Shown piece by piece: positions 1 through 64,000 of a stretch of 64,000 bases of DNA. The DNA comes from Taxawa tesnikishii (nom. ined.) (lineage: Eukaryota; Ascomycota; Dothideomycetes; Dothideales): positions 806,001-870,000 of the forward strand of contig JAPDRO010000004.1 in NCBI GenBank assembly GCA_030247885.1, read 5' to 3'. Within the stretch, counting starts at the first letter, position 1. Each line of letters opens with the position of its first letter. Under the pieces are notes generated by a model that was not told where the DNA came from, ran no database searches, and saw only the letters and a program-made list of their open reading frames with translations. The position numbers and the translations under genes are program-made.

Positions 1-111
1 CAGCGGGATCCTTCCTTCCGCCAAGCAGAACGTGATGATTCGGAGCCTGTCAGACTTCTCGCGACACCCTCCCAGGCGGACCGACCGAAGCCAGACATCC
101 GGATGGGTTGA
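1..111 (+). CDS. possible 3' end of a gene cut by the window edge
   Basis: The first forward frame is open from base 1 to a TGA at 109-111. It would encode a charged, proline-containing tail of 36 residues beginning QRDPSFRQAER. Nothing in it is recognisable. It is listed because a C-terminal tail of an upstream gene would look like this, but a chance open frame of this length is quite possible. Confidence 0.15.
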   Translation, partial: QRDPSFRQAERDDSEPVRLLATPSQADRPKPDIRMG

Positions 112-973
112 GATCATCACCACCTTGCCAAAAGGCAAAGCACACGGCATCACTCTTAGGCACCGGAGATGTTGATCATCAGCCAGGTTGAGGTTCTGTG
201 GCTGATTTAAGGAAATCAGACTGGGTCGTTTACTATAGAAATGATTCTATGAAGTAACTGGTCACGGTTGTCAGTAGGTGCTTCCAACAATTGGGGGGCC
301 TGGCGTGAAAACTTACAGTCGACTGAAGAAGAAAGAAGAAGGGGAGGGAGGAAGCGCGCAGTTTTGTTGTTCCAGTCTGCGCACGGGCCACCGCGGCGAG
401 TGGCAGAATCCTGCAGCCGTAGAACAACCGGCCGGTCGATGGAAGGAAGGCTGCGCTCCACTCTGTGCCGCTTGCTGGAGAGCCCTGCAGACGTTCATCA
501 CTCTTCAACAAGACCCTAAGACCCTTGATTTCCCTTCACCAGATGTTTCCCACTCTATACCGGAACGCTGCACCTACCACAGCAGCTATGCTGCCAAGTG
601 CACCGATGCGGTACGCCATCAGTGATTGATCGACCGACAGTGGCAAGCGCAAGCGAAGCCCAGTTCTGCCAAGTTTGCTTGACCAAAGCCAAGTTTCTGC
701 CCGGATTGACGAAGGCCAAGCAAACGCGCAAACAGGAAAGTGGAAAGCACACTCACATGTATAGCCATATATAACGGGTGAGCGCCGCCGTGTGAACCAA
801 AGTAGGCAAACGCATTCGTGGTAGTGACCATCCGGCCCTGCAAGTCTTGTAGGCGCTTGTCTCTTGCTTCGTCTCTTTGCTCATCGTCTCGACAACAACA
901 CTTCGCGCTCTCTTCCTTTGGGTCTGTTCTCAGTATACCACCGCTGTAGCATACCTCCACAGACTCGGACAGA
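112..973. other. intergenic, upstream of the PAP2 gene
   Basis: No gene is supported here. Short open frames exist on both strands but have no family resemblance. A pyrimidine-rich stretch with TCTC/CTTCC just before 974 fits the leader of the next gene. Confidence 0.5.
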
Positions 974-2267
974 ATGGGCTTCTTCAACCGTCGTGCGGCG
1001 CCCGCCGACCCGAACACCGCTAACAGCGTGGGCAATGGCCACGTCCGAGAGAAGCGTGGGAGACACTCAATCATGGGCAAACATGAGCGCCGTGCAACAT
1101 ACGGAAACGACACCGCTTACAACAAGCGGCCATCCTTTGGCCAATGGCTCAAGGGCACATGGCTGGACATCCTTACAATGGCGGCTATGGGCGCTATTGG
1201 TCTCGGTATCTACGAGGGTACGCTTATCTGAACCTCTTCCTACCATCGCCAATGCTGACTATACTACAGCTCACCCGGCTCCAAGCCGCTCCTTTCCCGT
1301 CTACTTCCGCGACGGCGAGGTCGTGTATCCACAGTTTGCCTACCCTCTGCGCCACGAAATCGTGCCCATCTGGCTCGCTGCCCTTCTCGGCTCCCTAATC
1401 CCCATCTTCATCATCCTGGTCATGCAGGTCCGCATCCGGTCCTTCATGGACGCCAATAACGCTATCATCGGCCTCCTCTACTCTCTCATCACAGCCGCTG
1501 TATTCCAAGTGTTCATCAAGTGGCTCATCGGCGGTCTGCGCCCACACTTCCTCGACGTCTGCAAGCCCGCCGTGCCACTGGAGGGTCAGCAGAACGGCAA
1601 CGGGTTCAACATGATCATGTACGACCGCAAGATCTGCACCGGCGACCCAGACGAGATCGACGACTCGCTCGAGAGCATGCCGTCCGGACACTCCACCGCC
1701 GCCTTCGCCGGCTTCATCTACCTTTACCTCTACCTCAACGCCAAGCTGAAGGTCTGGTCCAACTACCACCCAGCCTACTGGAAGCTGATCGTGACCTACA
1801 TCCCCGTCCTCGGCGCCACACTTATCGCAGGTGCACTCACTATTGATGAGTATCACAACTGGTACGATGTGGTGGCCGGCGCTCTCATCGGCACCATCAT
1901 GGCCTTCTCCGCTTACCGCATGGTCTACGCCTCCGTCTGGGACTTCAGGAATAATCACATCCCGCTCATGCGCAACACCGCCTTCACTTACGGTGACGGC
2001 CCGCACCTCGACAACTTCCATGATGCCGTCTTCACCCGCAAGGCTGGCTGGGGAACCATGGATGGCGGCGCGTACGGCGGTGCCCCGTTCGATGCTGTCC
2101 CGGGGGCAAAGGGCAGCGGCGGTGCTGCTGCTGGTGGAGCCATGCAGAACACGAATAGGTACGGTCATGACAGGCAGAGCAGCGAGTATCAAGGACGTCG
2201 CAGCATCTCCCGTAAGCCGGTGGCTGCTCCGGCACCGAACGGGTACCACGGCGATAACATGGTTTGA
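974..2267 (+). CDS. PAP2-family lipid phosphate phosphatase (DPP1/LPP1-like)
   Basis: This is a multi-spanning membrane phosphatase that removes phosphate from diacylglycerol pyrophosphate, phosphatidate or related lipids. One intron lies at 1218-1269 and joining gives 413 residues. The three PAP2 signature blocks are visible: KWLIGGLRP near residue 164, PSGHST near 218, and a third block, LTIDEYHNWYD, near 273. The last block lacks the textbook SR start but keeps the catalytic His and the following Asp, as is usual in filamentous-fungal members. Hydrophobic segments alternate between about residues 60 and 310. The C-terminal tail is glycine-, alanine- and serine-rich and hydrophilic. I start at 974 because that frame splices cleanly into the membrane domain; the longer overlapping open frame from 864 is read-through of the intron. 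The family is secure; the exact substrate is not. Confidence 0.9.
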
Positions 2268-2844
2268 TAGGTTGATGACTTGGTGTGAGCATGGCGCCAG
2301 GGCGTTTCGATCGAAAGTGGTTTCTCCTAGTCTCCTTTTGTATTACTAGTTGCCTGAGTGGTACTTCAATGGCCTTGTGCAAGGAAGGAGTCAAAGGGCA
2401 TGGTTTCGACGTATCGTCTGATGCATAATCTCACGAGCATAATCTTAATGAAAAACGACATCTCGGAGTCCTTCCTGGCCGTTTAAATCATTATCTCGTA
2501 TAGCAAACGTACCGCACCTCACATCGAGAGCGTGACCAGTGCTGTCTCCACGGGGCGCGTCTTAGCCTCATCGCCGAACGTCCTCTCTCCAATCGGCACC
2601 ACATCCCAATGCAAAACCCAACCCACGGACGACGCCAACGCCCTTTCTGAACGCGACTCTGTCGATCCAATCGACGACTAGAATGTTGTACTCTACGATT
2701 GGTTGTACGAACGGATCCCTGAGCCCGAGTCGTATAAGGGCAGAGTAATACCCTGAGGACCTCATCCTAATACGTGATTCTAGTCCCGCTATCGATCTCG
2801 CGTTTCGATATTCGACGCGCCTCATAACAAATACTACGACCTCC

Positions 2845-2847
2845 TCA

Positions 2848-2902
<55 letters not shown>
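2845..2902. repeat. (CTA)n / (TAC)n microsatellite
   Basis: About 19 uninterrupted trinucleotide units, ending at CTACTACTACGTAAC. It is intergenic and not inside any supported open frame. Confidence 0.95.
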
Positions 2903-2903
<1 letters not shown>

Positions 2904-3158
2904 GTAACATGGGAGTTAGTTGGCCTTAACGCCATGTCTGATAACCTTTCAACTACTAGAGCGCTGCTTTAAGTAGTTGTCTAGCGATTTTATAGTCAAG
3001 ATTACCCTTAACAGATACACCTACACTAGCAGCTATACCATAGTCTTGGCGCTTACTCCGTGGATATATTTTGTAGACTCCGTGGAACGGAATATACCCC
3101 TTGTTCCACTCTATGCAATGGAGTAGCAGCTACGCCACGATCTTGCCATGGAATATCT

Positions 3159-3200
3159 ATGGAGTGGATGGAGCGGCACCCTGAATTCCATCCACTCCAT
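3159..3200. repeat. perfect 14-bp inverted repeat (hairpin)
   Basis: The left arm is ATGGAGTGGATGGA at 3159-3172 and the right arm TCCATCCACTCCAT at 3187-3200, around a 14-nt loop. A second, weaker pair (GTGGAAC at 3082-3088, GTTCCAC at 3113-3119) lies just upstream. Neither sits at the usual terminator distance from a gene end (SDA1 ends at 3480 on the other strand). The role is unknown. Confidence 0.7.
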
Positions 3201-3479
3201 CCGTCGACAACCCTGCTTGAAAGTCCTGTAACAAAGACGTCCAGGTCACGCAACATCGCGAAGTAGCGAGTAGAGGCGAGTAAGAGAAGAAGCGTTGGAC
3301 TTAGCATTCGCTTTGTACCCATTCCATTCCTTTGATCGTTTAATCCACTTGGTATCAACAGCATTGTTTACCTATTCCCCTCCGCCCACCCCTCTTCTTC
3401 CTATCCTCATGCGCCCTCAGCACCTTCCTCTGCTCAACAAGACTCCTCTTCCCCTTCCTCTTCGCCTTCCCAAGCGTCA

Positions 3480-5805
3480 TCAAAAGTTCTTCTTCCTCGC
3501 CTTCTCCTTATTCGTCGTGCTCTTCCCCTCGGCCTGCTTATCCGCCTTCTTCTTCGCCGCCCTCGACAGATGCTTCTCGTCGCGATCCGCCTTCGCCATG
3601 GCAATCTTCTCCTCCTTCGTAGTGCGGTGTGAGAGAGAGGCCAGACCCTCAATCTCGGCGGCTGTGAGAGGGTCGTCGGCATGCCGGGCTGCTACGGCGG
3701 CAGCAGCTTTGCCACGGCGAGAGGGGAGGAGGGCGTTGATGGAGGCGCTGGTGCGGAGTTCGGCGAGCTTGGCCAAATCGGCGGGGGTCAGGATGCGGGT
3801 TGTGGCGAGGTTGGTGATTGCTGCGGCGTTGGCTTCCAAGGCCTTTTGCGCGTCTGATTTCTCCCCGTCGGCCTGAGCACCGTCTGGTTTTGTCTCTGCC
3901 GCAGCGTCCGTTGTCTTTTGCTTCTTCGCCGCGGGCGGTTTCTCGTCCTCCGAGTCACTGACTACAATATCCTCTCCATCGCTCTCAACGTTGATCCAAC
4001 CGCCCGAATCGTCGCTATCGTCAGATTCAGCATCCCAATTCTTCCACCCTTCGTCTTCCTCCTCTTCCGCTTCGCCCTCCTCGTCAGGTCCATCAGGATC
4101 CAGTCCCTTCTCCATCCTCTTCTTCCGCCTTTCCTCCTCCTTGAACTTCTCCAGCAGTTCCAGACCCTCGATTCCGCCCGCCTCCTCTTCGCCAAACCGC
4201 CTCTCCCTCCTGTCCCCTGACTTCATAGCAATTGTCGCATCCTTTCCTCGATCCCTCTTCTTCAGCAACTCCGCACCAACCTCCCTGTACAAGCTGAGCA
4301 GTCCTTTTGCGGCCATCATTGTGCCCTTGTCCTTGCTCTTCCTGTACTCGACCAAATCCTGAAGAAGTGTATCGTTCATCGCGAGCGGCTGCCGTACACA
4401 GATTTCTCTGATCGCATTCAGACCAGCTGATGCGACTTCTCCGGCTGAGGCCTCCGAAACGAATTCGTTCGCAATCTTCTGGACCAGCGGCTCCAAAGCG
4501 TCCGGGGAACCAAGTTGTGTGTCGACTGGGCTAACGATGCCAGAAAGCTAGTGACGCTCGGCTGTCTAGGCGTCAAGTATTTCAAGAAGTATGAGTAGAG
4601 CGGTATGAGTGTAAGTCTGTGCAATCCAACCAGTCTGCTGACAAGCTGCAGCACGGAAAGCTTCTGCTCTAGGTTCAGCTTGGCCTTCGGTGTCTGCGTC
4701 TGCAAGTGCTGTGCGAACAACTTTTCTGCAAAGCCTTGCGGATCATGCAACAGATGCAGCGCAGAAAAGTTGAGTGGGTGTGGCGCGTTCTTCTTTTTCT
4801 CCTTCCTCTTGACCGTAGCAGCCGCCTTCTTGAGCTCATTAGCCTTCTTTTTGGTCTTCTTGTTTATCCCTGCCTGATGCCGCAATTTCGCCATGTCGAT
4901 CGTCTCCTCGTCGTCACTGCTATCGTCTGCCGCCTCTTCCCGCTCCTTATCACCGCCCAGAAAGAAGTGTACACCGCCTGTGACCACCTTCTCGTTCTGT
5001 GAGAGTGCAGCATTCTCCATGACCGAAACTGCTCTTGCATCGGTCCATATCTGTCGTTTCCATAGCTCGCGCGTGATCTTAACAGCCCAAACGCCCTTAG
5101 GGGATGCAGGATCGTTAGAAATGAGGTTGTTCAAGACAATTTGCATCGTCCGGTTGAGCTTGTGATTTGCGGTTTTCGCATTGGAGGAGCGTAAGTCAGA
5201 CACGATTTTCTGGAAGAGGAGTGCGCGAAGGGTCTTGCTCGGGGTTTCGACGAGGATAGGGAAGAGGGTGGTGAGCAGCCTGCACGGTACGGTCAACGGT
5301 GTTACGTCGTGAGTAGTGTTGCGCAACATACGTAGACGAGTCTATTATCTCTTTCTTGCGCAGCAACACCAGACTTCCCACAGCTTTTTCGCGCAACTCC
5401 GTCTCGAGTTCGGCATGGTGTAGCTTGAGCAACTCGATAAGATCGTTCGAGAAATTATTTGTAACTTCGGGGTAGCAGTCGGCGACATGGGAGATAAAGT
5501 CGATCAGATCGCGCAGAGAGACTATGCCTTGGTCGTCGGTTGACGCGGGCGCTTGGAGAAACAGCTGAAGGAAGGCCTGGTACTGGCTGTATTGACTCCG
5601 GAAGTCATCCTTGTACGATCTGTTTCGCCGTCAGGCCTGGATTTGGCTGAGATGTGTGGGAAGTACATACGTAGGATCACGTCTGATCTTGTGCTGAAGG
5701 TTTGGCCTAGGTTCGAGTCAGTGACTGGAAGTCGCAGACGCTGCGCGAAGCATCATACAGATCTGCATCCACCTTCTCCAGAGCGCCGACCTTTCGTTTG
5801 CCCAT
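3480..5805 (-). CDS. SDA1: SDA1, 60S ribosomal subunit biogenesis/export factor
   Basis: Sda1 is a nuclear HEAT/ARM-like protein needed for late 60S assembly and export and for G1 progression. The start at 5805 gives MGKRKVGALEKVDAD, typical for the family. Four exons are joined across introns 5707-5758, 5620-5670 and 5280-5331, giving RRDPTSYKDDF early on. The C-terminal third has acidic tracts and ends in a Lys-rich tail (KEKARKKNF). The frame breaks between ...THNLVP and DALEPLVQKIANEF at the G4 run 4504-4507 (C4 on the coding strand). One extra C restores a continuous 723-residue protein, which fits the family length. For an essential single-copy gene this is more likely a sequence error than true loss. 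Confidence 0.92.
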
Positions 5806-6327
5806 TGTTCCTCGTGTCTTCGGAGAGTGACTGGTTCAGCGCAACTAAAACGCGACGAAGGGCGGACTTTGCGGTGGCAGAATTTAGGCGGTCTAAGTTA
5901 CAAAAGTTCGAGACGGCAAACTTCGAACCATCCCCACAGATCTTGGCACGCATGTGAGAGGGCCCTTGTCTCAAAATAGTAACACAGGTCGAGCTTTGAT
6001 CATCGCAGACGAAGGACAGTTATATCACAAACATTCTCCATCTGGTCACCAACAACGCATCCCTATCCGTCCCACTCTGCTCTTTCATTGCGCTATGGCT
6101 GTCTCTTGTACATCGTAACGCGTGCCTGCGGGTGGATAATACGTCGACCATTGGAATCGGAGAGCAGCCGGCTAACCAGATTGTTCATTGGTCGAGTCAC
6201 GAACTCGACAACGCATACGCACGGCCGCCCCATTGATCGGAATTAGCCATGAGCTGATCTTCACAGGGCAAGGATCACTGGAGGTATTGGTGTAACACTC
6301 TTCCTTCACGAAGAGTACCATTTGCCA
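5806..6327. other. intergenic between SDA1 and the 6.3-kb gene
   Basis: This is the upstream region of SDA1 and the downstream region of the gene at 6328-7338. No open frame in it has family resemblance. No tRNA or repeat was seen. Confidence 0.5.
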
Positions 6328-7338
6328 TTATGCCGCCGCCTTCGCACGGTTCTGCACTACTTTCTCCAGAAGACTTCCTAGCTCCCGATACGTGACCTTG
6401 CCATCCGCATCACCAACACCGCTCGACTCTGCCGCCATCCTGTACACCTCGTCCATCTCTCGCCTTTCCACCCTCGCGGCCCATCCTCCCTCTGTGATCA
6501 TCACGATATCTTCACTCTCCCTTGCCTCTGTCAGCAGTCCGCTCGCCCTTACCAGTGCCTCGACCCATGACCTATCAACTCCACCACCAACCCTCCTCGC
6601 CACACCCTCCAACTCACAGACGCCTCTCCGTGCAACCTCCTCCCTGAGAATCCCAACAGCCCTCTCTCTCCTCCCCATTTCCTCCTCTCTTTCCCTCCGC
6701 TCTCTCTCCCGCCTCTCCTCCCTCTCCCGCGTCCTCTTCGCCTCCAACTTCGCCTCCACGGCCGCCCGCCGTGCCTTCTCCGCCGCCTCCTCCGCTTCGC
6801 GCTCAGCCGCACCTTCAGCGTCTCGAGCGCGTTGTGCTTCACCTTGAGAACGCATGAACTCGTGATACGCTCGCCGCTGATCTTTCCGAGCAAGCGATTT
6901 CGCTTTCTTGGCGCCTACGTTGCGAGCAGCGGGGATCGCACGGTCGGGGTTGGCATTGGCGGGGCCAGGGTCACCATCAGCTGGGAACGGGGCATCCTCA
7001 ATTTCGTCATCAGGTGCTGGCACTGGAGGAATATCGTGTTCGGGTCCCTGATCCGGAAGAGCAGGTTCTTCTGGGGTGTGGCCGTGGAGTCGGTGGCCAG
7101 GTTCGGGATTAACTTGGTGTTGGTCTCGGGTATCCTCGTTTTGAGCAGCTTGGTTTTGTTGCTGAGTTGGTGTCCGATGTAGCCTTTGCTGGACGTACTC
7201 TTGGATTTGTGGTGCGTAGTACAGCGCAGTGCATAATGCCACCAGATGGAGTAGGTCCTGGACGAGTGGCGTTCCTGGGGTAGCAAAAGGTAGAAGGTGG
7301 TTGATGAGGCTCTGGAGCGAGCCGATTGTGCCCGGCAT
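6328..7338 (-). CDS. uncharacterised membrane-anchored coiled-coil protein
   Basis: This is an intron-free frame of 336 residues. Residues about 25-45 (LLHLVALCTALYYAPQIQEY) form a hydrophobic stretch, probably a single membrane anchor. A Pro/Gln/Asp-rich linker follows to about residue 145. Next is a long, highly charged Ala/Arg/Glu helix (about 150-235) that would form a coiled coil. The last 100 residues look like a small folded domain (EEVARRGVCELEGVARRVGG...). Anchor, charged coiled coil and C-terminal winged-helix-like segment is the layout of DDRGK1/UFBP1. I see no DDRGK motif, however, and most fungi lack UFMylation, so this is only a resemblance. Start at 7338 is the first ATG and precedes the anchor. 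Confidence 0.6.
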   Translation of the reverse strand: MPGTIGSLQSLINHLLPFATPGTPLVQDLLHLVALCTALYYAPQIQEYVQQRLHRTPTQQQNQAAQNEDTRDQHQVNPEPGHRLHGHTPEEPALPDQGPEHDIPPVPAPDDEIEDAPFPADGDPGPANANPDRAIPAARNVGAKKAKSLARKDQRRAYHEFMRSQGEAQRARDAEGAAEREAEEAAEKARRAAVEAKLEAKRTREREERRERERREREEEMGRRERAVGILREEVARRGVCELEGVARRVGGGVDRSWVEALVRASGLLTEARESEDIVMITEGGWAARVERREMDEVYRMAAESSGVGDADGKVTYRELGSLLEKVVQNRAKAAA

Positions 7339-9667
7339 CTCAAGTGCGCTCGATAGAAGGCTATGTGCGATAGTCCTCTCTTAACAGTGCTGTTTGCTAC
7401 CTGACTAGGTCTTGGCACTGTATCGTTTCTGCAATCCGAAGTGATGAGATGGAGCTTTGGTTTCTTGCAGCCCTTTGCAGCTCTGAACCCCTCTAAACAA
7501 CAAGTTTGCAGGAGGGGTGTGGGGGACTGTTGCTCAGATATGGGGTTGATTTTATGTCTCAGATTAATGACGTATAAAGAAGTGAGCACTGTATGCAACC
7601 GTTCGATTCAACGTCTCGTGCCAAGACCGATCTCAATGAAGATCAACGCCTTATACCTTACTTTCTATGCCTTTCGTTGCAAAATCTATATATATGTTGC
7701 TGTCCGGCAATTTCGTTCAGTTCCGGGTGGTTAGTACTATCGCGCTTGACCAACTCGGTAAATTTCTAACAATCTCTAAGGTTGGCGCAATGGTAGCGCG
7801 TTGGTTTTCGGTTCGTCCAGATCCACCAAAGGTTGTGGGTTCGAGCGTAAGTGTTGACTTCACTCCATGAAGTGATCGGACTGTATAACTAACAATACTC
7901 TAGCCCATGCTGCTCGTAACTACTTTTTAATCTTTTGTTACCCTTCTCCGAAGCCGAGACACAACTTCTCAATCACCCATTCGTTATCGATTGAAGAATA
8001 TCAAATGCATACAGAGCTTGGTCATTTTGTTCCATCAGTTGCGCGTAGCTGCCGGCTTCGCGGTGACAGTTAGATCGCATCCTGATGCAGATGCTCAAAA
8101 CTTCAGTCAATCAGTCCGAGCATTGTCAAATCGAAGACGACCCAGATTCGATATCAATCTTGAAACAGTCAAGGCCCCAAGAGAGAGGTACGCGTTGCGA
8201 TTGTAATTTGCCGTCACATAAAGGGAGAGATTTGAGTGCATCCGCCCTACAACAGATTCCACAGGCCAGCGGTATTAGTACTGCTTGAAACATTCTAGAA
8301 TAGCACTCAGTCTCGAGCCAAAAGTTGAGCGAGAGAAGGACGACATCTATCATTGTCGGTGACTTCCGCTTATTCTTCCGTTTTTGTTTCACACAAACTA
8401 TTTTGATGCGGTCAGAATCTTCTGCTAGCATTACAATAGCACCAGAACTGTACTTGAGACCTGTGGTCCTCTACATTTCTCATACCATTAAACAACAGAG
8501 TAGCCCACCGACCTCATCCTTTGTGCCCTATCTAGGCTAGCTACCACGGCACGCACTTTACATGACTAGTACACACACTCTCTCCTCCCGCCGTCAAGTT
8601 TAACGACCTCATAAGCAATCTGCACACGCTTCACCAAGTTCTGCATCCGTTGGCTCTTGACTCCTGCTGACAGACCCCATGATCCAGATTGGTCATTTCC
8701 AGAAAGAGATGGGATCAGTGCTTTCGCCTATCCGCCCTTCATCAGCTTCCTCACCACGGGTTTGAAGAACGGTCCCGCGAAGTAAGCCATCTTCAAGGCC
8801 ATCGTCCAAAAGTTCAAGCAGCTAGCCCGGGATGGAAGAGGTAATCCAGAAACTCAAAGGCGTGCCGGACAGTCTAATACTCCGATGGTGATGGTTCGTC
8901 TGTCAGGAACCGGAGAGCTACTGATCGAGCAAACTTCGAGCTCTACGTCGAAGAAGTCCACAACAAGATTGAGACTGCCAGAGGATGAATGAACCCTTTA
9001 CGCATTAATCAAATCGCTCAAAGAGCCCTCCGAAGCTTCTACTCCGATTGCCAAGGACTGTTTGAACGATGGCGGACCCAGTGTAGCCAATCGTTCGGTA
9101 CAGGGGCTACCATTAACGATACCGGAGCACCGATAGACTAATGTACACCACTGTGTACCGACCGATCTGGTAATCGACCGCCATTGGTCGGTAATAATTC
9201 ATACTGGCGATGACTTGGGCGTCACTGGTGGTGACGCTGAAGGGTGTGATTAGAGGTAACCCTCACAACAATATCTTGAGAGCATCTTGGAGGAACTGAG
9301 TGGAATATATTCGTACCATGAAGAAATACGATTCCAAACTCCAGAAACAGTCAACAAAACTTGCATGCGAAGAGAGGGATACGTGTGCAAAAGCACACAT
9401 TGTAGACCCCATGAATCGTTAGATAGACTCTGGTGTTTCGCGCGCGCGTGTGGAGCGCAAATCGATTGTTGCCGTGGCAGCGGCTGTTTTTTCCCGGGGC
9501 ACTGTTCGAACGACGATCGCGGATAAGGCAAAGCCAGAGCTCGCGAGTCACCTCGTTACCACATTCAAGAGACTCGACGGATAACTCTCGTTTCCTCTAA
9601 GACACTAGCGATCGCTGAACACTTCTGGTACCGCTCTCTGGAACCGGCCGAGCGTGCAACTGTCAGC
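7339..9667. other. gene-poor stretch with a tRNA-like relic
   Basis: Apart from the tRNA-like sequence at 7774-7920 I can support no gene. The part from about 8590 to 9140 has scattered coding-like fragments on both strands but no recognisable family, and may be a decayed gene. Confidence 0.4.
7774..7920 (+). pseudogene. tRNA-like sequence, apparently split by a spliceosomal-type intron
   Basis: A tRNA-like D arm (GCGC-AATGGTA-GCGC, 7785-7799) resembles a Pol III A box. It is followed by an anticodon-type stem TTGGT/ACCAA enclosing 19 nt, which leaves room for a short intron. Then come variable bases AGGTT and a T arm GTGGG-TTCGAGC ending at 7846. The 3' half of the T stem is missing there. 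Instead, 7847-7903 begins GTAAGTG, has CTAAC at 7889-7893 and ends TAG, a textbook fungal spliceosomal intron. The bases right after it, CCCAT, pair with GTGGG and rebuild the B box. The acceptor arms (CTAAGGT and GCTGCTC) do not pair, so a functional tRNA is unlikely. The anticodon is uncertain (TCG or CCA, depending on the intron boundary). Confidence 0.4.
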
Positions 9668-11862
9668 ATGCCTCGCCGCAGCAAGACGCCGTTTACCATC
9701 TACTCGGACGTCACAGGCCTGCACACTCCCGACTCGACCTGTGCGACCACCTTCGACGATGCCGTAGCCGGCGCTTTCCTGGCAAACATTCCACTCGTCT
9801 TCCAGATGCCGACAGTCCTATCGCTAGCATTGAAAACGACCTTACCTCCGACTACATGACCGAAACCGACGATGAAGCGCGAAGCTATACATACGCTTCC
9901 CCACGCCGCATTTCCGAACTGACCTCCGCCTCCATCTCCTCGATTCCCGACTCCAGCGTCCAATCTGACGACGCCGAAGACGGATACGCAATCCGTTACC
10001 CACCCTCCAAAGAACGCCCGCTGTTCAGGAATGCCTCGAGCGTGCGGCGCATGCAGCTCAACAGCCCCGAGCCCAGCATCTTAGGCGGACACCACGGCTC
10101 ACCCAGGGGCTCCTCCACCGGCCGCAGCTTCCGGGGTGGGACGCCCAATTCGCTGCGTGTCCCCCGCGCTGCCCACATCCGGACATCACCTAAACCGCGG
10201 ACTCGGGAGCGACAAGAGGAGAAAGATCGCTCGACGTACCCACTCGTCTTGCTGCATGCGACACTGTTACCAGTCACCCTTCCCTGGAGCGTGCAGAGCA
10301 TGAGGGAGATACTGCCGGAGAAGCTCGTGGCGAATGTGGAGAAGCTGCGGACGAAGATGTCGGATACGGTGCTGCAGAGGGGGTTCTGATATCGCATCCG
10401 AGAAATGAGTTTGATTTGTTGGAGGAGCGGTTGTTGGAGGCACTAGAGTTGAAGAAGGAGAGGCTTACCAAGTGTGGACATTTCGTCGGGAGGGAATCTG
10501 GCAGCGAGGAGGGAGAAGACGGAGGAGAAGGGGAAGACAGCGATGCTGATACCTTGCTCGGATCGACAGGAGATGGAGATGAGGAACGGTGTGCGACTTG
10601 CAGACGTGTAGTGAAGGAGTCCAAGAGAGGACTTGGTACTGAGGAGGGCAGATGGGAGATCAAAGTCTATGCTGCGAACGGGCTGATGAGAGCCGGAGCC
10701 TGGGGCGCAGCATGGAGCGACATGGAGAGAGTCGACGTGGAGATTCTTCCCTGGATACCAGACGAGCTGAGAAAGAAACTGGATGCGGCGCAGGCAGAAG
10801 AGCTTGCTGCTCTGCAACCTCAGGGGCAACAGCGAAACCAACAACATCGTGAGCAAGCACAGAATCTGGACGTTCAGATGCTGGAGATCGAAGCAGTGGA
10901 ACCGACGGCAGAACGGCATGCACAAGCGATGATCTGTGCTCCTTCTTCCTTACCTCCTCCACTCATCTCGCAACTGCGCGCTCTCGACCGACCACGGACC
11001 AGAGATAAGATCACTCAAATGCCCCATTCAACCCCTGCAGCAGACCTCCCGCAAGCGTATCGCCCGAAGGAAATTCCCTGGACGTCCTGATCCGAAACTA
11101 CCTCTACCTCCTAGCCAAGGATCGCAGGAACATCGTCATTGCAATGCTAGCCATCCTCCTCTTGTTCCTGTCTGTCAATTCAAAACCTCAAACTCCGCTA
11201 GGACAGTTGGTCCCGAACGGTCCGGTACCGCCTACCATGCTAGAGCAAATACCGCCCTTGGAACATTTGGAGCAGACGATATTCAATAACTCTACGCCGG
11301 TCGTGGCGGCCACCAGCGTTTCTGGTTCTGAGATAAACTTGCTTGTGCAGAGTGGAGAGGTCCCTGATCCTGCTGTCGGAGCTCCGAGCTCAACTGGGAG
11401 AGCCAGCACATCAACGCTGCCAGAGGCAGAAGACCTTCCGTGCCAGACACCGTCCTCGTTCTTCTCCCCTCTACAACAACGTGTCTCGGAAAGCGCTACC
11501 GCACAAGAGACGATCGCCACCGAAACTCCAGTAACCGAGCCTGAGGCAGCTCACCAGCCGTCTGGAGAAGGCGGGGAAGAACAGATCACCCCCGTCAAAC
11601 CAGTCATCCCGTTGATGATGACGAAGGCAACTTCGCAGATATGCCTCCGGCCAGCGGTGAACCGACAAAGCAGAGCGCCACTTCCGACCCTGTCGAGCCA
11701 GCAATCGTACTTGCCGAGCCAGATCAGCTGCTCGTAGGGGAAGGCGAACAGCCCGTTGCTGCCTCGACTGGACCGGATACGAAGGGCATCTCGAGCCCCT
11801 CGGACTCGGTCGGCGCGGCGGTGGCGGAATCTCCTGGACCAGAGCAGCACTCTTCAATATGA
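9668..11862 (+). CDS. conserved fungal membrane protein of unknown function (often labelled 'pathway-specific nitrogen regulator')
   Basis: I recognise this as a family widespread in Pezizomycotina, often annotated as a pathway-specific nitrogen regulator; I know of no solid functional basis for that name. Blocks in order are MPRRSKTPFTIY; an acidic/Ser-rich part with SDYMTETDDE; a conserved core YPLVLLHATLLP...SVQSMREILPEK...LLEERLLEALEL; a Cys set (CGHF and CATCRR); IKVYAANGLMRAGAW; LRNYLYLL-like LIRNYLYLLAKDRRN; one membrane helix around 11130-11180; and a Ser/Thr/Pro-rich tail. Four one-base deficits break the frame, at CC 9778-9779, G5 10379-10383, CCC 11076-11078 and CCC 11608-11610. 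Correcting them gives 732 residues to TGA 11862. The same frame continues coding-like (RLARVRRESQLMWEL) to TGA 12012, so the true end may lie there. Confidence 0.6.
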
Positions 11863-12012
11863 ACAGACGGCGAACGATTAGCTCGCGTTCGGAGGGAATC
11901 GCAGCTCATGTGGGAACTGAATACCGATGGCGCCCTCTTCACCGAGCAGCAGCCCGAGGAGCAACACACCGACGTCGACCTGGCCATGCGTGCCGGAAAT
12001 GTCCTCGGATGA

Positions 12013-12453
12013 CCGTGGTCATGATGCAGATGAGCGTTCTGCACGAAGGGTCCTCATACACGACAGGATCTGGGAGGTTTTTGTAACACTCATGTCATGT
12101 CCAACTCCTCCGACTCTGGTTGATTACACGATTTGAGCGTTGATGAGCGTTAGCGTTGGCGAACGAGCAAAGGCGTTTGGGGTTGGTTACAGTAGTAGTA
12201 AATAGGCCGAGTGAGAGATAATGATCCAAGTCCAAATTGACGACGATCGAGACGCGAACTCGGGTGTTGCGGTAAAGTCCGCCAATCTCCGCTCGTCGCT
12301 CCTTCCTTCCTCCCTTCCAGGCCCAAAAGGCGGAGTTTTTGCATTCCGACGAGAAACAATCCTACAACATGCGATCGTCACTCTCGAGAGCATCGTTTTC
12401 ACGAGTACATAGAACCCAAATCCATCAGTAACCTTTCCCCCACGGCGTACACA
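12013..12453. other. intergenic
   Basis: No gene seen. The last part is a pyrimidine-rich leader before the ATG at 12454. Confidence 0.5.
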
Positions 12454-13237
12454 ATGCCACCGCCCGCAGCCCTCGATCACGTCGTGATGCTCGTGCCCCA
12501 TCGCCTCCTCTCCTCCCCGCCATGCATGCCTGACCACACCCTCTCTCTTCACCCTCACCGCCGGCGGCACGCACGCCGACGGCAGGACCGCAAAACGCCG
12601 AGATCGTCTTCCGCGACGGCTTCTACGTCTCCCTCGCCGCCTTCGTGCCGCCCGAATCCACGTCCCGGCAGAACCATTGGGCGGGCCGGAAACCGTTCGG
12701 TCCGACACTATGGTATCTGACTACGTCGGACGTTGCGGACGCGGACCGGATTGCGGATCGGGTGAGGGAGCGGTTGAGGGCGAGTGGGGGAAAGGGAAAG
12801 GGAAGGGGGAAGGGGGCGGTGGGGGATTCGGGTGCGGGCGGCCGGTTGAGCGAGGCCGGACTAGGCCTGATGGCACGCGCATCGAGTGGAAGGTCACGAT
12901 GCCGAGGAAGGGGGTCGAGGGCGGGGATCTGCCGCTTTGGTGTCGTGATATCACGCCCCGCGAGTACCGTGTGCCGACGGACGAGGAACACGTGACGCAT
13001 CCTTGTGGTGCGGTGGGGGTGGGGAGGGGAGAGGGGATGAAGTATGAGGAAGCCTACAAGGCGGCTATTGGCACGGAAGGGTTAGTGATGGGGCTCCCGA
13101 GGGCGGTGAAGGGAGTGCAAGGGCCGGGTGTCAGAATTGTTGAGAGGGAGAGTGAGGGGACGGGGGTGAGGATTAAGGGAATCAGGCTGAGGACTGAAAC
13201 GGGGTGTTTGGACTTCCCTGACCTGGACTTTGATTGA
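12454..13237 (+). CDS. glyoxalase-like domain protein (frame disturbed)
   Basis: The start MPPPAALDHVVMLVP is the first strand of the glyoxalase-like (Glyoxalase_3/VOC-type) fungal family. The rest is recognisable in pieces: FTLTAGGTHADGRT and AEIVFRDGFYVSLAAF; NHWAGRKPFGPTLWYLTTSD; RPDGTRIEWKVTMP; and LPLWCRDITPREYRVP followed by THPCGAVGV. These blocks follow the family order and span its usual length (about 260 residues). They lie in different frames. Changes occur near 12540-12550, at the A4 run 12592-12595, and inside the G-rich run about 12785-12830. Unlike other genes here, two of the three shifts are not one-base deficits, so genuine decay is possible. The substrate is unknown; a metal-binding fold of this type is inferred from the family only. 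Confidence 0.6.
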
Positions 13238-13371
13238 CGGAGTCGGAGATCCTCAGTACCGGACTGTGCTTAGTTGGTCGGCACTTATTGACGAAACGTG
13301 AAAGCGTCAGGGCAGCAATACCTCTCCCTACGTGATGACTACGCCTGAATCTTCCTCGAGCTAACTTTGAT

Positions 13372-14232
13372 GTCAAAGTCGGACTGCAGGATGGAAAAGG
13401 CGCCAAACACGTTCCAGTCGCACTCAGGATCCACGAGCTCGAAACGCTAGTCGAGCAGCACGGTAGGGAGCAGCGTGCACAAGCCATCAAGAAGCGCACA
13501 GGTGGGATGCTCGTTGTCCTAGTCAGCGATGCCGGAACCGATTTCGTCGTCCCTCTGGTGGACACCTCGATTGATGATGCCAAGAAGCTGTATGACCTCA
13601 ATGTCTGGGGCATACTTGGTACAAACGCAAGCGTTCGCACCGATGCTCATCGAGGCCAAGGGCGCGATCTGTAATACCAGCTCGATTGCAGCCGTGATGC
13701 CTCTTGCATGGGCGGGTACGCTGACGTTCTTTGATATTTCCTCCAGGGAGTTGGGGTTGACCACCGTATAAGCATCTACAGCAGCTCAAAGGCGGCCGCC
13801 ACACAAACCTCGGAAACGCTGCGCATGGAACTGGAGCCTTTGGACGCACGGATTGTGACGGCCATGGTTCGAGGTGTGCATACACCGATCCATGCCAGGG
13901 CTGGGGAACTGGAACTGTCGGCAAACTCGTACTACCAACGGGTCAGGGAAACCATAAACAACGTGAGGAGAGGAGAGATGAAATTCGGTTGCCGGGAGGT
14001 CGGTGTTACGGTGAGGAACACCGTCCGTAACATTTTCAGCGGTCGCAGTGGCTTCATCTGGCGCGGAGGCCTGGCATCTGTGAGCCGATACCTGACACGG
14101 CTATTGCCTCAGGGACTCCTAGAATACGCTGCCAACAGAAATAGGGGCCTGTCAGAAGTCGTGCGGTGTAGAGGTTCGGCTAATTCTCGAAGTTGGAACT
14201 TCGGCATCTTGAGTGTGCTTTTTCGACGGTGA
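13372..14232 (+). pseudogene. AYR1-like short-chain dehydrogenase, 5'-truncated relic
   Basis: The protein resembles fungal NADPH-dependent 1-acyldihydroxyacetone-phosphate reductases. Recognisable blocks are VSDAGTDFVVPLVDTSIDDA, KKLYDLNVWGILGT, TQAFAPMLIEAKGAICNTSS, AVMPLAWAG, IYSSSKAAATQTSETLR (the YxxxK catalytic pair), LEPLDARIVTAMVRGVHT and, near the end, GFIWRGGLASVSRYLTRLLP. The N-terminal Rossmann motif TGxxxGIG is absent upstream, and the family NNAG is SDAG. A 57-nt insert between AWAG and IYSSSK starts GTACGC and ends AAG, so it may be an intron. The frame changes at about 13618. Loss of the cofactor-binding half means this copy should not be active. Confidence 0.6.
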
Positions 14233-15693
14233 GGCCCCCAAAGCAGCGATCAGTGTATGAAATGCTGTGGGAGCCCCGATCGACATTTACTGCTGTAGGC
14301 AGAAAGGAACCAGTCCAGACAGGCAGGACAGCCTCTGGGATGTAAGTTTGTGCGTTGCAAGCCGTGTGTTCATCTCCTCATGGTTGGTTCTAAGGCATGT
14401 GAAGCGCCCAGCATTTCCCTCTTTTCGTTTTTCCAAACATGTCCACTAAGCAGCATGGGATCTTATGCTCGTACTTCATCTTTTCAAGCTCCACGTTATT
14501 TCCAGAACATCGTTCCAGTCTCTGGACTGTTGGAAGGTGAGTGGACGGTCGGTTCAAGACTGAGGTGGTTTGAGGCTGCAACTCCAGGTCATTCGTAGGT
14601 AAGCCATGATGCTTTCTCGCCTGGTCCGTAGGCTCCAATGCAACCGTGCTCCTTCTTGCTCGTTCTGACGGCAGTCACGGCCATTATGACACCTCGCCTT
14701 CTCCCCGTCTCCCATCATGACCATTTCCCTGCCACAGATGCATTGTTGCAAGCTGCATCCCTACCTTCTGCGATTAAGGTCTGGCCGTTCTAGAATTGTG
14801 CCTGGAGTTGCCTACTCTTCTGCCAGCAAAACGTGGTCCACTGTTGAGCTTGCAAGCAGCGAGCGGACTGAAGGAAACAGCGAAAGTGTTTAAACAGGCA
14901 TCAGCCTTCGCAGTTCGGTCACCGGCGGTCGCTCAGACCGGGCGTACGATTGAAAGCATCGGATGCGTGCTTGCAGCGACTAGGGGGCAGCTGGCCATGA
15001 GCGGACCGGTCCAGACATCGCCAGCAAGACTGGACACGGCCACGAGGCAGGGTTTTCCAACTGCAGTGCCGCGGTCAGGTTGAAACGATAGAGGATGCAT
15101 ACAGTTTGTTCGATCATGCAAGAGACACATGTGTCGCACATGCATGAGCTACTTTCTCGCGCTTGGTGAATCGGCAATTGGCTCTTGGCATGCCGAATCT
15201 CGTTTCTGGCCGCAATGGGCACGTGTGAGGCTCAGAGCGGTGAGACAGAAGTGCAACGGCCGGCTCAACGCAGCAAGACGCGCGCGGTCAACAGCGGATG
15301 TGGACAGTTTAGTATGCTAAGTAGATATGGGACGAGATTAGGTTGAGCGACTCGGCCGTGCATCTACGCCCCGAGCCCGAGTCGATCAATGAGAAGCCGT
15401 TTCTCGCTGCTTGGGCTGACGGGCGCTTCGGACATTTTTGGCGCACTGTGCCGCATGCAGCAATCCATCTTTCTATTTGCGTCATGAAACTAGAGTCGAG
15501 CCAACGGGTCAGCGACATTCCCCACATTGTCCGTGGCCTAGTCCGACGCTACCGGCTCCGTTTCCACTCGTGCGAGCGCAGCAAGTTGCTCTGACCGTCT
15601 GATGCTGTCCTCGGCCTCGCAGGACGACGAGCCAAGGGCAAGCCGCGCCTAAGCAGAGCTTGCTGCCTCGGACCTCCGATCCCTGGAGGAAGG

Positions 15694-15747
15694 AACAAGG
15701 GAGTAAGGGAGTAAGGGAGTAAGGGAGTAAGGAAGTAAGGAAGTAGG
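15694..15747. repeat. tandem octamer repeat GGGAGTAA
   Basis: About six head-to-tail units. Four are exact GGGAGTAA; the last two are GGAAGTAA and a truncated GGAAGTA. The stretch is intergenic. The unit is not a known fungal telomere repeat. Confidence 0.9.
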
Positions 15748-16242
15748 AACACAGCTCATCCTCAACACCGTCGGACGGGCGTCTTGTCTTGTCGAGTCGA
15801 CAACGATACACTTCACGCCAATCACCACCACAATCCCGGTACCAACGGGGATGTGCCCTGCCGTTATGCAGGTCCACGTTCGAAAGTCCGCCGCCACCGC
15901 GCTTGTCCAGGGGTCGTGCACCCATAGTCTGACCATAGCCACATCTCCACCCCGCCAGCTCGCTCTTTCGCGCACCTCGAAAGCGCGAGACACTGAGCGT
16001 TGTATCAGACACCTCGCTGCTTGTCTGCTCGTCTGCTCGTCAAACTCAGCGACGCGGGCCATCCTACGCCAAACCGCCCCCGGTCATGACGACCATGGTC
16101 CTCGGTGCTCGCGTCTTGTAGTGGGGCCGTCTATAGATCGTGCCTGCATGGAGGCGCTGACCTGTCCGACTCAACCTCGTTCTATGGCGTGAACATAGCA
16201 ACGACCACCGCAGCATGCTCGTCTGTTGAGCAAGACGAAAGG

Positions 16243-16380
16243 TATATAGACCGGCTCGACAACCCTCCAGAGCGCTCTTTCATTCTCATCAATCCACTTC
16301 CAATCCAGTCTTCTACACTCCAACAAAACTCTCTCTCTCTCTTCACTCCTCTTTCAACCAAACAACCCTTCACATCAACA
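16243..16380 (+). promoter_or_regulatory. core promoter and leader of the melanin reductase gene
   Basis: A TATATA element at 16243-16248 is followed by a CT-rich leader and the context TCAACAATGG at the start codon. Spacing of TATA to ATG (about 138 nt) is normal for a fungal gene with a leader of around 100 nt. Confidence 0.5.
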
Positions 16381-17320
16381 ATGGCCCCTCAAGCAGTCGA
16401 GACCTCCCGCCTTGATGGCAAGGTCGCCCTCGTCACCGGTTCCGGTAAGCACTCACTGCAATCACTTGCCCCGTCACCATAGCAATGTCTCCTAACAAAG
16501 TCTCCTCCAGGCCGTGGTATCGGTGCCTCCATGGCCACTGAGCTCGCCCGCCGCGGTGCCAAGGTCGTTGTCAACTACGCCAACTCGGCCGAGGCCGCCC
16601 AGAAGATCGTCGACGAGATCAAGTCCAACGGTGGCGATGCCATCGCCATCAAGGCCAACGTCGGCGACGTCTCCCAGACCATCAAGCTCTTCGAGCAGGC
16701 CGTTGAGCACTACGGCCAGCTCGACATCGTCTGCTCCAACTCCGGCGTCGTCTCCTTCGGTCACTTGAAGGACGTCACCGAGGAGGAGTTCGACCGCGTC
16801 TTCAACATCAACACCCGTGGCCAGTTCTTCGTCGCCCGCGAGGCCTACAAGCACCTCTCCGTCGGCGGCCGCATCATCCTGATGGGCTCCATCACCGGCC
16901 AGGCCAAGGGTGTTCCAAAGCACACCGTCTACTCCGGCTCCAAGGGTGCCATCGAGACCTTCGTCCGCTGCATGGCCATCGACTGCGGCGACAAGAAGAT
17001 CACCGTCAACGCCGTTGCCCCAGGTGGCATCAAGACCGACATGTACCACGCCGTCTGCAAGGAGTACATCCCAGGCGGTGAGAAGATGACCAACGACCAG
17101 GTCGACGAGGTTCGTATCTCCCCTTCCCTTTCTACCTCTACCTCCAAAAAAAAAAAACAGCATGACTAACAATCACTCACAGTACGCCGCCACTTGGTCC
17201 CCAATGAACCGCGTCGGTCAGCCAATCGACATTGCCCGCGTCGTCTGCTTCCTCGCCTCCCAGGACGGCGAGTGGGTCAACGGCAAGGTCATCGGCATTG
17301 ACGGTGCCGCCTGCATGTAA
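16381..17320 (+). CDS. BRN1: 1,3,8-trihydroxynaphthalene reductase (DHN-melanin synthesis)
   Basis: This is an NADPH-dependent short-chain dehydrogenase that reduces trihydroxynaphthalene (and often tetrahydroxynaphthalene) in the DHN-melanin pathway, the step blocked by tricyclazole. Introns at 16445-16510 and 17110-17182 give 266 residues. TGSGRGIG at 19-26 binds the cofactor, the catalytic set is Ser148 (MGSITG), Tyr162 and Lys166 (YSGSK), and NSG stands at 98-100. Near-invariant stretches such as [17 protein letters not shown] and [15 protein letters not shown] match the Brn1/Thr1/Arp2 group very closely. The C-terminus ends ACM, as in trihydroxy- rather than tetrahydroxynaphthalene reductases. 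The frame is intact. No polyketide synthase or scytalone dehydratase is in this window; the nearest gene is a Zn2Cys6 regulator, not the two-finger Cmr1 regulator. Confidence 0.95.
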
Positions 17321-18500
17321 ATGCCCTCGTCTTGCATGCTTCTTCTCTTGTAGTCAATGGGGTTCTCGGTGGGCGACGTGGACGAAAAAACCGGAGTTGT
17401 TGCTGTTGTTGCATGGGACTGTGAATATCATCATATCAAAGCGATCGGCGCTGCTTGTATGGGAAGGGTCGGTGGGGGGGGGAATCATTCATCTAAGATA
17501 AAACGGAAATGGATCTTTTATATTATTTTTTTCTATGAAAACCCACCACGCTTTTTTTCCCTTTCTTTGTTTCTTTGTTTCTTTCTTTCCTTCTTCTTTG
17601 GGTTTTGACAGTGCGCATCGCTTCTTGTTCGTGACATGCCTGCTCTGCTATCCAACCGTCTAGATCACTCCTGGAGCGAGTTCGAGATGGCTGCGCCACC
17701 CGCACAAGCCGAGACGAACCAGGCACTGCCCTCTTTCGCTGGACAGACGGCAGACGTGTACCAGCAACAGTATTCCCTTGACGATGAGCCCAAAGCATCG
17801 ACACCCCGCCGACGAGGCCGTAGGAAAAGAGGCAGCACGTGCGCAAATCCCTGCATACCAGAACCCGACCGCGTTTTTCGAAACCGCGAACGCGCTTTTT
17901 CGTTTTCGGGGGCGAGTATCGAATCCCGAAAACGGGAAGGAGTTTTTTTTTTTGTTTCCACACGCGTAGTAGCTCTTTCCGGTCCGAGCTGACGAGGGGC
18001 GGGGTGAATGCTGGTGTGCCATCGGAGCATGTTGCGTACACGATACTATTCGCAGGCCATCAACCTCTGTTAGCGGTCCTTCGTCGGTTGGTCACACAAG
18101 CCGCAAGGTAGGTGGAGGGGTTGCTCTGCTGGAATGTCTCCTTTTTTTCACATTGTGTACGAGGAGAGTAGCGATTCTGTGTCATTCACGGCGTAGTGCA
18201 TTGATCGGTTAACGCCTTCCCCAGTACGTACAGTTGAACGTCCAAAGTTGAATGGGAACCACCAAGGAGTATCTCACAACCAGCAGGATGGAGGGGAGTG
18301 ATCAACTATAGAACAAAAAAACGTTCAACATCTTGGATTCCCGCATGATCACCCACTGCAGTACTGACAAGACGGTCGACCGGTTAAGTGCAGGAGAGCG
18401 GACGGGATCCTCTGTTCTCAGCCGCCTATGGTCGAACGTGACGACAACGTCGATCCAATAAACTTAGGTAAATTCAAACGAGAAACTCGCTCTTGGCTTC
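17321..18500. other. intergenic between the melanin reductase and the Zn2Cys6 regulator
   Basis: Convergent 3' ends face each other here. T-rich and TTTC-repeat tracts at 17520-17600 fit a 3' UTR. No gene is supported, though open frames occur on both strands. Confidence 0.45.
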
Positions 18501-20228
18501 TCAGCCCACTGCACCACCCGCGATCCTCTCCAGCACCCCATCCTCGACGATCTCGCTCACGTCCCTCAACCGGTCCCTCAGATATTGCTTTTGCCGCGCG
18601 GGAATCTGCTCCACCATCATCGCCATGGCTAGCGGCCAGCAGAGCAACCAGGCTGCTGTGCTTGGCTTGACCGTTGCTTTCAGCGACTCGAGGCCGGATC
18701 CAGGGACTGTAGTGACTGAGCTGGAGACGACGTTGTCGGGTTCGTTAGTGGTTTGGTCGGAGTGATCGGTAGCTTTGACGAGTCCGAACACGTAGGGTAT
18801 GCTGGCGCAGAAATCGGAGGCCAGTTGCTCGATTTGGGATTGCACGGTTTGTGTCAGACATGTGGAAGGCGAGGTGGGTGAGGTGTCGAGGAGGGTGAAA
18901 CTCTGGAGCGCAATCGCTTTGACGCTGATGCCGAGGGCGCGATACCTGTTCCACATCCCCGCGTGACCCATGGTGGGATAGATGTGTACGATGTTGTCCA
19001 AGATCCTGTTGTCGGCGGCAACGCCGTTACGACCCTGCACCGTATGCACGCTATACCGATGCTCCGGAGGCAGACTGTGAGTCCACCGCTCCAGCGAATC
19101 GTCTAGCGCCTGCGCTTCTGCCAGGAGATTTTGCAGCCGTGCCGTCTCATCTGCTTTTTCGAAGACGGAAAGGGATGTGGGTGACATGAGTAACCGACTG
19201 GCCTGATGTCGTAATTCTCCGGCCCGCACCATGCATCTGTCCAACTCCAGTGCGAATTCGGGTTCGCCGAATGCTGCGCCATCACGCAGCCAAAGTGGCA
19301 CAGGCATGCTCCGCAACAGCAACGATCGCACCAATTGCCGTCGCACCAGCTTGTCCAAATCCAGACTATGGTCGCTGCGACGTCCTGACCGCCGCCTCAG
19401 ACCCAGCACAGCCATCGCGCCGTCGTGGTGCGCGAAGCTTTGTGGTGCCACATCTTTGATCTCTCGGCCCGGGATATGCGATGTGCGGTCCATGACCGAA
19501 TTCTCGTAGAAGCTCAACAGCATGACTGCGAGAAGTACCCCATCATCGGTCACTGCATTTGCATCTCTCAAGGCTTGGTTTGTTTGGATCAGAGCCGCAG
19601 AGTATTGCGTACTGCCAACGGCTAGTGCGGCGTGGCTTTTCGGGCCCGTCCGAATATGGCATGCGAGACTGCGTATATGGCTAGACTGAGGACGGAGTCG
19701 GGTTGGTAGTAACAGTGAGAGACTGTGGCGTACTTGAAGTGGTCGTCTACTAAGTCGAGCGACCCGCAAGGTGTATGGACGCGACAATGCGAGTAGTAAG
19801 CTAGAGCTTGATCGTGCAAGGGTATTGCTAGAGCTGGTGATGGAGAAGCGGCCAGTCGTAGTTCAGAAGGAGGTATTCCCGTCGACAAAGTAGCGCATCG
19901 AGGCCCGGGAGGCTATCGGTTCTGCTTGGTGTCGCTGTCTGACGCTCATGTCTGGTTACAGTGACCGAAGGGTGTTTTACGTTGGGTCCACGTGGACGTT
20001 TCCGCGTTCCAACAGCGTACTCATTTTCGTTCAGGAAGATGAAGCCACCGTCGTCCTTGACGCCATCACAGTTGAGTTTCGCCTTCTGACATCGGTTGCA
20101 CACCGGTCGAGTCTCATCACACTAGGCATCCGTTGATGAATATCACATGTTGAATGGTAGCATCTCCTGAATCGTACCTTGACGCGACGCTGTTTGCATG
20201 TGCGGCATCCACGACTGGGGAAAGGCAT
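18501..20228 (-). CDS. Zn(II)2Cys6 transcription factor
   Basis: The N-terminus carries a fungal binuclear zinc cluster. The start at 20228 gives MPFPSRGCRTCKQRRVK, and splicing out 20122-20177 joins CDETRPVCNRCQKAKLNCDG, completing six cysteines spaced C-X2-C-X6-C-X6-C-X2-C-X6-C. The middle and C-terminal part (LHDQALAYYSHCRVH, YQPDSVLSLAIYAVSHA, VMLLSFYEN) is the weakly conserved regulatory region of this class. Two one-base deficits break the frame, at GG 19836-19837 and T4 19637-19640 (forward strand). Correcting both gives 557 residues. Its 3' end faces the melanin reductase across 1.2 kb. Co-regulation is possible, but nothing in the sequence shows it. It lacks the two C2H2 fingers of Cmr1-type melanin regulators. 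Confidence 0.8.
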
Positions 20229-22903
20229 CGTGCAACGGCCAAGCGGAGCAACGGGAAGAAAAGTATAGAAGGCCTGAAGACTCACCGACTCAACTGTGGT
20301 CATGTGTTTGGCAGGAGTCGGCGCCTATTGTTGGACGAAGCCCCCTTCGGACGTAAGGCAGAAACTCCGTGGCTTGTCTCCATCTCTGTGGGATGATGGA
20401 GTAACACCGCTACAGCCAGGCACGACTTGTTTTATGTTTTCGGCAGAAGAAGAGCATACTCTTCTCAGAACCCAGGGAAGTGATCCAGTAGAGAGAAAGG
20501 GCGTCTTCTCAGCAATAAGGCATTGGCACCTGCGCGCACCTGATTACGTCATCCTCGGCTATTTCCCTTTTCGCTTCCAACCCTTACTTCGTCTCTAGAA
20601 GTGTCCCAGTGTTGACTCTGCAATGCGCGGTTCTTCCAGATATTTCGCCTCGTCTGCGGTCAGCTGCATGTCCTGTATAGCGCGCGCGCGCGCCCCTGTC
20701 CCAGGCCGCTTTCGATAGCTCCAGCCCTTCGTCCTCCTCCATCGCCCATGGCTGCCATTCGTTGCTGCCGATGCCCATGGTTCCGAGGATTGGCACGGAG
20801 ACTCGAATTCTAGAGGCGCCCGGCTGGACGTGTTCGACTTTGGTGGCATTTAGGCTGCTCTGCAGCGAGGCTGGAATGGGCGGTGCATGCATCTCTCTGT
20901 TGAGAGAATGTTTGTGTGACGTACTGATGTTGGCGGTCTACAGCGTTGTTGTTCACAAATCCGGCTGCGATCAAACGTATATATGAGCAGTGGCAGCTGT
21001 ATATGCGTTTCACCTGGGCGTACTCTCTCGACAGGCTTATGGATTGTTCCTCTGCCCGGAGATATCAACAAATACTTCATACCATCGGATACAAGGAGTT
21101 GAGTGGAGGTGTTCTTCGAAGGTATCTCCTGACATGGCTTCGTTCATCCTACGAGACAACTGCACAGAAGATTGCCACGGGAAGCTACAGAACTTCATGC
21201 AGCCATGCCCAAGTCATGGCATTGCACTAACCCCATTCGGGAAATACCCGCGATGAGGCTGGTGTCAGGTAGCATAATCGTGAGATGCTTCCTTAGAGCC
21301 CGCAACCTCCATTGTATCTATTCCATGGTCTTCGCATCTCGGAGCATATTTCTTTCTGTCACATAATCCTTGTCAATACGCGCGAGTGCAAGAACATCCA
21401 GGGTATCGATGCTTCTGAATTTTTGCCAACTCTATTCGATCGACAGCCTGCGAGAATACGACCAACCCTATGGTTCTTACGGACGGAAGGACCCTTACAA
21501 TATTGGCCTTGTACAACCAACCGCCCAAGACTTATTCTCACTGAAAGACAAGGGCCGATGTACAACGGGTCGTGCTCCCTATAAGCACCGCAGTCTCAAA
21601 TGTTATTGCCAAGGTCATAGCATCCAGCCGCCAAACAGCCATGAAGGCCATACGGGGCGCCATGTCGTTTGGCCAGAAGAGTACGTTTACTGTCATGTTT
21701 GCATAGAGCGTGGGAAGTAGTGAGGGGTGTGACGCCGAAGTGTTTCATCTCAGGGGGTTGGATGCATGAGTTACGAGGTACAGATGATCGCAGAGGTCGC
21801 ATACGATCAATCGAGCTGAGACCTGGATATCCGGCTGAGAGCTGCAGAAACCTACCACAGTATATCTTCAAGGTACGCAGTGAGCAGGTACACGAGGGGT
21901 TTGCTACCAGGATTGATTGTCTGCTAAACAAGATCGCCAGGGACGATATACCAAACATCAACCTGAGGGTACAGCAAACCGGTGAATGCGATCGGCTCCT
22001 CTGTGGTTCATGAGTTTTGAAGCGTGTCTTGCTCAGATCGGTGTGCATGATGAACGATACAGACTATCGAACGTAGATGGGCAACAAAGGACGTCAGGAT
22101 GAGGACCTTATGATGACAAAGTAAATCCAACCGTCGGGCTTGAAGTAGTTCTTTGTGCATACGAAGCGGAATTCCCACATCTTCAATAACCTGAGAGTGA
22201 GGTGACTCGTCAAGCGAACCGACCTTCTCAGTCTGACGGTCACCGCAACTCAGCACACCCTACCGTCAACTAAGAGTATGACCACAATAAAGAGTTGTCC
22301 CGCGGCGCAGCGTCGTGTGCATGAACAGGTGCGCAGCCAGATGCTGCGCATGGTGCAGGGCGCAGCATTGAGCTAAGCTTAAGCTAACCATATTAGTACT
22401 AGTGTCTACGTTACGTGCTCAGGGCTGAGGCTATGTAACTTCGTCTCATACAACCCTGGAGGATTTGATATTTATCCCCTTTTCCTAGTTTACCAGAAAC
22501 AGGAGGTGATAGCAGCCCTCAGGCATGTAGGCCAGCCATCCGGGCTATGTTATGGCGCTGCAACTCATAGTACAGCTCGCGCTGAGAGGGGACTACGAAC
22601 AAATGAGTATTGTGAGTATTGTGAGCATATAAGACGGCCTTGGCCGTACGAAAGAGTCCTTGTCTCTCCACAGCGAAACACGGATCAAACGGGGACCGTT
22701 CACTTGTCAGACATCATCCCAGTGATTACGGGCATACCAAGCGAAAGCTTACAGTGGCAAACGGAAGTGACTCCTTATGCATTATGACCTTCTCTCTCGC
22801 CCTCTCTCCTGCATCAACATTCCTCTACAGAGAATCGAACACCTCGGCATATCAACCCTGCTTCACTACGACAGGAACACAGCGCAGCAGATCACAAGCC
22901 AGC
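20229..22903. other. gene-poor stretch with an aldo-keto reductase relic
   Basis: Only the reductase fragment at 20595-20892 is recognisable. From 20.9 to 22.5 kb there are open frames on both strands without family resemblance and without clear splice-linked coding signal. Confidence 0.4.
20595..20892 (-). pseudogene. aldo-keto reductase remnant with the middle missing
   Basis: The beginning (VSVPILGTMGIGSNEWQPWA, then LELSKAAWDRG) is the first strand and helix of a fungal aldo-keto reductase. It is followed almost at once by QLTADEAKYLEEP, the family's last helix. About 250 residues of barrel, with the catalytic Asp, Tyr, Lys and His, are absent. The two ends are in different frames and meet at a GC dinucleotide run (about 20679-20692). 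The gene is dead. Confidence 0.65.
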
Positions 22904-23866
22904 ATGCTTAGTTCCCTTAAATACAAGCTTTCGAAGAAGAGCAAATCAGGTGCCTCAAGCGCAAAATCATCAGAAGCATTCTCGTCATCACCTGCCCCTC
23001 CAACCAGAAGACCTAGTAAGTCGCGACTTCTGCCACGTACCGCCAAGTTGTGCCACTCACACCCCTCTCTCAGACCAACCACAAGTAAATACGGCAGACG
23101 CATCCATCGACGCGCCACCCGCCTACACAGCAGCACCCAACGCCGCTCCTATGGCGCAACCCACTCCTGGAAACAGCACATCCCTCGCCACGACCGCCGA
23201 CGACCCCTACGCCTTCCTCACGAGCTTCGACACCGCGCTCCTAATCGACGACTCGGGCTCCATGGCTGGGTCACGCTGGCGCGAAACGGGCGCCGCGCTC
23301 GAAGCAATCATCCCCATCATCACGCAACACGACGCCAACGGCATCGACATCTACTTCCTCAACTCGCCCGACTCGCCCTACCACCACAACGTCACCTCGC
23401 CCGCGACCGTGCGCGAGATCTTCAGCACCGTGCGCCCCGGCGGCGGCACGCCCACGGGCCAGCGGCTGAACGCGATCCTGAAGCCGTACCTGAAGGCGTG
23501 CGAGAGGGACATGGACGCCGTCAAGCCGCTGAACCTGATCGTGATCACGGACGGCGAGCCCAGCGACGACGTCGAGAGCCCGCTCATCGCCGCGGCGCGC
23601 AAGCTCGACCGGCTCGACGCGCCCGCTTGGCAGGTCGGCGTGCAGTTTTTCCAGGTCGGGCGCGACGAGGAGGCGAGGCGGCATCTGAAGAGTCTCGATG
23701 ACGAGTTGGCGGATATCGCGGGCGAGGAGATTAGGGATATGGTCGACACGGTGCCGTTTACGGGGACGCAGGGGGCGAACTGACGGGCGAGGGGATCCTG
23801 AAGGTTGTGCTGGGTGCGGTGAATCGGAGGTTGGATCGGAAGAAGAGTAAGGATCTTCATCGGTGA
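22904..23866 (+). CDS. von Willebrand factor type A domain protein with a PPxY motif
   Basis: Splicing out 23016-23073 joins a basic/Ser-rich N-terminus (MLSSLKYKLSKKSKSG) to DAPPAYTA, a PPxY motif of the kind bound by WW domains of Rsp5-type ubiquitin ligases. A vWA domain follows from about residue 80. Its metal site reads DDSGSM (DxSxS), with the conserved Thr in GGGTPTGQ and Asp in VITDGEP. The frame ends early at 23783, but one extra G in the run 23771-23775 restores GGELTGEGILKVVLGAVNRR and the usual end at TGA 23866 (301 residues). The role is unknown. The PPxY and the lack of a signal peptide suggest a cytosolic adaptor or Rsp5 target. Confidence 0.8.
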
Positions 23867-24716
23867 AGGGGGTTTGGTGGGGGAACGGTGTCGGTGTTTT
23901 CAGGCGCCATATGATTTTTTTGCCTAAGGGCATGGGTTTACCGGGGGATTCTCAAAGGACGCATGGTGTGAGAGAAAACACTTTTCATGGTGGCACTTTT
24001 TCTCTCATGGAGAGGAGGCTTTTTCCTGTGCTCATTCATACGTGGCGATAGACTAGATGCTATGCGATGGAATACGGCTGGGAACAGCTACCAGATCCCT
24101 TACGGATCGGTATGGGACCTGGGCATGTGAAGGTCCTCATGAGAAAATATGCGATTCAGAAGAAAGCGAAGCTCTTAAGCGCAATGTCAGTCACGGCAGA
24201 TACCTCTGGTCGCGCTAGCTGGTCACGCTAGCCCTCGTCGCCCTGACGAGCGTGCATCTGCTGCAGATAAATACCCTCGTTCGTTCCTTTCTCCCCGCCC
24301 TCCTTTCCTTCTCATTGACAAGCGAGCAAGAGTGACGGTACAGGCGAGTGACGAGAACTCAGGGCTTCACCTTCGCATGCGGAAGAGCCCACTGACAGTG
24401 ACCAGTCATGAGATCGTCTTTCGAAGGGCAAAGACGTGAGAACTCGAACTTGTCCCTACGAGGGCTTACGAGCGGCTCGGCTAAGCATGAATTTTGCCGA
24501 TGACAGCTGCTTGGCGTTCCGAGAAGCAGGTTCGCTTGCCCTCTTTGGCGGGGGACAGACCGTGTACAAAAGTGCTGGAACACGCAGGGAGAAATTGACT
24601 GACTGCTCCGCATAGTTTGCCCCGATTCAAAATCTGTGGGTGCATAAATCGTCCTCACCTATCTTGGGCTCGTGATGAACAAGGACCAATTCCACTTTTC
24701 GCTCATACCTATCCAA
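23867..24716. other. intergenic
   Basis: This lies between the 3' ends of two convergent genes. A short imperfect repeat, CGCTAGCTGGTCACGCTAGC, occurs near 24212. No gene is supported. Confidence 0.5.
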
Positions 24717-26419
24717 TCAGACAAGTCCCAACTCAGGGAGGCTTGAAGGTGTATAAACTTCTTTAGCCCAATTCGGTTCGAGTGTGCTTCTACGCATCCA
24801 GCGACGCACTGCTCCCACTTCAGGCCTTGGAATCGGCCATAACGTCATCACTCTGCGCATCCTCCTCCCCCTCCCCTCCTTCTTCTTTGCCTCCTCCTCC
24901 ACTGTGTCCTTGTCCACCATCTCCCAATCTTCGCTCTTGGCATCAGGACCTCCCACTCCTCCCTCCTTGACAGCATCTTGCTCTCCTTCCATCTTCTCAT
25001 CTTTTGCCTCCGGCTGCGGGCTCTGCGCCCTCCCTACCGCAGCCTCCATATCCAGCACCTTGAGCCCTCCCAAACTCCGTTCCTGCGGTCCCATGTCTTC
25101 CGGCCCAATCGTATCCGGTCCTCTCGCATGCGGATGCTCCTCTGGTGGTTCGTCCTCCTCGTCTTGGAGTGACAGCGAGTCGCGCCCGACGGCCGCGGCA
25201 CCGGATGCGAGCAGTGTGCGCCGCAGCGTCATCTGACCCTGTGGTACTACGCCTGCTTCCTGTTCTTGGCGGAGGAGCTCGCCTTGTGTAACGGCGCCTT
25301 CGGAGCGGAGTTCTTGCTCCATCGTCTTCTCTTTCTCGGCGGATGAGGCGGCGTCGATGTCGGAGCTGGTGACTTCTTGCGGTACGAGCGTTTCTGTGGC
25401 GCTGGGGCGCGTGTGTACGGCCACGGAGACGGTTTCCACGCTGCCGACTCCGTTCGGTCCCTCAATTGTTTCGGTGCCCTCGCTCTTGAGCTCTTGGTCT
25501 TGTGATTGTGTCTGTGTTCCTGTGGAGGAGGCGTTGGAGTCGCGTCGCAGCCATGGGATTGGTGTTAGCAGTGCGCCTCCTAGACTCTCGTCACTTCCTA
25601 GCCCCCTCTTTCGGTGATGCCGTTCATGGACGTGTCGCCGTTTGTCAAGAACCCACCGTTCGCGGCGGTGAGTTGCAGCTGCGGGAGTGGGAAGTCGGAT
25701 ACGGGAGATGAGACGGAGACGACACGACTCAAGGCCGCGAGGTAGGGTGGCAGGTGGCGATAGTGCTTCTTGGGGTAAAGGACTAGCTCGGCGAGCCGCT
25801 GGATGGTGTACGGCGGGCTGTGAGCGAAAGATTTCTGCAGAGCGGTTGTGGACTGCTGATACGAATTGAGCAGATCCGGTGGAAGAGCGATTGCGACACT
25901 CTCTGGAGCGGATGTTTGCGTAGACGCAGCACTAGGCGCCAGTGAGAACGAAGGAACGGGCGGTCGCTGAATCGGTGCGCCCGAGGGTGCAGCATTCTCC
26001 TTGTTCGTGGCTATCGATGACTGTGGCGAGGGCTCAAGTACATCCGAACTGTCTTCAGATCGGGTTTGTGTTGAGGCAGGTAGCGGCGACTGTGTAGGTG
26101 CTGGAGAAGCATTTATGACTTCGGGGTCGATTGAGGAAGGAATCGACGAACGAAGCACATGAGTTGGAGGCGGGAGAGTTGGTTTTGGGAAGTCATTGTA
26201 CACAATCTAGTCGCGCGGTCAGCGCGAGTCGGTAGGGTGCGTGTATGCGCGCGCCGTACATCGTGTAGTTTCTGGAGCACGTTCTCTAACACCCGGGGCC
26301 ATTCCGCGCTGAAAGACGGACGTGTCAGACGGTTGCTGTATGCGCGCGTGACTTGAGACTCACATGTCTATGGACCCGTCGCGCGCGGCATCTTCCAGTA
26401 TCTGCTCGCTTGACAACAT
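24717..26419 (-). CDS. protein phosphatase 4 core regulatory subunit R2-like (PPP4R2/Psy4)
   Basis: PPP4R2 (yeast Psy4) is a regulatory subunit of the PP4 complex, which reverses DNA-damage phosphorylations. Start at 26419 gives MLSSEQILEDAARDG. Introns at 26309-26363 and 26207-26259 join AEWPRVLENVLQKLHD to IVYNDFPKPTLPPP, the hallmark start of the R2 domain. FTIQRLAELVL is preserved as YTIQRLAELVLYPKKHYRHL, followed by LPPYLAALSRVVSVSS. A one-base deficit at C5 25612-25616 (forward strand) splits the protein before SLGGALLTPIPWLRRDS; with it corrected the length is 531 residues. The C-terminal half is acidic, low-complexity and fungus-specific. Family assignment rests on the N-terminal domain. 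Confidence 0.85.
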
Positions 26420-26802
26420 TGCGAAGGATTCCCCTTGTGGTATACGATCAGTCGGTGTTGTAGTGGTGTAAAGAAGAGAAAGACGTTCGATTGCAGACGC
26501 AATGCGAGATCGCGAAACGCAACGCGACTCAAGGGTCTGGGCCCGAGGCTCCGGTTCGGAAACGTACGTCACTCCTCGATTATTTCCAAAGACACTGGGA
26601 ACTATTCACGCGGCGTGCACGGCGACACTTCATGTGTATATGGAACTGCTAGCACTACAGCCAAAGAAGGTCATGTCTAAGATTGGAAACCACGCTTTCT
26701 TGGTGGGATTGCACATGCGCTGTCGCTTGAACGGGATCATAAGGATGAAAAGGCCATTGTATCTCAAGTCATTGCAAGTCGCCATTCGAGTCTTTCGTTG
26801 AA
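26420..26802. other. intergenic between the PP4 subunit and LC8 genes
   Basis: Promoter of the PP4 subunit gene and 3' flank of the dynein light chain gene. Nothing else seen. Confidence 0.5.
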
Positions 26803-27483
26803 TCATTGCGTCTTGAAGAGTAGAATGGCGCAGTGTCCCAGGTAGAAATAAATGAAATGCTTCGTCTCTGCAAAATTGTTAGCCATCCAGTCAGGCCGAG
26901 GCTAGAGGGTCAGGACATACCGTGTGTGACGAAGCTACCAAAGTTCCTGCCAACAATGCAGTGCCAGGTGGCGCCCTTTCTCTCGTCGAACTACCACATA
27001 GATGTGAGTGTTGTTGTCATCCGTCTGCTGGCGTGGCACGTCTTACCGTCCGTTTGATATGGTGTGCGATGTCCTGTGAGGAGTTAATTTTCACGTCTGA
27101 GCTTTCCTAAATCGCAGCGGACTTACCTTCTCAATATTGAACTTGTCCATGGCTTCTTGGGCTAGAAAGAAACAAGTCAGCGACCAAATTCCGCTTCCAT
27201 GGAGTCTCGTGCATGGAAGAGAGAAGAGACGGTGTTGGCCCACGTACCGACTTCGATGGCTTCTTGTTGCATATCTTCGCTCTACAGCAAGGCGTCAGAT
27301 CTTGGGTCTTTTTTGTTCAAAATCGATTAACGGACCATGTCGGCAGACTTGATCTGGGCTACGTTGGGCGGATTAGCATGGCAATCGGATATGCATGATG
27401 GCAAACTCACCTTCCAACTTCTCCGCAGGCTCCGTCCTTTCGAGCCTGTGAGAGTCTTGCGCGTTTTTCCCGTCTGAAGCCAT
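26803..27483 (-). CDS. dynein light chain LC8 (DYNLL/NudG type)
   Basis: LC8 is a small dimeric hub protein of cytoplasmic dynein and many other complexes. Seven exons, at 27411-27483, 27336-27358, 27248-27281, 27127-27161, 27047-27073, 26921-26990 and 26803-26867, join to 108 residues. The join gives IKSADMSEDMQQEAIEVA, then QEAMDKFNIEKDIAHHIK, then RTFDERKGATWHCIVGRNFG, then SFVTHETKHFIYFYLG. All are diagnostic LC8 sequence, and the end is HCAILLFKTQ. A 20-residue acidic N-terminal extension precedes the conserved part. One donor is GTCCGT rather than the usual GTAAGT. The gene is intron-dense for its size and has no frame break. It is divergent from MRD1, 300 bp away. Confidence 0.95.
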
Positions 27484-27783
27484 CGTGTTTGGTATTAGTA
27501 GATGTATGAAGTCGAATTTGCACGTTTGTTGAGTTGCGCTATCGAAATAAAGCTGAGTGAGAGTCTAGAATACTATGCCTCTGGAAGGGGTTGACTATAA
27601 GGCTGCATGTGGCACTAGCCTACTTCAGCTAGCAGCTCGACCATCCCGCAGCAACTAAAAAGATTGACTAAGCAATGCATGATGCAAACTCGAAAAGTCC
27701 CATTTGCAGGCTGCTTCTTGACATCTCCCGACATTGTGTTTGTACCACCACAACAACACGCGCCCCTACGCACCCGCGCAAAC
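27484..27783. promoter_or_regulatory. shared divergent promoter region of LC8 and MRD1
   Basis: The 300 bp between the two start codons must contain both promoters. No specific site was identified with confidence. Confidence 0.4.
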
Positions 27784-30572
27784 ATGGCTTCCTCGCGCAT
27801 TTTCATCAGGGGCTTGCCGCCCACTATGAACGACGATGACTTCAAGAAACACTTCGGCGCAAAGCTTCCCATCACGGATTCGAAGTTGTTCCCGCAGCGT
27901 AGAATTGGTTATATCGGCTACAAAACGCCAGAAGATGCCGCAAAGGCCGTTAAGTACTTCAATCGAACGTTCATTCGAATGTCTAGGATTGGAGTCGAGA
28001 TCGCCAGACCGGTAAGCGGAGGACATCTGTTGGTCCGCCACAACATCCTACTTACATTCGGCGCAGATACAAGACACAGCACCTACAAAACGTCTTCCAG
28101 CTCAGAGGGGCCAGGGGAAAAATGATGTCAAGTCGCAGGCCGACGGTGCGAAGAGTACGGTGGTTGATGGTCCAAACCCACTCAAGAGAAAGCGCGAAGT
28201 TCCGGACCCAGCAACACAGGACCCCAAGCTTCAGGAATTCCTTCAGGTGATGCAGGCGCCGTCAAAGATGAAGGGCTTGAACAGCGAAGCCCTCCCAAGT
28301 CTGGCAGAGGAGCAACAAGCCGGCATCAACCCCCGCCAGAGCTTGTCGCAGACAGTGACTCTGAATACGAGAACATCGTCAAGAAGAGCAAGCGGTCGAA
28401 GCAACAACAGGCCCCAGCCGCTGCCCCTCATAACGACAGTGCCGATCAGGACATGGAAATGCGGGACGGTGCGCCACCAGACACCTCAGGAGTGCAGAAC
28501 GAGATGCAGCAAGCTAACGAGGTCGACGGTACCGAGACGAAAAACACCGCCATTTCCGATATGGACTGGCTACGATCGCGTACCACCAGACTGCTTGGTC
28601 TTGTTGAAGAAGACGAGGAGGAAAGAGTCGAAGCAGTGCCTGAACCGGAATCGTCCCCGGAAGCCCCTGAGCCTATGAGAGGAGGCAACGACACAATTTC
28701 CGCCGAAGATGCTGACGGTGATGCTCCATCGCCTGAGGATGCTGAAGATGATGTCAACGACACCGAGAAGGCAGTCCGCACAAGCCGGAGGCTTTACTTG
28801 CGAAACCTACCGTACAATGTGACCGAAGACGACTTGCGAAGCCAATTTGTCTCTTACGGCGCGTTATCTGAGGTGCGTACTTTTTTCCTTGTGCAACATA
28901 CGCAAAAAGATGAACACCTGATAGGGACAGCTTATGCTTTGCATGTGATGCTACCTCAGGAAGAGTATTTTAGTAGATGCTTCTCGAGTCTGAAGTTTTC
29001 ATGGTTTTCGCTATTTATCAATCCGCTCAAGTCAGCTTTCGGATTGCTAACAACGATCAGGTGCATGTACCGATTGACCCAAAAACCGGCTCTACGAAGG
29101 GGTTTGCCTATCTCCAGTTCGATGAAGAGGATCCTGCTGTCACTGCATGGCGAGAAATGGACGGTAAGATATTCCAAGGCCGCCTCTTACATGTTTTGCC
29201 CGCAGCGGCCAAGCGGGAGACCCAGCTTGACGATTATGCGCTTTCCAAGTTACCACTCAAGAAACAGCAACAGATAAAGCGCAAACGAGAGGCTGCGTCT
29301 TCAACATTCAACTGGAACGCTCTCTACATGAACGCCGATGCCGTCATGTCCTCGGTCGCTGATCGTTTAGGCGTGTCAAAGTCTGAACTCCTGGATCCAA
29401 CATCCGCAGATGCTGCGGTGAAACAAGCGCACGCTGAGACTCATATTATCCAGGAAACGAAAGCTTACTTTAAAGATAACGGTGTTGATCTAGACGCTTT
29501 CAAGAGCAAAGAGCGCGGTGACACTGCAATTCTCGTGAAGAACTTCCCGTACGATTCCAAGGATACTGAACTCAGGAGGATGTTCGAGGAACATGGCAAA
29601 CTGAAGAGGTTCTTGATGCCTCCCACCGGAACCATTGCAGTTGTTGAATACTACAATGCGCCCGAGGCAAGAGCTGCTTTTGCTTCGTTGGCTTATCGCA
29701 AGGTCAAGAACTCTGTACTCTTCCTGGAAAAGGCGCCCAGGGCTCTCTTCACGGCCGAACCCACATCTGTCGACGCAATCGGCCGATCAACCACATCTAT
29801 TGCAAAGGATGTGAAACCATCAACCACGGATCTTTTACAGACCGATACTTTTGACACGTCTCAGCCCGATGTTGGTACCGCGACACTGTTCGTGCGCAAC
29901 CTGAACTTTTCGACAACAACAGATAAACTGATGGAAACGTTCCGTCCGCTCGACGGCTTCATGTCGGCTCGGGTGAAGACAAAGACTGATGCGAAGAAGC
30001 CTGGACAGGTACTCAGCATGGGTTTCGGGTTCTTGGAATTCCGTTCCAAAGCCCAAGCTCAGGCTGCACTCTCCGCTATGGATGGCTACACACTCGATGG
30101 TCACAAGCTGCAACTCAGGGCTTCGCACAAAGCTGCTGACGCCGCAGAAGAACGTCGCAGGGAAGATAAAGCCAAGAAGATGGCCGCGAGAGGAACAAAA
30201 GTCATTATCAAGAACTTGCCATTCGAAGCAACCAAGAAGGATGTGCGGGCTCTCTTTGGTGCCTACGGACAGTTGCGTTCAGTACGTGTACCCAGGAAAT
30301 TTGACAGAGGAGCACGTGGTTTCGCTTTCGCCGATTTCACCACGTCGAAAGAAGCCGAGAGCGCCATGGACGCCCTCAAAGACACGCATTTGCTCGGGAG
30401 AAGATTGGTGCTCGATTTCGCCGCCGAAGATCCCGAGGATGCCGAAGCGGAGATTGAAAAGATGCAAAAGAAGGTCGGATCGCAGATCAACAAGGTCGCT
30501 CTTCAGAAGCTCACTGGAGCCGGTCGCAAGAAGTTCAACGCATACGGCAACGAGGAGGGCGACGAAGCATGA
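27784..30572 (+). CDS. MRD1: MRD1, multiple RNA-binding domain protein of the SSU processome
   Basis: Mrd1 is an essential nucleolar protein with five RRMs that binds pre-rRNA near U3 and helps early 18S processing. Introns are at 28012-28066 and 28873-29060; the join gives 848 residues. RRM1 starts SSRIFIRGLPP at residue 3. RRM2 has RRLYLRNLPYNVTEDDL; RRM3, TAILVKNFPYDSKDTEL; RRM4, TLFVRNLNFSTTTDKL; RRM5, VIIKNLPFEATKKDV. Between RRM2 and RRM3 is FNWNALYMNADAVMSSVADR, typical of Mrd1. A one-base deficit at C5 28330-28334 shifts the acidic linker after RRM1; an added C restores PPPELVADSDSEYEN. The second intron, at 188 nt, is over three times the usual size here and may host a small RNA. Confidence 0.95.
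28903..28999 (+). ncRNA. possible intronic C/D-type snoRNA in MRD1 intron 2
   Basis: Inside the long MRD1 intron, AAGATGA at 28907-28913 matches the box C consensus RUGAUGA at six of seven positions. CTGA at 28990-28993 fits box D. A C'-like TGTGATGC lies between them. Flanks CAAAA and GTTTT could form a short terminal stem. The span of about 95 nt fits the class. Ribosome-biogenesis genes commonly host snoRNAs. I could not identify a guide match to rRNA, so this is only a candidate. Confidence 0.22.
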
Positions 30573-31299
30573 GCGTCTTGGCAACTTTCCAGTAAGTTCA
30601 GTCGAGGGCACCACCCCTTGCTTTACCAAGACATCCCTCCTGGCCACCCTGCCCTTGGAACATCATATTAGGGATTGTTGCCTATTGGGCATATTCGAGT
30701 CGTACCTGTTCGAAAGATGGACAATATTTAATAATTCCGTGGAGAGAAAACTTCCATGTCCTTTACCCATCATTGTAGGTTACCTGGGAGACAGAGAGCA
30801 TGCCTTTGCGTGACCATGTCCCTCCGCATTCCTCCCTTATATGAGCGAGATTAGCCCACCATCAGCGTACTGCTTCTGGAACACGGCTTCTACATCATTG
30901 GTGTCGCTTCCGGCTGCTCAACGTCACCTTTGAAACCCTTGCTCGGGGTGAAATTAGCATTGCCGGGAACCACCTCTATGGGGCAAAGAGCACCACAACG
31001 ACCTTCTGTTCAACAGGCGTGTCACCTGTGCCCTCGTGCACCCTAGAAGGTCTACCGAGATTGGCCCCTTGATCGGAGCATAGCAACCATCTCGCCCTGC
31101 ACGGGGCTCTTCCATAGTCTTATAACCTTCGATCAGTATCAATCGTATTCGCTCATGCCTTTCGTCACTCCTTTATTGTCGCCCTCCATTCTCTGAGCCC
31201 TAAAAGTCGTTCCTTCAGTCCCAACTTTCTACGTTCCTTAGCCACCTCAGCATTCTCGGGACCACATACAGTATTAGTTTAGCACACCAATCCTTAGTC
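30573..31299. other. intergenic between MRD1 and the abaA-like gene
   Basis: 3' flank of MRD1 and promoter of the TEA-domain gene. No further gene or repeat was recognised. Confidence 0.5.
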
Positions 31300-33714
31300 A
31301 TGATGGAAGTACTTCAGCCCACTCCCATTCTTCGATCGAATGCCCCATCTTGGACGGAGTATGACGATAAGGCAGCTGCTCTAAGGATCTTGCAGGAGCA
31401 CTCTGGTAATAGGCAGCACAGCTATGTTCACTCATCGATCATTGCAAAGACAGCGCCGTCCTCCTACTACAACAAGAACGGTTACCCATATGTAAATGCG
31501 AAGCAGGTACACCAGTCTTCTCACCGACACAAGAGTGGCTACGCCACAATCCGAGGCTACAGTCTGAGGGACGAACGGCGATTCGAACGAAAGGCTGGGG
31601 ACCTTTATTACCGGTTCTGTGCGTCGGACGGCTACACAAAGTACCGCCAACGTCAGCCCAAGGACAAGAAGAGCCAAGACCAAAAATGGCCCGACAATCT
31701 GGAAATAGCGTTCTTCAGAGGTATGTACCTCGTGTTGCTGACGCTCGAATGTGTTGCTTAATCTTCAAAAGCGCTCGTCAAATGGAAACCCATGGGCCGA
31801 AAGAAATACCAATGGAAACACAAATTGATGGGCAGAAACGAGCTCATCGCCGACGAGATTGAACGCCTGACCGGGGTCAAACGAACGCGAAAACAGGTGT
31901 CCAGTCACATTCAAGTCCTCAAGCCTTTCGTCGAAGATGATCCCATAAGTAAGTCGCCGACACCATGAATGGGCGAACCCACTGACGTGAGGGCAGTAAT
32001 GAGCTACCTTTCGGTCAACGATACGGGAGGTGCGGAGCCTTACGCCTACAGATCGACCAACCGACGCAGCAAGTCCTCCCATCCCGTCTCCTTCCAGATC
32101 GAACCTCCCGTCCAGAGCGACACCATCGAACCGCACCGCTTCCAGATGCTGCTCCAGAACAAACACGAAGACGCATTCCACGTTTACAGCCAGTCCTCCA
32201 CCAGATCACAGCAGGAAGACCTGTACTTCAACGGCTTCGACCGTTTCTGCCAGGAGTACCAAGACCTCGCCCACGTGCTCAGCGAACGGCCTCTGGACGG
32301 CGGCATGATCGCAATGGAAACATCTCTGTCCATCCTTTCGCCCAATCGGGTCCCAAAAGACTCCTCGCTCGGCATACAGTGGATCTTCCGCAGCCAAGCG
32401 CCGACGACGAGAAGATTGAAGTGCATCACTACCTTCTACGAGCACGGGAAATGCCGCCCAGACGACCCGTTCACGTCCGCCAACACCGATGTCTCAGTGC
32501 AGAATCTGGACAGCCAAGGGCTCGTCGAATACCAAGTCCCATTTCGCAGCCAGTTCTGGGCCACATTCTTGCATCGTTTGGGCGGTGAACTGCAGCAGGC
32601 CGAAGCCCTCGAATCTCAACCGCTCGAGCAGCACGAAAACGAGTTCTCCCGTGCGCAGATGCTCAAGTTCATGCGCAGCGGCGTCGAACAGAGCTTGCAA
32701 AATCTCGTCGCTATCTCGGAGATCATCGTTTGCAACCACGATGGTCAGGAGGAAAAGTCCATCTTGACAATCCACTGGCGCTTCAGAAAAGCCGAGGATG
32801 GTCAGCCTGGAGAGACGACGTGGAGACGGCTCTTCGTCTCCAACACCAACACCCCTACCGCCGTGCAGACCTCGCAATCTGACATTGCTAAGGCGGAGCC
32901 GGTGTACGATCCGAGCCTCTTCGACTTTGGCGGCCCGGTAGAAATCCAGCCACCCCAGGCACAACCGCCGACGCTGCAGAGTCCCATCCATTTCGAGGAC
33001 CCCACTCATGCTGCCGTCTCTCCCGCGCCGTGGACCGTCAGCATCCCCATCCTGACAGATAACGGGATGGGCGAAACCGAATATCCGGCTCTCCCATCCG
33101 CTGGCAAGGATTTCACCGGCGGCCATATCAGCATCTCGTACGATGCCGGCGCGGCAATCGATTCCTTCGACAGCACGCAGACGGAGTTGGACTTTGACAT
33201 CGACGCCGCCGACCTCGCTACCCCTGAGCTCGCTGCCGCCAACGGTTTCTCGCAGCAGGAGTACAGTCAGGCACAAGAGTATGGTCAGGCGCAGGAGTAC
33301 AGCCAGACGCACGACTACAGCCAGACACGAGAGTACCACCCGCAGACCTGCGATGTCGTCGGCGTCGGATTCGCGTCCGGAGCTGTCTTCGACCCCGCCG
33401 CGTACGGAGCGCACGTCTCGGGCGCGGAGGAGCAAGCGATGCTCGCCGCACACCACGACCTCGACGACGTGGATATCTTCCCCGCTGCGAGGTACGATGT
33501 GGCACAGACGGCCACGAGCGGTCTTGATGGATTTGCGGTCTACGCGCCCCATTACGCACGTGCGCAACAGGCGTATGCGGGCGCGAGCATGGAGGGGTTG
33601 GAAGTCAAGCAGGAGGAAGTGAGTCGGGGTGCAGTCTTTGCGGCGGATTGGAGCTTTGTACTTGCGGGAGTGTCAAGTTTGGATAGACGGTTGCGTGGAT
33701 GGGGAAGCGGATGA
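31300..33714 (+). CDS. abaA: TEA/ATTS-domain transcription factor, AbaA-like
   Basis: AbaA controls the middle phase of conidiophore development in Aspergillus and binds CATTCY. Introns 31721-31771 and 31949-31996 are removed; the protein is 771 residues, near AbaA's length. The TEA domain runs from about residue 130 to 200. It reads [20 protein letters not shown], then [20 protein letters not shown], then [20 protein letters not shown], so both DNA-contact helices are present. A C-terminal half with [13 protein letters not shown] and WRFRKAEDG follows. Around residues 605-640 there is a degenerate six-residue repeat of the form [18 protein letters not shown]. Start 31300 is one of two adjacent ATGs (31300 or 31303). 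The frame is intact. In non-conidiating relatives the family may have other roles. Confidence 0.9.
33257..33345 (+). repeat. in-frame Gln/Tyr hexapeptide repeat in the abaA-like gene
   Basis: Five degenerate 18-nt units encode [24 protein letters not shown] and REYHPQ. Units differ at the DNA level, so this is an aged coding repeat rather than a fresh slippage tract. Confidence 0.8.
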
Positions 33715-34643
33715 AGCACAGGGGCTGGGGGGGATGTTTAGTGGATGATGATTAATGGTCGATGTTTGATGCATGCATGAAACGATAATGACACTGCGTC
33801 TGTGAAAGCTCCTTTATTAGGTTTGTTGAAGATGATCTTTACGGATCTATCTGCAGCTAGTTCGCAAGACTCCCCATCGGGCTGTCGCTGCTCGAGTGCT
33901 AGAGACTCTGGTTGTTTCCATTTGGATCCTCGAAGAGCACTGTCTCCTCCCTTTTACACGATGGTGCAGTTCGTTTTGCCTATCGGTAACCTGAGCGGGT
34001 CCTCGAAGCTCAGATGTTGCCCTGGTCTAGGATCAGACATGCTCAACGGTAATCAACCTTTACTGTTTGCTTGTGATAGCATCATCTGATCGTCTGTTTG
34101 TTCGTTTCTTTCGTTGCTGCTGTTAGTCGATGGTTCGGGTCGACGACCTTGGTCAGTAAACTGTCTAACGGATTTGGCTAACGAATTTGGTTGGAGCTTC
34201 AAGTGATTGCAGGGCTGATGGACTTCGAGGCCACTTCAGAATCCTTTGAACATCCGTGACACATTCAGCATCCCTTCGAGACAGACCTGTAGAGAGCGAA
34301 AACAGGTCCGATACTTTCAACATGTGGGTTCTTTGTCCCCGGCGCACAATACTAGGCGCTACGGCGATCAAGATTGAAAGAGAAAGACAATGTACAAGTC
34401 CGCTTCTTTCACGTCACAGGTATCGAACAAGAGTGCATACAAGGCAGCATACCACCACTCGATGCTTGATATTATTCTCAGTCGCCCCTCCAACCTTTGA
34501 AGTACTACGGAACCCGTCGTTCTTGGCTCCCATCCTTCTCAAGGAAATATCAACTCTACCACATCACGAGTCTTCTCAAGCCGACAATCGAACAAATACA
34601 CACACGAACAAACACACACACAAAAAGCAAACCGAGTTCAAAA
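33715..34643. other. intergenic with the leader of the repeat-peptide gene
   Basis: No gene is supported from 33715 to 34643. The last 90 nt, rich in CACACA and lacking G, followed by TTCAAAAATGG, look like a typical fungal 5' leader for the small gene that begins at 34644. Confidence 0.5.
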
Positions 34644-34856
34644 ATGGGCTTCTACGTCGACAACTTCGGTATCCCCCACTGCGCCTTGCAAAAGTTCTGG
34701 GTCGACAACTTTGGCATTCCGCACTGCAGTCTGCAGAAGTTTTGGGTCGACAACTTCGGTATCCCACATTGCGCTTTGCAGATGCATATCGTTCAAGGCG
34801 TCGTCGTTGGGCCCGCGGCCGCTTGTACCAGAGAGGAAACACAAGAACTTCGATAG
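34644..34856 (+). CDS. tandem-repeat peptide precursor, candidate farnesylated (a-factor-type) pheromone precursor
   Basis: A 70-residue open frame has an excellent start context (AAAATGG) after a CA-rich leader. After Met-Gly it consists of three 15-residue repeats at 34650-34694, 34695-34739 and 34740-34784: FYVDNFGIPHCALQK, FWVDNFGIPHCSLQK and FWVDNFGIPHCALQM. A 23-residue tail then ends at TAG. Each unit is an 11-residue peptide ending in Cys, followed by ALQ or SLQ (so Cys-a-a-Gln, a CaaX-like box) and a Lys spacer. Rhodotorucin A precursors (RHA genes) have the same plan: an 11-residue peptide ending in Cys, a Thr-Val-Ala/Ser spacer and Lys, in tandem. Most differences between copies are synonymous, so the peptide appears to be under selection. 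There is no signal peptide, as in a-factor-type precursors. The non-CaaX C-terminal tail is unexpected. The pheromone role is inference. Confidence 0.65.
   Translation: MGFYVDNFGIPHCALQKFWVDNFGIPHCSLQKFWVDNFGIPHCALQMHIVQGVVVGPAAACTREETQELR
34650..34784 (+). repeat. three 45-bp coding tandem repeats
   Basis: Copies 1 and 2 differ in eight codons, six of them synonymously. Copies 2 and 3 differ in nine codons, seven synonymously. VDNFGIPHC is identical in all three. Confidence 0.95.
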
Positions 34857-35153
34857 AGAGACAGTAGAGATCTCAACTCCAACCATGGATGAGTGCGCTC
34901 GGCGGAAGTAGGCACTGCTCCTCACGGTACGGGAAACTGCCGGGCTGAGTCTTGATCTCAGGAGATGGAAGCGCGATGGAAGTGATTGGAGATGTGTTTT
35001 TGGTTCGATAAGATTTCGATAGCGACCTAAGGCCTGGGCGCCTACCGCGTCCAGTGGTTTCTTGTGGACAGAATCAGTCCACAGAACGCCTCGCAAAATG
35101 GATCATCTCATTAGTACTATATGGTTATACACAGTTTCCCGCACTGACGCTTC
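34857..35153. other. intergenic
   Basis: 3' flanks of the repeat-peptide gene and the convergent gene. Nothing recognised. Confidence 0.5.
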
Positions 35154-36275
35154 TCATTCGGCATAACTCGCCCATAAACTCCAAAGCTTGGTCGGCGATT
35201 CCGACAGCACCGGCGACGTCGCCCCCGGCGTCATAGCGCCGTTGGTGCCATTACTCACACTCGCTATCCTCTCAGGCTGGCTTCGCTCCGGATGCTTTTC
35301 CGGGAGTGGAGGGACAATGTCTTGCGCATATCCTATATCCACCCCTTGCGCCGCTGGTGATCTCGCCAGCGCTTTGATCAAAGTCTCTTGTGCCGTGGAT
35401 GGGACGCTGTACAAGCTGCTGTTGATGGATGTAGATTTGCTGTCGAGGAGGAAGAAGGAATGTTGGTGTATGTGCGGGTCGTGTGGTAGGAAGGAAGAAC
35501 TCAGGTCTTCGCTGATGTGTTGTCTAGACATTAAGGGTAGAGTATGTCGTGCAATGGCGTGGATTGTGACAGTTGAGGACTGCCGTACCGTGTCAGCATA
35601 TACGATATCTCGTATAGTATATGGGATGACTTACTCGCAAGGCCGTTTCCAGCGCTTGCGTATCGGTATCCAAAATATCCGTTTCAGAGATACCCAAGCC
35701 AGTTGCCGATGCCCCTAGACAGCACAGGACGCCAGCTACGCTCTGTGCGTACTTGTTCAGCCCCTGCTTTGTGTCCTCGAGGTTTGTCAGGTCGACTATG
35801 CCAGTATACACAGCAAGATTCCTGCTCATTCTTCCCGCAACGGTATAGAGATCCATCTTTGTCTGCTTGACCAGTTGCGCATCCGGCCCAATTACAGTAA
35901 CAGCATCAAAGGTATATCGTGTCAAAACTCTTTCCAGTAAGTCCCGCAAAGCATTGGACTCGGCGGAAGAGACTACTACCAGCAGAGACCTTTGTCCTGT
36001 AGCAGGAGGCGGAGCATACGAAGAAGAGGACGGAGTTGGTGAGGGGAAGGCTTTGGTGGTACAGGCGCAGCCGCTGCCGCAGCGGTCGATATAGACGTGA
36101 ATGCAGAAATGGACGAGGTCCTGGAGCCAGTTCGGTAGACCGAGCCCGACGTAGTTGAGGCGGTCAATGGTGGTGTAGCAGAGGTCCTACGAGGAGCTGG
36201 TGATCTAGGGTCTCCCACTTTCCTTAACGAACTCCGGTAATCCAGATAGGTGGGTTGTGTGCGTGAGTGGTCCAT
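35154..36275 (-). CDS. uncharacterised fungal protein
   Basis: I do not recognise the family. Start at 36275 gives MDHSRTQPTYLDYRSSLRK, then a Ser/Thr/Pro/Ala-rich linker. A folded-looking core follows: SLLVVVSSAESNALRDLLER, VLTRYTFDAVTVIGPDAQLV and LNKYAQSVAGVLCCLGASAT. One intron at 35580-35634 keeps the frame and leads to MSRQHISEDLSSSF and a hydrophilic tail. A one-base deficit at G4 36043-36046 (forward strand) splits the linker from the core. Corrected, the protein has 355 residues. The alternation of beta-type (LLVVVSS, AVTVIGP) and helical stretches suggests an alpha/beta domain. No membrane helix or signal peptide is evident. Confidence 0.6.
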
Positions 36276-37032
36276 TCTGGAGGTAGCAAGCGCAGTATTA
36301 AGGTTACAGCAAGTGAATTGGGTACGTCCGGGTATTAGTTTATTATGCTAATGCGACCAACTGTTTACCAAGTCAGTATCGTATCGTGAGTACATCCTTG
36401 CTGCGAACGTGTGCCGGCGAATTTCACGCGGCATGCGGGAAAGCAGAAAAATAGCCCCTCCATTGCAGATAAGCAGAACTGACAGACTTACATGCCAAAG
36501 GAGTGTATGTACATGCCACAAGGAAAGGTGTAAACAGAGAGAGATGTGTGAGTTATGTTGTTTGGACAGGGACAGAAACAGACGGAGATGAAACGAACCG
36601 CACGAAACGGTTCGGCGATTTTACGGAGGGGGAAACGCGGGGAAGGGGAGGCGCAAGGTCTGGAAGCCGGGTTGTGCGTGCAAGGGTTCATGCACGTCAT
36701 TAGATTGATGTTCCGCTCGAGGCGAACGCTTGGGTATGCTAGAGTACATACAGTACATGAAGAGGATGAAAGAGAACGTCCTCCCACTGCGCCCTTCCTT
36801 TTTACACAATGCTGTTTTCCCAGTCCCATGGTGTCTCGTTTTCCAACGTCGCATCCCATCCTGGTCAGCTTTGAATTGAGACGTAACGCACCCGCCGGCC
36901 GTTCTGATATTCCACGCTGGACCTTCTCAAAAGCAACTGCTCGCTTCGGGTGGTAGGCCGAGCCACCCAACCAATCCATGCTAAGGCATGGCCATATCCT
37001 GCCATCTTTCGCGGTGCTCCATCGCATTCGCA
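36276..37032. other. intergenic
   Basis: 5' flank of the preceding gene and 3' flank of the TFIIA gene. Open frames on both strands around 36490-37040 have no family resemblance. Confidence 0.45.
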
Positions 37033-38740
37033 TCACCATTCAAACTCACCCTGCGCCTTGTGGAAGACGTATCTGTGATTCAGTTAGCTTCTGAACTCTC
37101 AGTGACTTGGGACCGTTATCAACTCACTCCTTGCCATTGGCAAGCAGAATGCCGTCCTTCAGAGTACACTTCCACTTGTTCTTGACGCGCTGGACCTTGT
37201 CATAGGTACACAGCATCGAGTCAATCTCCTCGTCCTCTTCCTCTGCGTTGGCGGCCTCATCGGCCGAAGAGTCGAGATCCGAGTTGATCGCGTCTTCGTC
37301 CTCGTCTTTCACACCAGGCTTCTCGTCTTCGTCCACATCTCCATCAAGCTGCGGGATCGATGAGCTTGCGGAGGGACCAGCCACAGCTCTATGGATAGGC
37401 CTGCGCTTTCTGGACGAAGCCTTCTTTCGCTGGTCTAATGGCATCATCAGGCCGTTGTCGAGGCTCGCGGCCAGCTCTGCGACATGATCTCTCATCGTGC
37501 AGTCATTCGCAATGAGCTGCTCGGAGGTGAGCGCGCGCTTCGCGGCCATGTATTGCTGCCATTCCTCCATCGCATCGCCAGCACCGTCGGTCTGCGAATA
37601 GCCCAAATTCGAACCGTTCGCACCATTTTGCTGCTGCTGCTGGAAGCCGCCCTGGTTAAGCTGAGGGCTGACGTTTTCCTGCTTGATACGTGGCTGCTGT
37701 GCCGCTTGTTGTCGTCTCATCTGCTCGGCGTACTGTTGCTGTTGCTGCTGGTATGCCTGTTGGTTCTGTTGTGCACTTTGTGGTGGCAATTGTAGACCTT
37801 GCGGTCTTGGCTGACCTGGCAACGCTATGCCTCCTCTCTGCATCGCCCCAAGGGATGCATTAGCCTGGCTACCGAACTGTTGTTGCATATGCATTGCCGC
37901 TCTCTGCTGGGCGACGACGGGATTCATGACAGGCTGTGTGTGAGGAACATAGCCCGGCATGCCTGACTCTGTCCCCGGCTCGGCCTTGACACGTGGTGTC
38001 CCATTGCTGGGAGCCTGGGCGTTGCCTGCATAAGCGGTCATGCCAGGTGCATGGTGTGGCGTTGAGCTTGAGGGAGTTGTGGTCGCTTGAGGCGGAGGCT
38101 GTGGCTTAGGATCCCATGGCATCTGAGCCACATTGCGGGCGGACAGCTTAGCCTGCCATGTCTGTAACACATGTCAAGTCAGAATAGAAGGAGGATGAGT
38201 GTATCATGTGACGTGAGCTCGAAAAAGAAAAACGCCGGGAAATCTCCGGATGACGGGAAAGCTACGCAAAGGCCACATATAAGATTATGACAAAAGAAAG
38301 GGCAGCCCCAGCGCATTTTCCGATCCTTGAGCCCCGCCGCTTTTGCCCGCCCTTTCGCTCTCAGCAGCCAGGCAGCCGGCCAGAGTCGTGAATGCAACAG
38401 GAAACGACGACGAACTTCCATCATCAGTTGCTGTACCTCAGGATCCCGTGTCTTTTCGAAGACAACGAAGAAGCAATTGCAGACGTGATATGCTTTGATT
38501 TTGTTTGGGATGGAAAGAACGGTGAAAGCGCCTACCTGCTGGAGCTCCGTCAAAGTCTGCTGAGTGACTCCATTCTCTTCGAAGTCGGTTGACGAAGCGG
38601 AGATGACATTCTGGATGATGCTCTGGAAGATGTCTCCCTGTTCACACTACCGTCAGCTGGTCCCATCTTGACGCGCGAACGCTTTCTGCCTAGGCAGCAG
38701 AAGGGATCCAAGAATCACTGACAGCAATTGTGTTCGACAT
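37033..38740 (-). CDS. TOA1: transcription initiation factor IIA large subunit (Toa1/TFIIA alpha-beta)
   Basis: TFIIA binds TBP and DNA at Pol II promoters. Exons at 38723-38740, 38536-38637, 37128-38161 and 37033-37072 give 397 residues. The N-terminal helix domain is GDIFQSIIQNVISAS, followed by FEENGVTQQTLTELQQTWQA. The C-terminal beta domain is LCTYDKVQRVKNKWKCTLKD, then GILLANGKEYVFHKAQGEFE, ending in Trp, which is the strongly conserved TBP/DNA-contact part. Between them lie Gln-rich repeats and an acidic stretch (DVDEDEKPG, ANAEEEDEEID), as expected for this subunit. Exon 1 encodes only six residues (MSNTIA), with an atypical donor GTCAGT. The frame is intact. The neighbouring gene on the same strand starts 2.9 kb further on. 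Confidence 0.95.
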
Positions 38741-39428
38741 GGTAGCGGCTTTGCCCAACGGGTTTGACTGATCAAGAACAGGAGCTTGCTTGATATGGTA
38801 TCTACGGAAAGATGTTGCTTTGGGAGCGCTGGCGGGAGGGCGGCTCTGGATGAGGGAAAGGAGTGGAAGCGGCCTTTGTTGACAGGCCGGATTGTAGGTT
38901 ACGGTTCTGTGGTAAAGAGCGCTCCTTGGACTCGTTTATCTTTTCTTTGCCTTTGCTTCACTTCAGTTGCTTCGTCAGAGCCTCTGGTACTGTCTGTCGT
39001 TGATGCGCTATTGGCGTGGCAGCGTTGATGTCTTTGGACAGTTGAGAAAGTGGCGGAGATTCTTGACCCCAGCCGACGGCTGGTCCATGCGCTTTTACCG
39101 GGCTTTAACCGACCACTCAGCCAGCTTCCACCCCTTTGAAGGCGATTGCGGCAGTGAACTTGACTGTGGCAGTGCAATAGCAGAGCATTGAGTGTGAAGT
39201 TATTTTCATTGTCTCATTCACTTCTCGAGGCTTTCCCTTTTTGGGTATGCCAGATGTGACCACTTCTTCATCACCGCATTGCTCGACATCACAAGGTTGG
39301 TAGAGACCTACAACTCAGTGACCCGAGCATCATGTTCGTGAACCACATGTAGCTGAGCCTTGATCAAAGTGATGCAAGTCGGAACGGCCGTTGCCTCAAT
39401 GCTTTCGCAACACGCGGTTGACCAGCGC
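38741..39428. other. intergenic
   Basis: Promoter of the TFIIA gene and flank of the acetyltransferase relic. No gene supported. Confidence 0.5.
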
Positions 39429-40080
39429 TCAACCCAAGAGCAACGCCGCGGTCAACACAATTACTTTCACCAAGATAACCCTCGAGTTGACCTCTATGGT
39501 GTTCTGTCCCGCACCACGCATGCTCTTTTCAAACTCCTCCACTCCCTCGCCCGCCGCGTCCATCGCACTCATTCTCATCAGCGGAATCACCAGCATGCTC
39601 TCGCCCCTCTTCAGCAGCGGTAGTTCCGCCTCCACATGCACAGCATTCATCGCATCCCTGGCCTCGCCTTTCTTGCTCAAAGCCATACGTCCCTGGTCAT
39701 GCCTGTCCAAGTTCTCGTACTCCACACCGGGGGCGTCGGGGGAATTAGCGGCGATCTTACGGACCACCCGAGCTGAATCGCTAAGAGCGACGTGATATGG
39801 AGGAGTTGATGTCGTTACGACAGAGGAGGCGCCGATCATGCATCATTTACCGATGGCTACGCCTGCCCTGTACATTCAGATCAGCTGCTGCCCTCCAAGA
39901 TGCAACGTGAATGGAGGACGGGCTGCGAGATTCACATGATTGTAACACCGCCTCCGATCCAGCAATCGTCGTCAATAGTGACTTTGCCCGCCAATCTGGG
40001 GCCCAACCGTCCGTTTCTCTCTCCACTCGAGCGGGTATCCGACGCCGAAGATTTGTACCTGTTGCTGGGAATGCTGTGAG
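39429..40080 (-). pseudogene. maltose/galactoside-type O-acetyltransferase remnant (left-handed beta-helix)
   Basis: The 3' half is open from 39839 to 39429 and begins IGASSVVTTSTPPYHVALSD, then SARVVRKIA, the C-terminal coil of MAA/LacA-type sugar acetyltransferases. Upstream on the same strand, YPLEWREKRTVGPQIG and KVTIDDDCWIGGGVTI match the preceding hexapeptide coils. A 66-nt piece between them begins GTGAAT and ends ACAG, so it may be an intron; after it GVAIGK is followed by an in-frame TGA. The N-terminal region with the catalytic His is not found. The tail to 39429 is coding-like and ends in a hydrophobic stretch. I read it as a truncated gene. Confidence 0.5.
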
Positions 40081-40272
40081 AGGTTCACGCAAGGGCGCAT
40101 CTTATTGCTGCGCCATTGTTATGGATTTGATGGATCATATTGAAGACCAGGAAGGCAAGCTCTTGGTGATGGTTTGCTCGTAAGACAGAAAGGCAAGATA
40201 TAGACATACAACGCTAAAGGTGTCATAGGTACAATGGCAGGGCAACCATGTGTAACAGTGGAATTGGGTATC

Positions 40273-41717
40273 TCACGTGATGGTAGTGGAATGAACTGTC
40301 GAAGCTCTTGCCACATAATCACGTTGGCTTGAATGTCGAGTATCACGCTCCTTTGCTCTTTTGTGCTCCTTCCTCGCCTTCTTCTCCTCTTTCCGCCGTG
40401 CCTTCTCCTCCTTCGACATTGGTACTTCTGCGTTTGTGCCCTCGATCAAATTATTGGCCGCCTTCGCGGCCAGTTCCTTCTGCTTCTTGCTTGGTGTATC
40501 CTTCATGGGCGTCTCTACCGCGCCGTTGGCGGCCGATGCGGGATTGTGTTTCTCCTTCTTCCTCTTCTTTTCTTTCCTGGGTGTCTCGTCTTCCCTCTTG
40601 CGCTTCTCTCTGCCAGCCTCTTCGAGTCCTCTTGGAGTCTTGAATGTTGCCTCTGAGCTGGCCTCCCCATCTTGCATCTCGACATCTCCATCCGCCTCGT
40701 TCTCGCTGTCCCATCCCATGGTACCAACATCACCCACTCCAAATCCAGATGGCTTGTATCGCATCCGCAAGCCCATCGGTTGGGGTCGTGCATGTGTAAC
40801 GGGAGGCTGATCAACTTGCGCTGCTGCTGTGGATCCGGTTGTGTGGTTCGCTTGTTGTTTAGACAGATTCGGTAACCGAGGGAGTTGCTGCAAATGCAGT
40901 GTCATCGAGATTGGGGCTTCGACAGAAACATAATGGCTGCCTTTCTTTGCTGGAACGACAACGCGTTCTCGACCATTCTTGCCTACATTCGGAGCATTTT
41001 CCTTGGTGAACGTATAATCGCTCCCTTTGTGCGAAAGTACAGACTGGTGGCTCTCAATGCTGGCGAGAGATATTTCCTTGATCTCGGACAGTGGTGTGGA
41101 TGAAGGTGCTATAATGTGCCATACTTGGGTTGCAGGTTGCGAAAAGAGATCACGCACGGTAGAAGCGTCCGCACGCCGAAGGTCAATAGGCTTGAATCCT
41201 GCTGGAGGCGTAAACGTTGAAGGTGCCGAAGTTGCTACAGCAGAATCCGTAGGCTTTTGTAACTGTTTCGCGCCCTTCCTCGCTGAGGCTAGGGCATTGT
41301 CCTCGGACTCACTCTCGCTCTCGGATATGTCCTGATCTGCTTCCTTGCTAGTGCCATTCGCCGTCGCTGGTACTGCTGCACCACCAATGCGGCCCATTGC
41401 AGTATCCGCTGCTATCTCACCGCCCGAGTCATCGCTCTCTTCGCTGCTTTCTGTATCGTCGGGTACACGCGGGCTTGCAGGCTCGGTCTCGTCGATCTTA
41501 TTGGGATTCGGCTTCTTGGTGTTCTTTCTCTTTTCAAGGTCGCTCTCGCTGCCGCTACTCCGCCCACTGCTGCTGTCTGTTGTTGAACCCTCGCTGTCGC
41601 TTTCGACCAAAATCTCTTCGTGGTGCGGGGTGCTTTCCGTGCGGTCTCTGATAGCTTTGGCGCTTTCTTTGGGGTTTCGCCTTTCAATGGTAGACGAGTC
41701 TCCTTGGTTCTGGGCAT
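40273..41717 (-). CDS. RNA polymerase I subunit RPA34-like protein
   Basis: RPA34 (A34.5) pairs with A49 to form the TFIIF-like module of Pol I. The domain core is visible as STFTPPAGFKPIDLRRADAS, then VWHIIAPSSTPLSEIKEISL, then GSDYTF, with a conserved LRMRYKPSGFGVG segment further on. A long acidic/Ser-rich N-terminus and a Lys/Glu-rich C-terminus (KEEKARRKEEKKARKEHKRA) are typical of the family. The start at 41717 gives MPRTKETRLPLKGETPKKAP. A one-base deficit at T3 41656-41658 (forward strand) separates this from AIRDRTESTPHHEEILVESD. Corrected, the length is 481 residues. It is divergently arranged with GRC3, 334 bp away. Confidence 0.8.
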
Positions 41718-42051
41718 GGTGGGCAATGCGACTCGGTCAACGTGCGTATCGTGTGGGCAGGTCTAGCGGCTCATTCGCAGATGCGCTGCGAAAACGAATG
41801 CACGCAGGTGACGGATACGCCGCGTCTGCAAAGTTTGTGTGTCCAGTGCGAGCGCTCGAGGGACAGATTGCGACTTCTTAAGAGGTGTAAGTATGGGATA
41901 GATGTAGTTTGGTTGTATAGGTACTCAGTAAAGCGATTTGGTGAACTACCCGGAAAGCTTTCAGAAGAATTTCTGCCGAGAGCGGTGTGGTAGAGCGGCA
42001 AGCCCGAAGAAACCGTGGCAGATTTGGTATAACAATCATGAACATGGCAAC
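41718..42051. promoter_or_regulatory. shared divergent promoter of the RPA34-like gene and GRC3
   Basis: The 334 bp between the two start codons serve both genes, which act in Pol I transcription and rRNA processing. I could not find a convincing shared motif by eye. Confidence 0.45.
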
Positions 42052-44345
42052 ATGATGCAAAATCAGCAGAACCAGCAAAAGAAGCGCAAGGCGACGGAGG
42101 CATTCGGCGGCCAGAAACGTATGCCAATCCGACCAGCGGTGTGTTTCGCATACTGAAGTATTGACATAGCCCGGCTCAGTGCCTTCGCCGCCGCAAAGGC
42201 AAAACAAGCCAGATCCGAACTCGAACCTGAGGTCGGAGCTACCGACGTATCACCGCCGCCTGACGAGGGTACATCAGAAATTCCGTTTGTTGTCGGCACT
42301 TCACAGAAACGTGGCATTGATGCTCTGTCGAGGCTCGTCGAGGCGACCTCACTGCCAACGAGAGTAGCAGCAACGCCGTACGAGTCGCAGAACACCAAAG
42401 GTCCCGAGCCTGGCGGCAGCGACGATGAGGTCCTAAACTGGAACACTCACCATGGGCCTAACCTAACCCCCTCGGACCCTTCCACACGACTCTGCAGCTT
42501 TCGACGGTCGAAAGACAACTTGCGCTCTACCGAGAACGGGTTCAGGCTTACGTTGCGGCCTGAAGAGTCTGTGACGTTCCTCGGTCATTATGACCTTCTT
42601 GTGCGCAAAGGCACCATACTGATTTCTGGAGCCATGCTGCGTGCTGCAAAGAAACGACATCGCGTTTTCTCGCCGTCTACTCATGCTCTGCTTGCAATCG
42701 TGGCGAAAGGTGGCAGCGCTGAGATCGAAGTTTCCTCGCCGGAGAATCAGACTCTGCGCGACCTTGACATGCTATCGCCGTTGTTCGGGAAGATCTGGTC
42801 TGAAGATAGGACTGACAGATCGTTCCAACTAGTCCGTATCTTCTTATAGTTCGCCTCCGCGTATCATGAGTTAATGATGCTGCAGATAGAAACACCTGCG
42901 GACGACCCGTTGAAAAGAAATCTGAATGTTCTACACATCAACGACGAAGTTCAGAAAGCTCTTAACAAGATGATGAGTATGGTCAACTCAGACTCAGCGA
43001 TGGTGCGGTGCTGATCCGGAATAGATAATCCTCCTGCAGCGGATGTATCCAGTCAGGCCATAATGGTTGTAGGGCCGAAGCATGCTGGCAAATCAACCTT
43101 TAGTCGCTTGCTAATGAACACGCTTCTTACCGCTCCCAAAGCAGTAGCTCGGCCTACTGCATTTTGGCTCGATCTTGATCCAGGACAACCAGAGTTCTCC
43201 CCTCCGGCCAAGTCACCCTTGTACAGTGGCGCGAGCCCTGCTTTGCACCCTCATACACTCATCCAGCGACAGACTCTCAGATTCCTTGGCGAACGATAAG
43301 ATCACATACCCTCACCGCCATAACCCCGAAGGATGATCCAGATCATTACGTCGCCTGCTCGTTAGACTTGATCACCCACTACCTGAGATTGCAAACCGAT
43401 TTTCCTCAGGCGCCACTAGTCATCAACTGCTCGGGCTGGGTGGTAGGTTCTGCAATCACAGCCATGAATACCCTGATCCAGCAGTCGCCATTGAGTGACC
43501 TTGTACTCATGCAACCCGTGGAGCCGGAAACTGTAGACCTGCTCGGAAATGCAATTCCCTCCGCGACCGTGTGGACTATGCCAATGCTGCCGAAAAGGGC
43601 ACAACCACGCACATCGGCGGAGCTCAGAGCTATGCAGACGATGTCGTACTTTCACATCACGCAGCCAATGGACGGAAGAGTGAACTGGACATCGCAACCA
43701 CTGTCCCGGATGTCGCCCTGGAAAGCCAAATACACGGGCCGTAACGTGGCATTCATGGCAATCATGTCCTACGGCGAAGGCATCAATCCCGAATTCCTGA
43801 GCACGATACTCAACGGCATGACCGTCGCAATAGTGGTAATAGAGTCACATGCGGCATTCTCGCAACCCGAGAGCGGAAACGACGCAAGATCCTCCGATAG
43901 CTATCAATACTCGTCGCCTCGCACAGTGCAGCAGAGCATAAGACGCACCTCCCGAGGCCTTCCGTACATCGGACCGGATGCCACCGGCCTCGTCCGTCCT
44001 CTGGACCCGCGATACTCGCGCTGCATCGGACTGGCATTGGTCCGAGGCATCGACGTGCGGAACCAGGAGCTGCAGCTCGTGACTCCAATCCCGTCATCTA
44101 CGATCCGCACCCTTGAGGGGTCGAAGACAGTGTTGGTGCGCGGTAAATTCGATTGCCCAGACTGGGCCTTCTTGGAGGACATTCACCATCGGAGCACGAG
44201 ACGTGCGGCGGGAGAAGAGGAGGATGGCGAGGAGAACGTGGAGCGACCCTACGTGGCGGTGAGGAAGAGCGATGCCGGGCTGGGAAGTAATGTCTGGCGC
44301 GTGAGGCATCAGCCTAGAAAGTCTGGAGGGGAGGCGACCGCGTAG
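42052..44345 (+). CDS. GRC3: GRC3, polynucleotide 5'-hydroxyl kinase in rRNA processing
   Basis: Grc3 works with the nuclease Las1 to process ITS2 in the 27S pre-rRNA and also promotes Pol I termination. Introns at 42119-42169, 42832-42885 and 42977-43024 are removed. Walker A is GPKHAGKSTF near residue 290, after a beta-rich N-terminal domain (TFLGHYDLLVRKGTILISGA). WLDLDPGQPEFSPP is the Walker B/clasp part. The frame breaks at CCGG 43204-43207; one added base restores GQVTLVQWREPCFAPSYTHP and joins the C-terminal half (PLVINCSGWVVGSA), giving 713 residues. The start at 42052 is the first of two adjacent ATGs. Intron 1 is placed by its good GTATGC donor and a reading frame that continues as PRLSAFAAAKAK. 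Confidence 0.93.
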
Positions 44346-45329
44346 GATGGGTATTGGTCTTGAATTTCATTTCCTCCAACAGGCGAGATCAGAAGTTTCA
44401 AGTCGCAGACGCCCTAAGATCATGGCCTAAGCTCTTCCGAAGAAGGCGATGTATGACGTCCAAAGAAGTCTTTCTCATCCCGACGCGTTGTTAGGTGCTG
44501 TGATATTTGTGCAAGCACTCATCCGTTCTCCTTGTTCACTATTTCTGCTTACCAATGGCTTCAGCAAAAAGCGAAGCGATCGAAAAAGCACATGGAAGCT
44601 ATTACCGTCCCATTGATAGCGATGAGCCACGAGCCGGTCTTTGAAGGGAATTTACGAACCGTCAACGGGTTTGATCGCGGATGCCGTAACCGCTCCCGAG
44701 GAAGTCAGCCTCTGAAACAACAAGATGCTATGTGCTAAGACGAACATCGTTTGACTCGGTAGCAGTGTGGCAGTTACGTATCGAGCAGCGGAAAATACCA
44801 AAGGACAAGCACGCACGAGCAGAAACGGAACCAAATGAAGGAGGAACAAGTCTGCTCTCACACGCAACAGAGGTATCATAGCTAGAGTATATCAAAAGGG
44901 AGGGATTTCGAAATCAAAAACGCCAGATATATGCTCTTTCCATCAACAAAACCCCCATTCGCCACATCTTGTCATGCGCTCGTTCTCCAACACCGTCGCA
45001 AAAAGAAACCCCCTTCGAACCATCGCAATCACCGTGAACTCTCTACGTGCCGTCAAGTGTGCCCGAACAAGGCCAGCAGGGAGAAGGCGGCTACAGGGAC
45101 TACGCGAGAAAAACCAGTGCGGATTGGAAGTATGAAAGTAACGCCAAAGCGCCAGGCATTGAACAACACCCAAAGAAAACACAACCTGAACACTCAAGAA
45201 GGGGGTGGGGGTATCTCAGAGGAGCGTACGTTGATGAATCGGTAGCAGTGAAGGGATCGCTCGGCTTTCTCGTAGGGCTGATCATTGGCTGTGACTCCTC
45301 ATCAGGACCTCCTAAAAAGGCAGAATACG
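44346..45329. other. intergenic between GRC3 and the histidine kinase
   Basis: Convergent 3' flanks. No gene or repeat recognised. Confidence 0.5.
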
Positions 45330-48300
45330 TCAGCAAATCACACTCTCTGTTGCAACCACACACTGGGCGCAGTGCGAGCTTACTCGACTCACTCTCTCGA
45401 GCGGATCGCTGATATCCGCCGTAATCAATGCCGGGCTCTCCCCGCTACCAACCACTCCACTCTCGGTGTATCCTCTCATCTCCATCATCGGCCTCTGGAG
45501 CGTCGGGTGCCTGGGCTCATCGTGCTCCAATGACGGCGTCTCTGGAGCACCGGGCGGGAGGAGACGCTGGTCGCGGTTCTTCTCCAAGAGTGCACCACCT
45601 AGGGTTGCGCATTTGAGGATTGTCTGGATGAGCTGGTTAGGCTTCAGGGGTTTAGAGAGGTACTCGTCCATGTGGGCCTGGATGCATTTCTCGCGGTCAC
45701 CAAGCATGGCGTGGGCGGTGAGGGCGATAATGGGGGATCGCGTCAGCTCGTTTTCGTGCTCCCATTCCCTGATCTTACCAGTGGCTTCGAAGCCGCCCAT
45801 GACAGGCATCTGCACGTCCATGAGCACGACGTCGTACCGCTTCTTCTTGATCGCCTCGAAAGCTTCGAGACCATTGTTCGCGACCGTCACCGTGTGGTGG
45901 TGCTTTTGCAGGATCTTGACTGCCAGACGCTGGTTCACCAGGTTGTCCTCGGCGAGGAGGATGTCGAACTTCATGCTTGGATCGGCTGAAGCTGGAGCGG
46001 CACGGCCTTCGAGGGCTGGAATAAGCGCATTACCCAAATCGATCGGCAGGCAGGGTGTGGTCATGTAGCTCGCAATGCCGTCTTCAAGAGCAGACTTGAA
46101 GCTCATCGAGATAACCGGGGCCAGCATCACGATAGGGATGTACTTGAAGTCCTCGAGGTTCCTCAGCGACCGAGCAGTCTCGCTACAATCGACAAGCACA
46201 CAGTCGTAGGCCGGCTTAGAACCGCCCGGCGAAGGGACCTTGTCCATACTGTGCACAACCAGAGGCACAAGATCGAGATCGCGCAAGTGCTGGGCAATTT
46301 CTCCGGAACAACCCGTCTTGCCCTTGTCGATGAAGAGAACTGTGTGCTTGCGGTATTGCTGTAGGTTCTTCTCCAGCACGGACGTGTCAGGGTTGCCGAC
46401 CTTGAACTTGACGGTGAAGAAGAAGCAGCTTCCGTTGCCGAACTCAGACTCAACCCACATCTTACCGTGCATAAGACCGACCAGTCTCCTGGAGATGGAT
46501 AGGCCCAGTCCAGTACCACCAAACCTACGGGTTGTGGAGCCGTCTGCTTGCTGGAACGTGTCGAAGATGAGATCCAGTTTGTTGTGCGGTATGCCGATAC
46601 CCGTGTCGGAAACGGCGAACTTCACCGCATACTCTCCCGCTTCACACTGGTCCTGATCAGCTGCAGAGATGGTGACTCTGACCTCACCCTTCTCTGTGAA
46701 CTTGATGGCATTGCCGACGAGGTTGAGGATGATTTGTCTGAGCCTGAAAGAGTCGCCAACCACGTAATCAGGTACGGAACTGTCCACCTGGTATGCAAGG
46801 TCCAGAGACTTCTCATTAGCCTTGACGGCCAGCGACTTCATGCCATTGAAGACTTGCCCACGCAGGGAGAACGGAATCTCCTCAACGACCATGCGATTTG
46901 CTTCAATCTTGGAAATGTCGAGTATGTCATCGATGATTGTTAGCAAGCTGTTAGCGAGCTGGTGCACCAAGTTCAACATCTCACGCTGGCTTTGGTTGAG
47001 CTCGGTATCCAGTGTCAGCTGTGTCATGCCAATGATGCCGTTCATGGGAGTCCGGATCTCATGACTCATGTTTGCCAGGAACTCCGACTTGGTCTTGTTC
47101 GCAAGTTCGGCAGCCTCTCTTGCGGCCTGGTTCCGCTGGATGCTCTCGCGCAAGTTCGAAACCATCTTGTTGATCTTCTGCTTCAACTCGTTCATCTCTC
47201 CGGAGGCGGAAACGTTGATCATCTTGCTGAAATCGCCTTCGGTTGCTGCATTCGTGATGTCGCCGAATGCGCGGACCTGCGAAGTCAAGTTTTGAGCCAT
47301 GGTGTTGACATCGGAGGTGATCTCCTTCCAGCGTCCGGCAATGCCTTCCACTTCGGCTTGACCGCCCATCTTTCCATCGACACCGACATCGCGTGCGACA
47401 CGCTTGACGGCAAGTGACCAGTCATCAAGACGAGCCACCATGTCGTTGATGGTGTCCTTCAACAGCAAAATCTCTCCCTGAGCGTGAACCTTGATCCGCT
47501 GGGTCATGTCACCTCTGGCGATGGCTTGCGTAACATCGGAGATGTTGCGGACTTGGTTCGTCAGGTTGCTGGCCATGGTGTTGACGTTGTCTGTGAGGTC
47601 CTTCCATTTGCCTTCGACGTTGGCAACCTCTGCCTGCCCACCAAGGGTACCTTCTGTGCCGACCTCTCTAGCGACCTTGCTGACTTCGAAGGCAAAAGCA
47701 TTGAGTCTATCAACCATGGTGTTGATGGTGATCTTCAGGTCCAGAATCTCTCCCTTGACCTCAGCTTCGACCTTCTTGCTGAGATCGCCTCTTGCGACGG
47801 CGGTGGTGACCTCTGCGATTTCACGCACTTGCGTGGTCAAGTTCATGGCCATGCCGTTGACGTTCTCGGTAAGATCCTTCCAGGTTCCTTCCACGCCATG
47901 CACGGTAGCTTGGCCGCCAAGTCTACCCTCTGTACCGACCTCACGAGCAATCTTTGTGACTTCCTGGGCGAATTGGCGAAGTTGGTCAACCATGGAGTTG
48001 ATGGTCGATTTGAGCTCAAGTATCTCGCCCTTGCACTCTGCCCGGACCTTTTGCGTGAGATCGCCCCTAGCAACCGCAGTTGTAACCTCTGCAATATCAC
48101 GGACCTGGGCAGTGAGATTGCTGGCCATAGCGTTGACGTTGACGGTAAGGTCATTCCACATGCCCTGGACGCCCTCGATTTGTGCTTGACCGCCGAGCTT
48201 TCCTTCGGTACCGACGTCGCGGGACACCCTGGTAACTTCGGTAGCAAATGTGCGCAGTTGGTCCACCATGGTGTTGATGGTTTGCTGGAGCTGGAGGATT

Positions 48301-49354
48301 TCTCCTTTCGCAGGTCTCTGAATCTTGCGAGAGAGGTCTCCTTGGGCGACTGCTGTGGTGACAACAGCAATTTCTCTGACCTGGTTGGTCAAATTTTCAG
48401 CCATGATGTTCACTAAATAGAGTCAGTCAACAGAAAATTTGTCCTTGGAGGGAAGCGCAACGTACCATTTTGCGTGAGCTCAGCCCAGATGCCATCCACA
48501 CCAGGCAGAACAGCTTGGCCACCCAGTCTTCCTTCAGTACCGACTTCCTTGGCAAGGTGTGTGACCTGGCTTGCGAATTCCTGTAACTGATCCACCATTT
48601 TGTTGATAGTGCGCTTGAAAGTAGCGATTTCAGGATCCCGCTCTTGAGCACTGATGAGCACCTTCTTGCTAAGATCACCATTTGCGACAGCTGTGATAAT
48701 TCTTCCAATATCGCGCAAGACCTTCTGGTAAGTCGAGTTGATCTGCTGGTTCTTCGACAACTCGCGCTTGAGCGTCTCAACGTCATCCATTGAATTCTCA
48801 ATGCCGCCAAGTGCTTGCTTGGTGGCTTGCTGTTGTTGGCTAAGCTGCACATTGATGTTGTTAATGTACTCCTTTTGAACTTGGATTTGCTCCGTCTGCT
48901 TATCGACGTGTTCCCGTAGACGGGTCAACTCCTCCACACTGAACTCGCGGGGATTCTCCTCCTCATCTGCATCGCCTCGTCTGGCCAGTATGCTGTTGAC
49001 CCAAGACGCGGATCTCTTTCGTAAGGGTAATGTTGTGCCGTTCCTGTTGGCGGATGTTGGAGAGCTGTCAGGTACGAATACCGAGGACAAAGGCTCGTTT
49101 GGGGTAATAGGTAGAGTAGCGTTGGAGCCTGTAGCTTTGGACTCGAGGAACTGTATGCGACCAGCCAATGCAGCTACTTCTTTCTCAAGTGTCCTCTTAG
49201 CGCTGCTGTCCGGCCCTGGCAGGGTGAAGTGGTTTTGCTTGATGCCATTTGCTGCGATGCGGCTGGTGAAGGAATCGTCTTCGAGAGGGTTGAACTGCTT
49301 CCCAAGGTTCGAAAGAACAGCCGCGAGAGCGATGTAAGTCTCTTCGTGCGACAT
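45330..49354 (-). CDS. nik1: group III hybrid histidine kinase (Os-1/Nik1/NikA type)
   Basis: This cytosolic sensor kinase feeds the HOG osmotic-stress pathway and is the target through which phenylpyrrole and dicarboximide fungicides act. One intron at 48413-48465 gives 1323 residues. An N-terminal coiled-coil stretch is followed by six HAMP repeats of about 92 residues, marked by GDLSKKV, GDLSRKI, GDLTQKV, GDLSKKV, GDMTQRI and GDFSKMI. The H box [15 protein letters not shown] has its phospho-accepting His near residue 747. N, G1 and G2 boxes are [21 protein letters not shown] and [14 protein letters not shown]. The receiver has [14 protein letters not shown] with the phospho-Asp, and SKPLKP. 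All catalytic residues seen are intact and the frame is clean. The close HAMP repetition at the protein level is characteristic of group III. Confidence 0.97.
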
Positions 49355-52036
49355 TTCGGATTGCTCGGGTTGAGACCAGAACAGCGTGCTCAGGACGGTC
49401 CCCAGTTTGGCGATTTCGTCGGGTGCAATGGGTGGTGGATCGCAGCAGCGATGGCGATAGACGCAGCCGAGGATGAAGGGTTCTTCTGGGCAACAAGGGC
49501 ACCAGCTATCGTGGCTGGCTCGGCTGTCCGCAAAACATGCACCACGACGCAGACACAGTTGGTGAGAGGGCAGTCGATGTGGAATGTGAGGAATTCACGG
49601 ATTGCCCAGACCGTCGGGGGAGAGGAATTGCTTTGGTGGTGAAAAAGGGAGTGACGGGGATACGAGGGACTTCTAGATGCTGGGCCCCTGTCAGCGATCG
49701 GCGATGGAGCACAAAGAAGCCGATTTGCGAGCTCTGTGTGACTTCGGCAGGGCGAGCGCTGCGAGCGCTGCAAGTGCTGCGGTAGGAATGAAAGACTTGT
49801 TGTTTGGGTGTATACAACAACACCTGTCAGGGCAGCGTCGCCAGGGAGTGAACGAAGGGAGGATATGCAAGGCAGGCGTTGGAGAGAGGGGGCATGTTCG
49901 CAACGCAGTCACTTTCTGAGAGGGAGATGGTCTGGTCTAGGCGGGTCGAGTGGGCGTCTCCTCCGCTTCTTCCTAAGCGCGCTGTCAGCTCAATTCGGTT
50001 CGGTTTAGGGTCGAGGTTGTGGCGCAAATGCAACACGGAACGAGCTGCACAGAGTCCCAGGACCCACTCAGCGCTGCGCTTTGATAGTGCCAGTGCGCCC
50101 CGGTTTGACTAGAGCCAAGGTGAGTTAGTGTGAGGAAGCGCGCTCGTCCCGGCCTTTCGACACGAATTGCTTGCAAACCGCAACATCATCGTGATCAGCA
50201 CACCCATCATGGATCCATCACAGCAGCATTCGAGACCAATCTGCAGGGCAAGTTGCTTTTGTTGATCAAATTTCCATCCATCTCCTGGTTGCACACGTGT
50301 TCATCTCCCGAATCCTTACGTGAGGCTCTCGCCGGAAAACCACCTCCGCCGCGTGATCTTGCTCCCACTGCATCCCGCTCCCTCAAATCCTCTCCCCGAG
50401 TGAGTCCACATGCGTACCCGTCTCCAGATACGGTGATGCGCTGGCGGAGCCATCATCGCTGGTCGACAGCCTTTCGCCCCGTCCTCGACTCATTACCACG
50501 TCCGGCTCAGCTTCTCTTCATTTCCACATCGCAAATCACGTCTAGGCAGAACAATCCAAGATGGAGGGATGCGGGCATGCTCTGAGCCTCTACTTGTGAT
50601 AATGTTTCAGATCTGAGCGTTCCGGCTTCGCGTATAGTGCGCTGGCGCACGTTGGGATTGCTCGAACTATACCTAGTTTGCCTAACCTTAACACCGGATA
50701 GCTAGCCCAGACGTCATTCGTCATTTCGTCAGTCTGATTGGCATCTGCCTCGCGCTGTACTGTTTCGTCTGCACCGACGCTCTGACACAACACTCAACTA
50801 GAGTAACGCTTGTGCGTCGAACGAAAATCACGGCTCCAGTTGCGGTGAGTCCGGCGCTGGCGACAACCCGCTTCTATGTCGGTTAGGGACGAACTCCGTG
50901 TACAGGGGTCCATAGCAATCGTCCTTTTTCAGGGTCCCGGTCCGTCTTAGCGCATGCGGAGAGAAACTCGCCGTCTGCGGGCTTGAGGGAAGTCACCCTT
51001 CCGTTTGGAACTCTACCTTTTTCGGTTGCTGATCCTCAGGAGGAGCGACGAACCGATAAGAGACCGCCTGCAAAAGTTCTCTCGAACAACTTTTTGTCCA
51101 TCCCAACCAACCACAGCCCTCACCTTTTCGTTATACCCGTGCGCGGCATGCGGGCGTGAAATCACGCCGTTCCAGGCCTTGACACCGTGCAGCAGCCTGA
51201 GATCAAAGACCAAAGCACATTCAGCCGGATTAGAGCCCATGGCGTCAGCTGGCCTCCATGCGCTGATGCTGCCGCGTTCCAATACGCCCGTCACGCGTTT
51301 CCCCATTCTTGGCTCTGTTGATTGGTGAGCAAACCGCAATTTGCGGCTCGTCGGGTCGAACGGATCGAAAATACACGGTTTACCGCTGGTGGCTTTCGGG
51401 AAGTTTTCTCTGGGCTGTTTCGGTCAATCATGGGGAATATGACCGATCGCATTGCTTGATCAGATGCTTGATCGCGTTTCTGGACCTGTTTCCATGCTGG
51501 AGTCCTCGCTGGGGCAGAGCGTTCATGTCCTTTTGCGATGGCGCCGACCATGGACATGGGGAATTGCGGTTCTTATGTCGAATCGCACCGTGACGGGAAG
51601 ACCCCACCCCACCCATCAGAGGTGGAATCTGGTACAAACCTCGAACCATGCTCGCAAGACTCTTTAGTAACTGCCACGCGTGGTACATGAGGCATTGTCC
51701 ACGATAGGAACACTACCGCACTCGAGGTGTTTAGACCGTGAACTGCGGTCAACATTCGTCTCTCATCATATCCTCGCCAACCTCCTATCAGGTATTAACC
51801 CTTTCCACTATATACAATCCCTCCAAGTAGGATGTGTACACGGTACCCGCACCGTGTCGCCTTGTTTGCCTTGTCTGCCGCGTATTGCCCATAACCCCGT
51901 ACTCTTACACAGCCTGTCAATAGGAAGAGCTGCGCATCATCAGACGCCTCCGTAGGCAACAAGTGGGACCCAGACGCAACACACTCGGCGCCCTTCAAGA
52001 TCACTCCCGAAACCACACCTAAAGGCATCCTCAGTC
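49355..52036. other. long upstream region of the histidine kinase, no gene recognised
   Basis: The first part probably holds the leader and promoter of the kinase. From 50.1 to 52.0 kb many short open frames occur on both strands without family resemblance. No repeat or element was identified. Confidence 0.45.
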
Positions 52037-54308
52037 ATGGATCAGTCCCGCGAAACCCTAGGACAAGAGGCTTCTGCATGCAGACCAAGCGAGCAGGTCA
52101 CCGAAGTCATGGACGCCGAGCAACCTGCGTCTACGAGCAAGCAAACCAACACTGTGGCTCTTGAGTCATTCCCTGAACACTGGCACTAGGTATTCGAAGA
52201 TCAATCCAGCTCAGCAGGTCCGGCTGATAAAACTTCTACCTCGGGCGCCAGATGCGCTGCTTCGGTGTCAGTCCCATGTCACGGATCTTACACAGCTCGG
52301 GAACACCGAATACATAGCATTGTCGTATACCTGGGACCGTGCAGAAAGCCGAAAAGACATAAAAGAGATTCGGTTTGATAGCCAAGAATTCTGGATCCGC
52401 ACGAACCTTTGGGGATTCCTCATTCAAGCTGAGAGGACCATGCTCGTTCGATGCCTTTACATTGACGCTCTGTGCATCGATCAAACAGATCTACACGAAA
52501 AGGGTCACCAAGTACAATTGATGGCGACGATATACTCTCACGCTTTCGGAGTAGCGGTCTGGCTCGGCCAGGCTGACACGACGGGGTCAGTTCAGGAGGG
52601 GCTTGAGTCGCTCACCTTGAAGGATACATGGGCAGAAACCGATCGATTGAGCACAAGGGAGGAATCACAGGCGATTGAGTTTATTACTTCGCGACCCTAC
52701 TTGAGTACGACTTGGATCGTTCAGGAGGTCATGCTCGCCTCGCGTGTCTCTGTGCTTTATTGCGACTTCGTCTGGCCATGGCCGAAAGTGGCAAGCATCG
52801 CTCCTGAATCGCAGGAGACAATGGCCTTCGGCATCGGTCCTAGCCCCGACGGATCTGATTTCGTCCCTCTCCATCGCATGGACACAGTCCTGAAGGGAAG
52901 ACCCTTCGACCAGATTGCACCTGATTTCACAAGAGTAATGGAGCACAAAGATCGATTAGACAAACGTGTAGCAGCCACAGGATCTGATGTGAAAGCTATG
53001 AGTCTTCTGGATCAACCTGACGTTGAGCCCGAGATGCGAACAATGCCACTGTATCTGGCTCTGAGTGCTTTCTGCGGGCAGAAGTGCACTGACATGCGAG
53101 ACAAACTGTACGGCATGCTTGGCCTCGCTGGAGCAGCAACACGTCAACGGCTGTTACCTGACTACGAGCTCGATTTGCCACAGGTATACGAGATGGCACT
53201 ATATGAGAGTCTCCGATCAATCGATGACCATCTAAGAGACTTTGTGGACAGGCGTCTCCAGACGTATGAGATGATCACCGCGGCTTTGCACGAAACCTTC
53301 CAGCTCTCAGAGGACGTCATTTCTTCGAGTAGGTCTAGGATCTTATCGGAAGCATGTGTACGAGGGCAGGTTGAAGCAAATCTGGCCACTGTACGCTGTC
53401 CTGTCGACACGGGATGTCAAGAGGGAATGACTGTCAACGAGTGTTCGCGGAAGGATGAACACATTGCCAACTGGAAATCGCGCTTTGCGAGCCTTGCGAA
53501 GACCTTTGACGACCAGTATAGAGCATCCTCGATTCCTTTCGATCCCTTTCAGTCCATTGCACAGATCCCGAACCTCGACACGCAAAGTCACAGGATATCA
53601 AATATACAAAGCGGAAGAGGCTTTGACCCACGCTTTGAGTACACTGTTTTTCAATTTAAACCGGTACCAGCATCACATCCAGCTCGAAAACCCCTAGGAG
53701 AAGACCTTTTCGAACGTCTGCGCTTTGTCGAAAGAATTGGCTTAGACAGTCAGACCTCCCGGAATCTGGTTGAAGAAGCCAGCATTACGTACACCTATGA
53801 TGGTTACATTAGCAAGGAAGGTACCAACACAGAATTCGAGATGGCTCTCATAGAGGTGACTGGTCCTTTTGGATTGTACTACGCTACCTCAAAGCTCTTT
53901 CTTCGGGAACCTCTCCCAGGTGAGGAGACGGGATTGAATGGTATTCGGCTGGCAGATGCTTGGCCTGTCAAACACCGGCAGAGATGTAACGGATGTCATG
54001 AGATCATATCCGCCGTACGCTACCATTCTTTGTATGTTTACGGTTGCCTATGCTACCGTTGCGCCCAGAAACCGATGCGACGCAAAGGCTCTACTGGGGA
54101 AATCGAGGTCAAGACATCTGACCATATCGATCAAGCTTCAGATTCGGATGTGGATCTGGTCTTTTATCCGGTCTTCCATCCGGCGGCGATCTCAAGCTGG
54201 ATGGTAACCCCTGAGGATTTTTTGAACCTGAACTTTCGCAGAGTCGGGTATCGGTTCCAGAGCAGCCTTTTGGACGAATGGAACAACGACCCTGACGAGT
54301 CGACATAG
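52037..54308 (+). CDS. HET-domain (heterokaryon incompatibility) protein
   Basis: HET domains are TIR-related cell-death domains used in fungal non-self recognition. Start at 52037 with an intron at 52129-52189 (donor GTCTAC, acceptor CACTAG) gives ...EQPAYSKINPAQQVRLIKLL and 736 residues. HET motifs are EYIALSYTWD near residue 71, LYIDALCIDQTD near 119, AVWLGQADT near 150 and STTWIVQEVMLAS near 202. Residues about 629-660 (RCNGCHEIISAVRYHS, then CLCYRC) look like a degenerate ZZ-type zinc finger, which some HET proteins carry. Because the intron has a weak donor, the first 30 residues are less sure. A broken HET relative lies 1.2 kb downstream on the other strand. Confidence 0.85.
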
Positions 54309-55498
54309 ATAGGGCCGGGATACGGGACAATGTTTCCTTGGATGCCGCTTCCATATGCAACTCCTCCATACTGGGTATGCAATCTGCTGTGCAACGGCCA
54401 GCGGGCTGAACCAGGTATGCCTCACATACGATGTATCGGCATGCGGTTACAACCCTCGGATCCAATGGACGCACCCCCAGCTATCACACCCTCCGGCTAT
54501 CAGTTTTGCGGCCAGAGCTTGCTAAGCGCCATCGAGTACGCGCGACGCCCCATTGCGGAGGCATTTGGCAGGGACGTCCTCCTTTCACCCGTGTCAGATA
54601 CTTCAAAACGTCCTCGCTTTGAGTTGAAACAGGAGGATGGACATTCAATTCCATACCTTGTTATACCGGACGTTGAATCGAGTCGGGCGCTTCATTGTCG
54701 GCTTCCTTTCTTTCCAGAGTGTGTCGAACCTGTTGTCGAAACCGAAATCATGCCCAATGCAAAAGACAAAGTAGTCACCCTCAAATTTGGAGGCCTTGAC
54801 GACACCACTAAGACTAACGACGACGACACGGGTGAATGGGACTCACACACAGATGCTTCGAAATACACGTCAGAAGCGAAAATGCTCACCACTACCAGCA
54901 GCGACAGTTCCTGAACCGACTTCTTCTTCTCCAGCAGCGAAACTGCCACCGAGGGCTGCCAGTGTATCAGGGATGTTGGCCGATCCACCTCGAGCGGATG
55001 CGAGCGCAATACCCGAGATGGCGTCCAAACTTGCACCGGATGATCCTTCGATGTCGAGATTCCCGCCGAACTCTCACCCGTCGAGAAAGTTTTTCTTCTC
55101 TCGGCGGAAGCACCACTATATCCTTTGCCGACCGACAATGCAAGTCCTTCACTACCAAATCCGTGTGTCGTTCCACAGAAGGTTGCGTCGACGGCACGAG
55201 GTTTGTGTAAGCTTATCAAGGGTGTGGGTAGCCCCAAGCTGAATCTTTTGTGTTTGACTAAACAATTTGTTATTCCCCGACCCTATCCATCACGTCCCCT
55301 CTCTCCTCACATGTTCTCTCCTCTGTCGCATTGGCCATCGTGGTTGTATACAAGCAAACTCTAGTCATTGCCAACGCAGATCCAAGACATCGTTTTAGGT
55401 CTTCCGATAAAAATGTTCGGCCAACGCGAGGTACGTTGTAATGAAACTTATGAACGAAAACACCATCGTTAGATCCAGTCTTTGTATCCGACTCTCCA
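54309..55498. other. region downstream of the HET gene, one unassigned open frame
   Basis: A 194-codon forward frame at 54330-54914 (MFPWMPLPYATPPYWVCN...) has coding-like composition and a charged, Thr/Ser-rich end. It has no family resemblance and follows the HET stop by 21 nt. It may be a separate small gene or remains of a longer HET tail. No more can be said. Confidence 0.35.
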
Positions 55499-56140
55499 CT
55501 ACCGAACTTCTTGCGGAGAGCAGACATCGTTGTGTTCCGTCAGCTGTCCCGTATCATTGACACGGGACAATCTCGCCAGGATGAATCCGCTCAGGGACAG
55601 AATTCCTACATGGTCGTCGTCCTGGTGCTGCAAGGGTATCAGTCGTGAAACCCCAACGGGGAAGTATGTGCTCTGATCGTGAGGTGGCAGGCCGTTCATC
55701 GTCGAGATTATCCTGCCGGTGGGGCGTCGCCAATGTGGAACCCACGATGGCAAGTTCAAGCTTGTGCTTTGCCCATAGGCTCCTTGCAAACAGAGCATGT
55801 TTGTTTATCTGTCACGGTTCGTTACGTGCTTGGCGACATGCTGAAATACACGCGAGATCGACTTCGTATAGTCAACAGCAAGACTGTGTTCCACGTGCTG
55901 GTTGATACATAATGCGCCAAGCCATAGATGTTGTAGCTTATCAGGGAACCGTAGATACTGCAGAGACGCACAGAGATTCCGGGCGACAGAATAGGGGTAG
56001 ATATTGCAGTGGACCGGATAGTCAGATTATGGTTCGCCCAAGTAGCATGACAGCGCTTCGTAGTAAACAAGCTCCAAGCTCTCGTGGATGACAGCACCCT
56101 CGAAACAGATGAGGCCAACTATATGGAGCTCTGCAGTAAT
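55499..56140 (-). pseudogene. broken HET-domain gene
   Basis: On the minus strand, HET-family pieces can be read in order: YEALSCYLG, then LQYLRFPDKLQHLWLGALCI, then NLPSWVPHWRRPTGRI with a HET-type tail down to 55499. They are spread over more than one frame and lie in family order without the length of a full gene. This is a fossil copy with at least two breaks. It is not a duplicate of the intact neighbour at the DNA level. Confidence 0.55.
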
Positions 56141-56937
56141 CCGCTTTCCGAAAATTTCAGGCTATAGCTAAATTGGGCGTGTGTGCCAGTTTTTGACCGG
56201 TGTGTATCTGTTCGTAGCTAGCTCGGGTTGAGGCGGTAGTTGAGGAAGGTCGATGCCCGCCGGAAGTGTCCTATCAGGTACTGGTTCGAAATTCGGCAGT
56301 GGAGAGCCTAGAAAGATCGAACCTGTGGCATTGTTGTTCATATTGATCCTGCTGGAACCGGCCTGACTGCTGCGATCCGGTTTCCGATGGTGATGTTCCG
56401 CTTCTTTGCTATCTCTGAACTCCATCTTGTTGCTCATTACTCGTTCCGGACGTCGACCAAGACCGGCTACTTAGGGAACGGAAAACGGAGAAAAAGAGAA
56501 AGACGCTTAACTTGCTGGAAGGCTGTAGGTAGTAGTCATGTGTGGCTGGGCCGCCCTCCTGCATATGTCTCGAACCTTTGGCCCCCAGCCGTGTACGCTG
56601 AGAGGAGCTCAAGTCGGGCACGATAACGAACACGGGAGCAACGATTAAGTTGCCTACACAACTTTCGTGGTACGGTCAAATTCGATGAACGTGAAGTAGT
56701 CAGGATGGAGTGGAGCGGGGGTAGTGACAGGTAGCGGTAGCAATGCCTGCCGAGATTTTACCGACTCCCGCCAAACAACGCTCAGCAGGGGAAGCTGGAT
56801 GTATAGAGACAGTTGTTACGATTATTATTCCAATTTCGCAACTGATCTGCCAACACATCGTCTTTTTGTATTTGAGAGGCACTCCGCCGAAAACTTACTC
56901 TTAAGTCCTTGTATAACAACAACTTGCGGCGTTCAGA
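56141..56937. other. intergenic upstream of delta-COP
   Basis: A minus-strand open frame of 89 codons (56168-56437) has plausible but unrecognised composition. Otherwise only promoter sequence of the next gene is expected here. Confidence 0.4.
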
Positions 56938-58652
56938 ATGGTAACTTGTTTCCAAAGAAGGGCTACGTACAGCTGGCTTACAAGGCCGGTATAGGTGGTG
57001 CTGGCTGCCTCGATTTGCACCAGAGGCGGCAAGGCCGTTCTCTCGCGCCAATTTAGAGATATGCAGCGTTCCAGGATAGAGGCTCTCCTCGCATCGTTTC
57101 CCAAACTCGCCGACTCTAGTACCCAACACACTACCGTGGAGCAAGACAATGTTCGCTTTGTCTACCAACCTCTTGACGAGCTATACATCGTCCTCATCAC
57201 GAACCGCCAATCCAACATCCTTCAAGATATCGATTCGCTACACCTGTTCGCACAAGTAGTTAGTAGTATATGTAAGAGTTTGGACGAGAGGGAAATCCTG
57301 CGCAATGCGTTCGAGCTGCTCAGTGCTTTTGATGAGCTCGTCACACTTGGCTACTGGGAGAACCTCACCTTGAGCCAGATCAAGACGTTCTTGGACATGG
57401 AGAGTCACGAGGAGCGCATCCAGGAGATTATTGCAAGGGTACGCCAAGACAGTACAAGCCAGGGGGCCCATTACTGACGGAGATGTGCAGAACAAGGAGC
57501 TCGAAGCGAGCGAGGAGCGCAAGAGGAAAGCGAAACAACTCGAAATGCAGCGCAAGGAGATGGCTCGCAGCGGTCGCGGCGCCGCTCCTCGCGCACCCAA
57601 CTACCCTACATACACCCCTCCTCCTACTCAACCTGCGATGCCCGACACCTACGACTCTTACACGGCGGAGAAGAACAAGACATTCAGCAAGCCTCTGGCG
57701 ACACGGGGCAAGGGTATGCAGTTGGGCAAGAAGACGAAGGCTACAAGTGCATTCGAGCAGATCCGGGGAGACCTGGGTCCGGAGGCAGAGGCAGCTGCAC
57801 CATTGGTACCAAGCTCGCCTGCTGTGACGGCACCTCCTGCTCAGGCAGCACAGCGAGCTTCTCTGTCTTCTGACCGCGAAGGCCTGCACGTCACAGTTGC
57901 CGAGACGATAACTGCCAAGCTTAGCAGGGAAGGCTCGCTCGAGGCGTTCGAGGTCAAGGGAGACCTGCAACTCAAGATCTCCGACCCGGCCCTTACGCAG
58001 GTCAAGCTGAACCTCGCTCTGGGAGATACCAAGGGCGCACAACTCAACTCGCATCCCAAGGTGGATAGGAATGTTTTCCGGAACGACAAGGTTATTCAAC
58101 TTACGGACACTTCGAAAGGTTTCCCGGCCAACAATGCTATTGGCGTGATGCGTTGGCGTCTTGCAGCCAAGCCCAGTGAGATCAGCGATCCGCCAATCAC
58201 GTTTACCGTCTGGGTCAATGAGACATCTACGAATACCTACAACATCACGTTGGAGTACGAACTTACGGGCGGCGACTCGCTTAAAGATGTCACGGTCGTG
58301 ATCCCGTACCAAACCAGCGAACCATCTGTTTCAAGCTTTGATGCGACTTACGAGGTTTCTGGTGACAGCATTGATTGGACTATCGGTGACGTTGATGAGG
58401 ACAACGCAAATGGCAGCTTCGAGTTCGAGGCACAAGCATCGAGCGAATCTGAGTTCTTCCCCATGACTGTCGGATTCGCTAAGACGAGACCGTACATTGA
58501 CGTTGATGTAAGTTCCCGGCCAGTCCTGATACGAGCTACCAATGCTAATCGATTCTTCGCAGGTCTCCTCTGTGACGTTGTTAAACATGAGTCAGGACAT
58601 CTCGTTCTCAAAGGACGTGAAGTCTGTGGCGGAGAAATACCAAGTCGTTTAG
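56938..58652 (+). CDS. RET2: coatomer subunit delta (delta-COP, Ret2/ARCN1)
   Basis: Delta-COP is the medium chain of the COPI coat acting in Golgi-to-ER retrieval. The ATG at 56938 forms the whole coding part of exon 1. Introns 56941-56994, 57439-57490 and 58508-58562 are removed to give 517 residues. The longin-like N-terminus reads MVVLAASICTRGGKAVLSRQ, then MQRSRIEALLASFPKL. A charged linker (NKELEASEERKRKAKQLEMQ) and a mu-homology domain from about residue 270 follow: EGLHVTVAETITAKLSREGS, then FRNDKVIQLTDTSKGFP, then GVMRWRL. The end, VAEKYQVV, is typical. The frame is clean. Confidence 0.95.
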
Positions 58653-58932
58653 AGTAGATGATTATGTATTACGCCTGGCGTTGTAGGCTAGATTCCACGT
58701 CTGTGTGAAGGATGGGAGCAGAAAGGTAGTAAAAGCAAGCACGATCCGAAATGAATGAGAAGTCAAAGTCACGTGCCATGTGTAACCCGTTTGTTCTGTC
58801 TATCTCAAGTTCTGTGCATTCCAAATTACACGTGAAAGCACTTGTATGTGCCGGAAACTACGAGACGTGAATTATTCGATCTTTCTATCGAGGACAATGC
58901 GATAGCCACGGTATCGCACTTCCGAGTAAACC

Positions 58933-61660
58933 ATGCCGGTCATGCAACATCAAGGGGAGCCACAGCTGCCATTGCTCGTCGAAAAAATCTACCATATTCA
59001 ATTCGGTCAGGTCTCGTCGCCTACGATTCGCGAACCGATTTACTTGCCGTCGTTACCGAAGAGGAAAACATCGAAGTTTACCGGCTTGGAGGTCAACGCG
59101 CTTTCACCGTCAAGCGCAGGACTGATCGGTATGGGGAGGAATTGGTAGTCGAGCAGCTGCGTTGGATTCGAGGTGGTAGGTACTTGATCGAGTGATGGAT
59201 TGATGATACCTATGGCGGTGGTCGTCGTTGTGCTAAAGGGATTCAGGACGCTTCCTTGCCATCGCGTGGAATGGGCGGCCCGTAGAAATTGTGTCTGGCG
59301 AAAACGGCAAGTTTGTCCGTCATGCTGATAACACAGAAGCCGCTGCGGTCGATGAAGAGGACGCGCCTAGAGTGACTTGCTTGGGGTGGGGCGTCAATTC
59401 CACGCATACTGGAGATGTTTACGAAGGCAAGACAATCGCCAATGCCGGCTCAACATTCATGGAGACAAGCAACCCAACGACAGAGGAGTGGTACGACAGG
59501 GCTGGCACCTCAAGCCTCACAAATAATCCCCTCGAAGACGCTCTTGCCAACGACACATATGGTCTGAGTGACACAGTTCGATCTTTACCCAGGCAGCTGG
59601 CTTTACTTGACGTTGAGCGTGCTTTGCCTAAGCTCAGTCCCATACCTCGCGGAGATAACGCCCGGAGAGGGGAGCAGAATGACACCTTTTCTACGCAAGC
59701 TGCTCTAGACACTTACTTCTACTCTCTCTACAACAGAGGGTCATCGGTAATCGATGTGATGGCTGTAGGACACGACGACGGCTCTTTTACGTGATCCTGG
59801 ACCAAATCTTCCGGATGAAGGGCGGCAAGACGAACCTCGACCCGCTGCAACTGCCCCAGATGCCTGAGCGACCACCGTCGTATTTGATGCATGCATCGCA
59901 CCCACAGTCACCGCATCACGCACTGCTACGGGGTTTTCAGGAAGACGATATCTCGCAAACCGAAAGGTCAACCCCACCACTGTACAGCAATCTCTTTCTC
60001 GAGCACTATACCATCCCGAATACCAACTCTGACGGCTCCCACCTGGATCTTATCATGTCAAAAACAGCACTGACACGAGACCTGGGCAACTACGCCGCGC
60101 ACACCGCGAACAGCCTACAGCGCGACTGGAAAACGCACCGCGACCTACCATCCCGCTTCATGCGCGGCATCAACATGGAACTCGAAGAAAAATCCGAGGG
60201 CACGCTAGAGCAAAATCTGTACCAGCTAGCCATGACGGGCTCCTACACCCCCACAATGCTAGAATGGGTAAAGGACACGCTCGCGGAGCGCGGCCACCGA
60301 CGCTGGGACGCCGCAACGACCTCCCTGTACACCTCGATCGGCGGGATTCTACAAACGAACTTCCTGCCCGTGCTAGAACGGCTTGCGATCGTCGCGACGG
60401 ATCTGCGCGGGCTAGCCAAGTTTTACGAGGGCAGTAGGAGGTTCAACGTTTCTGCGGACCTTTTACGAGGATCATTGAGGCGGTGGCAACGTTGCGGCTG
60501 CTCGTCGAAGAGGCGGTCCGCATCGTGGGTGAAGAGCACAGACAGTACCGCGCTTTCTCGAGGTGGCTTCGTCACGCGATCGATATTGCGGCTGCGGAAC
60601 CAGGATCCACGAGTGCGGAAGAGATGGCGGAGCGAGAAGTCATGGGATTGGATTATGATAGACTGCTCGCGTATATTGAGGGTGCGCTGACAAAGAGCAA
60701 GCTGGAGGCTATGGTATCGGATTTTGCGGGCAAGGAGCCGGCGGGGAGAGAAGGGGTTGTTGAGGCGATTGGAAAGGCGAGGAATGGAGCGTTGAAGGAC
60801 GAGGAGAAGGGCAAGTTGAGTCTGTTGGTGGCAATGAGGGGATTGAAAAAGGCATGCAAAGAGGCGGAGGACGAGATCACAAAGTGGCAGTCCAGCATCC
60901 TCACGAGCGCGAGGGTGGTACCGTTGAATCCGTCGACTATGGACAGAGACAGGATCAACCCCCAGACGGATGATGATTTTGTGAGCGCCGTCTTTGATAT
61001 GAGAATTATATACCAGGTAAGTGCTCGGCTCCGATGGACAAGGCGAACGCGTTGACGGACATTAGAATGGGAATCCCGAGGTGTGGGTTCTCGCCTTACC
61101 AAAGGAATATCCTGATCAAGGTAAGCAAACTTCTGCCATCTTGTCCATCTACGCTACTCTCCTCTCACATCGCGATAGTCAACTTCTACATCGTCAACCT
61201 CCACGAAGCAGTCGGACAATCCCCCGTCACATCATTCGGAAGCGTCAGAGCGCCCTACGTGTGCATTCAAGCCTATGGTTTTCACAACATCGATACCCAG
61301 ATAGAGGGAGAAGTCCGGGACGTGAAATTCCTGGACGACACGTCGTATGTTGCGCTTCTTGTGCCGGAAGAAGGTCCATCGACATTAGTCCACTGCCGAC
61401 TTCCGGACCTTGAGAACCAGCATGACCTGGACGCGATAGGTAGCGTGGAGGATGAGGAGAAGCTTCATGTCCATGTGTTTCCGGAGGACGGTGGGTTTGT
61501 GCCGAATAGGCTGTTGGTCAACGGCAGGAAGGGCAGGCAGAGTGTGGTGGTGCTGGAGAAGGAGAATAGGGGATGGAAGATTTTGGATTTGGGTGCGGGG
61601 AGTAGTGGAAGAGGAGACGATGCAGCGGATGAGGACGGGAATAGCATGACGGCGGACTGA
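58933..61660 (+). CDS. APC4: anaphase-promoting complex subunit 4 (APC4)
   Basis: APC4 is a scaffold subunit of the APC/C ubiquitin ligase. The start gives MPVMQHQGEPQLPLLVEK. Introns are at 59176-59246, 61017-61065 and 61121-61178. The N-terminal WD40-like part includes LAVVTEEENIEVYRLGGQRA and FLAIAWNGRPVEIVSGENGK. The APC4 helical domain includes ALTRDLGNYAAHTANSLQRD, then MTGSYTPTMLEWVKDTLAER, then LRGLAKFYEGSRRFNVSAG. The C-terminal WD part ends in an acidic tail (DDAADEDGNSMTAD). Three one-base deficits break the frame: A6 58982-58987, T4 59785-59788 and GG 60456-60457. Corrected, the model is 850 residues with every intron phase consistent. It lies 280 bp downstream of delta-COP on the same strand. 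Confidence 0.88.
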
Positions 61661-62121
61661 ACGGGGTGGGAGAAATGGCGAGACGTGTATACCATAATGC
61701 CAAGGAGAGACGTTTTGGGCTTCTCCACAGCCATGACGAAGATGACGAAGACGAAAGCGAAGCAGTACGCGTACAAGATCACGTCCGTCCCAGATCTGCA
61801 CCACCACGAGCAGAGCATCAAATCACTCGATCCAAGCAAACGTGGTGTCTGTCGTGTATTCTTGTATTTGACACGCGAATGCAGCGAGGCTGTGCTCGTA
61901 CTGTAAATGCGTGATTGCTTTGCCAAGAGGTGTTGACGTGCGCCGCTGCGACTGCGACTCTCACCCCTCATGCCGCGCGACTCGACTCTTCATGTACTTA
62001 TATAAATCTACCCTATATCTTGTACAGCTCCTGGGTATCTGAGTTGCTTTCTTCACGCATACGTCCATCTCTCCCTCACGACTGCACACTGACACGGCTG
62101 GAATCGAGCGACTAAGCAATC
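61661..62121. other. intergenic between APC4 and the VHS/GAT gene
   Basis: 3' flank of APC4 and promoter of the next gene. Open frames near 61666-61914 show no family resemblance. Confidence 0.5.
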
Positions 62122-63980
62122 ATGAAGCGGTTCACAGCAGGTCTGCTGAATCGCACCAAGAGTATGCGCCCGCTGTCACTCATGCCACCAGAAGCACAAA
62201 CTGACAGTTGTACGCAGGCCAGGATGATAGCGCTCCCGGTCTAGACTCCCCAGAAGCGAGTGCCGCCAGAGGAGTGGTGAGTGGCCAGAGAAGCTTCCCA
62301 GTATATACGGCCACGACTGACACCACGGGCAGCGGCTCTTCTGTGAGTCGGCCTCGGAAAGCCAATCCGTACGCCCTCTAGAATCCAATGCCGTTTGCCC
62401 TACCTTTGACGTGTAATGCAGGGCGAAGAGGTGCTCCATCTCCCAGTCATTGTCGAAGCCGCCGAGTCCAGTCCTCAAGCAGCAGCATCCGCAGCTTACC
62501 AAATACGAAAGTTCCTCTCTAAAGAGAACAACAACCGCTCCCACGTACAATACAACGCCATCATGCTCATACGTATCCTTACCGACAATCCCGGCCCGAC
62601 CTTCACTCGCAACCTGGATCCCAAGTTCGTGGATACCGTCAGGAATTTGTTGAAGAACGGGAGGGATCCGAGCGTGCAGCAAATACTGCGCGAGACGTTG
62701 GATGCGCTGGAAGCGAACAAAAGCTATGACGAGGGACTGCAGCCGCTTCTGTCCATGTGGCGGGCTACAAAGGGCAGCAAGGCCAGCATTTCTCCTAATC
62801 CACGCGCCCCGCAGAACTTCCGCGTGCCAGCATTCAACCCGAACGCTCCTCCTATGCCTCCTTCGCAACGGGCGTCAAACCAGCAGTACTTCACACGATC
62901 TCAGTTGCCGCCGCCTGGCGAGCTTGCATCCCGCATCGAGGAGGCAAGGAATACGGCCAAGATCTTACTACAGCTCATCCAGAGTACACCGCCGGAGGAG
63001 ATATCGAACAACGAACTGGTCAAGGAGTTCGCAGAGAGGTGCCAGGGCGCGCAAAGGAGTATGCAAGAATACATCAACTGCGACAACCCGCCGCCAGACG
63101 ACGACACGCTGCAGACGCTGATCGAGATCAACGAGCAGCTCAGTCTGGCAGCGAGTCGACACCAGCGAGCCATGCTTTCCGGGAGAAGAGTCGTGGGTGC
63201 GCAGAGTGGTGCGCAGAATGGTACGCAGAGCCCGAACCTGATCGACGTCGGTGGGAATTCGAACAATGGCTACGGATCAGTGCCCCAACCACCGCCACGG
63301 AACGAGTACCCGCAGTACCCGACCCAGCAGCAACCCTACAACGCCTTCGACTCGGCACCTCAGCAAACCTATAATGCATTCACCCAATCTCAGCGCCAAC
63401 CCGACCTCAGTAACGCAAATCCCTACAGCCACGAACAACCTACACCTCAGCAACAGACGTACAACGCTTTCACCAACACAACCCACAGCCTCTCCCCGTA
63501 TCTCCTCAGTCCTCTCATGAAGAGGACTTCGCCCCTCCACCAGGACCTCCACCCTCCATGACCGCGCGTCTTCAGTCCCGCACCTCCCCGCCACCAGCGC
63601 CCGCTCCCCGGCATCCCGAACCGGCCTCCGATCCCTTCGCGGATCCTGACCACGATGCCGTCGCGCCCCCGCCCGGCCCACCGCCGGGTAAGGAGCATAT
63701 GGCTGAGTTATCGCACCCACTGGAGCCGAGCCATTATGGATTGGATGACACCCGTGCTGGCACCCGTAGCCCGCAGAGCCCATCGCGTCCGGCACTCGGC
63801 GCGTATCATCAGGGCGCTACGCCGAGCTATGTCGGACGCCAGGCTAGCGCGGTCAATGGGCTTACGATGCATGGCGCTGTGGAGTTGGATCAGGATAGTA
63901 GGGTTGAGAGGTTGGGTGGATGGGATGAGGGTAGGAGAGGTGATGCGACTGGCGCGGTGCATGAGGTTTATAGGTATTGA
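62122..63980 (+). CDS. VHS/ENTH-like and GAT-domain trafficking adaptor (LSB5-like)
   Basis: Exons join across introns 62162-62217 and 62343-62421. The start is MKRFTAGLLNRTKSQ. A helical VHS-like region spans residues about 55-150 (AYQIRKFLSKENNNRSHVQY, NAIMLIRILTDNPGPTFTRN). A GAT domain follows at about 220-305 (ARNTAKILLQLIQSTPPEEI, SNNELVKEFAERCQGAQRSM, LIEINEQLSLAASRHQRAML). The Gln/Pro-rich tail repeats YNAF four times, in place of the NPF motif that EH domains bind, and has DPFADPD. A one-base deficit at AA 63480-63481 breaks the tail; corrected, the protein has 574 residues. Yeast Lsb5 couples ubiquitin, Arf3 and actin patches; a similar endosomal role is inferred. Confidence 0.8.
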
Positions 63981-64000
63981 GTGAGATATGGGATTGGGAA

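Follow-up and report, generated by a model that had tools for sequence, protein, structure and literature searches.

The window analysed here is the whole stretch of 64,000 nucleotides, and the short ORF considered in this report (34644–34856) lies near its middle, downstream of a TEA/ATTS-domain transcription factor gene. Other features identified in the window are as follows.

45–262, minus strand: U3 snoRNA
16531–17169, plus strand: short-chain dehydrogenase, closest PDB entry trihydroxynaphthalene reductase (E 3.3e-98)
18320–18439, minus strand: 5S rRNA
28903–28995, plus strand: box C/D snoRNA (Rfam Afu_335, 74.3 bits), within the region of an RRM-domain gene
31204–33714, plus strand: TEA/ATTS-domain transcription factor, upstream neighbour of the ORF (TEA match in 31762–31965, E 3.5e-19)
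45330–48404, minus strand: hybrid histidine kinase, matching HAMP five times
52440–54305, plus strand: HET-domain (heterokaryon incompatibility) gene

The upstream neighbour, which we take to be of AbaA/Tec1 type, consists of three open pieces (31204–31761, 31762–31968 and 31969–33714) that we infer to be exons of one gene; no Pfam family was found in 31204–31758 or 31969–33711, and an 18-nt tandem array (33255–33326) lies inside the last piece. Downstream of the precursor ORF, the minus strand carries ORFs that gave no significant Pfam match and, beyond them, the gene for the TFIIA large subunit. The box C/D snoRNA is probably intron-hosted. The histidine kinase is presumably of group III (Nik1/Os-1 type), and its HAMP repeats appear at the DNA level as a 276-nt repeat (47710–48215). 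Trihydroxynaphthalene reductase we take to be the melanin-pathway enzyme; PDB comparison of three neighbour genes gave fungal-type enzyme and SDA1 matches, with one gene lacking a match at 1e-30, and was not decisive for the class of the host. The HET-domain gene, to judge by the distribution of such genes, fits a Pezizomycotina host.

The ORF itself and its leader are laid out as follows.

34570–34643, plus strand: CA-rich stretch ahead of the start codon that, to judge by its sequence, looks like a 5' UTR of fungal type
34644–34856, plus strand: candidate multi-copy prenyl-peptide precursor ORF, 70 residues, ATG start, TAG stop at 34854–34856
34650–34694, plus strand: copy 1, FYVDNFGIPHC-ALQ-K
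34695–34739, plus strand: copy 2, FWVDNFGIPHC-SLQ-K
34740–34784, plus strand: copy 3, FWVDNFGIPHC-ALQ-M, CALQ codons at 34770–34781
34785–34853, plus strand: 23-residue tail without a CaaX box

The product (MGFYVDNFGIPHCALQKFWVDNFGIPHCSLQKFWVDNFGIPHCALQMHIVQGVVVGPAAACTREETQELR) begins with Met-Gly alone and enters copy 1 at once; its ATG has an A at −3, and no dibasic site occurs in the precursor sequence. The three 45-nt copies, starting at 34650, 34695 and 34740, are ungapped, and TRF describes the array with a period of 45, 2.8 copies and a score of 170. The initial annotation had proposed a three-copy, 15-residue repeat gene, and both this and its 11+3+1 unit plan are borne out, each unit comprising an 11-residue peptide ending in Cys, then ALQ or SLQ and, in copies 1 and 2, Lys. 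Its claim that a signal peptide is absent is likewise upheld, the N-terminus (MGFYVDNFGIPHCALQK) being, as judged by eye, without a hydrophobic signal stretch. Among the 238 ATG ORFs of 50–150 residues in the window, the 70-residue ORF has the strongest internal repeat, with 26 identities over 30 residues in self-overlap at offset 15; next come the ORF lying antisense to it (16) and one with no relation to it (15).

Comparison of the copies with one another bears on whether the repeats are coding. The copies differ from each other at 8–11 of 45 bases and at 2 of 15 residues, which confirms that the peptide has been kept while the DNA has drifted. Our recount agrees with the codon differences given before for neighbouring copies (8 codons between copies 1 and 2, 6 of them synonymous; 9 between copies 2 and 3, 7 of them synonymous), and copies 1 and 3 differ at 7 codons, 5 synonymously. 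Of the 14 columns that vary between copies, 2 are at the first codon position, 3 at the second and 9 at the third (hypergeometric P 0.005). Simulation with an equal number of random base changes, carried out for plus frame 0 only, gave expected residue differences of 7.2 (copies 1/2), 5.5 (1/3) and 6.7 (2/3) against the 2 observed in every pair (P 5e-5, 0.003 and 1.5e-4, respectively, the pairs sharing copies and thus being non-independent). The remaining five frames all have higher raw counts of residue differences, namely 7/6/7, 8/4/7, 6/6/8, 5/3/4 and 8/6/8; the lowest set, 5/3/4, belongs to an antisense frame with a stop in copy 1, and the in-register antisense frame gave 6/6/8 versus 2/2/2 in plus frame 0. 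The NG86 estimate of dS was 1.34 for one copy pair, while the remaining pairs gave no computable value (−1, taken as saturated); dN was 0.085–0.117. A peptide kept so nearly constant while its synonymous sites have moved so far apart shows the pattern of a multi-copy peptide precursor, which a recent duplication or gene conversion would not leave.

Measured against 5,877 coding windows, drawn from the same 16 ORFs that defined the codon table, the repeats rank at the 80th percentile in codon usage, a level that 0.26% of windows read off-frame (in frames +1 and +2 of that strand) attain. The tail, by contrast, ranks at the 11th percentile among 6,229 coding windows, and 59% of off-frame windows equal or exceed it. 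Taken alone, codon log-odds do not separate the strands (sense 0.170 versus antisense 0.198), so that it is the between-copy comparison that tells the sense frame from the antisense frame where log-odds fail. An antisense ATG ORF of 82 residues (34638–34886, minus strand) is open over the repeats and is interpreted as a shadow of the sense frame. Codon usage and the between-copy results together mark the repeats as a conserved coding unit and leave the tail in doubt.

Relatives of the precursor were sought in several collections, and a peptide string suited as a tblastn query is MGFYVDNFGIPHCALQKFWVDNFGIPHCSLQK. In viral contigs, a collection in which fungi are not expected, 3 stretches matched the pattern with the protein query and none was confirmed, and a degenerate DNA pattern for DNFGIPHC had no match. 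In prokaryote genomes, where fungi are not expected either, 45 stretches matched the pattern and 1 was confirmed (L001); it was judged a chance match, lying antisense to a bacterial helix-turn-helix-like ORF with a stop just upstream and sharing only the short PHCSLQKF likeness. The best PDB match of the precursor (a ribonuclease inhibitor, E 0.0074) was partial and meaningless, and tblastn within the window gave no convincing paralogue, the best E besides the ORF and its antisense being 0.72.

The tetrapeptide that begins with the Cys of each 11-residue peptide is CaaX-like: Cys-Ala-Leu-Gln and Cys-Ser-Leu-Gln precede Lys in copies 1 and 2, and CALQ precedes Met in copy 3. A full CXXX screen of yeast farnesyltransferase (FTase) found Gln at X to be a positive pattern in its Ydj1 arm and Leu at a2 to be favourable, and the decision tree derived for the enzyme treats Asp, Glu, Lys or Arg at a2 and Lys, Pro or Arg at X as restrictive (PMC10320760). 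CALQ and CSLQ are free of every restrictive residue of that tree; the boxes, described earlier as favouring farnesylation, fit the yeast rules and are predicted to be accepted, and farnesylation of the precursor Cys would be compatible with them. A C-x-x-X-[K/R] arrangement fitting these rules occurs in 23 (loose definition) or 2 (strict) of the 6,369 cyclic 15-mers from 16 window ORFs, and in 2.2% or 0.1% of shuffles of the repeat unit, figures that are optimistic because the pattern was defined after sight of the sequence. Removal of the aaX residues from a CaaQ box is uncertain, given that the Ras-based arm of the same screen, in which later processing is needed, has Met and not Gln as its positive X residue (PMC10320760), and that yeast Ydj1 carries CASQ and is prenylated without later steps (PMC9231725; PMC9927470).

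The ORF ends in ...QELR and carries no CaaX or CpaX box at its C-terminus. The initial annotation had named the tail and the Met in place of the last Lys as weak points; both are real and more than minor: it is there, with no terminal CaaX, that the defining feature of the family fails. Splicing to a terminal CaaX by a GT-AG intron is ruled out, with 0 of 706 models, and 0 of 181 in a narrower set, giving such an end; the earliest GT past the third CALQ is at 34791, so that any GT-intron model leaves at least Met-His-Ile after it. Two of 837 GC-AG models do give a terminal CaaX: the first stops at the CSLQ of copy 2, the second at the CALQ of copy 3. The latter corresponds to the following hypothetical feature.

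34778–34860, plus strand: hypothetical non-canonical 83-nt intron (GC-AG; alternatively 34782–34864, AT-AG, with an identical product)

Its removal would make the protein end exactly at the third CALQ, followed by a stop, and the gene would then be a three-copy a-factor precursor of canonical form. Fungal introns are commonly of this length, and the non-coding-like tail would fall inside it. Neither the GC nor the AT donor, however, matches the usual consensus, the branch-point motifs CTRAY and YTNAY are absent from 34778–34860, and of 2,000 first-order Markov resamples 6% had an exact CALQ end by chance and 26.7% a CaaX end of some kind. In view of the 6% chance rate and the missing branch motif, we do not claim this intron and regard it as a weak and very improbable rival. 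As it stands, the gene would behave as multi-copy CaaX precursors do where copies 1 and 2 are concerned, but without a terminal CaaX it is not filed as a member of the CaaX pheromone precursor family.

Coding, conserved repeats beside a non-coding-like tail, with the last Lys changed to Met and the terminal CaaX missing, might also mark a decaying or newly altered relic of a pheromone precursor, in which the repeats were selected until recently, the end past the third CALQ has changed and maturation is incomplete; yet the repeats run without a frame break, copies 1 and 2 retain the full unit, and the start context and leader are intact, and we consider such a relic unlikely. Conservation also spans the whole 15-residue unit, beyond its CaaX-like part, which leaves room for another kind of multi-copy peptide precursor (a cytosolic repeat peptide, a metal-binding peptide or a leaderless RiPP) whose Cys-Ala/Ser-Leu-Gln is not prenylated, and the viral contigs and prokaryote genomes yielded no homologue linking the gene to pheromones. 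Against this alternative, also an unlikely one, stand the chance rarity of the C-a-a-X-K layout and the lack of the hallmarks of KEP/ustiloxin-type precursors: neither a signal peptide nor dibasic Kex2 sites are evident in the precursor, and DUF3328 is not among the 25 listed of 26 Pfam families in 107 window ORFs. Kex2-processed repeat proteins are described as having an ER signal peptide and Kex2 sites between the repeats (PMC7329392), and a Kex2-type secreted repeat protein or ustiloxin-type RiPP is disfavoured on the same observations. A spurious ORF, produced by a 45-nt tandem repeat in DNA that is non-coding or codes on the opposite strand, would accord with the open antisense frame and its similar log-odds, but the residue differences between copies point to plus frame 0 over the in-register antisense, and so few off-frame windows reach the CAI of the repeats that we judge it quite improbable.

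We read the gene, with moderate confidence, as a putative multi-copy prenyl-pheromone-like precursor: a cytosolic protein with three 11-residue, Cys-ending peptides that would act like the a-type, h-type and rhodotorucin-type precursors. Cleavage past each Lys and subsequent trimming would expose CALQ or CSLQ, farnesyltransferase would add a lipid to the Cys, the aaX residues would be taken off and the Cys methylated, a Ste6-type transporter would export the lipopeptide, and a Ste3-type receptor of the partner would sense it. Copy 3 may yield nothing, because no Lys follows its CALQ, or it would carry a true C-terminal CaaX if the non-canonical intron excised the tail. Of the rhodotorucin-type pheromone reading put forward initially, the layout, the conservation of the copies and the lack of a signal hold good, whereas the terminal CaaX is missing and the third copy has Met where Lys stands in copies 1 and 2; the pheromone reading is plausible, not proven.

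Against this reading, the ORF matched no Pfam pheromone family and nothing at 1e-4, HTH_psq alone appearing at E 0.011, below the cut-off, and the 25 listed of 26 families in 107 window ORFs (E 1e-4) include none for a receptor, an ABC transporter, a prenyltransferase or MAT, in a scan that covered mainly exons of at least 75 codons. The absence of pheromone-pathway families is weak evidence, given that scope and because in other ascomycetes receptor, transporter, prenyltransferase and MAT genes as a rule lie apart from those for pheromones. Promoter motifs linked to mating show no enrichment and are uninformative: TGAAACA occurs 9 times in the window against 8.59 expected and not at all in the 929-nt stretch 33715–34643, where TGAAAC occurs once (0.32 expected) and CATTCY and TATAWA do not occur (0.81 and 0.35 expected). 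The other two motifs tested, AACAAT (0 in the same stretch, 0.42 expected) and ATTGA (1, 1.48 expected), come from the Verticillium paper (PMC11077750).

The significance of the gene depends in part on its host. Among the open-licence PMC papers listed, no title or abstract beginning reports a Dothideomycete or Eurotiomycete a-factor. Pheromone precursors were sought in Aureobasidium genomes, for which the available part of the account names Ste2 and Ste3 homologues and reports no a-factor (PMC4227064); in one Dothideomycete genome paper no pheromone gene was predicted, and a survey of Dothideomycete ABC proteins describes one Ste6-like gene per genome in all the fungi analysed. The find would gain weight if the host belonged to the Dothideomycetes or Eurotiomycetes, for which the peptide would supply a defined ligand for testing. 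Whatever the host, a precursor with exclusively internal CaaX-like boxes would allow a test of whether such copies are in fact freed and prenylated. A more specific proposal, that this is an a-type pheromone gene from a filamentous ascomycete class without a reported one (e.g. Dothideomycetes or Eurotiomycetes), built as a multi-copy precursor in rhodotorucin style, with CaaQ boxes and with Lys-released internal copies as prenylation substrates rather than a C-terminal CaaX, we put forward as tentative and, on balance, rather doubtful.

The remark in the initial annotation that a multi-copy internal-CaaX precursor would be unusual in a filamentous ascomycete was too strong, since tandem CaaX/CpaX precursors are known from Trichoderma, Huntiella, other Ceratocystidaceae and Verticillium. 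All these multi-copy precedents are Sordariomycetes, a placement that is for some of them a matter of general knowledge. Rhodotorucin A, from a basidiomycete, has a unit of 11+3+1 residues like the candidate, while its terminal unit ends in a CaaX box, unlike that of the candidate, and its peptide sequence differs. Its precursors in Rhodosporidium toruloides share with the candidate the tandem pheromone units and the CaaX-like spacers (PMC3068285; PMC3236058).

The a-factors described from filamentous ascomycetes in the accounts cited here, the multi-copy ones included, end in CaaX or CpaX (PMC10569646; PMC3068285; PMC10182648; PMC13037118; PMC11077750). The putative a-factor of Leotiomycetes, presented as the first outside Sordariomycetes among filamentous ascomycetes (PMC10569646, 2023), resembles the candidate as a short precursor outside that class; it differs in its C-terminal box of CTVM type (CTVM being the most frequent ending), its Ser/Thr-rich N-terminus and, in most cases, a GY motif, with no repeats mentioned in the available text, and in the three species tested for it, expression showed no link to mating type (PMC10569646). 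Precursors with several CaaX-type units are reported from Huntiella (PMC10182648, 2023) and from a survey of Ceratocystidaceae (PMC13037118, 2026), in which a hydrophobic N-terminus and a terminal CaaX/CpaX served as criteria. The a-factors of the survey all end in CaaX/CpaX and have a hydrophobic N-terminus (PMC13037118), and the mature peptides have 7–10 residues (PMC10182648; PMC13037118); the candidate opens directly on copy 1.

Closer in layout is HPP1 of Trichoderma reesei, a three-copy precursor with Fusarium relatives and mating evidence (PMC3068285, 2010), which shares with the candidate the three tandem copies with CaaX-like ends, the lack of a predicted classical signal sequence and a very short precursor. 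Its Kex2 sites are dispensable for fertility, and a rhodotorucin-like maturation has been discussed, the route being left open (PMC3068285). The HPP1 units follow the Hypocreales h-type consensus (LI)GC(TS)VM, the last of them at the extreme C-terminus (PMC3068285), while the candidate has units of the form ..IPHC(A/S)LQ, with CALQ or CSLQ boxes, and a tail of 23 residues. Verticillium dahliae Ppg2, with 66 residues, five undecapeptide repeats and a C-terminal CaaX (PMC11077750, 2024), is likened to the candidate by description and not by unit sequence: both have undecapeptide repeats, internal CaaX-like motifs, no signal peptide and a short length, and the C-terminal CaaX of Ppg2 has no counterpart in the candidate. 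Lys and Asn are the putative processing residues of Ppg2, and a synthetic single-repeat VdPpg2 peptide elicited chemotropic growth in both Verticillium mating types (PMC11077750).
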